The notes under the pieces: model-generated | What the model was told of the DNA's origin: nothing | Seen by the model: the letters and a program-made list of their open reading frames with translations, nothing else | Database searches by the model: none | Translations under genes and position numbers: made by a program | DNA from: Fervidobacterium changbaicum | Lineage (GTDB): Bacteria; Thermotogota; Thermotogae; Thermotogales; Fervidobacteriaceae | Assembly (NCBI RefSeq): GCF_004117075.1 | Contig: NZ_CP026721.1 | Coordinates: 2,108,001 to 2,172,000 of the forward strand | DNA: 64,000 bases | Direction of reading: 5' to 3' | Part shown: one piece after another, positions 1 to 64,000 of the stretch | Layout of the letters: each line of letters begins with the position of its first letter | Position numbering within the stretch: the stretch's first letter is position 1

Positions 1-1054
1 CTGGTTCCAGTGATCCAACTCTGTCATCAATCCCAAGAATCTTTGCTGGGTTTATTGTCAACATCTTCAGAAGGTCTTCTCTTTTTGCGCCGTACTTCAT
101 CGCTAAAGCTGCGTGGACATTTGCGAACTCCAAGTGTATTACTGGATGGTCAACCATAATTGCCGTCAGCACACCTTTTTCATTGAGAATTCTCACATTT
201 TCATAAGTCAGGTCTTTGAGTTCTATTTTGCTTCTAAAATCATGTGGTCCAACGACGACAGGGACGTTATTTTCAACAAGGTAATCAGCTACTTTGTAAG
301 CCTCTGTGCCGTGTTCTATTACTAGTTTAAAACCAAACTCTTTGGCAATTCGTATAGCTGTGACGATGTCCTGTGCTCTGTGTGCATGGATGCGTGCTGG
401 AATTTCACCTTTCAGCACCAGTTCCCCAATCTCGAGCTTCGGGTCTCTATCGAGAAAAACACCATCTTTTTCCAAAGCTCTTTTTTTCTTCTCCATATAA
501 TCTTGGACTTTCATGAAGTAGTTTCTCATCACCGCGGCGATTCCCATTCTAGTAGAGGGCATCTTCTTCATCTCACCGTAAACTCTTTTTGGGTTCTCAC
601 CTGTAGCCATCTTCAAACCGGCTGGTGATTTTACTATACAATGATCAACGATATGTGACTTAAATTTTAAGATAGCACCTTGTCCACCGATGACATTTGC
701 ACTTCCAGGAACTATCATAACGGTCGTAAAGCCACCATTTAAAGCACGTTTAATGGCCGTATCGTACGGATTGAAAGCGTCAATTGCACGGACATCTGGG
801 GTTACAGGATCTGTCATTTCGTTTCCATCCTGAACAAATCCTATTCCCTCTTCAAACAGACCAATATGTGAGTGTGCGTCTATAAATCCTGGAAGGACGA
901 ATTTCCCAGCTGCATCGACAACCTCAACCATTTTGTCTTTCAACTTAATAGATTTACCTATTTTCGCGATCTTTCCGTTTTCAATAAGGATATCACCAAC
1001 AAATGTACCAGATGTAATTGTTACGAGTGTTCCTCCCTTTATAAGTGTTTTCAT
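1..1054 (-). CDS. Amidohydrolase, imidazolonepropionase-like (partial, runs off the window)
   Basis: The reverse strand is open from an ATG at 1054 to the window edge, so the C-terminus is missing. The translation begins MKTLIKGGTLVTITSG and has the amidohydrolase pattern: an N-terminal beta segment, then VLPGFIDAHSHIG with the HxH metal pair, and further conserved histidines in EHGTEA, VVGPHDF and VDHPVIHLEFAN. The visible end, LTINPAKILGIDDRVGSLE, is the usual return to the beta-sandwich, so little is missing. Members are metal-dependent cytosolic hydrolases acting on C-N bonds. The relatives I recognise are imidazolonepropionase/dihydroorotase-like proteins of unassigned substrate. The start has a GGGGTGAGGA ribosome binding site. 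Confidence 0.85.
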   Translation of the reverse strand, partial: MKTLIKGGTLVTITSGTFVGDILIENGKIAKIGKSIKLKDKMVEVVDAAGKFVLPGFIDAHSHIGLFEEGIGFVQDGNEMTDPVTPDVRAIDAFNPYDTAIKRALNGGFTTVMIVPGSANVIGGQGAILKFKSHIVDHCIVKSPAGLKMATGENPKRVYGEMKKMPSTRMGIAAVMRNYFMKVQDYMEKKKRALEKDGVFLDRDPKLEIGELVLKGEIPARIHAHRAQDIVTAIRIAKEFGFKLVIEHGTEAYKVADYLVENNVPVVVGPHDFRSKIELKDLTYENVRILNEKGVLTAIMVDHPVIHLEFANVHAALAMKYGAKREDLLKMLTINPAKILGIDDRVGSLEP

Positions 1055-1100
1055 ACTCTTCCTCACCCCTTGTCTTGTTTATCTAACAACACGCAAAATA

Positions 1101-1129
1101 ATTATAACACTTTTAATTCGTAAAGCGAA
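1101..1129 (-). promoter_or_regulatory. Probable promoter of the amidohydrolase gene
   Basis: On the reverse strand a perfect TATAAT (1101-1106) lies 17 bases from TTCGCT (1124-1129), a weak -35. It sits about 50 bases before the ATG at 1054, in the divergent spacer shared with recJ. No promoter for recJ could be picked out with confidence in 1130-1245. Confidence 0.45.
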
Positions 1130-1245
1130 CTAAGAATTTTTGATTTTTTCTGAAATTTAACCTTGTTACATAGCCAAAAACTCTGAATTTGTGGTAAAAT
1201 TCAAAGTAGAATTTAAAAATCTAAGAAAGAAAGGTTGAGGAGCTG

Positions 1246-4206
1246 ATGAGATGGGAATTAAGAGAGGTTGATGAATCACTTGTCGACCAGCTTACAAGAG
1301 AGCTGGAGATTGATCGTTTGGTGGCAAAGTTGTTGGTGCTTCGGGGTATAAAGACCTCCGAACAAGCTCGGAATTTCTTGTATCCGACAAGGAAGGTTTT
1401 GCGTTCACCTTTTTTATTGAAGGATATGGACAAATCTGTTGAAATACTTTTAAAAGCGAGAGATAACAGCGAAAAAGTTATGGTACACGGTGATTACGAT
1501 GTTGATGGAATAACTGGAACTGCTGTTTTGTACACGTTCCTTTCTGAGAATGGTTGGGATGTCGATTATTACATTCCTAAGCGTGCAGATGACGGCTACG
1601 GTATTCAACCACAATTCGTAGAAGATGCCTACAAAAGCGGTGTAAGAGTACTTTTAACTGTGGACTGTGGAATCACAGCATTCGAGGCTATTGAAAAAGC
1701 CAAAGAACTTGGGATGAAGGTTGTTATCACCGATCATCACCAGCCTAAAGAAACTCTTCCAAATGCTGATGCTATTGTTAATCCAAAACGCCATGATGAA
1801 GAATATCCTTTCAGGGAATTTGCAGGTGTTGGTGTGGCTTACAAGCTTGTATCGGCATTAGCTGAAAAGCTTAACATCCACCCTGCTGTTGTTGATGAAT
1901 TGCTTGACCTTGTTGCACTGGGTACGGTTGCTGACATGGTTGAACTACTTGACGAGAACCGGTACATAGTTAAAGAAGGACTTAAAAGGTTAAACAACAC
2001 TGCAAAACTCGGTATCGTTCGTTTAGTTCAAAAACTCGGAATATCGATGATAAGCTCCCGTGATATTGGCTACCGAATAGCTCCAAAGTTGAATGCTGCC
2101 GGACGGCTCGATTCTCCAGACGATGCGTTCAGGCTCATCATCACTAAAGATGAAGCAAGTGCTACGGAACTTGCTGAGCTGTTGCTTGGATACAATACGA
2201 CGAGGCAAAGCATAGAGGCAAAGATCTACAATGAAGCTGTCCAAATGGTCGAAGAAAAGGGACTGAGCTCACTTCCAATTGTTGTTGCCTATGGCCGCGG
2301 ATGGCATTTGGGCGTTATTGGTATTGTTGCGACAAGGTTGGTTCATCTCTACAACAAGCCTGTGATGGTTATCTCCGTCGAAGAAGATGGTATTGCAAGG
2401 GGTTCTGCGAGAAGTGTGCAAGGGGTGAATATAATAGAGCTTCTTGAAAGGTTCAGAGACATTTTTGAGGATTTTGGTGGTCACACAATGGCCTTAGGTT
2501 TTAGTCTTAAGGAAGAAAAAATACCCGAGTTAATTGAAGCGATTAAGACACATGTAACAGAGGATGACGTAAGGGTTGAACCGGTTGTTATGATTGACGA
2601 AAAGATAACAATTGATGAGATTGACGACAGTATCATAAAAGCAATTGAGTTGCTTGAGCCATACGGACATGGCAATCCAGAACCCGTATTCTTGATTCAG
2701 AACAGCGCTGTAGAAAGGCTTAAGATTTTTGGTGAGACTGGGTACAATGTACGTGTGACGTTAAAAGGTAACAATAAAAGTATAGAAGGTGTGGGCTTTG
2801 GCTTAAAAATTCAACCGTCTGAATTGTATGGATTGCAGCCACAATTCCTCAGGATGGACGTTGTCGGTAATTTGAGGATGGGAGAAACAGGGTTACAGTT
2901 AAATCTGTTGGACTTAAGAGTCACCCACGTTAACGATGAAGATTTAGCTGATAGAACCTTTATTCACTCGTTCATATCAAATTGGCGACAACAAAAAGAA
3001 GAAGATTATGATCAACATCGAATCGAAGATGATGTATACCAGAGATTACCCCGCGTTGCGGAGCTTAGTGATGTAAAAAGGCCTGCGTTGATACGGTTTG
3101 ATATACCGTACAGAAATGCGTTCTTCTTCCACTTGATGAGAAAGGGCAGGACTCTCATTATCAATCCTTCTAGCACAGAAGCAATGCACGTGTATGAAAG
3201 CCTGCAAAGGCACAATATATCGGGATTGACTTTGGCAAACTCAATCAATCGTGTTGATGGAAGGCACTTAATAACCAACGCTGTATATGCAGAAAAGTTT
3301 ATCAATTCCATCTCTGATTTTGATTTTGTTGTGCTCAACGAAATTCAGTTTTTGAGCAAATTCGAACCAGATCTTTATGAAAAGATTCTTAGAATGTTTG
3401 GGAACAGGGCGTTTTTCACAACATTGTATACATTTGAATCAAACCTCCCAGTGTACGAAGTTATTGGAAAGAGCGATTTTTCGATCGAAGATAAGAGAAA
3501 CCAACCTAAATCATTGAATAATTCTAACTCTCCGTTGGTTTATCTCTTCTCTACACATAACTCGGTAGAAATCTTTTTCAACAACTACATAAAGCGAGTA
3601 TCAAGCAGGGATACGGTTTTTTACTCATCTCAACTTGAGCCATTCCAGAGGTTGATAATTTCCCATCTGGTAAGAAAGAGAAAAGTAAAGCGGTTAGTCT
3701 CATCAACCAACAATGATTCCTTGCCTTCACTTTTTGGAAAAGTCGAAGTTAGGCTTTTCGACTTCCCGTACACACTGAGCGAAATAATTGATACAGTTAG
3801 TGGTGAAGGAAATGTACTGCTACAACTTAACTACTCAAAGCAAGATGTTTTTAGAAAACGTGATTCGCTAAAAAAACTTTTTCCCTCTAAAGAAGAGCTT
3901 CAAAAAATCATCGAAGAGTTGAATATATACCTGCCAATGAAAATGGAAGAATTTGAGCAATTCCTTGGTAATTATAACGTACCGAAGGGGGTCATAAAGA
4001 GTGTTTACAAGGACCTTGATGGTATTAGAGACAATTTAGTTCGTGCGGTTGATTTCGAGCCAGAAAAGATAACAAGACTCAAAGAGCGTGATATAGAATT
4101 GGGATATTTTGAAAGATACACACTTCAAATAGAATCGCTCAATGTAAAAGAGATGTTTAAACTCATCGATGAAAGATACTTGTACGATTCAGAAATAATA
4201 ATTTAA
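1246..4206 (+). CDS. recJ: Single-stranded-DNA-specific 5'-3' exonuclease RecJ with long C-terminal extension
   Basis: A 986-residue DHH-family exonuclease for DNA repair and recombination. The DHH domain has HGDYDVDG (residues 81-88), LTVDCG (D140) and TDHHQP (D163-H165), which form the Mn/Mg site. A DHHA1 domain with GGHTMALGFSL and an OB-like segment follow. E. coli RecJ is about 577 residues, so roughly 400 extra C-terminal residues are present. These resemble the RecJ_C region of Gram-positive RecJ, with a degenerate RecA-like look (ALIRFDIPY, LIINPSSTEAM) but no Walker motifs that I can see. The ATG at 1246 follows GAGGAG closely. The YqgF-like nuclease follows after 23 bases. Confidence 0.93.
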   Translation: MRWELREVDESLVDQLTRELEIDRLVAKLLVLRGIKTSEQARNFLYPTRKVLRSPFLLKDMDKSVEILLKARDNSEKVMVHGDYDVDGITGTAVLYTFLSENGWDVDYYIPKRADDGYGIQPQFVEDAYKSGVRVLLTVDCGITAFEAIEKAKELGMKVVITDHHQPKETLPNADAIVNPKRHDEEYPFREFAGVGVAYKLVSALAEKLNIHPAVVDELLDLVALGTVADMVELLDENRYIVKEGLKRLNNTAKLGIVRLVQKLGISMISSRDIGYRIAPKLNAAGRLDSPDDAFRLIITKDEASATELAELLLGYNTTRQSIEAKIYNEAVQMVEEKGLSSLPIVVAYGRGWHLGVIGIVATRLVHLYNKPVMVISVEEDGIARGSARSVQGVNIIELLERFRDIFEDFGGHTMALGFSLKEEKIPELIEAIKTHVTEDDVRVEPVVMIDEKITIDEIDDSIIKAIELLEPYGHGNPEPVFLIQNSAVERLKIFGETGYNVRVTLKGNNKSIEGVGFGLKIQPSELYGLQPQFLRMDVVGNLRMGETGLQLNLLDLRVTHVNDEDLADRTFIHSFISNWRQQKEEDYDQHRIEDDVYQRLPRVAELSDVKRPALIRFDIPYRNAFFFHLMRKGRTLIINPSSTEAMHVYESLQRHNISGLTLANSINRVDGRHLITNAVYAEKFINSISDFDFVVLNEIQFLSKFEPDLYEKILRMFGNRAFFTTLYTFESNLPVYEVIGKSDFSIEDKRNQPKSLNNSNSPLVYLFSTHNSVEIFFNNYIKRVSSRDTVFYSSQLEPFQRLIISHLVRKRKVKRLVSSTNNDSLPSLFGKVEVRLFDFPYTLSEIIDTVSGEGNVLLQLNYSKQDVFRKRDSLKKLFPSKEELQKIIEELNIYLPMKMEEFEQFLGNYNVPKGVIKSVYKDLDGIRDNLVRAVDFEPEKITRLKERDIELGYFERYTLQIESLNVKEMFKLIDERYLYDSEIII

Positions 4207-4229
4207 ATTACAAACAAGGAGAACAGAAA

Positions 4230-4895
4230 ATGTCATTTATAGTGGTTGACTATGGAAAAAGTAAATCTGGCTATGCAGTTGGAAGCGTGTTTGTATCAGA
4301 AAGTGGGACGCTGAAAACATCGGAATTATTAAGAAAAATCGAGAACTTCGATACTGTTGTTTTCGGCTTGCCTCTTTCTATGAGCGGAAATTATTCAACA
4401 CAAACATTTGAAGTGATAAAGTTCGCGCTTAAAGTAAAAGACCGCGGCAAGCGCGTATTATTTGTAGATGAGAGGGTAACCACTAAAATGGCAAAAACTT
4501 TTGAGAAGAAGGACGACGATAGGTTTAGTGCGGAGCAATTACTCCTTGAGTATATCCAAAACCCTACAAGCGCTGTTGAATTAAGAAAACATGAAGTGAT
4601 AGAACCAAGGCAAATTTCATGCGATTTTGCACTTTTTATAGAAGTTCCATTTGTCGAAGCGTTCTCAGTAAGGCAAGGCATAGGGTTTTCAAAAGATCTA
4701 TACATCGCTTATACATTGTTCAAAAATGGTATTTTCGTATACAGAGTTTGGAGAGATTTTTGTCAAGCTCTTGAGTCGCTTGAAAAACTCCCAGAATCGG
4801 TTATAATGAATGAAGAATATAGACTACTTTTGTCAGAATTAGATATTGAAGGATTGGAAAAAATTGTCACTCTTTTCAAAGTCGTGGTAAAATAA
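4230..4895 (+). CDS. YqgF/RuvX-like RNase H-fold nuclease with C-terminal extension
   Basis: A 221-residue protein. The first ~110 residues match the YqgF/RuvX fold: VVDYGKSKSGYAVG (D7), VFGLPLSMSGNYS, FVDERVTTKMA (E81) and a DDDRFSAEQLLLEYI segment carrying the final acid. YqgF proteins process the 5' end of pre-16S rRNA and were once called putative Holliday junction resolvases. The family is usually 130-150 residues, so about 100 C-terminal residues are additional and I recognise no domain in them. The gene follows recJ in the same orientation with AAGGAG before the ATG, suggesting co-transcription. The fold is fairly sure; the exact activity is not. Confidence 0.7.
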   Translation: MSFIVVDYGKSKSGYAVGSVFVSESGTLKTSELLRKIENFDTVVFGLPLSMSGNYSTQTFEVIKFALKVKDRGKRVLFVDERVTTKMAKTFEKKDDDRFSAEQLLLEYIQNPTSAVELRKHEVIEPRQISCDFALFIEVPFVEAFSVRQGIGFSKDLYIAYTLFKNGIFVYRVWRDFCQALESLEKLPESVIMNEEYRLLLSELDIEGLEKIVTLFKVVVK

Positions 4896-4946
4896 TTGAT
4901 GTATATCTATAAGAACTAGCTTAATCAAATAATCATCAATCGGCGC

Positions 4947-5023
4947 GTGCTCGTAGCTCAATTGGATAGAGCGTCGGACTCCGGATCCGAAGATTGCGGG
5001 TTCAAGTCCCGCCGAGCACGCCA
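4947..5023 (+). tRNA. tRNA-Arg (anticodon CCG)
   Basis: A complete cloverleaf can be drawn. The acceptor stem GTGCTCG pairs with CGAGCAC. The D arm is GCTC..GAGC and the anticodon stem TCGGA/TCCGA has loop CTCCGGA (CCG at 4981-4983). The T arm is GCGGG-TTCAAGT-CCCGC, the discriminator is G, and CCA is encoded at 5021-5023. It reads CGG codons. It lies between the yqgF-like gene and the M24 peptidase on the same strand. Confidence 0.97.
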
Positions 5024-5092
5024 AGAAAAAACAAAATTCGAAATCGGCAAAGATTGGTAGTATAGGCTTAGAAATCAAAGGAGGAAAGTTAT

Positions 5093-6187
5093 ATGAGAGC
5101 GACAAATTCAAAACTAGAGAAAGTAAAGGAACGCGTTTTTGAAAAGGAAGTAGACGCTATAGTTGTTATTAATATCGAAAACTCTAATACTGTTACTACT
5201 AGATATCTGTCCGGTTTTACGGGAAGTTTTTCTGCACTTTTGATTACGCCAAGAAGGCATATAATTATAACTGACTCAAGGTACTGGACACAAGTCAAGG
5301 AAGAAAGCACCTTTGAATTGGTAAAGTACGTACCACCAAGAAGTTTTTTGGATACCGTTGTTGAGTTAATCAAGAACTTAGATTTGAGAAAAATAGCAAT
5401 TGAAAAAGAAAGGATTTCTGCAAGCATTTTTGAAACTCTGAAAGATAAGCTCAACGACTGCGAGTTCGAGGATATATCATCCTTAGTTGTTGATGTTAGG
5501 TCTGTCAAAGATGAAGATGAAATAGAAAAGATAGAAGTTGCTGTAGAGATTGCTCAGGAAGCATTCAAAAAGATGTTGGAAATTGCGAAACCTGGTATCA
5601 AAGAAAAAGAACTCGCAGCTTATCTTGAATACCAAATGAAATTACTGGGAGCGGATGATATCGCATTTGATACTATTATCGCATCTGGTTACAGGGGAGC
5701 CCTTCCACACGGGCGCGCTTCTGATAAAAGTATTGAAAAAGGTGAGCCTGTTGTTGTTGATTGGGGAGCAAGGTATAAAGGCTACAACAGTGACCTAACA
5801 CGTGTATTTTGTGTAGGAGAACCTTCTTCCAACGTCAAGGAAGTGCACAGGATAGTATTTGAAGCTCAACAGAAAGCACTGGATGCTATAAAAGCCGGCG
5901 TTACCGGAAAAGAAATAGATGCTATAGCAAGAAATTACATTCAAGAGGCTGGATACGGTGAATATTTCGGCCATGGTTTAGGTCACGGCCTAGGTCTTGA
6001 AGTACATGAAAATCCAGGGCTTAGTTTCAGATGGGACAAGCCCTTGCAACCTGGGCAGGTTGTTACAGTAGAACCGGGCATATACCTCGAAGGTGAATTT
6101 GGTATAAGGATTGAGGAAGACGTTGTAGTTAGAGAAAATGGCTGCGAAATATTAACCAGCCTTCCGAGGGAATTAATTATTATTTGA
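5093..6187 (+). CDS. pepQ: Xaa-Pro aminopeptidase / proline dipeptidase (M24 family)
   Basis: A 364-residue cytosolic M24B metallopeptidase that removes N-terminal residues linked to proline or cleaves X-Pro dipeptides. Residues 1-130 form the creatinase N-terminal domain (YLSGFTGSFSALLI, DSRYWTQ). The C-terminal pita-bread domain has all five metal ligands: D223 (VVDWGARY), D234 (NSDLTRVF), H298 (GHGLGHGLGLEVHE), E327 (TVEPGIYL) and E341 (RIEEDVVV), plus H206 in PHGRAS. The start has AAAGGAGG. Only four bases separate it from atpZ, so transcription probably continues into the ATP synthase genes. Aminopeptidase P and prolidase cannot be told apart here. Confidence 0.9.
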   Translation: MRATNSKLEKVKERVFEKEVDAIVVINIENSNTVTTRYLSGFTGSFSALLITPRRHIIITDSRYWTQVKEESTFELVKYVPPRSFLDTVVELIKNLDLRKIAIEKERISASIFETLKDKLNDCEFEDISSLVVDVRSVKDEDEIEKIEVAVEIAQEAFKKMLEIAKPGIKEKELAAYLEYQMKLLGADDIAFDTIIASGYRGALPHGRASDKSIEKGEPVVVDWGARYKGYNSDLTRVFCVGEPSSNVKEVHRIVFEAQQKALDAIKAGVTGKEIDAIARNYIQEAGYGEYFGHGLGHGLGLEVHENPGLSFRWDKPLQPGQVVTVEPGIYLEGEFGIRIEEDVVVRENGCEILTSLPRELIII

Positions 6188-6191
6188 AGGA

Positions 6192-6545
6192 ATGAAAAGC
6201 TTGTCTGGAGATGTTTATAAACACAAGAAGTCTGGTACGGCAAAAGGTCTTGGCAAAGAGCTTACAAAACTGAACCTTATCTCGGGATTGGGATTCACAA
6301 TAATAGCGAACGTCTTGGTTGGTTACCTTCTTGGGGCTTTTTTAGATGGCCTATTTTCCACAACGAAGATTTTTAAGATTATCTTCATTGTGCTTGGAAC
6401 ATTATCAGGTGTATACAACGGGATAACCTATATTATCAAAGAGCTCGAAAGATATGATAAAATTGAGAAACAAAAGACTGAGGACTTGGCTATATCAAAG
6501 GATCAAGAAAAGAGTAAAGACGATGGCAAACAAAACGATGAATAG
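6192..6545 (+). CDS. atpZ: AtpZ/AtpI-type small membrane protein of the ATP synthase operon
   Basis: A 117-residue protein with a basic N-terminus, two hydrophobic helices (GLGFTIIANVLVGYLLGAFL and IIFIVLGTLSGVYNGITYII) and a charged tail. This is the layout of the F0F1-ATPase subunit AtpZ (DUF4321/AtpZ-AtpI family), which assists c-ring assembly or Mg/Ca transport. It stands first in the atp cluster, where atpZ usually lies. The ATG follows the pepQ stop by four bases. Its 3' end overlaps the start of the next gene. Confidence 0.7.
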   Translation: MKSLSGDVYKHKKSGTAKGLGKELTKLNLISGLGFTIIANVLVGYLLGAFLDGLFSTTKIFKIIFIVLGTLSGVYNGITYIIKELERYDKIEKQKTEDLAISKDQEKSKDDGKQNDE

Positions 6546-6912
6546 TTCTGACAAGCAAGTAGTTGTAGGTTTCGTCAAGAAAATGATTATTTACTCGTCC
6601 TTCATTTCGCTTGTATTTTTCCTGATAGGAGCTGCATTGAAGCAATTTGATTTTGCACTTGGTGTGATTATAGGCGAAACAGGTGTTATAATTGGATTAA
6701 TCTCAATTATCACTACAAAAGATCGATACTTCAAGTTTGGAAAAGGGTATTTCAGAACAGGCTATTTTTTGAGATATGCACTTTATTCATCGCTCTTTTT
6801 GTTAGCAGCCGTTGTTTCAAATGATCCGGCAGAGGGTATTTTGGGTGTTTTCGCTGGATTGATGAGTCTAAAAATAGTTGTATTTCTCTTTGCCTGGAGG
6901 TGGAAACTTTGA
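6523..6912 (+). CDS. atpI: ATP synthase protein I (AtpI-like)
   Basis: About 129 residues with four hydrophobic segments (MIIYSSFISLVFFLIGAAL, FALGVIIGETGVIIGLISII, YALYSSLFLLAAVV, GVFAGLMSLKIVVFLFAW). This topology and the place just before atpB fit the AtpI/UncI family, a c-ring assembly chaperone. I chose ATG 6523. The frame is open further upstream to 6454, and ATG 6538 is also possible, because no start has a strong ribosome binding site. It overlaps atpZ, which implies translational coupling. Confidence 0.65.
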   Translation: MANKTMNSSDKQVVVGFVKKMIIYSSFISLVFFLIGAALKQFDFALGVIIGETGVIIGLISIITTKDRYFKFGKGYFRTGYFLRYALYSSLFLLAAVVSNDPAEGILGVFAGLMSLKIVVFLFAWRWKL

Positions 6913-7781
6913 GCAAGAAGAAGATGAGTAAGAAGGCGAAAATTCAGCTGATTATTTTCTTGGTAATCTACACTGTCGTGGGACTCTTAAATGCCAAGTT
7001 AATGACCGCTCCACCCTCAGAAGCGCTTAAAAATATAGCAAATCGCTGGATCGTTCAGTTTGGTCCTAAAGATGCTTGGTATTACCGAATTAACCCGATG
7101 ACTGTAATCATGTCTGTTGCTGTAGTTGCCATCATAATTGCCTTTGCAAAGTCCGTTCACAAGGAATTTAAACTTATTCCCAATAGAAAGCAGGCGTTTG
7201 CCGAATCCCTCATGGATTTTCTATACGAGATTGTGGAAAGTAGCGTTCCTAATGAAAAGTATGCAAGAACGGTTTTCAAAATCTCTATGACTTTGTTTTT
7301 GTACATTGCCGTTTCAAATCTTATTGGAGGATTTATTCCCGGAGTTTCTGTAGATGTATCGATAGCTGAAAATGGAACAAGGGCTGTCAAGTTTGTTTTA
7401 TTCAACGATACATGGTTCCCACCAACAGGGGATTTAAACACGAATCTTACGTATGCAGTTATGGTTTTCATCATTAGTCAGTATTTTGCCATAAAGACAA
7501 AGGGTGTTAAAGGCTGGCTGAAGGGATTCCTTGAACCCGTTGCCTTTATGCTTCCGATGAACATCGTGGGTGAGCTTGCAAAACCGCTTTCTCATGCGAT
7601 GCGTCTTTTTGGTAACATAACAGGTGGAGGTATACTGGTACTCGTTATCAGTTATCTTGTAAAGTATATGTTCCTACCACCATTTCTGTGGGCATATTTC
7701 GGAATATTCTCTGGCTTAATTCAAGCTTTTGTTTTCTCCACGTTAGCAATTGCTTACATGTCTTCTCAGATCGAAGGTTAG
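6909..7781 (+). CDS. atpB: F-type ATP synthase subunit a
   Basis: A membrane stator subunit of F0 that forms the ion half-channels. Multiple transmembrane helices are visible. The signature GELAKPLSHAMRLFGNITGGG contains the essential arginine (AMRLFGN) facing the c ring, and the C-terminus GLIQAFVFSTLAIAYMSSQIE is typical. I prefer TTG 6909, which overlaps the atpI stop (TTGA) and has GGAGGTG six bases upstream. GTG 6900 lies inside that ribosome binding site, and ATG 6924 is a third choice. The length of ~290 residues is normal. Confidence 0.93.
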   Translation: MSKKKMSKKAKIQLIIFLVIYTVVGLLNAKLMTAPPSEALKNIANRWIVQFGPKDAWYYRINPMTVIMSVAVVAIIIAFAKSVHKEFKLIPNRKQAFAESLMDFLYEIVESSVPNEKYARTVFKISMTLFLYIAVSNLIGGFIPGVSVDVSIAENGTRAVKFVLFNDTWFPPTGDLNTNLTYAVMVFIISQYFAIKTKGVKGWLKGFLEPVAFMLPMNIVGELAKPLSHAMRLFGNITGGGILVLVISYLVKYMFLPPFLWAYFGIFSGLIQAFVFSTLAIAYMSSQIEG

Positions 7782-7847
7782 TGGATGCATATGAAGAGGC
7801 AGTAATATACTATCCGAACTTAAACTTATTGTGAGGAGGGAGTGCTT

Positions 7848-8105
7848 ATGGAATTTTCTGCAGAACTTGCAAAAGCGATTATGGTAGCGGGTAAAGCCAT
7901 AGGTGCAGGGCTTGCTATGGGTATTGGTGCTATTGGTCCTGGTGTCGGTGAAGGTAGTATTGGTGCACACGCTATGGATGCTATTGCCAGACAGCCAGAG
8001 CTTACGAACGTCATAACAACGCGTATGATTCTCGCAGATGCTATTGCTGAAACAACAGGTATCTATTCCCTTGTTATTGCGTTCTTGATACTCTTCGCGT
8101 TGTGA
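7848..8105 (+). CDS. atpE: F-type ATP synthase subunit c (two-carboxylate, Na+-type signature)
   Basis: An 85-residue hairpin proteolipid that forms the rotor ring. Helix 1 has IGPGVGEGSIG, the polar loop is ARQPE, and helix 2 has LADAIAETTGIYSLV. The ion-binding carboxylate is E68, followed by T69 and Y73. E35 in helix 1 stands where Na+-type c subunits such as that of Ilyobacter tartaricus have Q32. The E/T/Y set is the Na+ coordination pattern, so sodium coupling is a reasonable inference. ATG 7848 is preceded by GAGGAGGG at the expected distance. Confidence 0.95.
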   Translation: MEFSAELAKAIMVAGKAIGAGLAMGIGAIGPGVGEGSIGAHAMDAIARQPELTNVITTRMILADAIAETTGIYSLVIAFLILFAL

Positions 8106-8115
8106 GGCGGTCCTT

Positions 8116-8601
8116 ATGGATCTTTTTGAGATCAATTTAACCTCTGCTGTTCAACTTCTGAGCTTTTTGTTTTTGTTGTGGATGTTGAACAAGCTTCTTT
8201 ACAAGCCTTTCTTTTCCATGATGGATAAACGGAGAGAAAAAATAGAGGGTGACCTGGCTGAAGCCGAACAGCTCCGTAAAAGCGCTGATGCAATGAAAAA
8301 GCAAGCAGAAGAGGAACTCAAAGCTGCACGGCAAAAGGCAGAACAAATCATAGCTGCAGCAGAGAGGGAAGCGGAAAAGATTGTCGATGAAGCTAAACAA
8401 AGAGCTCAAAAAGAAGCTGAAAAGGTTATAATAAATGCACAAGCAGAAATAGAAAGGCAAAAGCAAGAAGCTATCTCCCAAGTCCAATCCATTGCAACGG
8501 AACTTGCTATTAGCCTTGCGATGAAGGTACTCAAGGATGTCGTTGATGAAAAGGCAAAAAGAGAATACCTTATGAAAATCATAAGGGAGCATGAAAAATG
8601 A
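8116..8601 (+). CDS. atpF: F-type ATP synthase subunit b
   Basis: A 161-residue peripheral stalk subunit. One N-terminal membrane helix (VQLLSFLFLLWMLNKLLY) precedes a long, highly charged right-handed coiled coil rich in A, E, K and Q (about residues 35-140). This is the standard b architecture and length. It lies ten bases after atpE, and its stop overlaps the atpH ATG (ATGA), so the two are translationally coupled. Confidence 0.94.
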   Translation: MDLFEINLTSAVQLLSFLFLLWMLNKLLYKPFFSMMDKRREKIEGDLAEAEQLRKSADAMKKQAEEELKAARQKAEQIIAAAEREAEKIVDEAKQRAQKEAEKVIINAQAEIERQKQEAISQVQSIATELAISLAMKVLKDVVDEKAKREYLMKIIREHEK

Positions 8602-9143
8602 TGTACTCGGCTATAGCGAGTAAATATGCAATGGCTTTGTATAACGTTTCAAAAGTTAATAACAAAACGGAAGAATACAAGGAAAACTTGAAAGTTTTTA
8701 CACAAATATACGACTACATGTCTGTCTTTCTAAACAATCAGGCGATAAAACCGGAAAACCGTGCACAAGTCGTCTGCCAAATAATGAACGAGCTTGGATT
8801 AACAGTAGATCATGTTTTTAGCCGTTTCGTTTACCTTCTAATTGCTAACAAGAGACTTAAGTACATCAAACAAATTGCTACATTTTTCGATTACACCATG
8901 CTTGAAGACAAAGGCTTGATACCTGTCAATTTGACAGCAGCTATCGAACTCACGGGTGAAGAAGAAAGATTGCTGGCCGACTTTGTTAGAAGATACACAG
9001 GTAGAGAACCTGTTTTCAGCATGGCCGTAAACGAAGATTTGATTGCAGGGGTTGTTATGGAATTTGCTGGTAAAAGGTTTGACGCAAGCATCAAAGGAAG
9101 ACTTGAGAACTTGGCCCGCAACGTGCTGAGAAGAGAGGGGTGA
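8598..9143 (+). CDS. atpH: F-type ATP synthase subunit delta
   Basis: A 181-residue peripheral stalk subunit that binds the crown of F1 and the b subunits (OSCP homologue). The N-terminal helical bundle starts [19 protein letters not shown]. The C-terminal motif [28 protein letters not shown] is the family signature. The ATG overlaps the atpF stop by four bases; the next codon is also ATG (8601). Confidence 0.93.
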
Positions 9144-9147
9144 TACC

Positions 9148-10671
9148 TTGAGATTAAACCCTGGAGAGATTGTTAGAGTATTGGAAAGTAAAATAGCAGA
9201 ATATCAAGAAGAGATAAAGCTTGAAGATGTTGGAAAGGTTATACAAGTCGGAGATGGCATAGCAAGAGTTTATGGATTGAACAACGTAATGGCCAACGAA
9301 ATGGTTGAATTTGTAGAAACCGGTACCAAAGGATTGGCTTTCAACCTGGAAGAAGATAACGTTGGTATCATTATACTCGGTGATTACAAAGAGATAAAAG
9401 AAGGTCATACGGTTCGAAGGCTTAATAGAATCATGGAAATTCCTGTTGGAGAAGGGCTCCTTGGTCGTGTCGTCAATCCTCTTGGAGAACCGCTCGATGG
9501 ACTTGGCCCCATTGAGTACAAAGAAACAAGACCTGTGGAATTTAAGGCGCCTGGTGTTATTTATAGGAAACCTGTCGATACGCCACTTCAAACAGGTCTC
9601 AAAGTTATAGATTCTTTGATACCCATTGGAAGAGGGCAAAGGGAACTAATAATCGGAGATAGGCAGACAGGTAAGACAGCTATAGCAATAGATACAATTA
9701 TCAACCAAAAAGGTAAAGGAGTATATTGTATCTACGTTGCAATAGGGCAAAAAGCCTCTGCAGTGGCAAGAATAGTCGAAAAGCTCAGGCAAACAGGTGC
9801 TATGGAATACACAACCGTTGTTGTTGCGGCTTCGTCTGACCCTGCAACATTACAGTACCTTGCACCGTACGCCGGTTGTGCAATGGGCGAATACTTTATG
9901 TTCAATGGGAAGGACGCGCTCGTAGTTTACGACGACCTGTCGAAGCACGCGGTTGCTTACAGGCAAATTTCGTTGCTTTTGAGAAGGCCACCTGGAAGGG
10001 AAGCCTACCCTGGTGATGTGTTCTACTTGCACTCAAGATTACTTGAACGTGCGGCAAGGTTGAATGAGGATTACGGAGGCGGTTCTCTGACCGCTCTTCC
10101 AATAATTGAGACGCAGGCAAACGATATTTCTGCTTATATTCCAACAAACGTTATTTCCATCACAGATGGTCAGATATACCTTGAACCTAACCTGTTTTAT
10201 GCAGGACAAAGACCTGCCGTTAACATAGGTCTGTCAGTTTCTCGTGTCGGTGGAGCTGCGCAAATCAAAGCAATGAAGCAAGTCGCAGGTTCTTTGAAGC
10301 TCGATTTGGCGCAGTACCGCGAGCTTGAAACATTTGCTCAGTTTGCAACCGAGCTTGATCCAGCTACGCAAGCACAAATAACAAGAGGTCAGAGATTGAT
10401 GGAGCTCATGAAACAACCGCAATACAGCCCTATGGAAGTTGAAGAGCAAGTGGTGGTACTATTTGCAGGTGTTAATGGCTATCTCGACGACCTGCCGCTA
10501 TCTGCGGTCCGTCCATTCGAAGATGGATTCTTGAAATTTGTAAAGGAAAAGTACAAAGAAATATTGGACGAAATAAGGACGACAAAGCAGATTTCAAAAG
10601 AATTGGAAGAGAAACTGCATAGCATAGTCAAGGAGTTCAAAGAAGAGTTTGTAAAAGTTTACGGGAAGTGA
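9148..10671 (+). CDS. atpA: F-type ATP synthase subunit alpha
   Basis: A 507-residue non-catalytic nucleotide-binding subunit of F1. The beta-barrel N-terminus is followed by Walker [16 protein letters not shown], the [29 protein letters not shown] segment and the helical C-terminus. The start is TTG 9148, four bases after the atpH stop, with GAGAGGGG upstream. The length is normal and there are no disruptions. Confidence 0.97.
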
Positions 10672-10677
10672 TATTAA

Positions 10678-11520
10678 ATGAGCAGAGGTAAACTGCTTCA
10701 AATAAAAAGAAAAATCAACGCAACACAGTCACTCCAAAAGATAACAAAAGCCATGGAAATGGTCTCAACTGCCCGCATTAAGAAGGTCGAAAAAAGACTT
10801 CAGATGGCACGGGAGTTCCTCAATGAGACTAAAAAAATAGCCGCGCGTGTCCATTTTGAAGTCAAACATCCGTTCGTGACGGGAAACGGCAAAAAGGTCC
10901 TTATTGTCATAGGGACCGATATGGGATTGTGCGGTTCATTCCCAACTGAGATTGCAAAAAGGGCGATTTCACTCGATAAGAAGGAAAATTTCGATCAACT
11001 GTACATCGTCGGAGCAAAGATTGCGCCTGTTTTTAGAAATAATCCGAAAGTTGTTCGAATATACGAGCACGTATATGAAACACCAACCTTTGATTTCACT
11101 AAAACATTGGTTAACGACTTGCTAGCAAACGGCGCTGGAAAGGTAAAGGTCATATACGGAAGGTTTAAAAATAAATTAGCTCAGGTTCCAGACGTGTACG
11201 ATTTGACACCTATACAGGTAGAAACAAGTTCAGTATCAGGATCAACTGAAAAAGGCGACAGGTACGAATTCGAGCCATCTGAAGAAAGTTTCCAAAACGC
11301 ACTTGTTGAATTTTACGCTTCAAGTGTTTTGTATTCTTTAGCTTTTGAGACGAAAATTAGTGAGCTCTACGCACGCCAGAATGCTATGCGGAATGCTACC
11401 GAAAACGCCGAAGAAGTGGTCAGAATATTGACCATTGAATATAATAAGGCACGTCAAGCTTCAATTACTCAAGAGCTAATAGAAATAGTAACCGGTGCTG
11501 ATGCATTGAAGGAAGAGTAA
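10678..11520 (+). CDS. atpG: F-type ATP synthase subunit gamma
   Basis: A 280-residue rotor shaft. The N-terminal helix (KRKINATQSLQKITKAMEMV) and the C-terminal helix (ASSVLYSLAFETKISELYARQNAMRNATENAEE) form the coiled coil turning inside the alpha/beta hexamer. The central Rossmann-like part contains IGTDMGLCGSFPTEI. It follows atpA by six bases. Confidence 0.95.
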   Translation: MSRGKLLQIKRKINATQSLQKITKAMEMVSTARIKKVEKRLQMAREFLNETKKIAARVHFEVKHPFVTGNGKKVLIVIGTDMGLCGSFPTEIAKRAISLDKKENFDQLYIVGAKIAPVFRNNPKVVRIYEHVYETPTFDFTKTLVNDLLANGAGKVKVIYGRFKNKLAQVPDVYDLTPIQVETSSVSGSTEKGDRYEFEPSEESFQNALVEFYASSVLYSLAFETKISELYARQNAMRNATENAEEVVRILTIEYNKARQASITQELIEIVTGADALKEE

Positions 11521-11523
11521 TAA

Positions 11524-12981
<1,458 letters not shown>

Positions 12982-13021
12982 AAGATAAAGAGGAAATGAT
13001 ACTGCTTAGGAGTTGATTTCG

Positions 13022-13309
13022 ATGAAGATAAAAATAGTAACTCCGTATAAAATTGTTGAATTCGACAATGCCAAATTGATAGTTTTTAAAACTGTCGAAG
13101 GAGAGATGGGTGTTCTCGATAAGAGAGCACCCATTATTACAAAACTGGCAATATCTGATGTTCGTATTCAGACAGAAAGTGGCGAGGAGAAGCTCAAGGT
13201 TATCGATGGCTTTCTCCACTGTGATGGAAGCAGCACCGTTGTTATACTCACAGAGGAAGTTGGAAGACCTGAGGAGTTTGATCCTCACAAATTTCGAAAA
13301 GAGGAATAA
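13022..13309 (+). CDS. atpC: F-type ATP synthase subunit epsilon, short form lacking the helical C-terminal domain
   Basis: A 95-residue protein consisting of the N-terminal beta sandwich only (MKIKIVTPYKIVEFDNAKLIVFKT, VEGEMGVLDKRAPI, VDGFLHCDGS..VVILTEE). E. coli epsilon is about 139 residues and ends in two helices that can inhibit F1; here the frame stops right after the sandwich. ATG 13022 is nine bases after TTAGGAG; TTG 13013 is less likely. It is the last gene of the atp cluster. Confidence 0.9.
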   Translation: MKIKIVTPYKIVEFDNAKLIVFKTVEGEMGVLDKRAPIITKLAISDVRIQTESGEEKLKVIDGFLHCDGSSTVVILTEEVGRPEEFDPHKFRKEE

Positions 13310-13390
13310 AAAGACGTAGACAAGTCTTGCAATGCGCTTATATCTGATCGGCAATGCAAAATTACAAATTCTTTGAAGAGGTGAATTCAT

Positions 13391-14224
13391 CTGAAGAGTG
13401 CCATAGTGATAGACAGCACTACAAAGTTAAGAGACGATTTTCGTCCAAACATTGATATATACACCGTGCCTGTCCGGGTCTTCATAAACGACCAAGAGTT
13501 TGATGACACAGAAGAGATAACGGATAAGATTCTTGAGGCGCTAAATAGGGGTGAAAAAGTAGAGACCTCTCTACCTCGTGTGGATCTTGTCGAGGATTTG
13601 CTGGGACGACTGCGAAAAGAATATGACGTTGTCTATGTTTTATCCATCTCCTCTTTACTCAGTGGAACGTATAACCTTTTTTACACAATAGCGAACAAAT
13701 ACGAGAACGTGTTCGTTTTCGATTCAAAGACCGTTAGTATTCAAAATACATACGTTTTAGAGAGGATGGTAAATGATATATCGCTTGGCAAAAAAATAGA
13801 AGAAGATGATATAATATCTTATAGAGATGATTCTCTCTTTCTGATTTCCGTTTTTGACGTAACACAGCTTCAAAGAAGTGGAAGGATTGGAAAAGTTACC
13901 TCGTTGATAGGTAAAATGATGCACATCAAACCTATACTTACTATAGCGCGAAATGGAGAAGTTCAATTAGTACAAAAGGCCATTGGCATCAAAAAGGTGA
14001 AAGACATTATCAGAGAAAAGGTTCAAGAGTTTGTTGAAAAGGCCAGGCAAAAAAATAGGGGAATAAGGGTTTATGGGGCAGTTGGAACGGAAGAATATAA
14101 GGATTTTGTGTACGAAGTAGCACAAATGTACGATGTTAAACCATACTTTGTTGATATAGGACCAGCTGTTACAACACATGTTGGGACAGAAGGATTTGGA
14201 ATACTCGTAGGTTTGGATTTTTGA
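13391..14224 (+). CDS. DegV family fatty-acid-binding protein (first of two)
   Basis: A DegV/EDD-fold protein of about 277 residues. Visible features are the N-terminal AIVIDSTTKL, SISSLLSGTYNLF with the fatty-acid head-group-binding serine region, GRIGKVTSLIGKMMHIKPILT and the C-terminal GPAVTTHVGTEGFGILVGLDF. Such proteins (FakB-like) deliver fatty acids to FakA kinase; no fakA is visible here. The frame has no ATG near the expected N-terminus. Alignment logic and the GAGGTG at 13378-13383 point to a CTG start at 13391, while GTG 13406 would cut the first beta strand. It lies 80 bases after atpC. Confidence 0.85.
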   Translation: MKSAIVIDSTTKLRDDFRPNIDIYTVPVRVFINDQEFDDTEEITDKILEALNRGEKVETSLPRVDLVEDLLGRLRKEYDVVYVLSISSLLSGTYNLFYTIANKYENVFVFDSKTVSIQNTYVLERMVNDISLGKKIEEDDIISYRDDSLFLISVFDVTQLQRSGRIGKVTSLIGKMMHIKPILTIARNGEVQLVQKAIGIKKVKDIIREKVQEFVEKARQKNRGIRVYGAVGTEEYKDFVYEVAQMYDVKPYFVDIGPAVTTHVGTEGFGILVGLDF

Positions 14225-14265
14225 TTCCCAGCGTTATTATTGCACAACGAGGTAGGTGGATCTGT

Positions 14266-15093
14266 GTGAAAAATATTTACCTCTTTGACAGTTCTGTAGA
14301 TTACCAGCCTGGCTTTGATTTCGGGGTCCCAACTGACGTATTTCCACTTCGTGTGTATGTGGACGGTAAGGAATATATCGATAAAGTTACTATTACTGAC
14401 GAACAGTTCTATGAGTTTTGCCTCGCTGGGGCGAAGGTTTCGACCTCTCAACCGAATCCAGAAATGATGAGGGACAAGTTGAAAAAATGTTCTAAAGAAT
14501 TCGAAAATGTTTACGTGGTCACTATCTCGCAAAAATTGAGTGGAACATATGATACCATCTCGTCTATTGTCAAAGATGAGAGACTGAAAAACGTGACTGT
14601 CCTTGACTCGAAGAGTGGTAGTGTAAAGACAACTTACGTGCTACAGCGCGTGATCAACGCCGCCGAAAATGGCATCAAAGTAACTCAGGAGATAGTTGAT
14701 ACATTTGTTAAGGAGAGTCTATTAGTTTTTTCCGTTTCCTCGCTTGAGTATCTCGAGCGTGGTGGAAGAATAGGTCATGCTAAAGCGTTGCTCGGAAAAC
14801 TTTTAAGAATCAAACCTATACTCACAACGAACGACGAAGGTTATACAGCTTCACTCGGGATGGAACGAACCCATGACGGACTTATAAACCGAATGAGAGA
14901 GCTAACAAAAGAGTTCATGGCAAAAGTAGATAATCCGATAGTAATTGGTGGATACGGAGTTGTTCACATGAAAGAATATCTTGACAAACTTTTGAAAGGA
15001 TTCAATGTTCACTCAGTGGCGCGAATTGGACCTGCAATAGCTGCTCATGTTGGGCCAGAAGTCTTCGGCCTAGTTGTTGGAAGGGGGTTTTGA
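14266..15093 (+). CDS. DegV family fatty-acid-binding protein (second of two)
   Basis: A 275-residue DegV homologue, paralogous to its upstream neighbour: ISQKLSGTYDTISSIV, SLEYLERGGRIGHAKALLGKLLRIKPIL and GPAIAAHVGPEVFGLVVGRGF align with the same parts. GTG 14266 (KNIYLFDSSVDYQ) has AGGTGG six bases upstream. The frame is open to 14221, but the extra residues do not look like DegV. It probably binds a different fatty acid from the first copy, as multiple FakB proteins do in other bacteria; this is inference. Confidence 0.87.
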   Translation: MKNIYLFDSSVDYQPGFDFGVPTDVFPLRVYVDGKEYIDKVTITDEQFYEFCLAGAKVSTSQPNPEMMRDKLKKCSKEFENVYVVTISQKLSGTYDTISSIVKDERLKNVTVLDSKSGSVKTTYVLQRVINAAENGIKVTQEIVDTFVKESLLVFSVSSLEYLERGGRIGHAKALLGKLLRIKPILTTNDEGYTASLGMERTHDGLINRMRELTKEFMAKVDNPIVIGGYGVVHMKEYLDKLLKGFNVHSVARIGPAIAAHVGPEVFGLVVGRGF

Positions 15094-15096
15094 TTG

Positions 15097-15579
15097 ATGA
15101 TTAAAGATTATTTGAACAGCGTTATTGAAGAAAAATCCTCTAAGGATTTTATCGTGTTCTCAGCCGTGATTTTTTCAATAGGATTTGTTCTCTCCATTAT
15201 CTCGAACGCGTTTTTCTTCATTGACCATCCGGTGGTTAAAGTTTTCATTGGAATTGCGAACACTGTCTTCTTTATAGGTGTTGTTGGAGTAAGTATTGTA
15301 ATTTCTAAGTGGTTTAAGAATACGGATGAAAAACTTTACGCACTTGCCAATCTCTATCTTACGTTCACTTTGATTTTTGCTTTCATGTCTTACTTCGTTC
15401 CATTCCTTTTCCTTGTAACCGTTGCACTTATCATAGCATTGATTTTGACTGCGAAGAAATTCATTCTTGGCGAAGAGAAATTACTTGTTGGTAAAACTGT
15501 TTCATATTTCCTCATCACTCTGTCTTTCTACACGATGGAACTTGTGACCGAGCTGAACGAACAAATCATACGGAGGTGA
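15097..15579 (+). CDS. Small multi-pass membrane protein of unknown function
   Basis: A 160-residue protein with about five hydrophobic segments (FIVFSAVIFSIGFVLSIISN, VFIGIANTVFFIGVVGVSIVI, LYLTFTLIFAFMSYFVPFLFLV and others) and short charged ends. I recognise no family. It starts three bases after the degV stop (ATG 15097, with TTG 15094 alternative; AGGGGG upstream) and ends four bases before the hibernation factor gene, so it belongs to the same transcript. Confidence 0.75.
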   Translation: MIKDYLNSVIEEKSSKDFIVFSAVIFSIGFVLSIISNAFFFIDHPVVKVFIGIANTVFFIGVVGVSIVISKWFKNTDEKLYALANLYLTFTLIFAFMSYFVPFLFLVTVALIIALILTAKKFILGEEKLLVGKTVSYFLITLSFYTMELVTELNEQIIRR

Positions 15580-15583
15580 TTCT

Positions 15584-16138
15584 ATGGACGTCAAGACATT
15601 CGCTCGCGGCTTTGAACTCTCAGAAGCTATCGAAAGTTACCTCGACAGAAAACTTGAAAAGGTGAAAAGAGCTCTAGGAATGTTCGTTTCACGGGATGAC
15701 GTGCACATTGAAGCACGTTTTGACAAAGACGGACCATACTATACCTTAAGATTGATGACACACATTAACGGTAAGGATATTGTTGTCCAGGAAAAAGCAA
15801 ACGACATTTATGGAGTTATCGACATCGCATGTGATAATTTTGAAAAAGCAATTAAAAGAGAAAGAGAACTGCACAAGTCCTACCACAAATCGAGTGTGAA
15901 AGGTTTAACAGAAGCGATGGCCGAAGAACTTTCTCCCAGGTATGAAATTGAAGACGAAGAAGACAAAATTGACAGTGTAAAAAGAGTTTATCTTATGCAA
16001 GCTTCGCTGGAAGAAGCGATTGCCCAAATGGACGTCATGGGACATCAGTTCTTCGTTTTCAGGAATGTCGATACCGGAGAAATTAATATGCTCTACAGAA
16101 AGAACGGAAAGTACGCATTGATAGAGTTCCAAGAGTGA
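15584..16138 (+). CDS. hpf: Ribosome hibernation promoting factor, long form
   Basis: A 184-residue protein. The N-terminal ~100 residues form the S30AE domain (FARGFELSEAIESYLDRKLEKVKR, AIKRERELHKSYHK). A linker leads to the C-terminal dimerisation domain (VYLMQASLEEAIAQMDVMGHQFFVFRNVDTGEINMLYRKNGKYALIE). Long HPF forms 100S ribosome dimers in stationary phase. The strong ACGGAGGTGA ribosome binding site precedes ATG 15584. It is the last gene of the atp-degV transcript before the hairpin at 16191. Confidence 0.95.
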   Translation: MDVKTFARGFELSEAIESYLDRKLEKVKRALGMFVSRDDVHIEARFDKDGPYYTLRLMTHINGKDIVVQEKANDIYGVIDIACDNFEKAIKRERELHKSYHKSSVKGLTEAMAEELSPRYEIEDEEDKIDSVKRVYLMQASLEEAIAQMDVMGHQFFVFRNVDTGEINMLYRKNGKYALIEFQE

Positions 16139-16190
16139 GAACGATTAATAAAAAATCGGAAGAATTTGCTGAATAAAAAATATGAAACCA

Positions 16191-16223
16191 ACAACAAGTG
16201 CCCCTTTGCGGGGCACTTGTTGT
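16191..16223 (+). terminator. Stem-loop between convergent hpf and thiD/thiN genes
   Basis: A perfect 14 bp stem, ACAACAAGTGCCCC with GGGGCACTTGTTGT, and a 5-base loop. There is no long T run on either side, although the right arm is T rich. It lies 52 bases after hpf and could end transcription from hpf. From 16224 to 16423 I see no supported gene. Confidence 0.55.
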
Positions 16224-16423
16224 TGAATTGAGTGAGAAATGACGCAATTTTTGAGTGGTAAAAACTTAATTTTGAACAACTGGACAATATGCAATAGTCG
16301 TTTCAAGTATCTTGGCAAAGATATCCGAAACATCGTAATTAACGAATGGACCGTGAACGACTCTCTTTATTTTTCTAACCGAAGTACTTTTAATTATCTT
16401 AAGAAAATGTTTTTTGAGTTTCT

Positions 16424-17698
16424 TTATAACCTAACTTGAGTTGTTTTTCCGACGACCTTTTTGATCTTCTCCATAACATCTTTTGGACTTCTTCCAAAAA
16501 CTCTTATCATTGCTTCTTTTCCAAACCATCCTTCGTCGTAAATGATGTCCGGTATCTGTTCCGAAGTTCTCACAGCACTTTTTATCATCCATTCCATCGA
16601 TTTTCCATCTTCATTTCTAACCTCATCTGGTTCACTTGCTCTGTCGTACTTGAAAACTTTCAGCCCAGCATTCACTGCGTTTTCTATGTATTCAGGGAGG
16701 TACCTAATGTTACTAACACATCTAATCTGTGGGGCGTATTTCTTTGCTGTTAGACACATTCTTGCTGTGTGTGACTTGTCCTTAAAAGCAGGTCCTGACA
16801 CAAATGTTGGAATTCCTTCTTTGAGCCTAATTCTTCCGGGGAATTTGGCTACTTCGTATTCATTTTCTGACCAAGGTAGAGCATACGACACGTTCTGCCC
16901 AACTTCAGGTACCGTGTACTTTCCTATTCTCACAAGCTCTTCGACTATCTCTTCGAGTTCTTCCAAAGCTTCATATTTCATCCATTCACGAGCAAGTTTT
17001 TCAGTCTGTACTTGCCTCAATGGTTCCTCCTTTCCGCTGAGTATGAGAATCTTTTTCATGATTCTCATTGTCTCAATTATGGCTTCGTTCGGTGGATATC
17101 CAAGATATATGAATCCTGCTAATAAACTGCTGAATGCACAACCTGTGCCGTGAAAGTGCGATTTACCATTGTGGATTATTCTTTCTTCTGCAAAGTACTT
17201 GCCCGAGTACAAAACAGAAATTCTGTCAGAATGATCGTTCGAATGTCCAAATGTTATTACGAACTTCTTATCAGAATCGCGCTCTGCTATGTGGAGAACT
17301 TGAAGCTTTTCAGCTTCGTTGTTGTTTAGAACAACAAGATCCGCGTAATCAAGATTTTCCTTCACTATTTCGGCAGATTCAAAAAAGTAACCAGAACTTG
17401 AGCTAAGAATCACGTTCCAAATGATTTTGGCATTTGGGAACTTCTCTCTTATAAGCTTTACAAACTCTGGCGAAATGAGTCCGATTTTTATCACCTTAGG
17501 TTCCGGAAGAACTGACAACTCTCTTTCAATTTCTTCCCACTTCCTGAAAGTTATAGAGAAAACCCTTTCACTATTTTGGACGGTATAACAGCTTACAACC
17601 CCGAATGCCGTTATCCCAAGAAGCGAAAGAGACTTTATATCTTGAAGTATACCCGCTCCCGCAGACGGGTCAAAGCCAGATATCACAAGTAGCATCAT
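16424..17698 (-). CDS. thiDN: Bifunctional HMP(-P) kinase ThiD fused to thiamine-phosphate synthase ThiN
   Basis: A 424-residue cytosolic enzyme. The N-terminal half is ThiD (ribokinase fold: LVISGFDPSAGAGILQDIKSL, SCYTVQNS, and the anion hole FHGTGCAFSSLLAG), which makes HMP pyrophosphate. The C-terminal ~170 residues are ThiN (ALPWSENEYEVAKFPGRIRL, CLTAKKYAPQIRCVSNIRY, EGWFGKEAMIRVFGRSP), which joins HMP-PP and thiazole phosphate in place of ThiE. ThiDN fusions are known in archaea and Thermotogales. The start is one of two adjacent ATGs (17698/17695) after GGGAGGG; the first overlaps the upstream stop (ATGA). It is the last gene of the riboswitch-controlled operon. Confidence 0.93.
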   Translation of the reverse strand: MMLLVISGFDPSAGAGILQDIKSLSLLGITAFGVVSCYTVQNSERVFSITFRKWEEIERELSVLPEPKVIKIGLISPEFVKLIREKFPNAKIIWNVILSSSSGYFFESAEIVKENLDYADLVVLNNNEAEKLQVLHIAERDSDKKFVITFGHSNDHSDRISVLYSGKYFAEERIIHNGKSHFHGTGCAFSSLLAGFIYLGYPPNEAIIETMRIMKKILILSGKEEPLRQVQTEKLAREWMKYEALEELEEIVEELVRIGKYTVPEVGQNVSYALPWSENEYEVAKFPGRIRLKEGIPTFVSGPAFKDKSHTARMCLTAKKYAPQIRCVSNIRYLPEYIENAVNAGLKVFKYDRASEPDEVRNEDGKSMEWMIKSAVRTSEQIPDIIYDEGWFGKEAMIRVFGRSPKDVMEKIKKVVGKTTQVRL

Positions 17699-18471
17699 AA
17701 TCCCTCCCAAAAGGCTATAAGTTTTTCAAGTCCCTCTTGACAATCGTTCGATGCTTCAAGCGTAAAATCGCAATTTAGTGACCTTATTCGTTCGAGTAGT
17801 ATTTTGAATTCCGCAGAACACCCCCAAGGGGCATGGTGACACTTTTCGTAAACCTTTGAATCAGCGTAGTAAAGGTGCACTTCGGAGATGTATTCTTCAA
17901 CAACATCCACGAACTCCACAGTGCTAAAGCCGTATCGTTCGCTATCGAGTAACAGATGGCCTAAGTCAAGACAGAGAGTTGTACCAGTTTGCTCGAGAAA
18001 CCACCTGTAGTCTTTTGCGTTGTGGAAATATTCGTTGTAGTAAACGTTTTCTATTCTTACCTGACAATAATTGCTCAGATTTCTAACGTGTTCAATTGCT
18101 TCCTTCAAGATATTTTTGTCCTTCAACCAATTCTCTGTTTGCTTTGCGTTTGGAAAGTGGATTACGACATACTCAGCTCCTATCTCTTTTGCTAATTTGC
18201 AGCATTGTTCGTTCTTTTCATAAGTTTCTTTTCTTAGTTCGGTTGAAAGCGAAGATGGATTGGGATGAACAGCTTGGTATCTGAAAACAAACGGTGCGTG
18301 AATACCAAAAGTAGCACCCTTCTCATTTAAAAAATCAAGGACAACTGGAAGGTCCTCCTTTTTGAAAAAGGTAAGTTCGTAATGCGTTGAATTTGGAAGA
18401 GTTTTGAGAAGCGAGACATTAGCTCGAATTAAACTTGTAGAAACACATTTTCTTTTTCTTTTCAAGCTCAT
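17695..18471 (-). CDS. Xylose-isomerase-like TIM barrel protein in the thiamine operon
   Basis: A 258-residue member of the AP_endonuc_2/sugar phosphate isomerase-epimerase fold. Candidate metal ligands occur at the usual strand ends: the GIHAPF histidine, VVIHFPN, RIENVYY (E), CLDLGHLL (D and H), EVHLYYAD (H) and TLEASND (E). Substrate unknown. It sits inside the thi operon, 21 bases after thiC and overlapping thiDN by four, so its product is made together with the thiamine enzymes. Possible roles are a thiazole or pyrimidine salvage step or metabolite repair; none is shown by sequence. Confidence 0.8.
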   Translation of the reverse strand: MSLKRKRKCVSTSLIRANVSLLKTLPNSTHYELTFFKKEDLPVVLDFLNEKGATFGIHAPFVFRYQAVHPNPSSLSTELRKETYEKNEQCCKLAKEIGAEYVVIHFPNAKQTENWLKDKNILKEAIEHVRNLSNYCQVRIENVYYNEYFHNAKDYRWFLEQTGTTLCLDLGHLLLDSERYGFSTVEFVDVVEEYISEVHLYYADSKVYEKCHHAPWGCSAEFKILLERIRSLNCDFTLEASNDCQEGLEKLIAFWEGL

Positions 18472-18492
18472 AGTGCCACATCACCTGAACAG

Positions 18493-19806
18493 TTACATCA
18501 TAACTGTTATCTTACCTTCCGAAAAATCTTTAGTGACTTTAATAGCACAAAAAGGACCGCACATGGAACATCCTTCAGACTCGTATGGTCTGGATTTCAG
18601 TTTCTTTTTTGCATCCTCGGAATGTATCGCGAGTTCGAACATTTTGTTCCAATCGAATCTTGCTCGAGCCAAAGCCATTTGATGTTCCAATTCCAGCGCT
18701 TTCTTATTGCCCCTTGCAACATCAGCGATAACCGCAGCTATCTTTGAAGCAATTACGCCGTACTTAACATCTTCTACATCCGGTAGTGCCACGTGTTCGG
18801 CAGGAGTTACGTAACAGATGAAATCGCAGCCGTGATAAGCAGCGAAGGCAGCTCCAACTGCGCTCACTATGTGATCATGCCCCACTCCCCGGTCTGTCGG
18901 AAGTGGGCCAAGTAAGAATATGGGAGCTCCCTTACCTATCTTTTTCATCAACTTCACGTTGGTTTCTATCTCGTTCAGTGGTACATGTCCAGGACCTTCT
19001 AACATCACTTGGACACCTTTTTCCCTTGCCCTATCCACAAGTTGACTCATGACAAAGAGCTCTTCCAACTGCTGAGGGTCGGTTGCATCAACCACAGCGC
19101 CTGGTCTCATCCCGTCGCCTAAGCTCAGCGTGATGTCGAATTCCGCAGCTATATCAAGTATCTCATCGAAATGCTCATAGAACGGATTCTCCCTATTGTT
19201 CTTTATCATCCATCCTGCGATAATAGCCCCACCTCGACTCACGATCTTTAGAATCCGCTTACTGTCTTTGAGCTTTTTTAACACATCCTTAGTGATTCCA
19301 ACATGGATGGTCATGAAATCTATGCCATCTTTGGCATGAGCATAAACCATGTCTATAAAATCTTTCTCTGAAAAATCGATGACGTTCTTTCCTTCCTCAT
19401 ATGCTTTGACCGCCGAATCGTAAATGGGAACCGAGCCAACGGGTACGGGTGAGTTCTCAACGATGATTCTCCTCATCTCCGATAGATTACCCCAAGTTGA
19501 TAGCACCATAACTGAATCAGCACCGGCACTAAGGGCAACGTTCAACTTTTCCAGTTCTTCCTTGAGAGACGAGTACCCAAAAGACGTTCCTATGTTCGCG
19601 TTCACCTTTACTGAGAAATTAGAACCGATAACCTTCGGTTTACTGATGTTGTGCAATCTGTTCTTTGGAATGACAGCCTGACCGTTTGCCAGCTTTTCCA
19701 TAATCACTTCGACAGATACTCCTTCACCCAACGCGCAGATTCTCATCTCTTCAGAAACTATATTGTTCCGAGCCATCTGCATTTGTGTCATGAACCTATC
19801 GCTCAT
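18493..19806 (-). CDS. thiC: Phosphomethylpyrimidine (HMP-P) synthase ThiC, short form
   Basis: A 437-residue radical SAM enzyme converting aminoimidazole ribotide to HMP phosphate. Family segments are [63 protein letters not shown] and [17 protein letters not shown]. The C-terminal iron-sulfur motif reads [12 protein letters not shown]413, C416 and C420, spacing CX2CX3C rather than the textbook CX2CX4C. It lacks the N-terminal domain of the ~600-residue proteobacterial ThiC. The ATG follows GGGAGGGAG and overlaps the thi4 stop by 11 bases. Confidence 0.96.
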
Positions 19807-20614
19807 CGTCGCTCCCTCCCATCTTTCTTAGTTCGTTGGATATGAGTTCGGCAGCCCTTAGACCGGACATTATCATTCCTCCGAATATCGGTCCCATCCT
19901 TGGCCCTGCTCCAACGCTCACGGCCGCCATTCCGACAATGTACAATCCGGGGTAGATTTCCCTTGTATTTTCAACAACAAATCTTTCGCCGTTTTCTGCA
20001 TCCATCGGAAACTCGTATCCGACTATTCCGAAGTTGTAGGAAGCTTCGGTGGAACCACCAATGGATGAAATTATCCCACGTTTTGATAGCAATTTCACGA
20101 GATTGGCTGGGTGACCTGTTCCATCGACCGTGAACTTTGAGACAATGCTTATTGGATCAACGTGTAGCTTTTCCCTTAAAGTTGGTGTCCAGTTGATTAC
20201 GACTCCAGAAACTCTCCTATCGTACATCACCAAGTCCTCGACAAACACGTTGTTGAAAATCATCGTCCCTGCAAGCGTTGTATGGTAGAGCAGGGCTGAA
20301 GCAAGATGAACAGAATCGGTAACGATGAACTCGTCGAATTTTTTGAACCTTATACCGAGTTCTTTAAGATAACCTTCCAGTTCAGATTCCAGCACGACTT
20401 CGTTGAACATCATTCCACCGCCCCAAATACCTCCACCAGGCTCGTTTTTTGCTTCAAAAATAGCAACTTTGTAGCCCTTCTTAGATAGCTCCAGTGAAAG
20501 CGTGAGAGCACTAGGACCACATCCGGCAATTGCCACATCAACTTCCAAGGCGTTTGAAAGCTTTTCGAAGAAGTTCTCAACAATGAGCTTTGAAATCGTA
20601 AGATCTTTCCCCAT
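19796..20614 (-). CDS. thi4: Thiazole synthase Thi4, archaeal-type with active-site histidine
   Basis: A 272-residue FAD/NAD-binding Thi4 enzyme. The dinucleotide-binding site is [23 protein letters not shown] and [12 protein letters not shown] follows. Near the C-terminus are [22 protein letters not shown]. Yeast Thi4 gives up the sulfur of a cysteine just before MDP; here the segment is EKLHVDP with H151. This marks the sulfide-using, multi-turnover archaeal type that makes the thiazole from NAD, glycine and sulfide with iron. The start ATG 20614 follows AAAAGGAGG; longer reading would run through the terminator. It is the first gene after the TPP riboswitch. Confidence 0.93.
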
Positions 20615-20643
20615 AAGTTGTTCAACCTCCTTTTTTAGTGTGT

Positions 20644-20680
20644 AAAAAAAAGTCCCTCCGAATTTCATCTTCGGAGGGAC
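20644..20680 (-). terminator. Riboswitch-controlled intrinsic terminator ahead of thi4
   Basis: On the reverse strand an 11 bp perfect stem (GTCCCTCCGAA / TTCGGAGGGAC, loop of 7) is followed by a run of eight T. It lies between the TPP aptamer and the thi4 ribosome binding site. Its first arm contains TCCCTCCG, complementary to CGGAGGGA at the 3' side of the aptamer (20736-20743), which gives a ready antiterminator when TPP is absent. Confidence 0.93.
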
Positions 20681-20729
20681 CTTTCTACATTTGATTTTCT
20701 GCTTGTAATACAAGTTGTCTCACATTTTT

Positions 20730-20825
20730 GCCCAATCCCTCCGCCGGTATTACCCGGATCAGGTTCGAAGGGTCGAAGGATTGACTCCTTCCTCTCAGCC
20801 CCGCATTCAGGAGCTCCCCTCGGGC
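20730..20825 (-). ncRNA. TPP riboswitch (THI element)
   Basis: The reverse strand has the conserved THI-box parts in order: GGGGAGCTCC, then GGGCTGAGAGG (CTGAGA at 20793-20798), a variable P3a arm, GAACCTGATCCGGGTAATACCGGCG and GGAGGGATTGGGC. P1 can form between GCCCGA (20820-20825) and TTGGGC (20730-20735). With the terminator downstream it should switch off the thi4-thiC-TIM-thiDN operon when thiamine pyrophosphate is abundant. Confidence 0.97.
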
Positions 20826-20850
20826 TAATAGTATTCAACTGTCTAACTTG

Positions 20851-20879
20851 AGCTTACCATTTGAAATCGGTTTTGTCAA
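20851..20879 (-). promoter_or_regulatory. Promoter of the thiamine operon
   Basis: On the reverse strand TTGACA (20874-20879) is separated by 17 bases from TAAGCT (20851-20856). Transcription would begin about 20 bases ahead of the riboswitch P1 stem. The perfect -35 and spacing make this one of the clearest promoters in the window. Confidence 0.75.
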
Positions 20880-21080
20880 GTTTAGGAAAATATCCCAAAA
20901 AACGTTTAAATTTGAGGCTTAGCGGTTCCCTTTGATATTTGACGAAAAGTTTCTCATTTCAACATAGTGTACAGCTTTCTTTTTATCGTTCAAAAACTTA
21001 AGACAAGTAGTATAATAAATATTGGAAAGTTTGAATAGCGAACTAATCTTTCAACTTGTTTTTTGAGGGGAGGGAACAGA

Positions 21081-21599
21081 ATGGAACTTCGGGAAGTGAT
21101 TTTGAAAAGAAGAAGTATAAGGAAATTTAAACAGGAAAGCGTGCCTTTCGATTTATTAAAACAGATTGCAAAATACTCCCTGTTAGCTCCAAGTGGCCGA
21201 AACTCAAGACCTGTTGATCTGGTTATTGTGACTGATAGAGATAAGATCCAAGAAATTAAGAGAGCAAGGCAGGGTGCGTTTTCATTTCTTGAAACAGCAC
21301 CTGCATGTATCGTTGTTGCAGCAAACGAAGTTAGTTCTACCTGGCTTTCAGATGCTTCTATCGTGGCCACATACATACAGCTTCTGTGCGTTGAAAACGG
21401 ACTTGGCAGTTGCTGGGGTCACGCACACGAACGTTTCCAAGATGGTATTTCCGTTGAAGCCAAGATTAAAGAAATACTTCACATTCCGGAAGGTTATAGG
21501 GTCTTGTGCGTGATAGGTATCGGTTATCCTGACGAGCAAAAAGACACACACGTTTTGGAAGAAGTTGATGAAAAGAAAATCCACATTAGCAAGTGGTAA
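21081..21599 (+). CDS. Nitroreductase family FMN oxidoreductase
   Basis: A 172-residue nitroreductase-fold protein. MELREVILKRRSIRKFKQESVP is the standard FMN phosphate-binding start. LLAPSGRNSRPVDLVIV, ENGLGSCWGHAHE and RVLCVIGIGYPDE follow. Such dimers use FMN and NAD(P)H to reduce nitro compounds, quinones or flavins; the substrate is not indicated. ATG 21081 has GAGGGGAGGG upstream, and a TATAAT at 21012-21017 is a likely -10. The DUF4438 gene follows after 54 bases. Confidence 0.88.
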   Translation: MELREVILKRRSIRKFKQESVPFDLLKQIAKYSLLAPSGRNSRPVDLVIVTDRDKIQEIKRARQGAFSFLETAPACIVVAANEVSSTWLSDASIVATYIQLLCVENGLGSCWGHAHERFQDGISVEAKIKEILHIPEGYRVLCVIGIGYPDEQKDTHVLEEVDEKKIHISKW

Positions 21600-21653
21600 A
21601 AATTGCATAGATCGTTTTTCGAAGAGCCTTACAGATGGAAGGGAGATGAAGAC

Positions 21654-22538
21654 ATGGGTGAACTAAAAAAAGAGAAAACAACGGATATACTTAAAACCAA
21701 CAAAGACCAGGTTGTCCAGCTTTCGATATTGGTTGAAGTAGCGCATCCTGTGGTTCGCATGCCTGTTGTCGATGGTGATGGTAATTCGTTCTACTTTCCG
21801 GGAGTTGGAGGCATTACTTACAACTTCGGGCTTGGTGATAACGCTTTCAAAATGCACGGTGATCACATCGAACCTGATGTTAGCACAAAGAACAAAGACA
21901 AAGATTTGAATCCCACATGCATGGCTCTTGCATGCATAGGAAATGAAGCAACGGTAGTATCCGGAGATGCAAAAGGCATGAAAGGCTACGTGATTGGAAA
22001 ACATGGAGGTATAGATCACATTCTTATTTGGTTCCCTGAAAAGGAAAAGTTAGCAATTGGTGATAAGATACAGATAAAAGCGTGGGGGCAGGGTTTGGAA
22101 CTTCTTGATTATCCAGAAGTGAAGGTTATGAACATAGACCCATGCCTGTTTGAAAAAATTCCAATAAAGCTCAAGAAAGGAAAACTCCACGTGCCAGTTA
22201 CCGCTGTAGTTCCTGCGCATTTGACAGGCTCTGGTATAGGGGCAGGTAATCCTGCAGCAACCGACTACGATATGAATACGCTCGATAAGGAGGAAATAAA
22301 AAAGTATGGTCTTGACAAAGTGCGTATCGGGGATTTAGTTGCTATATCAGACCACTATAATGGCTATGGAGCTGGAGGCTACAAAGGCGGAGCACTTTCG
22401 ATAGGTGTCGTAGTCCATTCAGATTGTTTTAAGACCGGTCATGGACCAGGTATGGTGATAATAATGACTTCCAAAGAAGGGAAAATTGTTCCCGTTATTG
22501 ACGAAAATAGTAATATAAAAAATTACCTTGAGATTTGA
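21654..22538 (+). CDS. DUF4438 family protein
   Basis: A 294-residue protein that I recognise as the DUF4438 (TM1086-like) family from its whole-length pattern: HPVVRMPVVDGDGNSFYFPGVGG, MHGDHIEPDVS, CIGNEATVVSGDAKGMKGYVIGKHGG, DIMN-type KVMNIDP, TAVVPAHLTGSGIGAG and DHYNGYGAGGYKGGALSIGVVVHSD. Function is unknown; histidine- and aspartate-rich conserved loops suggest a metal or nucleotide site. ATG 21654 has AAGGGAG upstream. A terminator follows 32 bases after the stop. Confidence 0.8.
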   Translation: MGELKKEKTTDILKTNKDQVVQLSILVEVAHPVVRMPVVDGDGNSFYFPGVGGITYNFGLGDNAFKMHGDHIEPDVSTKNKDKDLNPTCMALACIGNEATVVSGDAKGMKGYVIGKHGGIDHILIWFPEKEKLAIGDKIQIKAWGQGLELLDYPEVKVMNIDPCLFEKIPIKLKKGKLHVPVTAVVPAHLTGSGIGAGNPAATDYDMNTLDKEEIKKYGLDKVRIGDLVAISDHYNGYGAGGYKGGALSIGVVVHSDCFKTGHGPGMVIIMTSKEGKIVPVIDENSNIKNYLEI

Positions 22539-22570
22539 GAGTTCTTTAGATTTGTAAGTTGCTTCAACTT

Positions 22571-22594
22571 CCCGCCCATTGAGGGCGGGATTTT
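22571..22594 (+). terminator. Intrinsic terminator after the DUF4438 gene
   Basis: CCCGCCC, loop ATTGA, GGGCGGG and then ATTTTTATTT. It separates the nitroreductase/DUF4438 pair from the KASIII-TetR cluster. Confidence 0.9.
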
Positions 22595-22730
22595 TATTTC
22601 CCATTCCGAGAGTCAGGATAAGGAAGAAACACTACAATATTTAGAATATACTACTTCTATTATCACCTCTTTCGATTTATTTCCGGAATACTCCTTATTT
22701 CGATATATCGTTCTTTCGTGCTACGGGTGT

Positions 22731-22780
22731 TATAATGTGAAAGGTGATTCACATGAAATATGACATATGATTCACCTTTC
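22731..22780 (+). promoter_or_regulatory. Promoter -10 and long inverted repeat, probable TetR-type operator
   Basis: TATAAT at 22731-22736 is followed directly by an inverted repeat: 22739-22755 and 22764-22780, 17-base arms matching at 15 positions, with an 8-base spacer. Each arm also contains a near-palindrome (GTGATTCAC and TGATTCACC). The repeat covers the expected transcription start, where a bound repressor would block initiation. The -35 is poor (TCGTTC, 17 bases from the -10). The double-TetR regulator encoded second in the cluster is the obvious candidate ligand. Confidence 0.65.
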
Positions 22781-22831
22781 AACGAAGTATTTGTTAGAAT
22801 ACATTTTTATTTAAGAATAGGAGGTTTGGTT

Positions 22832-23815
22832 ATGAAGTACGCTAAGATCATTTCTTCAGGCATGTACGTTCCGCAGAAAGTCATGACGAATGCTGAGTTC
22901 GAAAAGCTTACGATGTTCACTATCGATCCGTATTTTTCTGATGTGATTGGTATCAACCACAGACATGTTTCTGAAGATTGGGAAACACCTACATATATGG
23001 CAGCGGAAGCTGCAAAAAAAGCACTTGCACGAGTCGGTATGAAGCCTGAGGAAGTTGACCTAATAATCGTTGGTACAGATACTCCGGAATCTGTATCCCC
23101 ACCGGATGCACCGAGAGTGCAGTATCTCATAGGCGCACACAAGGCAGAACCTCTCGCATTCAACGTGAATGCTTCGTGTGCGAATGGAGCACTAATGCTC
23201 GACATCGCTGCGAGATACATCGCTATGGGGGATTACAAAAACGTCCTTGTAATAGGCACGTACGCAATGACGAAATTCTTAAGTTGGAAATATTCTTGGG
23301 AAGCGCTTTTCAGCGATGGTGCAGGTGCACTTTTACTTACGTCATCTGATGAACCAGGATACATAGGTAGTGTGGCACGTGCTGATGGCAGCTGGTGGCA
23401 GAATTGGGGAATTTATATGGGTGCTGGTACAATGAATTTGGCAGGTTTCGAAAGAGGCCTCCACAAATTAGACCTTAGGGCAGCATATCCGTCGACGGTT
23501 AACGAAGAAGGCTGGCCGATGCTGATTAATAGGCTCATGGAGAAATACAGTATCACGAAGGACGAGATAGGCATGATTTTCTTCACGCAGGTGAGAAAGA
23601 AGACGATAGAGAAGGTTATGGAGATATTGGGCTTACCTGTTGAAAGAGCGCACATGATTATGCACAAATACGGCTACACGGGCTCTGCGTGTGTATACAT
23701 GGCTTACGACGACGCTTTCGATGAAGGGAAAATCGAGGAGTTGAAAGGAAAAGTGGTCATTTTCTTAACATCCGGTGTGGGATATCAACAAGTTGCTACC
23801 GCTTTCAGAATGTAG
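22832..23815 (+). CDS. KASIII-like (FabH/HMG-CoA synthase superfamily) enzyme with altered catalytic triad
   Basis: A 327-residue thiolase-fold condensing enzyme. The nucleophile cysteine is clear (NVNASCANGALML, C116), as are GTDTPESVSPPDAPRVQ, LFSDGAGALLL and the C-terminal TSGVGYQQVATAFRM. Where FabH has HQAN, this reads TQVR (252-255); where FabH has GNTSA, it reads GYTGSA (281-286) preceded by H278. The Cys-His-Asn triad is thus not conserved, so ordinary fatty acid initiation is doubtful; acyl transfer or a ketone-forming reaction on CoA thioesters is possible. ATG 22832 follows TAGGAGG. It heads a cluster with TetR, CoA-transferase and Liv-type transporter genes. Confidence 0.75.
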   Translation: MKYAKIISSGMYVPQKVMTNAEFEKLTMFTIDPYFSDVIGINHRHVSEDWETPTYMAAEAAKKALARVGMKPEEVDLIIVGTDTPESVSPPDAPRVQYLIGAHKAEPLAFNVNASCANGALMLDIAARYIAMGDYKNVLVIGTYAMTKFLSWKYSWEALFSDGAGALLLTSSDEPGYIGSVARADGSWWQNWGIYMGAGTMNLAGFERGLHKLDLRAAYPSTVNEEGWPMLINRLMEKYSITKDEIGMIFFTQVRKKTIEKVMEILGLPVERAHMIMHKYGYTGSACVYMAYDDAFDEGKIEELKGKVVIFLTSGVGYQQVATAFRM

Positions 23816-23894
23816 TACATTCGAATTCTTTGTAAAGCATGAATTATTTACCATGTTTACTGAATCACTTAGGGAAGGTGTGGAGGGACCGGTA

Positions 23895-25130
23895 TTGAAA
23901 AAAGACGTTTTGAAAGATGAACAATTATCTAATGGTTCAAAAAAGATGAAACGAATACCTCAGCGCGTAGATGGAATTGAATCAAAAGGCAAGCTTAAAA
24001 TGGCTGCTATTAAGCTTTTTAGTGAAAACAATTTTGCTGATGTGTCCATTTCTCAGATCGCTAAACATGCTGGTCTAAGCACCGCCGCTTTTTATCAATA
24101 CTACATTAATAAAGACGAATTGTTCAGAGAAATTGTTGATGAATTGATGGAAAATCTCAAAACAACGCTAAATGGTGATTCTATAACGGAAGTTGCTTTG
24201 AAATACTTCGAATTTTGTAGGTTAAACAAAGATTTAATTCAAGCGATTCACCTTAACGAGTACCATTTTGAATGGCTACGAAACGAGTTCGAAGAGCTCA
24301 TATACTCTGTTTCAGAAAAGTATGGGCTAACGGATGTTGGGCAGTTCTATTTCTGGTCACCTATAAGGTTTGTAGTGAACTTTGGCGATCTTTTGAACGT
24401 TGAAGTAGAGCCGAAAGCCTTTATCTCACTTATCATGAACGGTCTTCAAAGAAAAGAAAAAGGTTCCCGAAAACTTCCTAAGGAAATATTTGAATTCAAA
24501 CCAGAAAAGCACGTTCTAGAAATTGACGAAAAGCGAGAACTAATACTTGCGAATTCAGAAACGCTCTTTGGCACTTATGGTTACCAAAAAACACAGATAT
24601 ACGACATCGCAAGGTCATCTGGAATTGCAGTTGGAACTATTTATCTGTACTTTGAGAACAAAAAGGAAATCTTACGTGAACTGGTTCGATGGATAAACAA
24701 GGGATTAAGGTACAACGTCAGAAAGGCGCTGGAAAATGTTAAGAATTACCCAAGGTTGATTCAGGAAATTGCTGGATTGTATGCTTTTGTTCAGTTTTTC
24801 AAAAGCCATGCGAGTATGTACAAAATCGTGAGAGAAAGTCAATCGCTTGACTTGGAGATCGCAAAAGAATACTACTCTTCAATCTTTCAATCCTACTGCA
24901 AAGCCCTGAAAACTGCAATTCAAGATGGTCAACTGGACTTGGACATGGAACACCTTGATAATGTAGATTCCGAACGTATTCTAAGTTACATCGCCATGAT
25001 TTTCATGGGAATCGGTCACTACTTGGGCGAAAGATATGTTCTTGCTGGTAAGGTTACAGATACAAAAAAATTGGAACATTTCTTAGAGGAGATCTTTGTT
25101 TACCTGTCGGAAGGGCTGGGGGTGAAGTAG
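23895..25130 (+). CDS. Tandem double-TetR transcriptional regulator
   Basis: About 411 residues containing two complete TetR units in one chain. HTH 1 (about residues 31-80) is KMAAIKLFSENNFADVSIS..QIAKHAGLSTAAFYQYY. HTH 2 (about 213-262) is ILANSETLFGTYGYQKTQI..YDIARSSGIAVGTIYLYF. Each is followed by ~130 residues of helices as in a TetR ligand domain. TetR proteins normally are ~200-residue dimers. TTG 23895 lies seven bases after GGAGGG; ATG 23853 and GTG 23880 are alternatives. It presumably binds the inverted repeat at 22739-22780 and senses an acyl-CoA or the transported compound. Confidence 0.85.
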   Translation: MKKDVLKDEQLSNGSKKMKRIPQRVDGIESKGKLKMAAIKLFSENNFADVSISQIAKHAGLSTAAFYQYYINKDELFREIVDELMENLKTTLNGDSITEVALKYFEFCRLNKDLIQAIHLNEYHFEWLRNEFEELIYSVSEKYGLTDVGQFYFWSPIRFVVNFGDLLNVEVEPKAFISLIMNGLQRKEKGSRKLPKEIFEFKPEKHVLEIDEKRELILANSETLFGTYGYQKTQIYDIARSSGIAVGTIYLYFENKKEILRELVRWINKGLRYNVRKALENVKNYPRLIQEIAGLYAFVQFFKSHASMYKIVRESQSLDLEIAKEYYSSIFQSYCKALKTAIQDGQLDLDMEHLDNVDSERILSYIAMIFMGIGHYLGERYVLAGKVTDTKKLEHFLEEIFVYLSEGLGVK

Positions 25131-25131
25131 C

Positions 25132-26415
25132 GTGGATTTCAAAGATGAATATCAAAAAAGACTCACAAATATCGAAAACGTACTCTCAATCCTACAGGAC
25201 AATTGGACAATAGTTGTCGGAATGACTCCTATGGAACCTAAGGTTTTTCTCAGAAACCTTCATCGAACGCAAGCGAGCGGATTGGAAGTTTTCACGTGTT
25301 TGAACACAGAACCTTATGAATTTTGTTCAAAAGAAGAATATTCCAATAGATTCTACAACTATTCTTGGTTTTTTGGACCCTTCAATCGAAAGCTTTCGAA
25401 GAACACATACTACGTTCCAAATAACCTGCACCAAGCTGGAGTGAATTTGATACAGTCCACAAAAGTCAACGTTTTCGTTGGTGTAGCGTCTCCCATGGAT
25501 GAGAAAGGTTTCTTCACGCTGTCGGCGAGCGTTGTTTACGAAAAGGATGTGCTTGAGAATGCTGATATAGTTATCCTCGAAGTGAATCCCAACGCGCCGA
25601 GAACACATGGTGATACACATGTTCACATCTCTGAAGTTGATTACATAATCGAAGTAGACTATCCTTTGCCACAAGCCGAACTTCTTGAACCAGCTGAAGT
25701 AGAGGAGAAAATAGCACAGCATATTGTTGAACTAATAGAAAATGGCTCCACTATCCAGCTTGGTATTGGAGGAATTCCAAACGCCGTTGCAAAATTTCTG
25801 GTTGAGAAAAGAGATTTGGGCATCCACACGGAAATGTTCACCGAAAGCATGATAGATCTCTTTGAAGCTGGTGCCATAACGAATAAAAGAAAGACGCTTT
25901 GGAACGGGAAATTTGTCTGTACGTTTGCTTACGGCAGTGAGAGAATGTATAAATTCATCGATGATAACCCAGCTGTATTGTTTTTAAGAGGACGCTACGT
26001 GAATGATCCATTCGTAATCGCACAAAATGAAAAGATGGTTAGTATAAACACTGCACTTATGGTTGATTTAACTGGAAACGTATGTTCGGAAGCGATAGGA
26101 ACCAGTCATTACAGTGGTACTGGAGGTCAGCTTGATACTCACAGGGGAGCTGTAAAGAGCAAAGATGGAAAAGGCATCATTGCGATAAGGTCAACTGCAA
26201 AAGACGGACAAATTTCAACGATAGTACCACTGCTCCCTCAAGGTTCGCCGGTAACAGTCCCACGGCAAGAACTTGATTATGTTGTAACAGAGTGGGGTGC
26301 TGTGCGACTTAGAGGACTACCAACGCGTAAACGTGCACTTGCACTGATATCGGTGGCCCATCCGGATTTTCGCGATTATTTAACCAAAGAAGCCCAAAAA
26401 CTAGGATTAATCTGA
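25132..26415 (+). CDS. Acetyl-CoA hydrolase/transferase family CoA-transferase
   Basis: A 427-residue family I CoA-transferase, closest in motif to 4-hydroxybutyrate/acetate CoA-transferases. It has QLGIGGIPNAVAKFL, HTEMFTESMIDL with the catalytic glutamate (E234), SEAIGTSHYSGTGGQLD, and the C-terminal VVTEWGAVRLRGLPTRKRALALI. It would move CoA between acetyl-CoA and a carboxylic acid. GTG 25132 starts right after the TetR stop with GGGGGTGA upstream, so the two genes are co-transcribed. The acceptor acid is probably the compound imported by the following transporter (inference). Confidence 0.85.
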   Translation: MDFKDEYQKRLTNIENVLSILQDNWTIVVGMTPMEPKVFLRNLHRTQASGLEVFTCLNTEPYEFCSKEEYSNRFYNYSWFFGPFNRKLSKNTYYVPNNLHQAGVNLIQSTKVNVFVGVASPMDEKGFFTLSASVVYEKDVLENADIVILEVNPNAPRTHGDTHVHISEVDYIIEVDYPLPQAELLEPAEVEEKIAQHIVELIENGSTIQLGIGGIPNAVAKFLVEKRDLGIHTEMFTESMIDLFEAGAITNKRKTLWNGKFVCTFAYGSERMYKFIDDNPAVLFLRGRYVNDPFVIAQNEKMVSINTALMVDLTGNVCSEAIGTSHYSGTGGQLDTHRGAVKSKDGKGIIAIRSTAKDGQISTIVPLLPQGSPVTVPRQELDYVVTEWGAVRLRGLPTRKRALALISVAHPDFRDYLTKEAQKLGLI

Positions 26416-26454
26416 TTTTAAGCTTTTCCTATTCCATCAGAGGAGGTGTGTCAT

Positions 26455-27615
26455 ATGAAAAAGTTTCTAAGTGTTATTCTTATGCTTGTATTTTTGGTAA
26501 GCTTGTTTGCGGAAGTTGGGGTTTACGATGACAAAGTAGTCATTGGAACTTTCCAAGCACTGTCCGGTCCATATGCGATTATTGGCCAAGAGATGAGCAA
26601 AGGTATGAAGGCATATTTCAACTGGATTAACAGCAGAGGCGGAGTTTACGGAAGAAAGATAGAGCTCATAATTGCTGACGACCAACTCAACCCGGCAAAA
26701 ACTGTTGTTGAAGTCAAGAGGTTAGTTGAACAAGACAAAGTCTTTGCAATAGTTGGTGGACTTGGAACGTACGGTTGTTTAGCGGTTATGGATTACCTTG
26801 AGCAGAACAAAGTTCCATTCGTGTACCAAGGTGCAGGTACATCAAAACTTGTTATCCCACCGAAAAAGTACATCTTCGGAGTCCAACCAGACTATACACT
26901 TGAAGGAACACTGATTGCCAAGTACGTCGGAGAGATTGCAAAATTCAAGAACCCGGGGATTATTTACATGAACAACGATATTGGTTTGGAAGGATACGCA
27001 GCGTTCAAGGCTAAGCTGGAAGACTACAAGATGAAGCCAATTGTAGAAATTTCTTACAATCCAGCAGATACGGATTACAGCGGGCTTGTTGTAAAACTTC
27101 TTGAAAAGAACCCAGATGTGATAGTTATTTACGGATTAATTACAGATACAATCCGCTGGATAAAGACCATTCGTGACTACGGTCTCAACAGCAAGATAAT
27201 TACGATATATCCGAACGCAGACCCATCATTTATAACACTTGCTGGAAAGTACGCTGAAGGTATCATCTTCACTGGTTGGGTACCACTTGCAACACCAGAC
27301 AGACCAGAATTTGTAAGAGACTATCAAAGGGCAATTTCCATTTACCAACAGACGTACCCAAAAGAAGTTATGTCGTCCTACGCAGTTGCAGGTTTCATTG
27401 CCGCTGAAGTTTTCACGGAAGGTTTGGTCAGGGCAGGAAAGAACCTAACAAGAGAAGGGCTTGTAAAAGCACTTGAAAGCTTCAAGAACTGGAACGGTAT
27501 ACTTGCCAAAGATATCACGTGGGGTCCGAATATCAGACGCGGTAAGACGTCCATGTACTTCATGGTTGTGAAAAATGGACAGTTTGTACCTCTTACTGAT
27601 TTAATCAGGCCGTGA
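26455..27615 (+). CDS. Branched-chain-amino-acid-type ABC transporter substrate-binding protein (LivK-like)
   Basis: A 386-residue periplasmic binding protein. The signal peptide is MKKFLSVILMLVFLVSLFA. The mature part begins with VVIGTFQALSGPYAIIGQEM and continues NWINSRGGVYGRKIELIIADDQ, typical of the Peripla_BP_6 family, with later YNPADTDYSGLVVKL and VMSSYAVAGFIAAEVF. Ligands in this family range over amino acids, amides, urea and aromatic acids, so leucine should not be assumed. The ribosome binding site AGAGGAGGTG is very strong. A long stem-loop follows before the ATPase genes. Confidence 0.9.
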   Translation: MKKFLSVILMLVFLVSLFAEVGVYDDKVVIGTFQALSGPYAIIGQEMSKGMKAYFNWINSRGGVYGRKIELIIADDQLNPAKTVVEVKRLVEQDKVFAIVGGLGTYGCLAVMDYLEQNKVPFVYQGAGTSKLVIPPKKYIFGVQPDYTLEGTLIAKYVGEIAKFKNPGIIYMNNDIGLEGYAAFKAKLEDYKMKPIVEISYNPADTDYSGLVVKLLEKNPDVIVIYGLITDTIRWIKTIRDYGLNSKIITIYPNADPSFITLAGKYAEGIIFTGWVPLATPDRPEFVRDYQRAISIYQQTYPKEVMSSYAVAGFIAAEVFTEGLVRAGKNLTREGLVKALESFKNWNGILAKDITWGPNIRRGKTSMYFMVVKNGQFVPLTDLIRP

Positions 27616-27678
27616 TCACCGTAATTCCAATACTATAAAGAAACTATATACCAAACAGCTGGCTACTAAGAGTGGTAC

Positions 27679-27739
27679 GCCGCGGGCTACAAGGTTAAGG
27701 TTAATTACAGACCCCTCCCGATGAAGCCCGCGGCTTTTG
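27679..27739 (+). terminator. Stem-loop after the binding-protein gene (partial terminator or mRNA stabiliser)
   Basis: GCCGCGGGCT (27679-27688) pairs perfectly with AGCCCGCGGC (27725-27734), followed by TTTTG. The 36-base loop is long for an intrinsic terminator. Such hairpins after binding-protein genes commonly lower expression of the downstream transporter genes by partial readthrough or by protecting the upstream mRNA. Confidence 0.5.
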
Positions 27740-27807
27740 TAAGTAAAAGTACGTCTCATAGAGAGCTGTTTAGCGACAAGAACAATAAAGACAGGAGTTG
27801 AGAAGAG

Positions 27808-28569
27808 ATGCTAAAACTTGAGAATATAAGTGTAAGGTTTTCGGGTCTTGTTGCTGTTGACAACCTTACTATGGAGGTTAAAGATAAAACGATACATTCG
27901 TTAATAGGTCCTAACGGAGCGGGAAAAACAACGGTTTTTAATGCTATATCCGGCTTAGTAAAACACGATGGTAGAGTCCTTCTTGACGGCAAGGATATCA
28001 CACACTTACCAGTGCACAAAAGAGTCTATCATGGTCTTGGAAGAAGCTTCCAAAATATCATTATCTTCAAGTACATGACCGTGTTGCAGAACTTGATGCT
28101 CGGTTATCATTCGAAACTTCAATACAATCATTTCGATGAAATTGTCTACACAAATAGATTTACTTTAGAGGAACGTAAAGCGAGATTGAGAGCCATAGAA
28201 GTTGCCGATTTGCTTGGTATTAAGACCATATTGGGAGTTTACGCTGGAACGCTTCCTTATGGTTTTCAAAAACTTATTGATGTAGGAAGAGCACTTATGA
28301 CGGAGCCAAAAATACTCCTTCTCGACGAACCTGCTGCGGGTTTAACGGAGAAGGAATCAGATATCCTTAAAGAGAAAATCATTAGGATAAGAGACAACGG
28401 CATTACGGTATTTCTCATTGAGCACGATATGAGAATGGTCCTTGATATATCAGACAGAATAACCGTGATCAACTTCGGCAAAAAGATCGCAGAGGGAACA
28501 ACACAGGATGTGGTAAATAACGAGGAAGTTATTAAAGCGTACTTGGGAACAGCTGTAACAGTTCAATGA
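27808..28569 (+). CDS. ABC transporter ATP-binding protein, LivG type
   Basis: A 253-residue ATPase. Walker A is GPNGAGKTTVFNAISGL. The signature region is the LivG-style TLPYGFQKLIDVGRALM, Walker B is ILLLDEPAAGL, and the H-loop is FLIEHDMRMV. The C-terminal IAEGTTQDVVNNEEVIKAYLG is characteristic of LivG. ATG 27808 has AGGAGTTGAG upstream. It energises the permeases LivH and LivM-hydrolase encoded downstream. Confidence 0.92.
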   Translation: MLKLENISVRFSGLVAVDNLTMEVKDKTIHSLIGPNGAGKTTVFNAISGLVKHDGRVLLDGKDITHLPVHKRVYHGLGRSFQNIIIFKYMTVLQNLMLGYHSKLQYNHFDEIVYTNRFTLEERKARLRAIEVADLLGIKTILGVYAGTLPYGFQKLIDVGRALMTEPKILLLDEPAAGLTEKESDILKEKIIRIRDNGITVFLIEHDMRMVLDISDRITVINFGKKIAEGTTQDVVNNEEVIKAYLGTAVTVQ

Positions 28570-28606
28570 TCACATCCAGTTGCATTAGCATAGTGAGGTG
28601 AAATTG

Positions 28607-29344
28607 ATGGAGAATGAAAAACTTGGTGAGCATTTAGATGTGAAAGATATCCTCGTTAAAAGCCTTAATGTATGGTATGGACCAGTGCATGCAGTTAAGG
28701 GTGTTGAACTTAGCATTCCAGCTGGAAGTATCACAGCGATCCTCGGAGCAAATGGAGCAGGCAAGAGTTCAACGTTGAAGGCGTTTGCGGGAAGTGTGAA
28801 ATACTCAGGGACAATAATTGTCGGTGATGAGTCTATCGATAGACTGCCCGTGCATGAAAGGGTAAGAAAAGGTCTTGTTCTCTGTCCAGAAGGCAGAGGG
28901 ATATTTTACCATATGACGGTAAAAGAAAATCTTCTGGCCGGTGCTTACACAAATAAAAAAGCGAACCTCGATTTCGTTTTTGGCATATTCCCATTTTTGA
29001 AGGAACGGCTCAATCAAATTGCCGGTACTTTGTCTGGTGGGGAGCAGCAGATGCTGGCAATAGCACGTGCACTGATGGCAGCCCCAAAGTATCTAATGTT
29101 AGATGAACCTTCTCTAGGCCTTGCGCCTATCGTTGTTCAGAGAATCACGGACGTCATAAAATACATAAACGAGAATTTAAAGATCACCGTAATATTGGTG
29201 GAGCAGAATACTTCTGTGGCTCTGAGTATCGCTCACCATGGTTATGTTTTAGAAAATGGAAAAGTTGCACTCCAGGGAAGAGCCGAGGAGCTCAGAGACA
29301 ATCCTGTCGTGCGTGAGAAATATCTTGGGGGTGTTAAAAAGTGA
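28607..29344 (+). CDS. ABC transporter ATP-binding protein, LivF type
   Basis: A 245-residue ATPase. It has Walker A GANGAGKSSTLKAFAG, LCPEGRGIFYHMTVKENLLAGA, signature LSGGEQQMLAIARALM, Walker B YLMLDEPSLGLAP and VEQNTSVALSIAHHGYVLENG, all LivF hallmarks. ATG 28607 has GTGAGGTG upstream. The stop overlaps the GTG start of the permease gene (GTGA), so translation is coupled. It pairs with the LivG-type ATPase. Confidence 0.92.
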   Translation: MENEKLGEHLDVKDILVKSLNVWYGPVHAVKGVELSIPAGSITAILGANGAGKSSTLKAFAGSVKYSGTIIVGDESIDRLPVHERVRKGLVLCPEGRGIFYHMTVKENLLAGAYTNKKANLDFVFGIFPFLKERLNQIAGTLSGGEQQMLAIARALMAAPKYLMLDEPSLGLAPIVVQRITDVIKYINENLKITVILVEQNTSVALSIAHHGYVLENGKVALQGRAEELRDNPVVREKYLGGVKK

Positions 29345-30219
29345 TAAACCAAATCCTTCTTGGACTTTCAACAGGTGCCATTTACTCTCTTGTTGCTATA
29401 GGGCTCGTCATGATGTACAAAGTGAGCGGTGTGATGAACTTTGCGTATGGAAATATGGGGATGTTTGTAACTTATGTAATCTGGTGGTTGAGTTCTTCCG
29501 CGGGTTTGAATTTGTATTTCTCAATAGCTATAGGGATAATTTTCGCGGCGATTATGGGTATCGCTGTTGAACGCTATGGTCTGCGCCCTATAAGACATCT
29601 TTCGCATGCTTCAATGCTAATCGTCACATTCGGAATTTTGATGATTTTAGAAGGTCTCGCAGTTGAAATTTGGGGAACCCAATACAAGGCATTCCCTGAA
29701 ATCGTTACGGGTACACCGTTTGTTATCCGCGGAGATTTCGGTATTGTGGTTATTCGTAGGCAGGATATTCTTGTATTCTCAATACTTGCCATCATTTCCC
29801 TTTTGTTAGCTCTATTCACGAAATTCACAAAATTTGGGATTGCTGTGCGTGCAGTTTCTGAAAATGAGGAAGTCGCCGGTTACATGGGAATAAATGTTGG
29901 ATCTGTGCTTGCATTTTCATGGGCTTTTGGAACAGCCATGGCGGCGATTGTTGGTGTGATTTCTGCACCAAAAGTGTTTGTTTCGCCTACAATGCTTACA
30001 TTTTATCAAATACAAGGCTTCACCGCCGCTGTCTTAGGAGGATTTGAAACTTTCACAGGAGCTGTTCTTGGTGGCTTGTTGCTTGGTGTCTTAGAGAAAA
30101 TTGTAGGTAACTACATCTCCGAAGGTTTTAAGGCTTCCTTCTCACTTGTCATAATCGTTTTGGTATTAATTTTCTTCCCGAACGGGCTGTTTGGAAGAAG
30201 ATTAAGGAGGCGAGCTTGA
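29341..30219 (+). CDS. ABC transporter permease, LivH type
   Basis: A 292-residue inner-membrane permease with about eight helices. LLGLSTGAIYSLVAIGLVMMYKVSGVMNFAYG is the LivH start, and GIAVRAVSENEEVAGYMGINV is the cytoplasmic EAA-like loop that contacts the ATPase. The GTG start overlaps the livF stop, and its own stop overlaps the ATG of the next permease. Complete, with the usual length. Confidence 0.92.
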   Translation: MINQILLGLSTGAIYSLVAIGLVMMYKVSGVMNFAYGNMGMFVTYVIWWLSSSAGLNLYFSIAIGIIFAAIMGIAVERYGLRPIRHLSHASMLIVTFGILMILEGLAVEIWGTQYKAFPEIVTGTPFVIRGDFGIVVIRRQDILVFSILAIISLLLALFTKFTKFGIAVRAVSENEEVAGYMGINVGSVLAFSWAFGTAMAAIVGVISAPKVFVSPTMLTFYQIQGFTAAVLGGFETFTGAVLGGLLLGVLEKIVGNYISEGFKASFSLVIIVLVLIFFPNGLFGRRLRRRA

Positions 30220-31931
30220 TGCTGTGGACTTGGCTGTTACTTGCACTACTGCCTTTCTTGCTTTTGAAGAGCGCGTTTATGATAACTATACTTAGCCTTG
30301 TTGGGATTTACGCACTCGCCGCCTTAGGTTTGAATTTGATAATGGGCTATTCAGGTCAGATTTCAATAGGGCATGCCGCTTTTATGAGCATAGGTGCATA
30401 TACCTCAACGCTACTGGTAATGAATTTTAATGTCCCTCTTGTCTTTGCGATGTTAATCGGTGGTTTAATTGCATTTGCCTTCGGCATTTTGATAGGTTTT
30501 CCTGCATTAAGGCTATCCGGATTTTACCTAGCCATTGCAACTATGGGATTTGTCGTAGCTATTGAGCAGATTTTTGGATACTTCGAACATATAACCGGCG
30601 GACATGCAGGTATAAGGAATATCCCGTTTCCACATTTGTGGAATTCTGATGTGGAAAAGTACCTCCTCGTGCTTTCTGTGCTCTTTGTGAGCTATGTCAT
30701 CTCTGAGAGGTTGATAAATTCGAGAACCGGTAGGGCTTGGATGGCAATAAGAGAGAACGAAACAGCTGCTGCAGTCATGGGAGTAAACAACGCATGGTTC
30801 AAAGTACTTGCTTTTGCGGTAGGTTCCATGTTCGCAGGACTTGCCGGCGCACTTTATGCGCATGTTATAGGTTACATAGCACCAAGCGATTTTGGAATTG
30901 CCAAGTCACTCGATCTATTGGCAGTCTCGGTCATTGGTGGAATGGCATCCGTTGATGGACCATTTTACGGAGCACTTATTTACGTTGCTATGCCATTTCT
31001 ATTCAGCAGATCCAATGTCCCACTTTCTATAATCTTCGGCGCTCTTTTGATCTTTGTTGTCCTCTTCATGCCGTTAGGAATTAGCTACTACATTAGAATG
31101 TTCAGAATGAACTATCTCAACGCACTACTTGTGCATTTAAAGAAATCCAGAAGGCCGTATGGAATGCTTGTTCAAACTCCAGCTGGACGGATTCACTACA
31201 TAAAGTACGGAAATGGGAATATTCCTATCGTGTTGGTTCACGGGAACTTCGCTTCAGCAAGATTTTTTGAACCACTTATAAAGAAAATTCCTCAAGAGAA
31301 ATACACAGTCTACGCGCTTGACTTGCCAAATTTCGGTTTCTCAGACGAACTCCCAGGAGATGTTAGCATTGAGAAATACGTTGATGCGCTAGAAAAATTT
31401 GTAGAAACTCTCGGGATAAGGAATTTCATTTTACTTGGTCACTCGCTTGGCGGTGCAGTTGCTATGGGCTACGCTGTGAGAAACCCCAAGAATCTGATTA
31501 AATTGATTTTAGTTGACCCAGCACCCGTCTTCGGTATGCCGCGATACGATGAATCAGCCTACAAAATTATAGATGTCTACAGGAAAAATCCGGAGCTGAT
31601 TAAACGAGCCTTAATGATGAACGCTCCAACTTACGATGATGAAAAATTCTTCGAAAGAATAACAGCAGATGCTCTTAGAATGGCAAAGAAAGCCTTTATA
31701 GGCAACGCAAAGGCACTGGCTGAATACAACTATTCTGACAAAGCCAAGAACGTTGAGATTCCTGTTGTTGTCATCTACGGCGACAAGGACGTGATACTTG
31801 ATTACATAAGTATGCAGAAAACCGCAGCGGCTTTCCCAAATGGTAAGTTAATAGTGCTAAAAGACATTGGGCACAGTCCTGCTATTGAATCACCGGAAGA
31901 GGTAATAAGACATTTTTCTGCCCGAGTTTAA
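30219..31931 (+). CDS. LivM-type ABC permease fused to a C-terminal alpha/beta hydrolase
   Basis: A continuous 570-residue frame. Residues 1-~295 are a LivM permease (LAALGLNLIMGYSGQISIGHAAF, GRAWMAIRENETAAAVMGVN, LAVSVIGGMASVDGPFYGA). After a short basic linker, residues ~310-570 are a complete alpha/beta hydrolase: oxyanion region VLVHGNFASARFF, nucleophile elbow GHSLGGA (S409), acid YGDKD (D524) and base DIGHSPAIESPEEV (H552). LivM C-termini face the cytoplasm, so the hydrolase should sit at the exit of the channel. The ATG follows AAGGAGG and overlaps the livH stop. I know no standard family with this fusion. Confidence 0.88.
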   Translation: MLWTWLLLALLPFLLLKSAFMITILSLVGIYALAALGLNLIMGYSGQISIGHAAFMSIGAYTSTLLVMNFNVPLVFAMLIGGLIAFAFGILIGFPALRLSGFYLAIATMGFVVAIEQIFGYFEHITGGHAGIRNIPFPHLWNSDVEKYLLVLSVLFVSYVISERLINSRTGRAWMAIRENETAAAVMGVNNAWFKVLAFAVGSMFAGLAGALYAHVIGYIAPSDFGIAKSLDLLAVSVIGGMASVDGPFYGALIYVAMPFLFSRSNVPLSIIFGALLIFVVLFMPLGISYYIRMFRMNYLNALLVHLKKSRRPYGMLVQTPAGRIHYIKYGNGNIPIVLVHGNFASARFFEPLIKKIPQEKYTVYALDLPNFGFSDELPGDVSIEKYVDALEKFVETLGIRNFILLGHSLGGAVAMGYAVRNPKNLIKLILVDPAPVFGMPRYDESAYKIIDVYRKNPELIKRALMMNAPTYDDEKFFERITADALRMAKKAFIGNAKALAEYNYSDKAKNVEIPVVVIYGDKDVILDYISMQKTAAAFPNGKLIVLKDIGHSPAIESPEEVIRHFSARV

Positions 31932-32044
31932 ACAACGACTGTGCTTGAACGATTTTCATTTTCAGAAGGTCTAAATTAATGAGTAGTAACAGTTAGCAAC
32001 GAAGAGTTTTCAATTTTCACACCACATTCGGAGGAGGGATAAAG

Positions 32045-32512
32045 ATGAGAAAGTTGCTGTTGGTAGCTGTTCTTTTGGTGTTATCAACTGTTGGATTATC
32101 GTTCATTGGTGTTGAAGCGGCCAACCTTCAAGAACAAATGTATGAACTCTATGCGCGCTTTGATGCAGGTATATTAGCGTTCTTGTATCCTGTGGGATAT
32201 TACGATTTCGAGACACAGGAGTTCAGTCTATCACAAGAATTCAACGTTGAAAATCTCTATTTCGGCCTGAATTTGAAGCTACCACTCAGCATGTTCTATC
32301 TGCGAGGTGCGGCTTACACAACTGTTGGCGATGTGATGAGCTTTACTGAGACAAACAAGTTAGGTATATTTGGAAGAGTAGGCGCTGGGATCGACCTGTT
32401 TATTCTGAGTGCAGAGGCCGGAGTAAGGATTTATTACCTGTTCGGCGATCCGGAATTCGAAACCAGCTTCAACCCAAGTTTGTTCTACGTTGCACTCGGA
32501 CTTTCTTTCTGA
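32045..32512 (+). CDS. Small exported protein, possible outer-envelope beta-barrel
   Basis: A 155-residue protein starting with signal peptide MRKLLLVAVLLVLSTVGLSF. The rest alternates polar and aromatic/hydrophobic residues in short strands (LYFGLNLKLPLSMFYLRGAAYTT, AEAGVRIYYLF) and ends PSLFYVALGLSF, a terminal aromatic as in outer-membrane barrel strands. Family not recognised. It has a strong CGGAGGAGG ribosome binding site. It lies 113 bases after the transporter cluster and may be co-transcribed, since no terminator is visible between. Confidence 0.65.
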   Translation: MRKLLLVAVLLVLSTVGLSFIGVEAANLQEQMYELYARFDAGILAFLYPVGYYDFETQEFSLSQEFNVENLYFGLNLKLPLSMFYLRGAAYTTVGDVMSFTETNKLGIFGRVGAGIDLFILSAEAGVRIYYLFGDPEFETSFNPSLFYVALGLSF

Positions 32513-32603
32513 ATTGATATATTGTCAGTGAAGTGTTGACTGGTTACATAGCAAGATTGGAAAGCGAAAGAGCAAAATAGTCAAAAGCGCCAAGAAAAAA
32601 TTA

Positions 32604-32650
32604 AACCTTCTGGAAGGTTCGGTTTTTTGAACTTTCCGGAAGGTTTTTTT
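32604..32650. terminator. Bidirectional intrinsic terminator
   Basis: A 17-base stem (32604-32620 with 32629-32645, two G-T pairs on one strand) is followed by seven T on the plus strand, with A-rich sequence before it that gives a T run on the reverse strand. It lies between the convergent small exported protein gene and the nuclease gene. Confidence 0.88.
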
Positions 32651-32660
32651 ATCATGTATT

Positions 32661-33830
32661 TTAGAAAATTTCTTTCAGTTTTTTCAATATAAATTCCGTT
32701 GCTCGCACATCGTCCTCGTTGTACACGAGTATTTCTTGCAGTATTCTTTCATCACCTGTGGCCAAATACTCAGCATAGGAATGTACTACAAGCTGACCGT
32801 TTAATTGAGTGCGCCAATTAAAGCCAAAGTATCGTGCAATGCTCTTCAACGAATACGATGGGACTGGCAAAGCTACGTAGTCAACGTACAGTTTGTAAAC
32901 ATCGATAAACCGACTGAAGAAACTTTTGGGAAGTTCTATGTTGTACCTTCGAGCTAACTTCTTGAATCGATTTACTTCGTAGTTATGGAAATGGTATACG
33001 GGATTGCCACTCTTAGAGATATATTCTATCACTTTCTTAAACGTGTCCTCTTCATGATTTGGGTCTGGGGCTAAGAATGGTACATACAAACCGTTGTCCA
33101 AGATCCCGAAAAGGTAATCGAAGCTTATGGGAGTATAACTTTCAATATCAAGATACAGCCCCTCTGAAATCTTAGGGAGCGGTTTTATGAGTATTGGCTT
33201 ATTGTTCAAAATGCTCTGCGCTTGGAAGACAAGTCGCTTGGTTTTCTCTTTACCGATGAGTTCTTCAATAATTGGGCTCATGTTGATTACATCCTTCAAA
33301 GTCCTGATTCCATACGATTTCAATTTTTCCAAAGTCTTTTCCTTAACACCGTGAAGGAAGGTTAGGCTTTCTGTGTTCACTATTTCTCTAAAGCATTCTG
33401 CCGAATACTGACATGTGCGACACAAGTGTGTTTTCACTACCCTGAAATCGTCTGTTTCGCAAAAAGTTCCTATCATCGAGAGCATCTTACTGACATATGG
33501 TTTCCAATTAACGGTCACGCTGTAATATGGACTTTCGACTATTATTGATTCTAAATGCTTCCCGCAGCTTTCTATGACGTACCCTACAAACGCACTTTCC
33601 AGCATGTGGTATTCTGCTAACTTCTTGCCGGTCTTTGATACTTTCACGATAAGCGGCTTTTCCGAAACAACTTCGTCCACATCTGCGACAAGCGTGCAAC
33701 CGAATGCATCCGTCTGAAAGTTCGTGCCGCTTGACTGTAAACCAGATGTCTGCTTTCTACTTCTTATTTCGAACTTCGCCTTTCTTGGGCAAAAGTATAT
33801 GGTCTTTACATCCTTACTCGAAATTACCAT
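32661..33830 (-). CDS. TM0106-type RecB/Cas4-like nuclease with C-terminal RNase H-like exonuclease domain
   Basis: A 389-residue protein. The N-terminus resembles Cas4/RecB-like nucleases: YFCPRKAKFE plus the later cluster CRTCQYSAECF could hold an Fe-S cluster (four cysteines). A helix-hairpin-helix segment follows (LHGVKEKTLEKLKSYGIRTLKDVI). The C-terminal ~170 residues are an RNase_H_2/DEDD exonuclease: LYLDIESYTP, VYHFHNYEVNRF and VYNEDDVRATEFI supply the acids. The typical RecB acidic PD-(D/E)xK residues are not obvious. There are no CRISPR repeats nearby. It probably serves DNA or RNA repair; the substrate is unknown. Confidence 0.75.
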   Translation of the reverse strand: MVISSKDVKTIYFCPRKAKFEIRSRKQTSGLQSSGTNFQTDAFGCTLVADVDEVVSEKPLIVKVSKTGKKLAEYHMLESAFVGYVIESCGKHLESIIVESPYYSVTVNWKPYVSKMLSMIGTFCETDDFRVVKTHLCRTCQYSAECFREIVNTESLTFLHGVKEKTLEKLKSYGIRTLKDVINMSPIIEELIGKEKTKRLVFQAQSILNNKPILIKPLPKISEGLYLDIESYTPISFDYLFGILDNGLYVPFLAPDPNHEEDTFKKVIEYISKSGNPVYHFHNYEVNRFKKLARRYNIELPKSFFSRFIDVYKLYVDYVALPVPSYSLKSIARYFGFNWRTQLNGQLVVHSYAEYLATGDERILQEILVYNEDDVRATEFILKKLKEIF

Positions 33831-33878
33831 CTTTCACACCTTCAACTTTTACAACTTTTTCCATCATAATACTAGAGG

Positions 33879-34649
33879 CTAAAAATACTTAGCCAAAAAG
33901 TTTGCAATGAACTTGTCACCAAAGAACTTTCTAACGAAATAGTAAGTCAGCTTATTCCCAAAACCGGGCACGTATAGTGGATTACCATTTTCAAATGCTT
34001 TTAGTGCACCTGCAACAACATGCTCGGGCTTCATTAATTTCCCTTTTGTCTCCATCCGTGCTCTTTCGAAAAACCTTGTCTCTGTGGGACCGGCTGCAAC
34101 ACAAAGCACGTTGACGTTCTTGTCCTGCAACTCCGCCCATAAGCTCATTGACAAGCTGTAAACATATGCCTTCGTCGCGGAGTAAACGGCTAAATGTGGA
34201 ATTGGGAAAAATCCTGCAACTGATGCGATATTTATAATCCCGCCGCTTTTTCTTTTAGCCATCTCCGCACCGTAATAATGCGTAAGCTTCGTCAGTGCAG
34301 AGATATTCAAATCAATCATTCTAATGTAGTCGTCCAAAGAGTTGTTAAAGAAGTCTCCGTAAAGTCCAAAACCTGCGTTGTTTACAAGTAGGTCGATGTT
34401 AAATCTTGAAGTGTTATCGAATATCATATCCAAATCCTTGGTTAAGTCTGCCTGTAATATGACAACGCTTGAACTGGATATCTTATGTATCTCATCTGCT
34501 ACACTTGTTAATGCGGGCATACTCCTTCCTATCAGTATTAAATTAAGCCCCTTTTTGGCAAGCTGGTAAGCGAATTCTTTACCGATTCCGGAAGAAGCCC
34601 CAGTCACGAGTGCCCATCGATATATTCGTAAGTCGTATTTTTTTGCCAT
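33879..34649 (-). CDS. Short-chain dehydrogenase/reductase (SDR)
   Basis: A 256-residue classical SDR. It has TGASSGIGKEFAYQLAKKG (nucleotide binding), NNAGFGLYGDF, the catalytic IASVAGFFPIPHLAVYSATKAYVYSLS with Ser, Tyr and Lys, and AAGPTETRF. A LILIGRS after beta 2 (arginine) suggests NADPH preference. The family member with GASSGIG and the YSATKAYV start belongs to the DltE-like group; the substrate cannot be read from sequence. The start is ATG 34649 after GAGGAGG, with TATAAT on the reverse strand at 34674-34679. Confidence 0.87.
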   Translation of the reverse strand: MAKKYDLRIYRWALVTGASSGIGKEFAYQLAKKGLNLILIGRSMPALTSVADEIHKISSSSVVILQADLTKDLDMIFDNTSRFNIDLLVNNAGFGLYGDFFNNSLDDYIRMIDLNISALTKLTHYYGAEMAKRKSGGIINIASVAGFFPIPHLAVYSATKAYVYSLSMSLWAELQDKNVNVLCVAAGPTETRFFERARMETKGKLMKPEHVVAGALKAFENGNPLYVPGFGNKLTYYFVRKFFGDKFIANFLAKYF

Positions 34650-34669
34650 ACCATATCAACCTCCTCACA

Positions 34670-34697
34670 TTGAATTATACACTCTCTATGGTAGAAT
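34670..34697 (+). promoter_or_regulatory. Promoter for the MATE gene, overlapping a divergent -10
   Basis: TTGAAT (34670-34675), 16 bases, TAGAAT (34692-34697) on the plus strand. The same stretch holds TATAAT on the reverse strand (34674-34679), the probable -10 of the SDR gene. The two divergent promoters overlap. Confidence 0.5.
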
Positions 34698-34799
34698 AGG
34701 AAGTGACAATTTCGCTCCTCGAACAAAACTGTGAATTCGGCAAGGGGATTGTTTAGAATTTCGGCTAAAATTCTTCACAGAGAGGTGAAAAAGCTGCAT

Positions 34800-36182
34800 A
34801 TGAGTAGCACTGTCAAAGACATTCTCAAAATAGCGATACCCGTTTCGGTAGAAAACCTGATAGCTAATACCGGTACTTTCATACTCACTGTTTTTCTCTC
34901 CAGAATGGGAGAAAAGCAAGTTACAGTGAACGGAATTGCTAATCAAGGGTCTTTTCTCGTCATTCTTTTTCTTTTCGGTTTGAACACAGGTGGAGCTATC
35001 TTTGTCTCGCAGTATTGGGGTAAAAAGGACAGAGAAGGAATTAAGCGCACATCAACTTTGATGATTTACTCATCTTTAATAATCGCACTTGGCTTTTTTG
35101 TTCTCACTTTCTTCTTTCCAGAAATGTTCTCTTCAATATTTACTAAAGACAAAGAGGTTATAGCAGCTTCTGTACCTTTTCTCAAGGTTATCTCGATTTC
35201 GTATTTTGGTTTTGCCTTGGAAATTGCGTTCAGAACACTTCTACGTGGCATAGAACTTGCTATTATTCCTATGGAATCCTACGTTTTCGGTACAGCTTTG
35301 CAAATTTTTCTTGCCTATAATCTCATTCACGGATTGTTAGGCTTCCCAAGACTTGGACTGCTTGGAATAGCGATTGCTACTACGGTTGCAAGGTTTTTCA
35401 TCCCGGTATATCAAATAATACGCGCATCTTTCTTGAGGGTTCCTTACAGCTTTGCATTCTCGCACATCGATAGAAATTTTGTGAAGAAATTCTTCGAATT
35501 TGCGACACCTACGACACTCAACGAAATCTCGTGGTCCTTGGGGATGACCGTATACGGCATCATCTTTGGCCGCATGGGAGTCAGCGTGTACGCCGCAAGG
35601 AACATTCTATCTTCTTTCGAGAACTACGTCTGGACAATCACATTTGGTTTGGTCATAGCTGCCTCTGTCATGGTGGGAAAGATGATAGGTAGATTGGAGT
35701 ACGAAAGAGTTCACAAGTTCAGTGCAAAGATGTTGGTCACAAATTCGGTAACCGGCTTAGTATCAGCAGTAATAATTATCGTTATTTATTATTCGTTGCT
35801 CCCGACTTTTAAGATAGACCTTGCAACAAAAAGAATGCTCACAGCTACCATGTGGGTCATGCTCGTCGGTGCGCCTATAAAATCATTCAACGGTGCTGGT
35901 ATTGTCGGAATCTTGCGTGCCGGGGGCGATGCGAAATTCGCGTTCCTTCTTGAAACATTCACACTCTGGGCTATTGGTATACCGCTTACCTTAGTTGGAG
36001 CATTTGTATTGAAATTATCGCTTCCATGGGTCTATTTCCTAACCCTGTCCGATGAAATTGTAAAGGCTATAATTGTTCTGCTAAGAATAAGAGGAAAAAA
36101 GTGGATAAAGAATGTGACCATAGAAGGCAAAGAAGGCACAGAAAGTGATATTGGGCTAACTATCCCTGAAGAGCATCTATAA
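34800..36182 (+). CDS. MATE family efflux transporter
   Basis: A 460-residue membrane antiporter with 12 predicted helices in two related halves (VKDILKIAIPVSVENLIANTGTF and FFEFATPTTLNEISWSLGMTVYG start the two repeats). ANQGSFLVILFLFGLNTGGAIFVSQYWG is typical. It exports cationic drugs or metabolites using Na+ or H+. I start at ATG 34800; AGAGGTG lies 12 bases upstream, and the frame is open to 34731. The C-terminal tail is hydrophilic. Confidence 0.88.
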   Translation: MSSTVKDILKIAIPVSVENLIANTGTFILTVFLSRMGEKQVTVNGIANQGSFLVILFLFGLNTGGAIFVSQYWGKKDREGIKRTSTLMIYSSLIIALGFFVLTFFFPEMFSSIFTKDKEVIAASVPFLKVISISYFGFALEIAFRTLLRGIELAIIPMESYVFGTALQIFLAYNLIHGLLGFPRLGLLGIAIATTVARFFIPVYQIIRASFLRVPYSFAFSHIDRNFVKKFFEFATPTTLNEISWSLGMTVYGIIFGRMGVSVYAARNILSSFENYVWTITFGLVIAASVMVGKMIGRLEYERVHKFSAKMLVTNSVTGLVSAVIIIVIYYSLLPTFKIDLATKRMLTATMWVMLVGAPIKSFNGAGIVGILRAGGDAKFAFLLETFTLWAIGIPLTLVGAFVLKLSLPWVYFLTLSDEIVKAIIVLLRIRGKKWIKNVTIEGKEGTESDIGLTIPEEHL

Positions 36183-36207
36183 AAATTACTAACAAGGGGA
36201 GATATCA

Positions 36208-37044
36208 ATGCGACTGGTCTCAAATCAACAGATATACGAAAAGGTTTGCGAAAAACTTGTAGAGATGAATACAAGACTAAACCCAGACATGCGAAAGGTT
36301 TTTGAAAATTACTCCGGACCATTCGCTGATGAAATCAGGCAAAACATAAAAATTGCAGCGGAGAAAAAGCTTCCGCTATGCCAAGATACAGGGATGGTTG
36401 AGTTCTTCGTGTTCCGACCTTACGATTTGCTGCTCGAAGAACCGCTTCAACTAACTTTATCCAAAGCAGTTAAAGACACGTACGAAAAGAACGGCTATCG
36501 TAAAAGTACTGTTTTAGATCCGCTGTATTCAAGAAGGAACAACCTCGATAACTTACCAGCTGTAATCCACGAGTTCGAAGTTGAAGATTCAAATGAATTG
36601 GAAATTTGGATGCTAGCCAAAGGCGGGGGAAGTGAGAATTTAACCGCGCTCTACATGATGTCACCGTCTTCTTCAGAGGACGAAGTGATCGCCGTAGTGA
36701 CTCAGCACATTCAAAAGAACGGACCGAACGCATGTCCACCAATTAACGTTGGGATAGGTATAGGTGGAACAGCCGACATGGCGGTCCTCTTATCGAGGCT
36801 GGCTCTATTCACAGGTGAGGAATACACGCCCAGAATCGGTTATATTGAAACATACGACAAACTTGCTGACAAACTTCATAACCTGCTCAACAAGCTCCAC
36901 ATCGGCGTTCAAGCGCTCGGTGTTGGACCTACCTGCAATGCGGTAAAGGTTTACGCATATCCGACTCACATAGCAACACTACCCCTTGCAATAAGTGTGG
37001 ACTGCTACCTTTCACGCACAGGGAGAGTGATTATAAATGCGTGA
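36208..37044 (+). CDS. Class I fumarate hydratase, alpha subunit
   Basis: A 278-residue N-terminal half of the Fe-S dependent class I fumarase (or L(+)-tartrate dehydratase). Cluster cysteines are seen in LPLCQDTGMVEFF, NGPNACPPINVGIG and VGPTCNAVK. KGGGSENL and IGIGGTADMA are also family segments. It interconverts fumarate and malate in the cytosol. It has an AGGGGAG ribosome binding site. The stop overlaps the beta subunit start by eight bases. Tartrate dehydratase cannot be excluded by sequence alone. Confidence 0.9.
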   Translation: MRLVSNQQIYEKVCEKLVEMNTRLNPDMRKVFENYSGPFADEIRQNIKIAAEKKLPLCQDTGMVEFFVFRPYDLLLEEPLQLTLSKAVKDTYEKNGYRKSTVLDPLYSRRNNLDNLPAVIHEFEVEDSNELEIWMLAKGGGSENLTALYMMSPSSSEDEVIAVVTQHIQKNGPNACPPINVGIGIGGTADMAVLLSRLALFTGEEYTPRIGYIETYDKLADKLHNLLNKLHIGVQALGVGPTCNAVKVYAYPTHIATLPLAISVDCYLSRTGRVIINA

Positions 37045-37534
37045 AATAGATTTGTGCATGTTGAAAGCTGGAGAACCTTTCTACTATTCGGGCACACTTA
37101 TTGTTATGCGGGATGCAGCGCACAAGAAAATTATAGAATTTGAGAACCAAACGGGAAATCTGCCCCTACCTCTCAACGGCAGAATTATATTCTACGCAGG
37201 TCCAACGTTTTCGAACGAAAAGATGGTCATAGGTCCGACGACTTCAAAGAGAATGGATAAATTCTTGGAATACACACTTTCAAAAGGTGTCATAGCAACC
37301 ATCGGAAAGGGCGAAAGAACACCCGAAGCAGTAGAGATTATAAAAAAATACAGAGCACCGTATCTCATTGCTCCAAGTGGCTGTGCCGCGTACCTGTCGG
37401 AAAAGATATTGGGATGGAAAATCGTGGCGTTCGAAGAACTTGGACCAGAAGCAATTTATGAAATCACCGTCGAAGACTTTCCACTAATTGTAGCGATTGA
37501 TTGCAACGGCAACACGTTCAATCAAAATCGATAG
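37037..37534 (+). CDS. Class I fumarate hydratase, beta subunit
   Basis: A 165-residue C-terminal half of the two-subunit class I fumarase. LKAGEPFYYSGTLIVMRDAAHKKI, IIFYAGPTFSNEKMVIGPTTSKRMD, GKGERTPEAVE and APSGCAAYLSEKI match the fumarase C domain. It overlaps the alpha gene, so the products are made in equal amounts and form the heteromeric enzyme. Confidence 0.92.
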   Translation: MREIDLCMLKAGEPFYYSGTLIVMRDAAHKKIIEFENQTGNLPLPLNGRIIFYAGPTFSNEKMVIGPTTSKRMDKFLEYTLSKGVIATIGKGERTPEAVEIIKKYRAPYLIAPSGCAAYLSEKILGWKIVAFEELGPEAIYEITVEDFPLIVAIDCNGNTFNQNR

Positions 37535-37558
37535 TTTTCAATACCGTAATCTATTCTA

Positions 37559-38053
37559 TCAGTTATTTATTGCTTGAACCCAATCTCTTATCTTCTTGAC
37601 AATTTCCTCTTCTTTATCTTTCGAAGGGTTAACAAAATGAAGGGGTTCTAAGAACTCGTTGCCCGTAAGTGTCTTTTGAATCTGCTTGACGCACTTACTT
37701 ATTGACCCACCACCGTTGGTGACCAATACGGCTATTTTCTTGCCCTTGATTTGTTGGTCTTTGGTTATACTTACCAAAAGTGAATTAATTGGTGATGCAC
37801 ACTTTCCAGCCCACACAGGTGTTCCTATGACAATGATGTTGTAGTCTTTCAGAGAAGGAATCTTGGTTTTCAACTCGGGTTTTTCGTTGAACACGGCGGA
37901 TTTCCCGCACCAGAAGAACTTGCTGAAACCTCTTGTTGGAAATGGCTTGGCCAATTTCAACTCAAGTACCTCTGCTTTCAACTCCTTTGCTAAAAGCTGC
38001 GCAACCAACTTCGTGTGTCCTTCAAGAGAGTAATAGATAACGATGCTTTTCAT
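37559..38053 (-). CDS. Flavodoxin-like FMN protein
   Basis: A 164-residue flavodoxin. The FMN phosphate loop is IYYSLEGHTKLVAQLL. The isoalloxazine loops are IVIGTPVWAGKCASPINSLL and VLVTNGGGSIS. It is the WrbA/flavodoxin_4-like type that has an extra loop (FPTRGFSKFFWCGKSAVF). It probably carries electrons or acts in quinone or redox protection. The frame is open far upstream, but ATG 38053 (KSIVIYYSLEG) follows GGGGGATGGGG and gives the family N-terminus. Confidence 0.85.
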   Translation of the reverse strand: MKSIVIYYSLEGHTKLVAQLLAKELKAEVLELKLAKPFPTRGFSKFFWCGKSAVFNEKPELKTKIPSLKDYNIIVIGTPVWAGKCASPINSLLVSITKDQQIKGKKIAVLVTNGGGSISKCVKQIQKTLTGNEFLEPLHFVNPSKDKEEEIVKKIRDWVQAINN

Positions 38054-38084
38054 ACCCCATCCCCCTTTTTCAAATCTCAGTTCT

Positions 38085-38540
38085 TCAGAAACTGACACTT
38101 TCCACTTCGATAGCCACATCCATAAGAATTTCGTAGTATTCCTTCCAGCGCTGCGACACAACGGCCCGTGTATAACCCTGCGGATCGCACCTTTCATCGA
38201 TCTTTGGCACAAGCATCCTGCAACTTTCAGGACGATTTTCAAAAGCAAGCTCACAACCATTCGGTGTTAGAAAAGTACATTCTCCAGAATACCTGTGGTC
38301 GAACACACTACCTTCAAATCCTTTTACAGCAGGCCTAACGAAATACAGCCCCTCGTCTTGATTCACCCAGTCAACCGTCCACCTACCTGATGACAGGGCT
38401 TTAAATATGTTTTCTCTTAATTTCTCAATGTCCGGTGCTCCAAAATCTTCGGGTGTAGCAAGCCCCGGGTAGGTTTTACAACACTTCCCACCACAGACTT
38501 TGCAAATTTCGGGGTTTTCAACACCTACGGGCTTATTCAT
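38085..38540 (-). CDS. CxxCxxxCC cysteine-rich (YkgJ-like) protein
   Basis: A 151-residue protein with the motif CKVCGGKCC (C13, C16, C20, C21) and four later cysteines (C88, C96, C107, C118; the third in ENRPESCRMLVP). This pattern belongs to the putative zinc- or iron-chelating CxxCxxxCC domain family. Function is unknown; related domains accompany flagellin methylation or protein modification enzymes. ATG 38540 follows CAGGAGG. Longer reading frames upstream overlap the divergent gene's promoter and are not supported. It is co-directional with the flavodoxin gene, 31 bases apart. Confidence 0.8.
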   Translation of the reverse strand: MNKPVGVENPEICKVCGGKCCKTYPGLATPEDFGAPDIEKLRENIFKALSSGRWTVDWVNQDEGLYFVRPAVKGFEGSVFDHRYSGECTFLTPNGCELAFENRPESCRMLVPKIDERCDPQGYTRAVVSQRWKEYYEILMDVAIEVESVSF

Positions 38541-38684
38541 CGACAGAACCTCCTGACTTAAGTAAAAATCTTGAATCTTAACTTGGCGAGATTTTGTGAT
38601 ATTATAAAATGAAGATGCATTTACTACATATATTTTACACCTTTTCGCGTAAATACTCAATGTTAAATGCCGGAGGTGTCTGGA

Positions 38685-39245
38685 TTGAAAATATTCATTC
38701 CAGAAAAATACCAGTACATGCCACCCAAGAAAATCTTCCTTGCACGAGCAGGGGCGGTTTATTCGAAGATTCTGAACGATGAAACTTTGATGGAAGTTGC
38801 CAACAGGATATACCTGAGAGGGCTTGATATTGCAAGACCGGTGGTGTATTGGGAGGTTTTCAAAAAACACCAGCTTCCAGAAAATGCAGTGCCGGGGATT
38901 TACAAAACTTACGAAACTTTTCTCATCTGCGTTTCCACGCTTGGTGCGGAAATCGACGAAGAGATCGAAAGACTTTCGCATATTTCCACACTTGAAGCAG
39001 CGCTCCTTGATGCATGGGGCTCGGAAGCGTTAGAAAAGCTCAACGACAGCTTTGAAGAAACCTTCAAAAAGCAAAACAACAGCAAGCTTACGATGAGATT
39101 TTCTCCTGGATACGGTGATTTACACATCAGTGTGAATAAAATCTACGTTGAACTGCTGGGCATAGCTGATAAAGTAAGAGTGCTCGATACTGGGTTGATG
39201 ATTCCAAGGAAGACGACGGCGTGTATAGTGGGGATTGGTGAGTGA
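38685..39245 (+). CDS. MetH activation-domain-like protein (TM0269 type)
   Basis: A 186-residue protein related to the C-terminal activation domain of B12-dependent methionine synthase. The SAM-binding signature RFSPGYGD and the ending MIPRKTTACIVGIG are characteristic. ISTLEAALLDAWGSEALEKLND fits the helical part. In the intact enzyme this domain supplies SAM during reductive reactivation of cobalamin. In Thermotogales a separate small protein of this kind partners a shortened MetH; no metH is visible here. TTG 38685 follows GGAGGTG at six bases. Confidence 0.8.
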   Translation: MKIFIPEKYQYMPPKKIFLARAGAVYSKILNDETLMEVANRIYLRGLDIARPVVYWEVFKKHQLPENAVPGIYKTYETFLICVSTLGAEIDEEIERLSHISTLEAALLDAWGSEALEKLNDSFEETFKKQNNSKLTMRFSPGYGDLHISVNKIYVELLGIADKVRVLDTGLMIPRKTTACIVGIGE

Positions 39246-39316
39246 ATATAGATGCCATCACTGATGAAAAAGATTGCTGAAACTGAAAGCGAGAATTAAG
39301 CAAAAGTTAAACAAAC

Positions 39317-39347
39317 AAAAATAAAATGCCCCTGCCATCCGGCAGGG
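39317..39347 (-). terminator. Intrinsic terminator downstream of the first prepilin gene
   Basis: CCCTGCC (39330-39336), loop ATCC, GGCAGGG (39341-39347). On the reverse strand the stem is followed by GCATTTTATTTTTG. It lies 25 bases after the pilin stop. Confidence 0.8.
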
Positions 39348-39372
39348 ACGTTCTGTAATTACACTCTTAAAT

Positions 39373-39789
39373 TTACCACCATTTTTGGACTTGGAATGTG
39401 AGCTTTGGGTTATCACCTGTTGTGTCAACATCTTGTAGTGTTTTCTTTAACACGTTTTTGTCAACATCTCCCGCTGTATATTCAATTGTCACCTCGTATA
39501 CTCCATTTCCTTTATCTGCTACTGTCAAAGTATTATTAAAACCTGTTGGAACACTGCTGAGATATCCATTATCTTTGAGTTGTTGCAAAGTCATATTTCC
39601 AATCGTGGTTGGCTTTTCCGTGTTGAACCAATTTTCATATGCCGTCTTGATGTTTCTGAAGTTCTGCGCAACCTGACTTGCCTTTGCGTTCTTTACAGCG
39701 TTCAACGCAAGTGGTGTTGCAACCGCCATGAGTGCCGCGATAACCGCAAGGACGATCAAAAGTTCAATCAACGTAAAACCTTTTCTCAT
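39373..39789 (-). CDS. Type IV prepilin-like protein (first of two)
   Basis: A 138-residue prepilin. MRKGFTLIELLIVLAVIAAL contains the prepilin peptidase site (G/F) with a glutamate at mature position 5, followed by the long N-terminal helix and a small globular C-terminal part rich in beta strands. There are no cysteine pairs for a disulfide loop. It probably assembles into a type IV pilus or pseudopilus for adhesion or DNA uptake. It has a strong AAGGAGG ribosome binding site and its own terminator, so it is likely monocistronic and highly expressed. Confidence 0.88.
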   Translation of the reverse strand: MRKGFTLIELLIVLAVIAALMAVATPLALNAVKNAKASQVAQNFRNIKTAYENWFNTEKPTTIGNMTLQQLKDNGYLSSVPTGFNNTLTVADKGNGVYEVTIEYTAGDVDKNVLKKTLQDVDTTGDNPKLTFQVQKWW

Positions 39790-39980
39790 ACTACCGACCT
39801 CCTTCTCTTAGGGTTTTAGTTTTTCTCTACCTTGAAACCGAAATGTTTAAACTGTACACTTATATTATCGCACAATTTTCGAAAGTTATACCACTCCGTG
39901 GTTGAACTGCTCAAATTCAAAGATGAAATGCAAGAAATCAAGGACGAACAGCAGTAGTATAGGGATGTATGCAAAAAAGA

Positions 39981-40439
39981 TTACTTTCGAACGTTGAACG
40001 TGTAAACTATTGACCTTGTTCCATTTGAAGTACCTTCCTCAACATCTGGCAACATGCCTTTTACTTTCTCAAAGTTGACATCGTCTTTCAAATACATAAT
40101 TTGAACTTTGTAACTGCCCAATTCATCAGAGCCGTCGACAATGATTGAAAACCCATTAGGAACATGGGATATGTACTTTTTATCGGCAAGTTCTTGAACG
40201 TTTGAGAGGGCATTATCCTCGGTTTGGAAATACGCCTCAACAGCCTTCTTTAAGTTTACAAAGTTTTGGGCAACTTGGACAGCTTTGGTATTGGACACAA
40301 CTGAACGAGCGGGAGTTAGGTATACCGCAACGACGATAAGAAGGGCTATTATAGCAATCGCTACAAGAAGTTCTACCATTGTAAAGCCTGATTTTGAATT
40401 TTTCAAACTGCTAAGAGTTTTTAGGTTTTTCATAATCAT
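39981..40439 (-). CDS. Type IV prepilin-like protein (second of two)
   Basis: A 152-residue prepilin with a longer leader (about 18 residues) before the cleavage motif KSGFTMVELLVAIAIIALLI. Further along, VAQNFVNLKKAVEAYFQTED parallels VAQNFRNIKTAYENWFNTEK of the neighbouring pilin, so the two are paralogues that have diverged strongly. The start is ATG 40439 after GAGGGGAAG; ATG 40433 is an alternative. It is separated from the other pilin by 191 bases holding no supported gene. Confidence 0.85.
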   Translation of the reverse strand: MIMKNLKTLSSLKNSKSGFTMVELLVAIAIIALLIVVAVYLTPARSVVSNTKAVQVAQNFVNLKKAVEAYFQTEDNALSNVQELADKKYISHVPNGFSIIVDGSDELGSYKVQIMYLKDDVNFEKVKGMLPDVEEGTSNGTRSIVYTFNVRK

Positions 40440-40612
40440 TCTTCCCCTCGTTTTGATAAAACGAATGAGAAAAATTAGACCCCAGGTTTAAAATATTAAT
40501 CTTTGATAGTGTACGCATATTTTATACCACGATTCACTCGAATTTTATCGCTGGCGGGATGAAAGGAAGAAAATAGAGGATGAACTGCGGAAAATGGCAA
40601 ATGAAAGTAAGA

Positions 40613-40655
40613 AAATAAAAAACCACCGCAACAAAATCAGAAACTTGCGGTGGTT
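40613..40655 (-). terminator. Intrinsic terminator of tsf
   Basis: An 11 bp perfect stem AACCACCGCAA / TTGCGGTGGTT with a 13-base loop, followed on the reverse strand by a TTTTTTATTTTC tract, 22 bases after the tsf stop. Confidence 0.9.
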
Positions 40656-40677
40656 TGTGATTGTCCTTGTGTAAGCC

Positions 40678-41271
40678 TTATTCTCCTACCTGCATTCTAA
40701 CAAATCTTGAGACTTGGATGTTTTCTCCTATCTTTGCGATTGCTTGCTGGATCATGTCGTTGATTGTTATTGTCTGATCAAGTGCGTATTTCTGTTCGAG
40801 TAAGCAGTTGTCCTGGTAGAAGCTTTCGAGTTTTCCTTCGATTATCTTTTCAATAACTTGAGCAGGTTTACCAGAGTCTTTGAGCTGTTCTCTATATATT
40901 TCTTTTTCTTTTTCAATTACGTCTGCTGGAACGTCTTCTCTTTTGACCCATCTTGGTGCCATAGCTGCGATGTGCATTGCGATTTTGTTTCCAAGTTCTT
41001 TGAATTCATCTGTTCTGGCAACAAAGTCTGTTTCACAGTTGAGTTCAAGAAGGACTCCAATTTTACCGTTGTGGTGAATGTAAGAAATGATGAGACCTTC
41101 TTTTGTTTCTCTTCCCGCTTTCTTTGCAGCTTTTGCAAGACCCTTTTTTCTGAGTATCTCAATAGCCTTTTCCATATCGCCGTTGGCTTCTTCAAGTGCG
41201 GCTTTACAATCCATCATACCTGCGCCTGTTCTTTCGCGAAGTTCTTTAACCATCTGAGCGCTAATTTGCAT
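40678..41271 (-). CDS. tsf: Translation elongation factor Ts
   Basis: A 197-residue nucleotide exchange factor for EF-Tu. It has the UBA-like start [42 protein letters not shown], the core motif [18 protein letters not shown], and a short C-terminal dimerisation part, as in other short Thermotogae and Thermus EF-Ts. ATG 41271 follows GAGGAGG. rpsB, its usual upstream partner, is not next to it; a PHP phosphatase and pyrG are. Confidence 0.96.
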
Positions 41272-41324
41272 GCTTTCCAACCTCCTCTATGTGATGTATT
41301 TGAAGATAATTTTGATAGAACTTT

Positions 41325-42053
41325 TTAAATTCTTACTTCTCGCCATTCAGCGTCGAACACTAAGATATTATTGTAACCTAATTCCTTGAGTATTTCAATA
41401 CCTCTCTCGATGCCTCTGCCAATCTGCTCAAGTGAGTGCGCATCGGAACCGATGGTTATGTTTCGCCCTCCAAGTGATTTGTATAGCTTTAGTATTTCCA
41501 TTGAAGGATGCGGTTCACCGTAGAGTTCTATTGTAGCAGTGTTGACTTCAAGCATCTTCCCGTTCTTTATAACCAGCTTCAGAATTTCGGTTATTAGGTC
41601 GTAGAGCTCTACCGAGAATGGTTCCCTTGTTCTGTGGTATCTTCTTGGAAAATCAAGATGCGCAAGTGCATGGTATTCGTCAAAGCGCTGCATAATGTCA
41701 AGAAGTCTAACTAAGTAGTTTTTATAGCTCTGTTGAGTTATCGGTTCTTCTACATAGTGGTGTGAAAGCAAGACGTAATCGAACTTTTTGGTATCTATGT
41801 TCAGTTCTTTGATTCCATCCCAACCCAGCTCTACTCCAACTGGAAGGGAGTATTTCTCCATTACGTTTCGGTAGAGATCGATATTTAGCGTGTTAGCATG
41901 TTGATCGGCAAGTTCGTAATGGTCCGTGATGATGATGTACCTTATGCCTTTTTCAGATGCAGTTTCGATTATATCTTCTATCTCCGACTCAGAATCTGGG
42001 GAGAAACGGCTGTGTATATGATAGTCAGCGATGATTGTCTTCTTCGCGCTCAC
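41325..42053 (-). CDS. PHP-domain phosphoesterase, histidinol-phosphatase-like
   Basis: A 242-residue PHP metallo-phosphoesterase. Motifs are DYHIHSRFSPDSESEIED (HxH), ITDHYELADQH, VGVELGWDG, LLSHHYVE, ALAHLDFPRRY, LEVNTATIELYGEPHPS and IGSDAHSLEQIGRG. This matches the HisK/histidinol phosphatase branch, but no his genes lie near. The GTG start overlaps the pyrG stop (GTGA), so the gene is translationally coupled to CTP synthase. Confidence 0.85.
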   Translation of the reverse strand: MSAKKTIIADYHIHSRFSPDSESEIEDIIETASEKGIRYIIITDHYELADQHANTLNIDLYRNVMEKYSLPVGVELGWDGIKELNIDTKKFDYVLLSHHYVEEPITQQSYKNYLVRLLDIMQRFDEYHALAHLDFPRRYHRTREPFSVELYDLITEILKLVIKNGKMLEVNTATIELYGEPHPSMEILKLYKSLGGRNITIGSDAHSLEQIGRGIERGIEILKELGYNNILVFDAEWREVRI

Positions 42054-43630
42054 CTACTAACCTCCTCTATCGCTTTAATTAATGCTGTGAAAAGCGGATG
42101 CGGTGACCCCACTTTTGACTTGTACTCCGGATGGTACTGAATACCTACGAAAAACGGATGGTCATCGAGCTCAATCGCTTCAAGGAATTCGGACCTTCCA
42201 GATATCGTCAGCTTGTAACCTTCTTCTCCTGGTAGTTTGTACATGTAGCCAAAATTGATCGTGTCTGCTTCGTATCGGTGCCTGTGCCTTTCGTAAACTT
42301 CTTCCAGTCCGTAGATGTTGTAGAGCTTCGTTCCTTTAAGGACCTGCATTTTCTGCGCACCAAGACGCATAGTACCACCGAGGTTCATAATCTTCTTTTG
42401 TTCTTCCATCATGTTGACAACCGGATAAGGTGTTTCAACATCGAATTCCGTTGAGTTTGCACCTTTCAAGTTGAAGACATTTCTTGCAAATTCTATCACC
42501 ATCAGCTGCATTCCAAGGCAGATTCCCAAAATTGGCTTTTTATTTTCCCTTGCGTACTTGATAGCCTTTACCTTCCCTTCTATTCCGCGCCTGCCAAATC
42601 CACCAGGGATAATCAGTGCGTCGAAGCTGGAGAGCTTTTGCGCAACGCCGTCATCGTCCAATTCCTCAAGTTCCTGCGCATCTATCACAACTGGTTTTTG
42701 AACGCCGGAAAGGAAGATCGATTCAATGATACTTTTGTAAGCATCGTCGGTTCCAAGGTATTTACCAACGAGTGCTATTCTGTAAGGTTTGAAAGACTTT
42801 GGATAAGTCCAGTTCAGTGGTTTGTCTTGAATTTCGATGTTCAATCTGTTGGCAACAAGCTTGTGCACTTGTGCTTCATAGAGTGTTTCTGGAATTTGGT
42901 AAACGTTGCCAACATCCGGCAGATTAATGACCATGTCCCTTGGAACTCCGCTGAAGAGCGCAATTTTGTATAGGCTTTGGGAGTCTATCGGCATTTCACT
43001 TCTAACAACGATAACATCAGGTTGGATACCTATCTTCCTAAGCAATTGAACAGACTGTTGAGTTGGCTTTGTCTTGAACTCATTGGTAACCCTGAGGTAG
43101 GGTACGTATGTAACGTGGATAAATAGGAAATCGTTTCTGTTCTTCTCAAACGCAAGTTCCCTTACAGCTTCAAGGAAGACTTCACCCTCAATGTCACCGA
43201 CGGTCCCACCAATTTCGATCGATAGGACCTTTCCTGGCATGGAGGTGATTCTTTCCTTTATCTCAGACGTCACGTGTGGAACAACTTGGACAGTAGAGCC
43301 GAGGTACTTTCCTTCGCGTTCGCGTTGTATTATTGTCGAATAGATCTGCCCTGCTGTGATATTGTTCCTTCTGGACATGCTGACACCGAGGAATCTTTCG
43401 TAGTGGCCAAGGTCGAGGTCAGCTTCGTAACCGTCGTCGGTAACAAAGACTTCCCCGTGCTGATTTGGGTTCATCGTACCTGCATCCACATTCAGATACG
43501 GGTCGATCTTCAAAACGTTTATATCTACTCCGACTTCCTTCAGCAACCTTGCAAGCGATGCTGAGAATATCCCTTTGCCTATTCCGCTTAGAACACCGCC
43601 TGTTACCACTATATACTTTTCAGGCATCAT
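42050..43630 (-). CDS. pyrG: CTP synthase
   Basis: A 526-residue enzyme converting UTP to CTP with glutamine. The N-terminal amidoligase domain begins KYIVVTGGVLSGIGKGIFSASLARLL, with IDPYLNVDAGTMNP and GGTVGDIEGEVFLEAVREL. The C-terminal glutamine amidotransferase has GGFGRRG, the nucleophile GICLGMQ and the FVGIQYHPE histidine-glutamate. The start is ATG 43630 after GGTGGGGGTG. It leads a minus-strand group pyrG-PHP-tsf. Confidence 0.97.
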   Translation of the reverse strand: MMPEKYIVVTGGVLSGIGKGIFSASLARLLKEVGVDINVLKIDPYLNVDAGTMNPNQHGEVFVTDDGYEADLDLGHYERFLGVSMSRRNNITAGQIYSTIIQREREGKYLGSTVQVVPHVTSEIKERITSMPGKVLSIEIGGTVGDIEGEVFLEAVRELAFEKNRNDFLFIHVTYVPYLRVTNEFKTKPTQQSVQLLRKIGIQPDVIVVRSEMPIDSQSLYKIALFSGVPRDMVINLPDVGNVYQIPETLYEAQVHKLVANRLNIEIQDKPLNWTYPKSFKPYRIALVGKYLGTDDAYKSIIESIFLSGVQKPVVIDAQELEELDDDGVAQKLSSFDALIIPGGFGRRGIEGKVKAIKYARENKKPILGICLGMQLMVIEFARNVFNLKGANSTEFDVETPYPVVNMMEEQKKIMNLGGTMRLGAQKMQVLKGTKLYNIYGLEEVYERHRHRYEADTINFGYMYKLPGEEGYKLTISGRSEFLEAIELDDHPFFVGIQYHPEYKSKVGSPHPLFTALIKAIEEVSR

Positions 43631-43726
43631 TGCACCCCCACCAAGCAGTGTGAGATTTTTTTAGCTAATTCACTCAATCAATGTTAAGTTTACTCTCAAA
43701 TAGATTTTTCTTCAACGAAAAACTCA

Positions 43727-43782
43727 TTAACTTTAGTTAACTTTTGCGTTGAATATGCAACTTGAGTGAAGGGTAGTATAAT
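43727..43782 (+). promoter_or_regulatory. Divergent pyrG/uvrC spacer: palindrome and -10 box
   Basis: A perfect 14-base palindrome TTAACTTTAGTTAA at 43727-43740 and a TATAAT at 43777-43782, about 55 bases before the uvrC start. No good -35 is spaced correctly from that -10. Nothing else is supported in 43631-43836. Confidence 0.35.
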
Positions 43783-43836
43783 AGAACATGCAGCAGGTAA
43801 GTGTGGTCGAGCAAAGAAGAGGTGAGAAGGTGTGCT

Positions 43837-45528
43837 ATGCTCAGTGTAGATGTTTTAAATGATATTCCGCACAAAGCTGGGGTTTATTTGTTCAAAAGAG
43901 AAAAGGAATATATTTACATAGGTAAGGCGAAAGATTTAAAAAAGCGTTTGACATCTCACTTCAAGGCGACTGCGGGAAAAAGTAAGTTAATAGTTGAGGA
44001 AGCGGATGACCTTGAAGTAATACTTGTTTCAAACGAGAAGGAAGCACTCATTCTCGAAGCAAATTTGATTTTTGAATACAAGCCTAAGTACAACGCTATG
44101 CTAAAAGATACGCAAGTGTACCCGTATATACGCATAAGTGATGACGAGGTTCCGTACTTGGAGATTGTTCGTTCTCGCAAAGGTGCTGGCAGTTTCTACG
44201 GTCCTTATACTAATGTTACTTTTACACGCCAACTTTTCGAAGTACTTAGGAAAGTTTACAAATTCAGAACATGTAAGAGAGATTTAAAGTTGATAAAGAA
44301 ACCTTGCATGGATTATCACCTCGGACTATGCTCCGGAGTATGTGTGGGTGAAGAAAGTACTGAAGAATACAAAAAAAGATTAGAGAAATTAAGGACAGTT
44401 TTGAGCGGGAAATTTTCGGATGTTGTTGAATACGTAAAATCTAAAATGGAGCAACACGCAAAACTTCTTGATTTCGAAAATGCCGCAAAGTACAGAGACG
44501 TACTGTTGAACTTCAATAAGGTCATGGAAACACAGGGAGTTGTACTACCAGAGCAAGTTAATATCGATGTCATAGCCGGTAAGGACAACACTTATTTGGT
44601 CTTGAGGATACGCTCAGGATATCTAATTGGTAAACTACTTTACGAATTTGAAGGCACTCTGGAAGACTTTGTAGAACAGTTCTATGTGTCGAAAGGTTCA
44701 GAAACACCTGAGATTGTCTTGGTTGAGCACAAGACTAAAGAACTGGAAAAGTTGTCGAAAATACTTGGGATAAAGATTTTAGTTCCAACGCAAAAGGATG
44801 AGCTCTATTACCAACTGCTCGATAAAGCCGTGGAAAATCTCAACTACGAGATCGGACTCATTCTGTCCAGCAAAGCGGTGCTCAGGCAGATGAAAGAGCT
44901 CTTAGGACTGAGTAAGGTTCCGTACAGAATAGAAGGTGTTGACATATCTCACACATCCGGTAAGAACACAGTTGCTTCGCTTATTGTTTTTAAAAACGGG
45001 GAAGTCAAAAAGGATGAGTACCGTAGGTACAAATTGGGTGATATATTAGATGATTACGAGAGCATAAGGCAGCTTATTAAAAGAAGATACACGAAACATG
45101 AGTTACCAGACCTAATATTCGTTGATGGTGGTATTGGGCAGGTCAACGCAGCGTACGAGGCACTTGAAATTATAGGTAAAAAGTGTGATGTGGTCGGTCT
45201 TGCCAAAGAAGAAGAAATCATCATAACAAACCACGGGAATATAAGGTTGGATTACGAACATCCCGTTTTAAGACTCTTGGTTAAGCTCAGAGACGAAACG
45301 CACAGGGTTGCGAATACGTTTGCAAGACAGCTGGCAACGAAGAAGTCACTGAGGAGTTTCTTGGATGAGGTAAAATGGATAGGACCTAAGAAGAAGAGAT
45401 TATTGCTCGAGCGTTACTCTTCGATTGCTGAATTGAAAAAAGCGTCAAGGGAAGAAATTGAGCAATTAATTGGAAAAAAGGCAGCTGAAAGTTTATTAAA
45501 CGAACTATCTTACCTGAAAGACATTTAA
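43837..45528 (+). CDS. uvrC: UvrABC excinuclease subunit C
   Basis: A 563-residue dual-incision nuclease of nucleotide excision repair. It has the N-terminal GIY-YIG domain (AGVYLFKREKEYIYIGKAKDLKKR), a cysteine region CKRDLKLIKKPCMDYHLGLCSGVC, a UVR motif (KSKMEQHAKLLDFENAAKYRD), the RNase H-like domain (GVDISHTSGKNTVASLIVF, FVDGGIGQ) and tandem HhH at the end. ATG 43837 follows AAGGTG at five bases. The frame is open to 43801, but that stretch contains the ribosome binding site. Confidence 0.96.
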   Translation: MLSVDVLNDIPHKAGVYLFKREKEYIYIGKAKDLKKRLTSHFKATAGKSKLIVEEADDLEVILVSNEKEALILEANLIFEYKPKYNAMLKDTQVYPYIRISDDEVPYLEIVRSRKGAGSFYGPYTNVTFTRQLFEVLRKVYKFRTCKRDLKLIKKPCMDYHLGLCSGVCVGEESTEEYKKRLEKLRTVLSGKFSDVVEYVKSKMEQHAKLLDFENAAKYRDVLLNFNKVMETQGVVLPEQVNIDVIAGKDNTYLVLRIRSGYLIGKLLYEFEGTLEDFVEQFYVSKGSETPEIVLVEHKTKELEKLSKILGIKILVPTQKDELYYQLLDKAVENLNYEIGLILSSKAVLRQMKELLGLSKVPYRIEGVDISHTSGKNTVASLIVFKNGEVKKDEYRRYKLGDILDDYESIRQLIKRRYTKHELPDLIFVDGGIGQVNAAYEALEIIGKKCDVVGLAKEEEIIITNHGNIRLDYEHPVLRLLVKLRDETHRVANTFARQLATKKSLRSFLDEVKWIGPKKKRLLLERYSSIAELKKASREEIEQLIGKKAAESLLNELSYLKDI

Positions 45529-45544
45529 AATACTGTTAAGTAAG

Positions 45545-45572
45545 TTGATAAACGGTTCATTGGTGTTATAAT
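45545..45572 (+). promoter_or_regulatory. Promoter of the oligopeptide ABC transporter operon
   Basis: TTGATA (45545-45550), 16 bases, TATAAT (45567-45572). It lies 16 bases after the uvrC stop and about 90 bases before the first permease start, so the transporter has its own promoter. Confidence 0.65.
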
Positions 45573-45664
45573 TTAACCAAGGAAAAACTCGGCAATGTTT
45601 CAAGTAGTTAAGAATTAGTCTAAATAAGCAATTTCGTCAAAATATCCTCGGGAGGTGGATGTAG

Positions 45665-46702
45665 TTGACTACGTTTATCATCAGAAGACTGCTTTTGCTA
45701 CCACTCATCGTTCTTGGTGTATCACTGATCATCTTCTCACTCTTCCAAATACTTGGTCCAGATAAGCTTCTTGCTTCGTACGTCAACCCGAACGTGTTTG
45801 ACAAGATGACACCGTCCGAATTGGAGGCTCTGAAAGAGAAGTACGGGCTGAACAAACCTTTTGTGGAGAGGTATGCCAAATGGTTGTTTAATGCCCTCAA
45901 AGGTGACCTAGGCTGGTCTCAGGTAGGAAAAGAACCTGTGTTGAAAGCTATCTGGAGCAGATTCCCATACACCTTGGAATTGGCACTCTATGCGCTCTTC
46001 CCAGTGGTAGGAGTTGGTATTTGGCTCGGTGTAGCGGCCGCGGTTAATCGTGATAAGTTCTTGGACCACTTCATCAGAATTATTGCGATCATTGGATGGT
46101 CTTTCCCAGATTTTGTCTTTGGTTTGCTTGTTCTGATGGTCTTTTATTCCGTTCTCGGTTGGTTCCCTCCAGGAAATCTTTCTCAGTGGGCGGAAGAAAT
46201 TGTCAAATCTTCTGGCTATTTAAAAGTTACACATCTTCTTACGATTGATGCATTAATTAATGGTAGGCTCGATATATTCTGGGATGCACTTAGGCACATT
46301 ATCGGACCTGTTATAACGCTTTCGTTCCTCTGGTGGGCGTACTTGTTGAGAATTACAAGGTCCAGCATGCTTGAAGTTCTTTCGAAAGAATATGTCAGAA
46401 CAGCAAGGGCAAAAGGTGTTCCTGAAAAAGACGTTATTCACAAACATGCCAAAAGGAACGCTATGATTCCGGTTGTAACGGTAGCAGGTGCTATGGTCAT
46501 TGGGTTGTTGTCCGGTACGGTTATAATCGAGGTTATATTCAATAGAACAGGTATAGGAAGGCTTGCAGCAGAAGCTGCTGTTCAGCTCGATTATGCAACG
46601 GTACTTGGAACAACTTTGTTCTATTCGATAATTCTTGTTCTCGGTAACCTCATTATCGATATACTTTACGCAGTCTTTGACCCAAGAGTCAGACTTGGTT
46701 AA
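45665..46702 (+). CDS. Dipeptide/oligopeptide ABC transporter permease, DppB type
   Basis: A 345-residue inner-membrane permease. FIIRRLLLLPLIVLGVSLIIFSLFQILGPD is the DppB start. The mature core has six helices, and TRSSMLEVLSKEYVRTARAKGVPEKDVIHKHAKRNA is the EAA loop. It ends LIIDILYAVFDPRVRLG. TTG 45665 lies after GGAGGTGG. First gene of a permease-permease-ATPase-ATPase operon that lacks a binding protein gene. Substrates in Thermotogales homologues are often oligosaccharides rather than peptides. Confidence 0.92.
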   Translation: MTTFIIRRLLLLPLIVLGVSLIIFSLFQILGPDKLLASYVNPNVFDKMTPSELEALKEKYGLNKPFVERYAKWLFNALKGDLGWSQVGKEPVLKAIWSRFPYTLELALYALFPVVGVGIWLGVAAAVNRDKFLDHFIRIIAIIGWSFPDFVFGLLVLMVFYSVLGWFPPGNLSQWAEEIVKSSGYLKVTHLLTIDALINGRLDIFWDALRHIIGPVITLSFLWWAYLLRITRSSMLEVLSKEYVRTARAKGVPEKDVIHKHAKRNAMIPVVTVAGAMVIGLLSGTVIIEVIFNRTGIGRLAAEAAVQLDYATVLGTTLFYSIILVLGNLIIDILYAVFDPRVRLG

Positions 46703-46716
46703 GGAGGTGCCAAAAG

Positions 46717-47658
46717 ATGAGTGAGACGGCAACAAAAACAAAGATGAACACAGAATTTAGACGTGTTTTAAGGAAAATACTTCGAAATCCTTCTGCAGTT
46801 CTTGGATTTTCTCTTCTGATATTTTTTATCGTAGTTGCCATATTAGCACCAGTCATTGCAAAACCATTAAATCCTATGATGATTGATGAAAATGGGAAGC
46901 CTATGAAACTAGATAATCCATACATAATGCCTATTATTACATGGAGTTCTGAGCCCGTACCACCATCACGCGAGCATCCGTTTGGTATGATCCAAGGAAG
47001 AGACATCTTTTATGGTGTTGTATGGGGCACAAGGACAGCGTTTTACATAGGTTTGACAGTTACGATACTCTCAACGCTCTTTGGTATCATTATCGGCTCG
47101 ATCGCAGGTTATTACGGTGGCTGGATTGACGAGATATTGATGAGAATTACCGATGTATTTATGTCCATCCCGTTTCTTTTGGCGGCGATGGTTTTGACTA
47201 CTATTCTTGGTAACGGTCTTGATAAGGTTATGATCGCTATGACTGTCTTCGGCTGGATGGGTGCAGCAAGGCTTATCAGGGCGAATATTTTGCAAGTAAA
47301 AGAGGAACAGTTCGTACTTGCAGCAAAGGCATTGGGAATTAAGGACCTGTTCATAATTTTGAGACACGTGTTACCAAATACGATATTCCCAGTTCTCATT
47401 CAGGCATCGATGCGTATGGGTTCGCTCGTTATTACTGCAGCAGGTCTTTCATTCTTGGGACTTGGTGCACCACTTGGATACGCTGACTGGGGTTCGATGC
47501 TTAATTTCACAAGGAACTGGATTCTTGGAACAAGTGGTTCTGCTTTCACTTATTGGTATGCTGTCTTTTATCCAGGTATGGCAATGGTCTTGTTTGTTCT
47601 TGCTTGGAACCTTGTCGGTGATGCTCTAAGAGACGTATTCGACCCAAGATTGAAATAA
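46717..47658 (+). CDS. Dipeptide/oligopeptide ABC transporter permease, DppC type
   Basis: A 313-residue permease partner of the preceding gene. The N-terminal FRRVLRKILRNPSAVLGFSLLIFFIVVAILAPV and the periplasmic segment ending REHPFGMIQGRDIFYGVVWGTR are DppC hallmarks, and LRHVLPNTIFPVLIQASM is near the EAA loop. It ends GDALRDVFDPRLK. The strong AAGGAGGTG ribosome binding site lies in the 14-base spacer. Confidence 0.93.
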   Translation: MSETATKTKMNTEFRRVLRKILRNPSAVLGFSLLIFFIVVAILAPVIAKPLNPMMIDENGKPMKLDNPYIMPIITWSSEPVPPSREHPFGMIQGRDIFYGVVWGTRTAFYIGLTVTILSTLFGIIIGSIAGYYGGWIDEILMRITDVFMSIPFLLAAMVLTTILGNGLDKVMIAMTVFGWMGAARLIRANILQVKEEQFVLAAKALGIKDLFIILRHVLPNTIFPVLIQASMRMGSLVITAAGLSFLGLGAPLGYADWGSMLNFTRNWILGTSGSAFTYWYAVFYPGMAMVLFVLAWNLVGDALRDVFDPRLK

Positions 47659-47685
47659 TTGGTGGAATGGCTGGAGGTGAATGAA

Positions 47686-48702
47686 TTGAGCAAGCAACCA
47701 CTTTTGAGCGTAAGAAATCTGCGAACGTATTTCTATACAGAAGACGGTGTTGTAAAAGCAGTTGACGGTGTTGACTTCGATGTTTACGAAGGAGAAACCC
47801 TTGGGATCGTTGGTGAATCCGGAAGTGGTAAGAGTGTTACCTCCCTTGCCATCATGAGATTACTTGACCCCAAAGGTAGGATTGAAGAGGGTAGCCAGAT
47901 AATCTTCAATGGGAAGAACCTACTTGAACTGAGCGATGATGAAATGAGGAAGATTAGAGGAAATGAAATCGCTATGATATTCCAAGAACCGATGGTGGCT
48001 CTCAATCCAGTCTTCACAATTGGCGAGCAGATAATGGAGGCTATCCTCCTGCATCAGGATGTGGATAAGAAGACTGCGAGACAGATGGCCATCGATATGC
48101 TGAGAAAAGTTGGAATCCCAGAACCGGAAAAGCGCGTCGATGAATATCCACATGAGTTGTCTGGTGGAATGAGGCAAAGAGCAATGATAGCTATGGCTCT
48201 TTCTTGTAGACCTAAACTTTTGATTGCCGACGAACCAACAACTGCACTTGACGTTACAATTCAGGCGCAAATACTCGAGCTTATGAAAGAGCTTCAAAAG
48301 GAATACGGAATGGCTATAATTCTTATTACACACGACGTAGGCGTTATTGCCGAGAATGCTGACAGAGTCGTTGTTATGTACGGCGGAAAGGTTATGGAAA
48401 CTACGGATGTAAAGACACTATTTAAGAAGCCAAAACATCCTTACACCTGGGGACTTTTGAATGCCATACCAAGGCTCGACATTGAACAAGAAAGGCTGTA
48501 CAGTATCCCGGGTATGGTTCCAGACCCATTACACTTCCCACCAGGATGCAGATTCAGTAATAGGTGCGACTTCAAAGAAGAGAGATGTACAATCGAAATG
48601 CCTGATCTCTACGAGGTTGAGCCAGGACACCATTCAAGGTGCTTCTTCTATCACAAATTGGAGGAAGCTCAAAAGATAATCAAGGCTGGTGAGGGTGCAT
48701 GA
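47686..48702 (+). CDS. Oligopeptide ABC transporter ATP-binding protein, DppD/OppD type
   Basis: A 338-residue ATPase. Walker A is [16 protein letters not shown]. The signature is [42 protein letters not shown] and the H-loop [12 protein letters not shown]. The C-terminal oligopeptide/dipeptide domain has the four-cysteine motif [19 protein letters not shown] that can bind an Fe-S cluster. TTG 47686 is six bases after GGAGGTG; the frame is open to 47659. The stop overlaps the next ATG. Confidence 0.93.
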
Positions 48703-49883
48703 CGGAAAACAAGCAGACAGCTATTCAAAATGGCAGCGTTGTTAAACCGGAACGAGAAGTTTTGTTGAGAATAGATAACCTTGTCAAGTATTTCCCCATC
48801 CGTGCAGGTGTTTTTAGACGAATAGTGGCGTGGGTGAAGGCAGTTGACGGTGTAAGCTTCGATGTCTACAAAGGTGAAACCGTAGGACTTGTTGGAGAGT
48901 CCGGCTGTGGTAAAACTACGGTTGGTATGACGCTGCTGCGACTTTATGAACCCACATCCGGACGAATAATTGTGGAAGGAGAAGATACCACTCACTATTT
49001 CCTTCCTACATGGAAGGCTAAGAATTACGTAAGAAAAACATACATAGAGAGGTTTAAAGAGAAAGGGTTTGTTCCAAAGGACGATATCGATAAGAAGTAT
49101 TTCGATATATTCACTAAGAAGGGTGAAAACGGCCTTCTTGAATATCTAACAGGTGACCTCGAAGATAAAAGGCTGGCTTTTAGGCGAGAGATCCAGATAG
49201 TTTTCCAGGATCCTTACAGTTCTCTAAACCCAAGGATGAGGATTAAAAATATACTTGCCGAAGGACCACTCGCTCACAAAATGATAACTAAAAAGCAAGC
49301 AATTGATACTGTTGGAAAGGCTCTCCAAGAGGTTGGAATTCACCCAACCCACATGTACAGATTTCCACACGAGTTCTCAGGTGGTCAAAGGCAAAGAATT
49401 GGTATCGCGAGGGCACTTTTGATGAACCCAAAACTTATAATTGCAGACGAAGCCGTTGCAGCGCTTGACGTTTCAATCAGGTCGCAGGTTATAAACTTGA
49501 TGATGGATCTGCAAAAAGAACACGATTTGACGTATCTTTTCATTTCGCACGACCTGTCGCTTATCAAATACATTTCAAGTAGGGTTGTTGTTATGTACCT
49601 TGGTAAGGTTGTTGAAACTGCACCGAAGAAAGATTTATTTGACGAGCCATTGCATCCTTACACAAAGGCCCTTATGAGCGCTATTCCTGTTCCAAATCCG
49701 GAGTTCAGGAAGCAGAGGATAATACTTCAGGGAGATGTACCAAGTCCAGTCAATCCACCAAGTGGATGTCCATTCCACCCAAGATGTCCGGTTGCAAAGC
49801 CGACTTGTTCGAAAGAAAAGCCAGAGTTGAGAGAAGTAAAGCCAGAGCATTTTGTCGCTTGTCACTTCCCAGGTAGCCTGTAA
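48699..49883 (+). CDS. Oligopeptide ABC transporter ATP-binding protein, DppF/OppF type, with an internal insertion
   Basis: A 394-residue ATPase. Walker A is [18 protein letters not shown], the Q-loop [16 protein letters not shown], the signature [32 protein letters not shown], and the C-terminal cysteine motif [15 protein letters not shown]. It is about 60 residues longer than typical OppF because a charged segment (around residues 95-160, containing [15 protein letters not shown] and [16 protein letters not shown]) is inserted between the Walker A part and the Q-loop. The ATG overlaps the previous stop (ATGA). A terminator follows. Confidence 0.92.
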
Positions 49884-49915
49884 GTTATCTTCCTCAATAA
49901 CCTTAGAGCAAAAAT

Positions 49916-49937
49916 CCCGCCAAAACGGCGGGCTTTT
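49916..49937. terminator. Bidirectional intrinsic terminator
   Basis: CCCGCC, loop AAAAC, GGCGGG and then CTTTTT. On the reverse strand the stem is followed by ATTTTTG. It ends the transporter operon and the reverse-strand permease remnant. Confidence 0.9.
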
Positions 49938-49949
49938 TCCATCTAATAC

Positions 49950-50384
49950 CTAAGCGTATATGTCCTTTCTTTCATAATATACTACTGAAAAGAGAATTCC
50001 AGCAATGTATAAGATAAAAACCAAAATCAGGGCAAGGTTATTGAATGATTCCGTCTTTATTATATCGGCCGGGTCAAATACCCCAAATGGTGTTAGATTT
50101 TTCAAATACGCATATTTTTCGTAAATCCTGGCTATAAGTCCAATTATATAGAAAAAGCCAAGCAAGAAAATTGTAATTGCATCAGCTGAGACCCTTTTTC
50201 GCGTAACCGTTGAGGCAATTATTCCGATGAATGCCATAAAGAAATGAACACCGAAGGAAAGTGCAATGTACCAGAATTGCGTAGTACTAAAAGGCTTGAC
50301 CTTGTAAGTGTTGCACATGTAGAAAAGAGATATCGCAATAGCCAAGTCGTAGATCAGTAAATTTGTGGTAACCAGTAAGGTCTT
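49950..50384 (-). pseudogene. C-terminal remnant of an ABC-2 type exporter permease, cut by an IS element
   Basis: The reverse frame encodes about 130-145 residues with four hydrophobic helices (LLVTTNLLIYDLAIAISLF, FWYIALSFGVHFFMAFIGII, AITIFLLGFFYIIGLIARIY, LALILVFILYIAGILFSVVYYERKDIY). The ending and helix pattern are those of the second half of an ABC-2 permease, the usual partner of the ATPase at 52098-52970. Going upstream, the frame runs directly into the IS200/IS605 right end at about 50385. No N-terminal half is present on the far side of the element, so part was probably deleted. Confidence 0.7.
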
Positions 50385-50405
50385 GTGAACTGCTCATGAC
50401 TGAAG

Positions 50406-51680
50406 TCACGAGCTTCCTGCTTCACAGACAAGACTTGCTACCAGTGACGTACCACCGATAGTAGAGGTCTTGCCTCCACAGGCATCGCCTTCCGGCTCGG
50501 ACCGTCCCAGCCCTACGGGTTTATTAATCTCGCTAAGCAACTTCAGACCTTCTGCAAGTATATTCCTCGCCGCATTGAAATCTCTGTCGTGTACACTACC
50601 ACACCTTGGACACTCCCAAATTCTCACACTCAGGTCTTTCACTTCTTCGTTCTTGTATCCACAATCACTGCATGTTTGTGATGATGGAAAGTTGGGCGAT
50701 ACCTGTATGAATATCCTGCTTCGTCTCTCAGCTTTGTATTTGAGCATTCGCAAAAATTTCGACCATGATGCATCATGTATGCTCTTTGCAAGCCGCCTGT
50801 TCTTTACCAGGTTTTTAACACGCAAATCCTCGCAGATAATTACTTGGTTTTCGTTAATCACCTGCAAGGATAATTTCTCCAGAAAATCATTTCTGATATT
50901 TGATATTTTCTGATACAGCTTAGCAAGTTTGATTCTGGCTTTTTCAAAGTTCTTGCTTTTTACTTTCTTTCTTGATAAATCTTTTTGCAGTTTCTTTAGT
51001 TTTTTCTCATATTTAGCAAGCACCTTCGGTGCTTCGACACGATTACCGTTGCTATCCACGTGGAAACTTTTAAGTCCAAGGTCGAGTGCAACTGCATAGT
51101 TGATTGGCTCTGGTGTTTGGTTTTTGTTATTAACTTTATCAACCTCAACAGCGATTGAAACGTAGTAGTGTCCACTGGGAAGTAACGTAACTGTTGCAGT
51201 CTTTATCTTACCGTTGAACGTTCTGTGTATTCGTGCTTTAATCCAACCAAGTTTCGGTAGTCTTATTTTTCCCCAACAGCGGTTCTTGGTCTTATCTTTT
51301 GCCATAACTCCGAAATCAATCTGGATGTTGTTGTTTGTAGAATACGTTGTATATGAAAACCTGTGTGATTTTTTCTTCTTAAAGTGAGGTTTACCGGATA
51401 GACCCTTGAAGAATCTGTTATATGCATTATCCAATCTTATCAATGCATCTTCCAGAGCAAACTTATCGACTTCCCTAAGCCAAGGATACTGCTCTTTGAG
51501 CACACTATTTAGGTGTTTTCTACACTCAGCCTCAGTGGTTGCGAGTTTTTGTTCTTTATATCTTTCCTCTCTCCAAGCAAGAAAATAGTTCCACACAAAT
51601 CTTGTGCAGCCGAATGTTTTGGAAAGTTGTAGTTTTTGTTGCTTGTTTGGATATATCCTATATCTGTACGTGACTATCAA
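50406..51680 (-). CDS. tnpB: RNA-guided nuclease TnpB (IS605 OrfB)
   Basis: A 424-residue full-length TnpB, the RuvC-like ancestor of Cas12. N-terminal helix-turn-helix part MIVTYRYRIYPNKQQKLQLS. Catalytic acids D200 (ALDLGLKSF), E284 (IICEDLRVKNL) and D367 (HDRDFNAARNIL). Zinc finger C337/C340 (CSDCG) and C357/C360 (CPRCG). There are no stops or frameshifts, so it is probably functional. The omega RNA would come from the 3' end of this gene and the right end, with the guide beginning in the flanking host sequence below 50385. TTG 51680 follows directly after the tnpA stop with AGGAGAG upstream. Confidence 0.93.
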   Translation of the reverse strand: MIVTYRYRIYPNKQQKLQLSKTFGCTRFVWNYFLAWREERYKEQKLATTEAECRKHLNSVLKEQYPWLREVDKFALEDALIRLDNAYNRFFKGLSGKPHFKKKKSHRFSYTTYSTNNNIQIDFGVMAKDKTKNRCWGKIRLPKLGWIKARIHRTFNGKIKTATVTLLPSGHYYVSIAVEVDKVNNKNQTPEPINYAVALDLGLKSFHVDSNGNRVEAPKVLAKYEKKLKKLQKDLSRKKVKSKNFEKARIKLAKLYQKISNIRNDFLEKLSLQVINENQVIICEDLRVKNLVKNRRLAKSIHDASWSKFLRMLKYKAERRSRIFIQVSPNFPSSQTCSDCGYKNEEVKDLSVRIWECPRCGSVHDRDFNAARNILAEGLKLLSEINKPVGLGRSEPEGDACGGKTSTIGGTSLVASLVCEAGSS

Positions 51681-51681
51681 C

Positions 51682-52096
51682 TTAACTTCTCTCCTTTTGT
51701 GAGAGAATATACTGTCTGACTTTTTCTTCTACGTTGTTGCCAACACTTACCACAAAGTAACTTGGATTCCAAAAATGACCGCCCCAGAGACGAGTTTTCA
51801 GTTCAGGAAAAGCTTGGAACAACCTCCTTGCACTTACACCTTTCAGAGCTTTCACAAGGTTTGGTATATAGACCTGAGGCGATGCGTCAACTAATATGTG
51901 CACATGGTCTAAGCTTGCCTGTAAGGCTAGTACAGTTACACCCTGCTCCTTTGCAATTTCGTAGAGGATATCGATTAGCTTGCGTTCTATGTCTCCAGTA
52001 AGGATTTTGTGCCTGTACTTAACGCACCAGACGATATGGTATTGAATGGAATAAACGTAGCCTCTTGCTCTATGAAGATGAGCCGCTGTCTAACAT
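51682..52096 (-). pseudogene. tnpA: IS200/IS605 Y1 transposase TnpA, frameshifted near the N-terminus
   Basis: The frame ending at 51682 reads RARGYVYSIQYHIVWCVKYR, then the HUH motif SLDHVHILVD, KALKGVSARRLFQAFPELK, WGGHFWNPSYFV and the catalytic tyrosine in EEKVRQYILSQ, which is a complete Y1 transposase body. It has no ATG, GTG or TTG start in that frame before the HUH motif; upstream it meets TAG. An ATG at 52096 lies in another frame (MLDSGSSS, then stop). One extra base near 52068-52075 would explain this. So TnpA is probably inactive, or begins at a rare codon. Confidence 0.75.
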
Positions 52097-52097
52097 A

Positions 52098-52970
52098 CTA
52101 ACTCCTACTCATGTCTGAGGACACGAGAGTGTCTTTAGCTTCAATGGTAATGTTTTCAAATTCGAGTTCGTTGATGAGCTTTTTGAAATTTACGCTATTC
52201 CACTTGAAATAAAGGGTTACTGTGCTATTTTCAATTATCAAATCCGTTACTTCGGGATATCGCTCGATAATCTTCTCTAGACCTGCGGAATTTTCATTAA
52301 CTGTCAACACTATCTTCTTGAGGTCTCTTCTGAAATCTTTCGGTTCGACCATGTGCCCTTCTTTAATAAATATCACCCTATCACAGAGATGTTGAACTTC
52401 GCTCAGTATATGAGATGAAAAGAGAATGCCAACACCACTTTCTTTTAATTCGATAAGTGTTTTATAAAGCATCTTTTGGATGAATGGGTCAAGACCGTTA
52501 GTTGGCTCATCCATAATGATAAGTCTTGGCTTATGTGCAATTGCTTGAACGATTGCGACCTTTTTCTTATTTCCCGTTGATAATTCTTCAAACTTCTTTT
52601 TTAAGGGCAGATCAAACCTTTTGCAAAGCTCTTCACAGTAATTATCATCAAAGTTTTCGTAGAAAGACTTGTAAAACTTCAGTATGTCTTCTACCCTTAC
52701 GTCATCATAATAGCTAACCTCTCCAGGAACATATCCAACCATCTTTACGAGATTTTGGAAATTACTTTTATCCAATTTCTGGTTGAACATCGTAATGGAA
52801 CCCTTATTTGGTCTTAAAAGCCCCATAATGCACCTGATTGTTGTGCTCTTTCCCGCACCGTTCGGCCCGACAAATCCCAGTATTTCTTTTTCTGAGAGTG
52901 TAAAGCTGATATTCTCTACTCCTACCTTTTTTCCATAGTACTTGGTCAAGTTTGAGACACTTAACAGCAT
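52098..52970 (-). CDS. ABC exporter ATP-binding protein with C-terminus altered by IS insertion
   Basis: A 290-residue ATPase of the ABC-2 exporter type. Walker A is GFVGPNGAGKSTTIRCIMGL, GYVPGEVSYYDDVRVEDIL follows, the signature is ELSTGNKKKVAIVQAIAHKPRLIIMDEPTNGLDP (LSTGN in place of LSGGQ), and the H-loop is FSSHILSEVQHLCDR. The last residues (about LVSSDMSRS) are encoded by the IS200/IS605 end, so the native tail, normally an acidic segment after ITIEA, is lost. Its permease survives only as a fragment at 49950-50384. ATG 52970 follows AGAGGTGATAG. The transporter is probably non-functional. Confidence 0.82.
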   Translation of the reverse strand: MLLSVSNLTKYYGKKVGVENISFTLSEKEILGFVGPNGAGKSTTIRCIMGLLRPNKGSITMFNQKLDKSNFQNLVKMVGYVPGEVSYYDDVRVEDILKFYKSFYENFDDNYCEELCKRFDLPLKKKFEELSTGNKKKVAIVQAIAHKPRLIIMDEPTNGLDPFIQKMLYKTLIELKESGVGILFSSHILSEVQHLCDRVIFIKEGHMVEPKDFRRDLKKIVLTVNENSAGLEKIIERYPEVTDLIIENSTVTLYFKWNSVNFKKLINELEFENITIEAKDTLVSSDMSRS

Positions 52971-53216
52971 TCTATCACCTCTTTTAAGCTTATTCAAATA
53001 TCCATTCAGGATTACTTAAGGATTAATTCAATTATACCATGTTCTGAAGTTATTATTGGAATGCAAAACACTACAACTTGCCTAAAGTACCGCATTTTTT
53101 GCAGGTTAGTTTCAGGACTTATTTGAACGAAAATCGAAAGTAGCAAATCTAAATAATTGTTTAGGATAATTGACCAAGTTGTAACTTCCTATAAAACTCG
53201 AAGGGAGGGATTGTGC

Positions 53217-54395
53217 ATGAGAACAAGTTTATCTAAGTTGCTTGTCGGAGCTTTTTTGTTAGTTTTCCTAACTCTAATTTTTTCAGCGGGTGGGATTTCC
53301 TTAACAGAAAAGGTGAAACTCGTAATCCTACCTGCTAAAGTTGGCAGTGGTTGGAACATGGATGAGGTAGACTACCTTCTTGCGATATTGGAAGAGCAGG
53401 CGCTTGAACTTGGAAGATTTCAACTATTTCCAAGAGCGGATCTTAGTCAGATTATGAAAGAAAGGAACATGAGCGAGTTTGGTGTATCAGAAGCACTGCA
53501 AATTGGAAAGCTTGGAGGTTCAAAGTATGCATTGCTCCTGACTTTGACTGAACTATCGTCATTTTGGAGCAGCCAGTCGAAGTCATACATTGCTGTTTCG
53601 CGCTACACTATTAAGCTTTACAACATCGAAGATGGTAGCTTACTGGCATCCAAGACATTGGAGTCTGAGGGTTCGTCGAAAGATTCTGCTCAAAAAGCTA
53701 TCAGCGAAGCACTCAGAACCACTGCAAATGACATATGGTATGAACTACGACAGATTTTCAAACTGGAAGCTTATGTGAAGTCTATAAATGGCAACACGGT
53801 AGTATTATCAGGCGTCGATCCAAAAATTGTAAAGAAGGGATACATTTTTCAAATTGAAACTTCCTCAGGAGAAATTGGATACGTAAAGGTTGTCGGATAC
53901 AACAAGAGCGAAGGAACAGTTATAACTACCTTTATGTATGGAGCGATGCCTTCTGAATATGATGTAGCAACCGAATTTCCGGTAATGCCATTTAAGGGCG
54001 GTATCGGATTAGGAATGTTTTCTAACTACTTTGGACTTGGTATTTCAGCATGGGGAAGTACAGAAGAGATACCATTGCCGCTTTACATTGGTGTTGGAAC
54101 ATTCTTAGGTTCCATCGCTGGTTATACGCCTGTGTATCTCAATATGGGAGCAGGTTTAAATATTCTCGAAATGGGGAGAATAACTGTTGGCATGAACGGT
54201 GGACTTTCTTTGATAGGTTTAGTTGACCTGGATACATTTGAATCCCTAAGCTATATATTTGGTGCTTTTGGCGGAGCATTAGTCACATATGAATTCAATC
54301 CAAGGATGGGAGTGTACGGTAGTGTTGGATACTCACTTTATTTAGGCACGAACGGTCCCACTGGTATTGTATTCCAGCTCGGTATGTATTTCTGA
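53217..54395 (+). CDS. Exported CsgG-like protein with C-terminal beta-rich domain
   Basis: A 392-residue protein. An N-terminal hydrophobic signal (LLVGAFLLVFLTLIFSAGG) is followed by a CsgG/LpoB-like domain (VKLVILPAKVGSGWNMDEVDYLLAIL, FQLFPRADLSQIMKERN, LGGSKYALLLTLTEL, ISEALRTTANDIWYEL). The last ~150 residues are glycine- and aromatic-rich strands (GGIGLGMFSNYFGLGISAWG to GIVFQLGMYF), like an outer-membrane barrel ending in phenylalanine. CsgG-like domains form or regulate envelope assemblies. Family function in Thermotogae is unknown. ATG 53217 follows AAGGGAGGG. Confidence 0.65.
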   Translation: MRTSLSKLLVGAFLLVFLTLIFSAGGISLTEKVKLVILPAKVGSGWNMDEVDYLLAILEEQALELGRFQLFPRADLSQIMKERNMSEFGVSEALQIGKLGGSKYALLLTLTELSSFWSSQSKSYIAVSRYTIKLYNIEDGSLLASKTLESEGSSKDSAQKAISEALRTTANDIWYELRQIFKLEAYVKSINGNTVVLSGVDPKIVKKGYIFQIETSSGEIGYVKVVGYNKSEGTVITTFMYGAMPSEYDVATEFPVMPFKGGIGLGMFSNYFGLGISAWGSTEEIPLPLYIGVGTFLGSIAGYTPVYLNMGAGLNILEMGRITVGMNGGLSLIGLVDLDTFESLSYIFGAFGGALVTYEFNPRMGVYGSVGYSLYLGTNGPTGIVFQLGMYF

Positions 54396-54855
54396 CTTTT
54401 TCCATTTTGAAAGCTTCAAAGCAAATGCGAACAACGGAAAGTATGAAAAAGTACTTGTAGAGGAATAAAAGGCATTAGATAGCATTGTATGTATTTATAC
54501 CAGTAGATTTCCAAAATAGTCTAATCTCTGTGGCTTACTAATCAGGGTGAAAAGATGTGGGTAGACCTGAACTAGACGCATCGGATTTAGGTTTTAGATT
54601 ATTCATATTGTTCTTATTTGCAAGAATGCAGTAATACAGAAGGTACTTGTAGATTAAATGAGAAACAGAGACTGAGACGGACAACCCCGAGGGGAACAGA
54701 AAAGGTATAGACGCAAATGCTATTGGTCACTACACGTTTTACTTTAATTTAAAGAAATTGGCAAGCTTGACACGGAAAAACTGGGAATGAGATCCTAGAA
54801 AGGGAAAAATCTGAAAGTCTTATTAGAATTTTTCTCAAAAGTACCTTCGAAAATA
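54396..54855. other. 460-base stretch without a supported gene
   Basis: All six frames are broken by stops every few dozen codons, and I see no RNA structure of a known class. The base composition is like the rest of the window. It may be decayed coding sequence. Confidence 0.5.
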
Positions 54856-54925
54856 AAATCCCACTTTTCATTTTTCGAAAAGTGGGATTTGCTAAAAATC
54901 TTTAAGTCCCCCGAAAGGGGGACTT
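54856..54925 (-). terminator. Tandem hairpins downstream of the binding-protein pseudogene
   Basis: Two perfect stems in a row. 54904-54912 pairs with 54917-54925 (AAGTCCCCC/GGGGGACTT, tetraloop). 54856-54869 pairs with 54877-54890 (14 bp). On the reverse strand the second is followed by TATTTTC. They lie 14 bases beyond the stop of the gene at 54939. Confidence 0.75.
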
Positions 54926-54938
54926 AGTTCTTTAAAAA

Positions 54939-56194
54939 TTATTTGTATTCTTCTGCAAGATATTTCTTAATTTCGGCGTCTGCTTTCTTTATTGCAGTTT
55001 CCATGTCAACCTTTCCGTTTATGAAGTCGTTAAACATTGTGCTAACAACGTTTCTAATTTCCGTCCAAACAGATAGTTGCGGGTCCATCTTTGCGTTATC
55101 AATCTGTTGCAGTGGGATTTCGATAAGTGGGTCGGCTTTTGCTGCTTGCTTCCAAATTGTTGTTTGAAGTGCTGACCTTCTAACCGGTAGATAACCTGTG
55201 TTAACCGCCCAGTAGGCCGTAACTTCTGGAGAAATGAGGTATTTCATGAATTCCCAAGCGGCGCGTTTTTCTTCTTCTTTGGCTGTTGAGAACATGATTA
55301 CGTCTGTTCCTGCAAATGGGACGTTTCTTGTTTTCCAAACGGGAACTGGTGCCCATGACCACTGGAATTTACCTTTTGCTGATTGTTCAACGTACGTTCT
55401 TCCTGCAATCGTATCTATGTACATAAGGACTGTACCCTGACCGAATATATCGTTGAGGTATCCACCTTGTGCAAATGCGATTTTATCATCGAGTAGCTTT
55501 TTGAAGAAAGAACTTCTCTTGTTTCAGGTGAGTCAATAGCAGAGACGTATTTTCCACTGCTGTCTTTTTTGACAATATCCCCACCGCGCATCATTAGGAA
55601 TATCTGGAATGTATCGACCGTTGTTCTGAATGCAAAACCGTAGACATCAGGTTTTCCGTCCTTGTTCTTATCTTTAGTAAGAGCTCTTGCAGAGTAGAGC
55701 AGTTCGTTGATTGTTTTCGGAACGCTTATACCAGCTGCTGAAAGTGCGGTTGCATTGTAGTACATGATGTAAAGGCTCTTGTTGAACGGAACGGCATAAA
55801 CTGTGTTACCCCATGTACAGTTGTCTCTGAATGCTTTGAAAACATCTTCCCACTCAGCTTTTGTAATACCTATCTTTGGATCGTTCATGTACTTGTTCAG
55901 TGGTTCGACGATCTTGCTCTGGAGCAATTTCGCTGTCCAGTTTGCGTACGCTTGTGAAATCGTTGGAAGTTGCCCTGCCTGAGCACCTGCAAGTAATTTC
56001 TGTTGCAGAGCGTTATAGTTGCCTATGTAAACTGCTTCAACAACGATATCTGGGTGCGATTCGTTGAATGCCTTCACGATCTGGTTAAGTGTGTCTCCTT
56101 GTGCTCCACCCATAGCGTGCCAGAACACTACTTTCGTTGCACCAAAGAACGTTACTGAGAGAACCAACAATAGAACCAAAAGGAACTTCTTCAT
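54939..56194 (-). pseudogene. Sugar-type ABC transporter substrate-binding protein, single frameshift
   Basis: The gene starts at ATG 56194 (AGGAGGTG upstream) with signal MKKFLLVLLLVLSVTFFGA and the family 1 binding-protein start KVVFWHAMGGAQGDTLNQIVKAFN. The frame holds to about SPETREVL, near 55510. The correct continuation FFKKLLDDKIAFAQGGYLND lies in another frame and runs on through GQGTVLMYIDTIAGRTYVEQ, FAGTDVIMFSTAKEEEKRAAWEFMKYL and the normal C-terminus at 54939. A single base appears to be missing in the TTCTTTCTTC region. Restored, the protein is ~418 residues, the usual length. No permease or ATPase genes adjoin it. Confidence 0.88.
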
Positions 56195-56271
56195 ACCCTG
56201 CACCTCCTGCTATAAAAAGTGATGTTTTGGATGGGAATAATATTCTCGAAATTCGTACACCGTAGCAAATT

Positions 56272-56277
56272 ATTATA
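56272..56277 (-). promoter_or_regulatory. -10 box for the binding-protein gene
   Basis: TATAAT on the reverse strand about 80 bases before the start at 56194. No convincing -35 at 16-18 bases. Confidence 0.35.
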
Positions 56278-56308
56278 CCACCAAACCACTCAGATTTCAT
56301 TAACATTT

Positions 56309-56569
56309 TTAAATATCCAGTTTGAAGGATCGGACGGGTCCACCCTGTTTTCTTGCAATTTCATTCAGTTCCCTCAAAATTTCTTGTTTTTCCAAGCCTA
56401 ACCTCTCTAATTCTTCGCCTATCGTTCCCCATTTGACATCTCCGCATACTATTACTTTAATACCTCTTTCAAGTAAAGGCTGTATTAAGTACGGAAAATG
56501 TTCTGCGATCTCTTCAAAACTTGTGTTCTCTGTTATGTATACCTCTTGCATGTTATGAGCATTATCCAT
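56309..56569 (-). CDS. DUF1858-domain protein
   Basis: An 86-residue protein. ITENTSFEEIAEHFPYLIQPLLERGIKVIVCGD matches the DUF1858 pattern, in which a helix pair is followed by a glycine and a cysteine. The usual C-x-x-C is reduced to a single cysteine here. DUF1858 proteins are small, often near hybrid-cluster or redox proteins; function unknown. ATG 56569 follows GGGAGGG. It lies 32 bases after comF on the same strand. Confidence 0.7.
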   Translation of the reverse strand: MDNAHNMQEVYITENTSFEEIAEHFPYLIQPLLERGIKVIVCGDVKWGTIGEELERLGLEKQEILRELNEIARKQGGPVRSFKLDI

Positions 56570-56601
56570 ACGATTCCCTCCCAACACCTTATGACTTTTT
56601 A

Positions 56602-57294
56602 TTAACCCCTGTTTAGAGCTATCACACAAAGATAGATTTCCTTTGGTTTTGCACCTTTCAAGATTTTCGCAGCTTCCAGCATAGTATTCCCCGTTGTTAA
56701 AACATCGTCTATTAAAAGCACTTTTTTGCCGTTCAGATACGTCGAATTATCCGTTAAAGCGAACTTCCCCTTAACAGCTTCTGCTCTATCATTTGTTAGC
56801 AATTGGTCGGTTTCACGGACGGCTCTTAATGCGTCTATCGAAGGTAGACCTGATATGACTTCGAGCTCTTTTGCTATCAGTCTCATATGGTCGTATCCAC
56901 GTTTCTTCTTTGCACTCCTTGTAGCTGGCACGTAAGTGATTAGGTCTATTGAAAGCTTGTTTGATTGAATGGTACTGTAAAGCATTTTTGCAAAAGCTTT
57001 GGCAAGCGAGTGATGATTTTTGAATTTGTAGGATATTATGAACTCCCTGAGCCTTTCCTCGTAGAATCCAAAATAGTGTACTGAAGCTGTACCAATTCTC
57101 TTGGTCGTTACAGCAGGAGGTCCGTCTATAACTAATGCACATTCAGTGCAAAGCCTTTTTCCATGGCTTGGTGAACCACAAACTATACACTCAGTATCCG
57201 TGACCAGATTTAGGAGGTTTTCGAGGAAACTTTCAAACGCATTACTGACTACTGATAAACTTTTTCTAAAAACCCTAAATCTCGATGACTTCAT
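56602..57294 (-). CDS. comF: ComF family phosphoribosyltransferase-like protein
   Basis: A 230-residue protein. A four-cysteine zinc site near the N-terminus (CIVCGSPSHGKRLCTEC) is followed by a type I phosphoribosyltransferase fold: YKFKNHHSLAKAFAKML, LITYVPATRSAKKKRGYDHMRLIAKEL and the PRPP loop VLLIDDVLTTGNTMLEAA. ComF supports DNA uptake or recombination in competent bacteria; the two prepilins in this window fit a competence system. ATG 57294 overlaps the end of the phosphodiesterase gene by 20 bases. Confidence 0.9.
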   Translation of the reverse strand: MKSSRFRVFRKSLSVVSNAFESFLENLLNLVTDTECIVCGSPSHGKRLCTECALVIDGPPAVTTKRIGTASVHYFGFYEERLREFIISYKFKNHHSLAKAFAKMLYSTIQSNKLSIDLITYVPATRSAKKKRGYDHMRLIAKELEVISGLPSIDALRAVRETDQLLTNDRAEAVKGKFALTDNSTYLNGKKVLLIDDVLTTGNTMLEAAKILKGAKPKEIYLCVIALNRG

Positions 57295-57787
57295 ACTCAC
57301 GTGTTTCAGGCCTAAGAATAACAGCCGTAGCCCTTCCAGTGAGGTAGCCACAGGATTCGCCTGGGTTAATCACCAATGTTCTTCCTTCAGTTCTAATATC
57401 CAATTGGTGTGTATGACCGTAAAACACGAAGTCGTACAACTGGGACTTTATTGCAGGAAGCAGCGCGTACGGTTCATGCATAAGAAAAATTCTGAAACCT
57501 TCTTCTTCTTTTTCGTACGGTTGGTTGTGAAGCGTGTTTTGAAATTTTTGCATCAGGAATAATTTCTCACCATCGTTGTTACCAAATATCCCGAAGAACT
57601 TGATTTCTTCTGCAAGAAAGTACGGAGCCATAAAAGGTGAAACGATATCTCCTAAATGGTATATGTGGGTAACTCCTCTTTGTCTCGCTATTTCCATAAA
57701 TTTTTTCGCATTGGATATGTTATCATGCGAATCACTTATTATCATCCACAGAAGATTGGATTGATTCATTTTCATTCTTGACTCCAT
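57275..57787 (-). CDS. Metallophosphoesterase, YfcE/MJ0936 family
   Basis: A ~170-residue calcineurin-like phosphodiesterase. Metal ligands are seen in IISDSHDN, YHLGDIVSP, FGNNDGE, FLMHEP and YGHTHQLDI. NPGESCGYLTGRATAVIL is the family ending. It acts on phosphodiester or phosphomonoester substrates with Mn. Start choice is uncertain: ATG 57787 has GGAGGTG ten bases away, while ATG 57775, 57769 and 57745 follow. The gene overlaps the upstream membrane protein gene by about 55 bases, unusually long. Confidence 0.85.
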   Translation of the reverse strand: MESRMKMNQSNLLWMIISDSHDNISNAKKFMEIARQRGVTHIYHLGDIVSPFMAPYFLAEEIKFFGIFGNNDGEKLFLMQKFQNTLHNQPYEKEEEGFRIFLMHEPYALLPAIKSQLYDFVFYGHTHQLDIRTEGRTLVINPGESCGYLTGRATAVILRPETREYEVIEI

Positions 57788-58796
57788 CAACGTGCGACAC
57801 CTCCTCCCTGAATCTTGCAAATCTCCACATAAAGAAAACTCCAAGTAGTATAATTAGATAATAAGTTACAAGCCTGAATACAAATATCCCAGTCATTGCA
57901 GATTTCGGATCGTAGAGATGGGAGAAAATCAGTTGGTAAAAACCCTCAACACCGCCACTTGAACCTGGTGTTGGGATATAAAACACTATAGTGTTAAGCA
58001 TGTTAAACGCACCCCAGATAACTGTAAGTGGCACTTTTACACTGCTCACCGCTTCGATAGAGTATTTCAGCATAAACGCCGGGATAGGCGATATCACCAA
58101 CCCGAGTACGAAATCTATTATTAGGGTCCAGTAGTTTTTGCGAAACAGTTCTTTTGTGGACTTTGTCATTTTGTCAAGCCATTCTAATGCCTTTTTCTCT
58201 TTTTCCTCAAGTTTCTTTGATTTCGTCATCCGTGAGAAGAATTTAAAAGCAGAGAAAAGAAAATTCTTGTTAGTAAAAGCTAAAATACCTGCAACTGTTA
58301 TTCCCAGCGTAACTAAAAAGCCAACCATTATCACGGACAAACCTACTGTGTTTTTAAGTTCTCTGAGTATTGTTTTCAACATTATCATGTTTACTGTAAA
58401 TGTAATAAACACACCTTCGAACATTCGCGTCAAAGAAATGTTAGTAGCTTCGTGGGAGGGAATTCCCAATTTGGTAAAATGGTAGATCTGCAGAGGTTGA
58501 CCACCTATTGACATTGGGGTTACGAAGGAAAAGAACACGGTAAGAAAAAAGTTCTCAAGGGATTGAAAGAATGTTATTTTGTAGCCCAAACTACGCAAGA
58601 CTATTACCGTTCTTATGGACTGTGAAGCATAATCCAAACTAAGTAAAAGTATGAGAACCAGAACGGCTTTAAAAGGATAGGTCTTGAGCGCTATTATCGG
58701 ATTCTGTTTTGCAAAGAAGATGCCTATGATATTCACTATGGCTATTCCTATTACCAGTGCTATTAGTACGTTTTTCAGAATCTTCTTTACATCCAA
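57732..58796 (-). CDS. Membrane protein of the lysylphosphatidylglycerol synthase-like (flippase-type) family
   Basis: A 354-residue integral membrane protein with about eight to nine helices. FSFVTPMSIGGQPLQIYHFTKLGIPSHEATNISLTRMFE and TPGSSGGVEGFYQLIFSH are the conserved parts of the UPF0104/LPG_synthase_TM family (AglD/MprF N-terminal domain-like). Such proteins move or modify lipids. The soluble MprF synthase domain is absent. TTG 58796 follows GGAGGAG at six bases. Confidence 0.85.
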   Translation of the reverse strand: MDVKKILKNVLIALVIGIAIVNIIGIFFAKQNPIIALKTYPFKAVLVLILLLSLDYASQSIRTVIVLRSLGYKITFFQSLENFFLTVFFSFVTPMSIGGQPLQIYHFTKLGIPSHEATNISLTRMFEGVFITFTVNMIMLKTILRELKNTVGLSVIMVGFLVTLGITVAGILAFTNKNFLFSAFKFFSRMTKSKKLEEKEKKALEWLDKMTKSTKELFRKNYWTLIIDFVLGLVISPIPAFMLKYSIEAVSSVKVPLTVIWGAFNMLNTIVFYIPTPGSSGGVEGFYQLIFSHLYDPKSAMTGIFVFRLVTYYLIILLGVFFMWRFARFREEVSHVDGVKNENESIQSSVDDNK

Positions 58797-58836
58797 GCAA
58801 ATCTCCTCCTATATCGGCTAAGATTATTGCGTCTCC

Positions 58837-59553
58837 TTAGATAAGACTATCATCTTCCAAGTGTCTTTTAAGAAAAATCATATCCTCCATTGTTGTAACT
58901 TTTAGGTTTAACCTGCTTCCAGTGACGTAGTAAACATCATGCCCTGCGTTTAATACTATCGACGCTTCGTCGGTAAAAAGATGCAAAGAATCTAATTGGG
59001 ACTCCATAGCTGATTTGATAAGGTGATACTTGAAACTTTGCGGTGTTTGATGGATAAACACCTTACTGCGTGGAATTATTTCATCGACCTTACTCCCGTC
59101 TTCCGAATAGCTTACTGTCTCCGTCGTGTTTATCGCAGTCACCACAGCTCCATATCCACTTGCAGCCTCTATATTTTGCTGAACAATCTTCTTACTTACA
59201 AGAGGTCTTGCCCCATCGTGAATAACAACGATATCCTCTTGACCTGCTAAATCTTTTAAAAAGTTTAGTCCGTTCCAAACGGAGTGTTCTCTAGTGCCCC
59301 CGCCAGTAACAAAATCAACCAGATTAATGTAATCACTAAGCAATGTCTTTGATTCACTCAAATAGTTTTCGGGACAGACAATAATTATTCTATCAAAAAG
59401 CTTGAAATTAACAAACTTTTCAACAACGAATTCCAACAGAGTTTTATTGCGAATTTCGTCGATAACGTAGAACTGTTTAGGTTTATCCCAGCCAAATCGT
59501 GAACCAATGCCACCAAACATCAAAAGAGCAAAAACTTTTTCTTTTTGGCTCAT
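58837..59553 (-). CDS. ispD: 2-C-methyl-D-erythritol 4-phosphate cytidylyltransferase
   Basis: A 238-residue nucleotidyltransferase of the MEP isoprenoid pathway: MEP + CTP gives CDP-ME. It has the CTP loop [49 protein letters not shown]-type [26 protein letters not shown] and [14 protein letters not shown]. TarI-type ribitol-phosphate cytidylyltransferase is a close relative but the motifs favour IspD. The ATG overlaps the ligA stop by four bases (ATGA). Confidence 0.88.
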
Positions 59554-61568
59554 TCCTGTTGTCCACCCTTTTGCGCTCTTCTTTCTTCTACCATTTGTAG
59601 AAATTCGTCTTCAGTTATGGTTTTGACCCCATATTTCTGCGCTTTTTGTAGCTTACTTCCGGGGTTTTCACCAACGATTAGATAATCCGTTTTCTTGGAA
59701 ATATTATCGGTGAAGTGACCACCTAAAGATTCGATGAATCTCTTTATTTCTTCCCTTGAGAAAGATTTAAGCGTTCCTGTTACGCAAAAAGTTAAACCAG
59801 TTAGCACATCTTCCTTGACTTCGATATCGCTCTTTGTGTTCACACCAGCCTTTTTAAGTTTTTCTATAATTTCCTTCGTCTTTGGAAGTTTGAAATAGTC
59901 GTATATACTCTTTGCTGTGTCCTCACCTATGCCCTCTATTAACAATAAATCAGCTATTGTAGAATTCGTGAGTTCATCCAGCGAGCGGAATTTCCTTGCC
60001 AATATCTTGGCTGTGCGCTCACCAACACCAGGAATTCCAAGTCCAACAATCAATCTGTCAAAACTCACGGATTTTGCTTTCTCAATTTGCGATAGTATGT
60101 TTGAAATCATCTTAGGTCCAAGACCACTAATTTGTGCGAGGTCAAAAACTGTCAAGTAGAATATATCAGCTATGTCTTTAACTAAACCTGCATCAACGAT
60201 CTTTGAAATAATTTTCGGTCCGAGACCTTGTATATCGAGTGCCTGCCTCGAAACGAAAACCTCCAAATGTCTTTTCAACTTCGCCGGACAGTGTGGATTT
60301 AAACATTTGTACGCAACGTATTCCTTTGATTCCTTTCCTACGGGACCACCACATACAGGACAGTTGTCGGGAACGGTTATAGGTTGTTCCTGCCCAGTTC
60401 TTAAGTCTTTAACCACATGGACGACCTGAGGAATTATACCCCCGGCTTTTTCTATCAAAACATAATCACCTATTTTTATGTCTTTTTCCTTTATATAGTC
60501 AAAATTATGCAAAGAAGCTCTTTTAATGATAGTACCCTCGAGTTCAACGGGCTCGAATTCGGCAACAGGAGTTATCACACCTGTGCGGCCCACTTGATAG
60601 GACACAGCTATAATTTTTGTCCGTGCTTGTTGAGCGGGGAATTTAAATGCGATAGCCCAACGCGGTGATTTTGCAGTCCAGCCAAGTTCATTTTGTTTTT
60701 CAAAATCATTTACCTTTACAACTACACCATCGATCCAGTATTCAAGATTGCTTCTTTCCTTGGACCACTTGCGCCAGTACTCAATGACCTCTTCTATCGA
60801 CTCACACAGTTTGTTGTGTGGGTTTACTTTGAAGTGTAATTTTTTGAGAAATTCCAAGGCCTCCCACTGACTCTTCAACCCATACTGCTGTGGTTTAACT
60901 ACGTAGTACATGAACGAGTCCAAATTTCTCTTTGCAACTTCTGCCGGATCTAATAGATGGAGCGTACCTGCAGTTGCATTCCTTGGATTTGCGAAGGGCG
61001 CAAGGCCTTCTTCTTCCCTTTGCTGGTTGTACTCTTCAAAGTAACTCACGGGCATGAATATTTCGCCACGAACTTCTATCGTAATCGGCTCCGGCAGTCT
61101 AAGAGGGATAGATTTCACGGTCTTCACGTTAGCTGTAACATCGTCACCTTTTAATCCGTCACCTCTTGTAATTGCTTTTAACAACAATCCGTTCTCGTAC
61201 CTGAGAGCAATGGAAACTCCATCTATTTTCAGTTCGGCAACGTACTCAACATCTCCAACCGTTTTTCTGACGCGCTCATGGAAGTTCAGTATTTCAGCCT
61301 CGTTATAGGTGTTATCCAAGCTCAGCATTGGTTCGCTGTGCTCAACTGTTTCAAAACCTTCAATAGGCTGACCACCAACCCTCTGGGTTGGTGAATCTGG
61401 CGTTCTGAGTTCCGGATATTTTTCCTCAAGCTCGATAAGCCTTTGCATTAATTTATCATATTCTTCATCGGTTATAACTGGGCTTGCCAAAACGTAGTAA
61501 CGATAGTTATGATACTCAATCTCTCTTCTTAGCTTTTCTACCTCTTCCCTTATTTTTTCTGGAACCAT
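59550..61568 (-). CDS. ligA: NAD-dependent DNA ligase
   Basis: A 672-residue ligase. The Ia domain binds NMN ([20 protein letters not shown]). The adenylation lysine is K114 in AELKIDGVS. The OB fold, a zinc finger [19 protein letters not shown], tandem HhH and a BRCT domain ([20 protein letters not shown]) complete the enzyme. ATG 61568 is six bases after GAGGGG; ATG 61574 would leave no spacing. It overlaps the 3' end of rnr by 53 bases. Confidence 0.97.
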
Positions 61569-63825
61569 CGCCATCCCCTCTTTTATCCTTCTTATCCTTT
61601 TTCTTACTTGGTTTCTCCTTGATTTTCACGCCTTCTATAAGCTTATCTATTTCTGATTCACTTTCTGCCTGGATTGATTTACCCGATTTTTGTTTCTCAA
61701 GCTTTTTAAGGTCTTCAGCTGAAGCTATTTCAAAATCGATCTCCATTCTCACCTTATCTGCTCTTACAACTTTCGCTTTCAGCACGTCACCGATCCTATA
61801 AACCGTTCCAGTTCGTTTACCGACGAGAATGCTTTTGACCTCATCGTAGTAATAGTAATCATCAAGAGTTGAAACGTGGATTAAACCGGAGATATATTTA
61901 TCAGGTATTTCAACAAACATACCGAACTTTGTGACCGATGTTACAACAACATCGTACACTTCACCAATGTGCCTTGAGATGTAATCGATCTTCTTCAATG
62001 CCTCGTAATCCCACTCTGCCTCATCGGCAACCCTTTCTCTCTTGCTGCAGTGAACAGCAGCCTTGGCGAGGTACTTTTCGAGCTTTTTAAGCTCCTTTTT
62101 AGATATTGCGCCACCAGTTTCCAAGTACAGCTTCAGCAATCTGTGGACAATCAAGTCTGGATACCTTCTAATTGGTGAAGTGAAGTGAGTATAAGCTTCT
62201 GATGCAAGGCCAAAATGTCCCACATTGCTCGGTGAATATATCGCGCGTTTCATTGAACGAACCAAGAGCCTTTGGATACTGCTTCTGAGAGGGTGGTCCT
62301 TTGTCTTTTCAAGAAGTTCTTGGAGAACTCTTGGGTGTATTTGTTGCGGGAGTTTCATTTTTATCCCCAGCGCACTTAGGTAGTTCTTTAACTGGAGCAT
62401 CGTATCAAAATCTGGTTCTTCGTGTATTCTGTATATAAAAGGAATGCCCGCGTTGTGGAATATTTCGGCAACGGTTTCATTTGCCTTTATCATGAACTCT
62501 TCGATAATTACCTCGGACTCACCGCGTCTTCTCGGTACTATATCAACTGCGTGACCCTTCTCATCAAGGATGATTTTTACCTCATCGCCTTCGATGTCGA
62601 GTATAGCACCCCTTCTTCTTCTGTTCTCCCTCAGAATGTCTTTCAATTCTTTCATCAAATATATGTGTTCGGCCAAGTCTTTGAGTTTATCACCTTCTGT
62701 TCTGCCCTCAAGGAAGGCATTGACATCATCGTACACGAGCCTTCTGTAACTTCGGATCACCCCGTTTCCAACCTTGTAGTCTACAACGTCACCTTGTTTG
62801 TTGATTTCCATAATCAACGACATCACAAGCCTATCTTCACCTTGCACAAGGCTACACAAACCGTTCGAAAGTTTGAATGGTAGCATAGGGATAACCCTAT
62901 CTGCTAAGTAAACACTCGTTGCTCTGTTGTACGCCTCGTTATCCAGTGCAGTCCCCGGTTTTACGTAATGTGATACATCTGCAATGTGTACACCAAGAAG
63001 GTAATTACCGTTTGGGAGCTTCTTTACCTGTACCGCATCGTCAAAATCCTTTGCATCAGGTCCGTCTATTGTTACTATCACTTCATTCCTAAAATCCCAT
63101 CTACCTTCCAGGTCTTCTTCTTGAACGCTATCTGGTAAAGCAGCAGCTTCTTTAAGCACTTCTTCCGGAAATTCGACGGGGAGATTGTGCTTAATAACAA
63201 CTGTTGGGAAATCAGTAGCCGGGTCTTCGACTTTTCCAAGCACTTCAACCACGCGCGCTTGAGGAGATTTCGTTGGAGATGGATATCTGATGATTTCAGC
63301 GACAACCTTCATTCCAGGTTTCGCACCATTTATCTCCTCGACTGGGATAGAGAACTCGAACGGCAGTTTCGGATCATCGGGGATGACGAAAGCAAATTGT
63401 CCTCTTGTTTGGAAAACGCCGACGAATTGCTTAATCCCTCTCTCGAGTACTTTGACAACTCTCCCTTCCGGTAATTCGTACCATTTTCCTATAATCTGGA
63501 CTAAAACCTTATCTTTGTGCATTGCATAATTTGTTTTCTCAACAGGAACAGCGATTTCTGACCCGTCATCGGTCGTTACGAAAGCGAGATTACCGCTTCT
63601 TGTGAACTCAATTATTCCAGTGAGCAGATTCCCTTTAGTTAGCGTGTATCTCCCGTCGTCGCCTCTGAAAATGTACCCTTGATTGACTAAATCTTCGAGC
63701 ATCGCTTTGAGTTTTTGTTTGTCACTTTGCTCAGTGATTTCAAAATGCCTGCACAATTCTTTGAACGTCATGGGACTATACTCTGGAGATTTGAAAAAGT
63801 TTTTCAATTCGGATTTTTTTAACAC
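61516..63825 (-). CDS. rnr: Ribonuclease R
   Basis: A 769-residue 3'-5' exoribonuclease. It has an N-terminal winged helix ([20 protein letters not shown]), two cold-shock domains, the RNB catalytic domain with [26 protein letters not shown] and [16 protein letters not shown], a C-terminal S1 domain ([20 protein letters not shown]) and a lysine-rich tail. It degrades structured RNA and takes part in tmRNA quality control. GTG 63825 follows AAGGAGGGGG. The basic tail is encoded by the region overlapping ligA. Confidence 0.96.
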
Positions 63826-64000
63826 AAAAGCCCCCTCCTTATTTATCTTTTTTCACTTCTTTATCATTAATTATACCATACAGAAGTGCCGTTGAGTGCT
63901 ACAAAACATTAATTACTATCCTGCGATTAAAAAGAATACATTTCTGATTTTTCATTTCAAAAAGTTTTGACTATGTTCCCTGTAGATGATAGACTTCCAT
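63826..64000 (-). promoter_or_regulatory. Upstream region of rnr with a -10 box
   Basis: On the reverse strand TATAAT lies at 63870-63875, about 45 bases before the GTG start. The bases 16-18 upstream give no good -35. Nothing else is recognisable up to the window end. Confidence 0.35.

Follow-up and report, generated by a model that had tools for sequence, protein, structure and literature searches.

In FabH, an enzyme of the ketoacyl-ACP synthase III (KASIII) fold, Cys112 is transacylated while His244 and Asn274 decarboxylate malonyl-ACP, and His244 is also credited with a part in activating the cysteine, according to PMC2680598. PMC9573744 describes ChlB3 and CerJ as KASIII-fold acyltransferases with a rebuilt Cys-His-Asp centre (C113, H296 and D301 in ChlB3), CerJ moving a malonyl group to a sugar hydroxyl. 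From the residue numbering and the comparison with DpsC given there, the histidine of ChlB3 probably occupies the place of FabH Asn274. A further activity relevant to the locus described below is that of PhaZ1 of Ralstonia, said in PMC3430594 to work by thiolysis.

The window analysed here, a stretch of 64,000 nucleotides, is part of one 2.27-Mb contig (genome G000) from the phylum Thermotogota. An open reading frame at positions 22832-23815 of the plus strand, whose limits and reading frame proved correct, encodes a KASIII-fold protein of 327 amino acids, labelled KAS_A in this study. An AGGAGG ribosome-binding site (22819-22824) is located 7 nt before its ATG. Upstream of the gene, also on the plus strand, are a terminator-like hairpin with a T tail (22570-22590) and a promoter-like site with an extended -10 element (22771-22800); these two consensus matches suggest that KAS_A starts its own transcript. 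The DNA directly upstream, before the hairpin, codes for a small nitroreductase and a DUF4438 protein (21063-22538), a pair that also precedes KAS_A in several relatives (L005, L008, L051, L052). DUF4438 is a domain without known function.

KAS_A matched the Pfam domains ACP_syn_III and ACP_syn_III_C above cut-off. Its AlphaFold2 model (pLDDT 87.2, pTM 0.90) matched FabH along the whole length in Foldseek and superimposed on E. coli FabH 6x7r in VIA-align with a Z score of 43.0 and an rmsd of 1.9 over 314 residues. The weak stretch of the model comprises residues of about 191-220, the counterpart of a flexible loop in FabH; many positions of this segment are conserved in the 27 orthologs, W189, W192, G209-L210-H211 and N224-E226-W228 among them. 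Assignment to a described family was not obtained among the best 25 of 39 NCBIfam matches, in all of which KAS_A scored under the cut-off of the model. FabH models TIGR00747 and NF006829 gave 160.6 bits (cut-off 292.1) and 180.1 (249), respectively, PRK06840 (NF005308) gave 113.7 bits with a cut-off of 315, and the HMG-CoA synthase models gave 29.6 (TIGR00748, cut-off 353.35), 26.1 (TIGR01835, 360.35) and 52.4 (NF003274, 244). The domain Thiolase_N was matched by residues 53-148 only (32.5 bits versus 26.4) and the Pfam search returned no match to Thiolase_C, leaving the thiolase domain pair incomplete.

Comparative analysis was based on 28 sequences, namely the orthologs from the 27 genomes with KAS_A among 103 Thermotogota genomes searched (67-100% identity) and one homolog with 43% identity encoded on a Chloroflexota plasmid. 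The latter came from a plasmid collection in which 293 records matched, the sequences of four being examined (H1, H3, H7 and H8). A scan of contigs with two strict peptide patterns matched 89 stretches and yielded 13 relatives, all of them from Thermotogota.

Residue equivalences were taken from a sequence alignment with E. coli FabH that is gapless in the catalytic region. Cys112 of FabH corresponds to C116 (codon at 23177-23179, plus strand), which is a cysteine in all 28 sequences, so that the normal nucleophile motif reported in the first-pass annotation is confirmed. His244 and Asn247 of FabH are replaced by T252 and R255, the HQAN site of FabH being indeed TQVR in KAS_A (codons at 23585-23596). 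The T252-Q253-V254-R255 motif is invariant in all 27 Thermotogota orthologs and is kept in the Chloroflexota homolog, as is the motif G281-Y282-T283-G284-S285-A286-C287, in which Y282 takes the place of Asn274 (codons of Y282 to C287 at 23675-23692). The latter site had been read as GYTGSA in place of GNTSA; it aligns gaplessly with the GNTSAA of FabH, and therefore contains no inserted residue. With threonine at the position of His244 and tyrosine at that of Asn274 in 28 of 28 sequences, the proposed loss of the His/Asn pair holds for all of them. Since these changes are invariant in the Thermotogota orthologs and shared by the Chloroflexota homolog, KAS_A represents a maintained family rather than a product of chance or decay.

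A histidine just before the GYTGSA site, H278 (codon at 23663-23665), had also been singled out. This position is not conserved, being H in 12, D in nine, E in five and N in one of the 27 orthologs and D in the Chloroflexota homolog, and thus it provides no stand-in for the catalytic histidine. H211 and H43, likewise considered as substitutes, are invariant in the 27 Thermotogota sequences but are replaced by S and T in the Chloroflexota one, and were rejected. The first-pass annotation had named as a counter-argument a histidine and an asparagine reaching the catalytic centre from other positions in the FabH geometry; at the sequence level there is no invariant histidine anywhere in KAS_A across the 28 proteins, and the only invariant asparagines are N20 and N224.

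On the phylogenetic tree including all 27 orthologs KAS_A forms its own clade (support 97/93), apart from FabH and from KAS_B, a second KASIII-like family of Thermotogota corresponding to PRK06840 (NF005308, named '3-oxoacyl-ACP synthase'). A second tree, comprising 11 hand-picked orthologs of the 27 and the Chloroflexota homolog, recovered the KAS_A clade, again apart from the other two, with support of 99/97. Long branches meet in this second tree, and therefore no order among the KAS_A, KAS_B and FabH clades is claimed.

Proteins of this kind are annotated as 'ketoacyl-ACP synthase III', as the Chloroflexota homolog is, a label that for KAS_A would suggest fatty-acid initiation in a source organism seemingly without FabH. 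KAS_A might be regarded as a disguised FabH starting fatty-acid synthesis in a genome lacking any other KASIII, given that the source genome has a FabF-type gene but encodes no PF08541 protein, and thus none of the FabH type, besides KAS_A. However, Thermotoga maritima has a FabF-type match and no PF08541 match (this search matched 11 of 14 controls, and T. maritima, not among them, did give thiolase and FabF-type matches), and KAS_A had no match in 11 genomes of g3 and g13, so FabH is dispensable in the phylum. In addition, the KAS_A gene lies in a transport/CoA operon away from the fab genes, its product scores under the FabH cut-offs, and no KASIII is apparent in the fatty-acid synthesis cluster of a congener (L081), where FabD was identified by BLAST and FabF and other members by inspection. 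KAS_A was therefore rejected as a FabH replacement on the basis of T. maritima, the g3 and g13 genomes and the L081 cluster, and such a role is considered highly improbable.

KAS_A heads an operon whose downstream genes, all on the same strand, encode a regulator, a CoA-transferase and a Liv-type ABC importer. The regulator (23775-25130) is of the TetR type with two TetR_N domains according to Pfam, its true start being probably downstream of the ORF start; regulators related to it accompany the module in other families. It is followed by an acyl-CoA:carboxylate CoA-transferase of the 4-hydroxybutyrate/butyryl-CoA:acetate type (25132-26415) and a Liv-type periplasmic substrate-binding protein (26446-27615), both assigned by profile matches, and by two ABC ATPases, LivG-like (27808-28569) and LivF-like (28598-29344), and a LivH-like permease (29341-30219), labelled by reading of their sequences. 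The last gene (30216-31931) encodes a LivM-like permease that continues at its C-terminus into an alpha/beta hydrolase; the hydrolase is a relative of PHB depolymerases, as indicated by a structure match and the scan of an ortholog. The best PDB match of the hydrolase part is poly(3-hydroxybutyrate) depolymerase 8ynv (1.5e-26), and the L038 ortholog of the fusion matched the intracellular PHA depolymerase model NF050089 with 103.4 bits, under its cut-off of 300. The fusion is in frame and was matched at E<=1e-60 in 58 of the 103 Thermotogota genomes, some of these matches covering one part only, while in L079 the gene is split. Genes for a thiolase and a FabG/PhaB-like short-chain dehydrogenase (SDR) are neighbours at another place in the genome (L072 9682-11654, equal to G000:C1:1991681-1993653). 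The 3-oxoadipate pathway was dismissed, as this thiolase scores 404.2 with the pcaF model, under the cut-off of 597 and less than with acetyl-CoA C-acetyltransferase models.

The same components accompany KAS_A in its relatives. In L040 and L057 a single gene run includes the TetR regulator, the CoA-transferase, a gene in the place of a thiolase (an assignment marked as questionable), an SDR, the Liv importer that includes the fused permease, and KAS_A; the start of the thiolase-place gene resembles the L045 thiolase by eye. The clusters of L037/L038 and L078 comprise KAS_B, the CoA-transferase, a Liv importer, an SDR, a second Liv importer with the fusion, KAS_A and a separate hydrolase. On the Chloroflexota plasmid the order is SDR, KAS_A, CoA-transferase, thiolase with a DUF35-type OB-fold partner, hydrolase and ABC genes. 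A Liv-type importer and an alpha/beta hydrolase are found beside KAS_A in all 27 genomes, the fused permease being less than 10 kb away in 25 of them, while in the other two (L039 and L059) Liv1 genes and a separate hydrolase are followed by KAS_A. The linkage to a CoA-transferase, which had been proposed from the single locus, is well supported: the enzyme is encoded in 27 of 27 genomes with KAS_A, in 19 of them no more than about 13 kb away on the same contig, and in three (G005-G007) of the remaining eight it is on the contig carrying KAS_B.

The slot corresponding to KAS_A is held by KAS_B in L045, L073, L074, L075, L077, L079 and L080. Across the 103 Thermotogota genomes, KAS_A only was found in 15, KAS_B only in 43, both in 12 and neither in 33. 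KAS_A or KAS_B co-occurs with the CoA-transferase in 68 of these genomes, a KAS protein alone is present in two, the CoA-transferase alone in one and neither in 32 (Fisher p 4e-23, with the relatedness of the genomes ignored). KAS_B passes the NF005308 cut-off (466-503 versus 315), and the Chloroflexota homolog of KAS_A reaches 178. At the position of Asn274 KAS_B has histidine, with aspartate at +5 (GH-x4-D), in 10 of 10 Thermotogota and three of three haloarchaeal sequences, and this spacing equals that of H296 and D301 in ChlB3. The histidine at the HQAN site of KAS_B can be aligned with FabH His244 (with gaps) or with Gln245, and no claim is based on it. The members of NF005308 compared here, including the protein encoded at L037 8064-9092, thus display a Cys, His, Asp pattern like that of CerJ and ChlB3 and unlike the Cys-His-Asn of FabH, which makes the name '3-oxoacyl-ACP synthase' doubtful for this model.

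Three haloarchaeal plasmids carry PRK06840-type KASIII genes (L085 8980-10014, L086 8989-9999 and L087 8956-9999); in each case the gene overlaps that of the last permease in a Liv-type ABC importer. No CoA-transferase is present in the plasmid stretches shown for these three, and the job shared by the two KAS families may therefore concern the imported substrate more than CoA. Such overlaps, found also between KAS_A and the permease-hydrolase gene in several relatives, would fit a subunit that binds acyl groups without catalysing a reaction, or that senses them, perhaps as a partner of the importer or the hydrolase; PqsB, the partner of PqsC, offers a parallel. A pure binder would have no need of C116 and much of the nucleophile region, which are invariant, and this function is deemed distinctly unlikely.

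The conservation of KAS_A in two phyla, its co-occurrence with the CoA-transferase and the slot it has in common with KAS_B argue for a separate catabolic acyl-transfer role. A Cys-dependent acyltransferase, rather than a Claisen condensing enzyme, operating in a transport-coupled module for hydroxyacid-type esters is the reading adopted here, and we give it about an even chance. The first-pass annotation had likewise expected a changed acyl-transfer chemistry acting on a CoA thioester, which would still be the best available interpretation. The loss of both His244 and Asn274, the pair with which FabH also stabilises the enolate, should remove condensation more than acylation; since His244 is credited with cysteine activation, its loss could weaken acylation too. 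The fold, the residues, their conservation, the operon and the co-occurrence are observed, and the acyl-enzyme, the direction of the reaction, the 3-hydroxyacid type of substrate and CoA as the partner are inferred.

According to the proposed pathway, an acid ester or oligomer would be imported by the Liv-type ABC transporter and cleaved by the alpha/beta hydrolase fused to its permease, the acid would be activated by the CoA-transferase, and the resulting acyl-CoA might be converted to acetyl-CoA by the SDR and thiolase encoded elsewhere in the genome. KAS_A itself would make no C-C bond; acyl groups would be bound as acyl-S-Cys116 and exchanged with CoA in one direction or the other. Most economically, its role would be thiolysis, a CoA-dependent acyl transfer in which CoA accepts the acyl group of the imported ester or of the hydrolase product. 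This step is not forced by the pathway, as a canonical thiolase, a CoA-transferase and a hydrolase would suffice for 3-hydroxyacid breakdown in the absence of KAS_A. Moreover, W32 and R151 of FabH, which are presumably the residues gripping the CoA adenine, are not kept in the alignment with KAS_A (Y or H, and a gap, respectively), so CoA may not bind there as in FabH.

KAS_A may instead still make or break a C-C bond by a non-decarboxylative Claisen or retro-Claisen reaction, as OleA or HMG-CoA synthase do, with Y282, Q253, R255 or an acidic residue (such as D83 or E86 from across the dimer) in the place of His/Asn. D83 is found in every one of the 28 sequences, E86 is present in all 27 Thermotogota orthologs and is D in the Chloroflexota one, the module contains acyl-CoA and beta-ketoacyl enzymes, and in the L037/L038 cluster two KASIII-like proteins and an SDR occur where no thiolase was seen. 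However, the ordinary FabH proteins of Thermotogota are also acidic at the E86 position (D in three of three), so E86 was discarded as an OleA-like sign; a standard thiolase is already available in several full modules and in the source genome, and both His244 and Asn274 are lost. We regard this alternative as unlikely. Formation of an ester or amide by CerJ-like O- or N-acyl transfer from an acyl-CoA to an imported alcohol or amine would agree with the fold and the cysteine shared with CerJ, whose transfer of malonyl to a sugar hydroxyl is covered in PMC9573744, whereas the surrounding hydrolase, CoA-transferase, SDR and thiolase point to breakdown; it is considered very unlikely.

A more specific form of the acyl-transfer reading is that KAS_A might add a third catalytic type to the KASIII fold, in which Cys116 together with the invariant Q253, R255, Y282 and C287 would replace the Cys-His-Asn and Cys-His-Asp centres and, coupled with the permease-hydrolase fusion, use CoA for the thiolysis of imported hydroxyacid esters. 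Such an enzyme would allow an anaerobe to save the energy of the ester bond as a thioester, although we consider this tentative proposal rather unlikely.

No description of the KAS_A family was found in the largely open-access literature searched, and nothing on its operon came from PMC10057702 and PMC5674127. Within the KASIII fold, KAS_A is a new and hitherto unnamed variant whose gene belongs to a defined transport-linked module. If confirmed, its role would give the thiolase superfamily one more catalytic arrangement and provide the first testable function for the transporter-linked module of Thermotogota and Chloroflexota, with a related pairing of KASIII and importer in Haloarchaea.

Comparison with known systems places KAS_A near FabH in its whole fold, Cys nucleophile and GxG C-terminal loop, while it differs in the replacement of His244, Asn247 and Asn274 by Thr, Arg and Tyr, in its identity of 27-30% to the FabH sequences compared and in its gene setting, a transport/CoA operon instead of the fab operon. 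Thiolases belong to the same superfamily, and a true thiolase is encoded elsewhere in the genome. KAS_B shares with KAS_A the slot with the CoA-transferase and Liv importer, and both are non-canonical at the His/Asn sites; their identity is 21-24%, and with Tyr and Cys where KAS_B has His and Asp, the KAS_A centre would, in the favoured reading, differ from that of KAS_B. The precedent of CerJ and ChlB3, the His-Asp spacing of KAS_B and the common genomic slot favour acyl transfer for both families. CerJ and ChlB3 were not among the 50 VIA-align matches listed for KAS_A, which excludes nothing. The likeness of KAS_A to these two enzymes is that of a KASIII fold probably turned to acyl transfer, with an altered centre around a common cysteine and in another pathway; because KAS_A lacks the H and D of their triad (having Q253, Y282 and C287, the last two at the His and Asp positions), the precedent holds for the class of reaction rather than for the residues.

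Follow-up and report, generated by a model that had tools for sequence, protein, structure and literature searches.

A family of single-chain double-TetR regulators in Thermotogota with a predicted asymmetric operator

A stretch of 64,000 nucleotides from the genome of Fervidobacterium changbaicum (contig NZ_CP026721.1, positions 2,108,001 to 2,172,000), referred to here as the window, contains an open reading frame that raises the question of whether two TetR units can reside in one polypeptide and, if so, what DNA and what ligand such a protein would recognize. The frame, which we call dTetR (double TetR regulator; 23895-25130, + strand), encodes 411 residues from a TTG start codon with GGAGGG 7 nt on its 5' side. 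The initial annotation described it as two HTH units in a single chain, and the Pfam TetR_N profile (PF00440, gathering cutoff 24 bits) bears this out: the full protein scores 93.4 bits over two stretches, and when each half is searched in isolation, residues 1-202 score 50.2 bits with a match at residues 37-80 (24003-24134, + strand) and residues 203-411 score 46.8 bits with a match at residues 217-263 (24543-24683, + strand), such that the N-terminal TetR_N HTH that marks the TetR family is present twice. AlphaFold models and TetR fold matches show an all-helical ligand/dimerisation domain after each HTH. The recognition helices lie at about residues 63-69 in the N half, based on helix H63-69 of the AlphaFold model, and at about residues 246-252 in the C half, based on conservation, with G247 and T248 invariant in 35 of 35 family proteins. 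The two halves had also been described as different in sequence, and profile-profile alignment (hhalign) relates them at 13% identity with a probability of 99.8%, by which measure they are homologous but far diverged.

A double protein could in principle arise from an assembly artefact, a hazard that the initial annotation had itself raised, or from an in-frame pseudogene fusion of two adjoining tetR genes. We find no point in its support, and the source genome is complete at 2.27 Mb. A dTetR profile at 1e-15 matches 76 of 103 Thermotogota genomes, and with five of these left out for having single TetR genes only, the double protein is encoded as a single ORF in 71 of the 103, a few of these being contig-edge fragments. 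It is also encoded in 20 of 54 genomes of a second phylum, that of the Caldisericota metagenome-assembled genome, and each of the eight congeners, like the two members of the sister genus, has the double ORF at 52-76% identity. The profile search found no dTetR in two of the genera among the 103 Thermotogota genomes (g3 and g13), which are probably Thermosipho and Thermotoga. Single-ORF orthologues in two phyla rule out an artefact, the probability of which we regard as vanishingly small.

Regulators of the TetR type usually act as two identical chains. Do the two unlike units of dTetR fold together? AlphaFold, run on alignments of dTetR family proteins, predicts the dTetR monomer as one confident globule forming an intramolecular pseudo-dimer (pLDDT 89.1, pTM 0.88), and gives pLDDT 93.1 and pTM 0.90 for a member only 33% identical to it; the high full-chain pTM implies that the position of one half relative to the other is predicted with confidence. 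The proposal of a covalent TetR 'dimer' thus gains support from two distant members, and for both of them the best whole-chain match in the PDB (Foldseek) is Mce3R of Mycobacterium tuberculosis (9b7y), although superposition of the single-chain models over both halves is loose, with TM about 0.6 and rmsd 7-8. Mce3R also has about 400 residues with two unlike TetR units per chain, and cryo-EM and mutation have shown its single-chain fold on an asymmetric operator (PMC11667970). Because Mce3R is a solved natural double TetR, dTetR is not without precedent and is a protein of the same kind, with 14-16% identity over the fold alignment. Both are associated with genes for lipid metabolism and transport, and autoregulation and an asymmetric operator in more than one copy, established for Mce3R, are predicted for dTetR. 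They differ in that Mce3R has a 25-bp operator at two sites 53 bp apart, whereas the predicted dTetR unit is 14 bp, has palindromic outer arms, and frequently recurs after 23 or 25 bp; and Mce3R contains a single, shared hydrophobic cavity and has no known ligand, whereas the dTetR C half retains a predicted CoA site of the type seen in FadR_Sa, described below.

Engineered single-chain Tet repressors (PMC1797012; also Krueger 2003, as cited there) provide a second likeness: two TetR units are joined there in tandem and pair within the chain instead of with a second one, as predicted for dTetR, but these proteins are man-made and have a flexible linker, whereas dTetR is natural and diverged. 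In the literature and structures searched, Mce3R is the sole natural double TetR for which a structure has been solved, and we found no description of the dTetR family, its operator, its regulon or a division of labour between its halves. The searched passages on GplR1, an 'unusual TetR' of M. abscessus, do not mention a double unit, and the phrase 'double TetR' in PMC6561031 refers to fluorescent foci.

The gene context of dTetR suggests what it might control. It is the second gene of an operon, all on the + strand, that begins with a KAS III-like ketoacyl synthase (22832-23815, with the start codon placed from sequence; Pfam ACP_syn_III and ACP_syn_III_C) and continues beyond dTetR with an acetyl-CoA hydrolase/CoA-transferase family gene (25132-26415), a LivJ-like substrate-binding protein in conserved linkage (26446-27615), and, named by sequence and context, LivG-like (27808-28569) and LivF-like (28598-29344) ABC ATPases and a LivH-like permease (29341-30219), ending with a LivM-like permease fused to an alpha/beta hydrolase (30216-31931; BPD_transp_2 at residues 22-281, Abhydrolase_1 at 337-560). 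This last protein of 571 residues is an in-frame fusion kept in most of the Thermotogota operons examined, and its two parts are separate ORFs at one locus, L122. We note that a gene for a DUF4438 protein (21624-22538) lies just 5' of the operon and keeps this position in nearly all Fervidobacterium relatives.

The operon linkage is retained in most Thermotogota examined and in Caldisericota, and in other families a thiolase that passes the TIGR01930 cutoff (acetyl-CoA C-acyltransferase) and an SDR resembling 3-oxoacyl/acetoacetyl-CoA reductases lie within the same operon as dTetR. The CoA-transferase is confined to genomes with dTetR (66 of 66): across the 103 Thermotogota genomes both are present in 66, dTetR alone in five, the CoA-transferase alone in none and neither in 32 (Fisher P = 1e-21), counts that depend on the profile thresholds used, notably for the five genomes with dTetR alone. 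Three congeners (G005-G007) have the CoA-transferase elsewhere than in the operon. The gene set reads as one for uptake of a small acid, its activation with CoA and thiolytic cleavage to acetyl-CoA, and 3-hydroxybutyrate or acetoacetate is a plausible substrate because the hydrolase part weakly matches short-chain polyhydroxyalkanoate depolymerase, at a sub-cutoff 130 bits (cutoff 300).

What DNA might dTetR bind? The operon promoter has a TATAAT -10 box (22731-22736, + strand), directly followed in the aligned relatives by a 14-bp unit that is the probable operator, TGAAAGG|TGATTCA, in which the outer arms are palindromic and the core is not. In the window, predicted unit 1, TGAAAGGTGATTCA (22738-22751, + strand), has the half-sites TGAAAGG and, on the other strand, TGAATCA, and predicted unit 2, TGACATATGATTCA (22761-22774, + strand), is a direct repeat at 23 bp with an identical right half and a degenerate left half. 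All 11 aligned promoters of relatives have TATAAT, one base and then TGAAAGGTGATTCA or a near copy (TGAGAGG... in G005 and G007), and 10 of the 11 have a second copy in direct orientation exactly 23 bp on; the congener G003 has a single copy at its operon.

This tandem 23-bp pattern, allowing up to three mismatches, matches 19 times in 18 of the 103 genomes, spanning the family of Fervidobacterium and three others. All 18 encode dTetR and 18 of the 19 matches adjoin the dTetR operon, while no match occurs in those of the 103 genomes that are without dTetR and reversed-pattern controls give none across the 103. The exception, G073:C167:31453-31489, is a tandem operator pair off the dTetR contig and a possible further target promoter. 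In family f9 two operator copies lie 25 bp apart. With a weight matrix built from the family of Fervidobacterium (21 sites) and a threshold of 17 bits, 12 of 24 distant operon loci score a site, as against 4% of shuffled loci, and 149 kb of unrelated real loci yield none. No site in the other 12 distant loci, comprising much of f10 and several of f2, f3 and f5, reaches this threshold; since half of the distant loci thus lack a strong site, either the HTHs or their sites would have drifted or the motif is not universal. A search for plasmids with the operon promoter DNA gave no match.

The initial annotation pointed to an inverted repeat at 22739-22780 as the DNA to assay. It is present in the window, formed by unit 1 (22738-22751, + strand) and a near copy in reverse orientation, TGAAAGGTGAATCA (22768-22781, - strand). 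The inverted arm gives weaker matches, recognizable mainly in the closest relatives, and the conserved arrangement is the direct repeat with a period of 23, so the inverted repeat is ruled out as the conserved form of the operator. Other arrangements are also seen. A Caldisericota locus (L006) has around position 201 a perfect palindrome, TGATAGGTGATTCACCTATCA, composed of two overlapping operator units, along with two further single units, and in f10 genomes the motif lies where an alpha/beta hydrolase gene that faces dTetR begins (L130 near 10939-10952 and L131 near 10992-11005, - strand).

A genome-wide scan by pattern search extends the predicted regulon. Matches with two mismatches are mostly near chance (38, versus 28 in a reversed control), and the exact sequence TGANAGNTGATTCA occurs three times in the 2.27-Mb genome: in the operon promoter, inside an ORF, and in the promoter of a thiolase-SDR operon outside the window (G000:C1:1991537-1993650; L059 and L190) that was located by the motif alone. 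Other lineages encode this thiolase inside the dTetR operon. The motif lies 5' of the thiolase in 11 of 11 relatives with dTetR, with ten sites scoring at least 22.3 bits and a weak one of 15.6 bits in G001, and in none of six family members without dTetR (P = 8e-5), whose thiolases are 65-80% identical to that of F. changbaicum. Two genomes with a more distant dTetR (G018 and G019) have no site at the thiolase, and in G019 the thiolase lies within the operon, directly after the CoA-transferase. Because the thiolase promoters carry one asymmetric unit each, a single unit is likely a functional operator, and the thiolase-SDR operon is predicted to be an unlinked second member of the dTetR regulon.

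Might the motif belong to another regulator, with dTetR merely encoded in the same operon? The link between the two is drawn from sequence, and the distant loci without a strong site would fit such a reading, but the motif comes and goes with dTetR even at the unlinked thiolase promoter, and it recurs across families whose dTetR proteins are about 30% identical; we consider a different regulator very improbable, and retain dTetR as the protein that would read the motif.

The suggestion that the two halves could read two different half-sites is strengthened by the form of the unit. Across 22 promoter units the outer three of the seven symmetric pairs are kept in 22, 21 and 22 and the fourth in 16, while at the inner three the symmetry is broken in all but one of 66 cells, and the right half, TGATTCA, is invariant in 22 of 22 promoter units and in 21 of 21 matrix sites. 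Symmetrised variants of the predicted 14-bp operator are TGAAAGGCCTTTCA and TGAATCATGATTCA. Two unlike heads have reason to keep such an asymmetric site and a homodimer has none, and it is this asymmetric motif that tracks the presence of dTetR across genomes. Alternatively, two chains could come together through equivalent units (N with N', C with C'), each unit forming a classical homodimer and the whole a particle with four HTHs on the long inverted repeat at 22738-22781, as the near-perfect repeat in the window and the overlap of the L006 sites as a perfect palindrome would allow. We think this unlikely given that only the closest relatives have the inverted arm while the direct repeat is conserved, that thiolase promoters carry a single asymmetric unit, and that AlphaFold confidently puts the two halves together in one chain. 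We favor one chain per asymmetric unit, and guess that the C half reads the invariant TGATTCA side.

As for the ligand, the best PDB sequence match to the C half (profile search, 7.9e-44) and its closest relative is FadR_Sa of Sulfolobus acidocaldarius (PDB 6el2, 6en8; PMC6449355), with 29-30% identity and TM 0.85-0.89. FadR_Sa represses a gene cluster for acyl-CoA catabolism, as dTetR may also do, and is a homodimer of about 200-residue chains on a 16-bp dyad, whereas in dTetR the C half has an unlike N half as its covalent partner. In FadR_Sa, Arg73 and Arg86 make contact with CoA, and alanine substitutions at these positions impair the response to ligand (PMC6449355); the equivalents R272 (24708-24710, + strand) and R287 (24753-24755, + strand) are each arginine in 34 of 35 family proteins, and the DNA-contacting Gly48 and Tyr51 align with the invariant G247 and Y250 of dTetR, so that both CoA and DNA contacts are conserved. 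Residue equivalences between the halves, taken from the hhalign alignment, place K89 of the window protein at the R272 position, which is acidic in 17 of 35 and mostly acidic or variable, and the CoA-contact arginines are not kept in the N half among the 35 family proteins. With R272 and R287 kept there and an N half devoid of CoA arginines, the C half is likely an acyl-CoA sensor. FadR_Sa responds to long-chain acyl-CoA and not to acetyl-CoA (PMC6449355), a preference at odds with the short chains that the regulon suggests.

These arginines argue against the earlier suggestion that the two halves sense two ligands. Two independent sensors, each with its own ligand and together integrating two signals, would accord with halves only 13% identical by profile alignment and with the conservation of some ligand-domain residues in the N half, but the CoA-binding arginines are missing from that half, no named TetR_C family in Pfam matches its ligand domain, and its longer branches are what one would expect once a half no longer has to bind ligand. 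Dual sensing is in our estimation improbable, and we favor sensing through the C half.

The branch lengths come from a tree of the halves and single TetRs, in which the C halves, including a few contig-edge fragments of the family, form one clade (support 98/90) with FadR_Sa as its sister (88/82), and the N halves, with longer branches, lie outside it at weakly supported deep forks (41/35). The longer N-half branches are in line with a lost constraint. Recent internal duplication is disfavored by the grouping of the C halves next to FadR_Sa with the N halves elsewhere, and a fusion of two different TetR genes is likely, and no more than likely because the deep forks are weak. We tentatively propose, at somewhat short of an even chance, that the fusion is as old as the phylum and arose independently of that in Mce3R, with labour split such that one half kept the ligand site and the other became a pure DNA-reading partner, both acting on the asymmetric operator. 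If this were so, the pair would be locked onto an operator that no homodimer would prefer.

The initial annotation was right in its main idea of a single-chain double TetR, and its interpretation is supported in part. Our best reading is that dTetR represses both its own synthesis and the genes for uptake and thiolytic catabolism of short-chain acids, with an acyl-CoA acting as inducer through its C half; we infer that it binds the motif, represses from it and takes an acyl-CoA as its ligand. The two unlike units would fold together into one pseudo-dimer per polypeptide, presenting two different HTHs to the asymmetric 14-bp site, and because the operator lies directly 3' of the -10 box, bound dTetR would obstruct RNA polymerase at the promoter of its own operon and at that of the thiolase-SDR operon. 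Acyl-CoA made by the CoA-transferase or in later steps would bind between the C-half helices, as in FadR_Sa, and release dTetR from DNA, with the N half acting as a DNA-reading partner without a CoA site. As a whole, this reading of a single-chain double-TetR repressor with an asymmetric 14-bp operator, a two-operon regulon and acyl-CoA release via the C half is one that we hold to be probable.

To the precedent of Mce3R, dTetR adds a whole double-TetR family across two phyla, along with predictions of a short operator, a regulon of two promoters and a ligand class. These predictions would be cheap to test, and the protein is likely to be thermostable. The protein may also represent a natural case of how joining unlike DNA-reading heads allows a regulator to move from palindromic to asymmetric operators.
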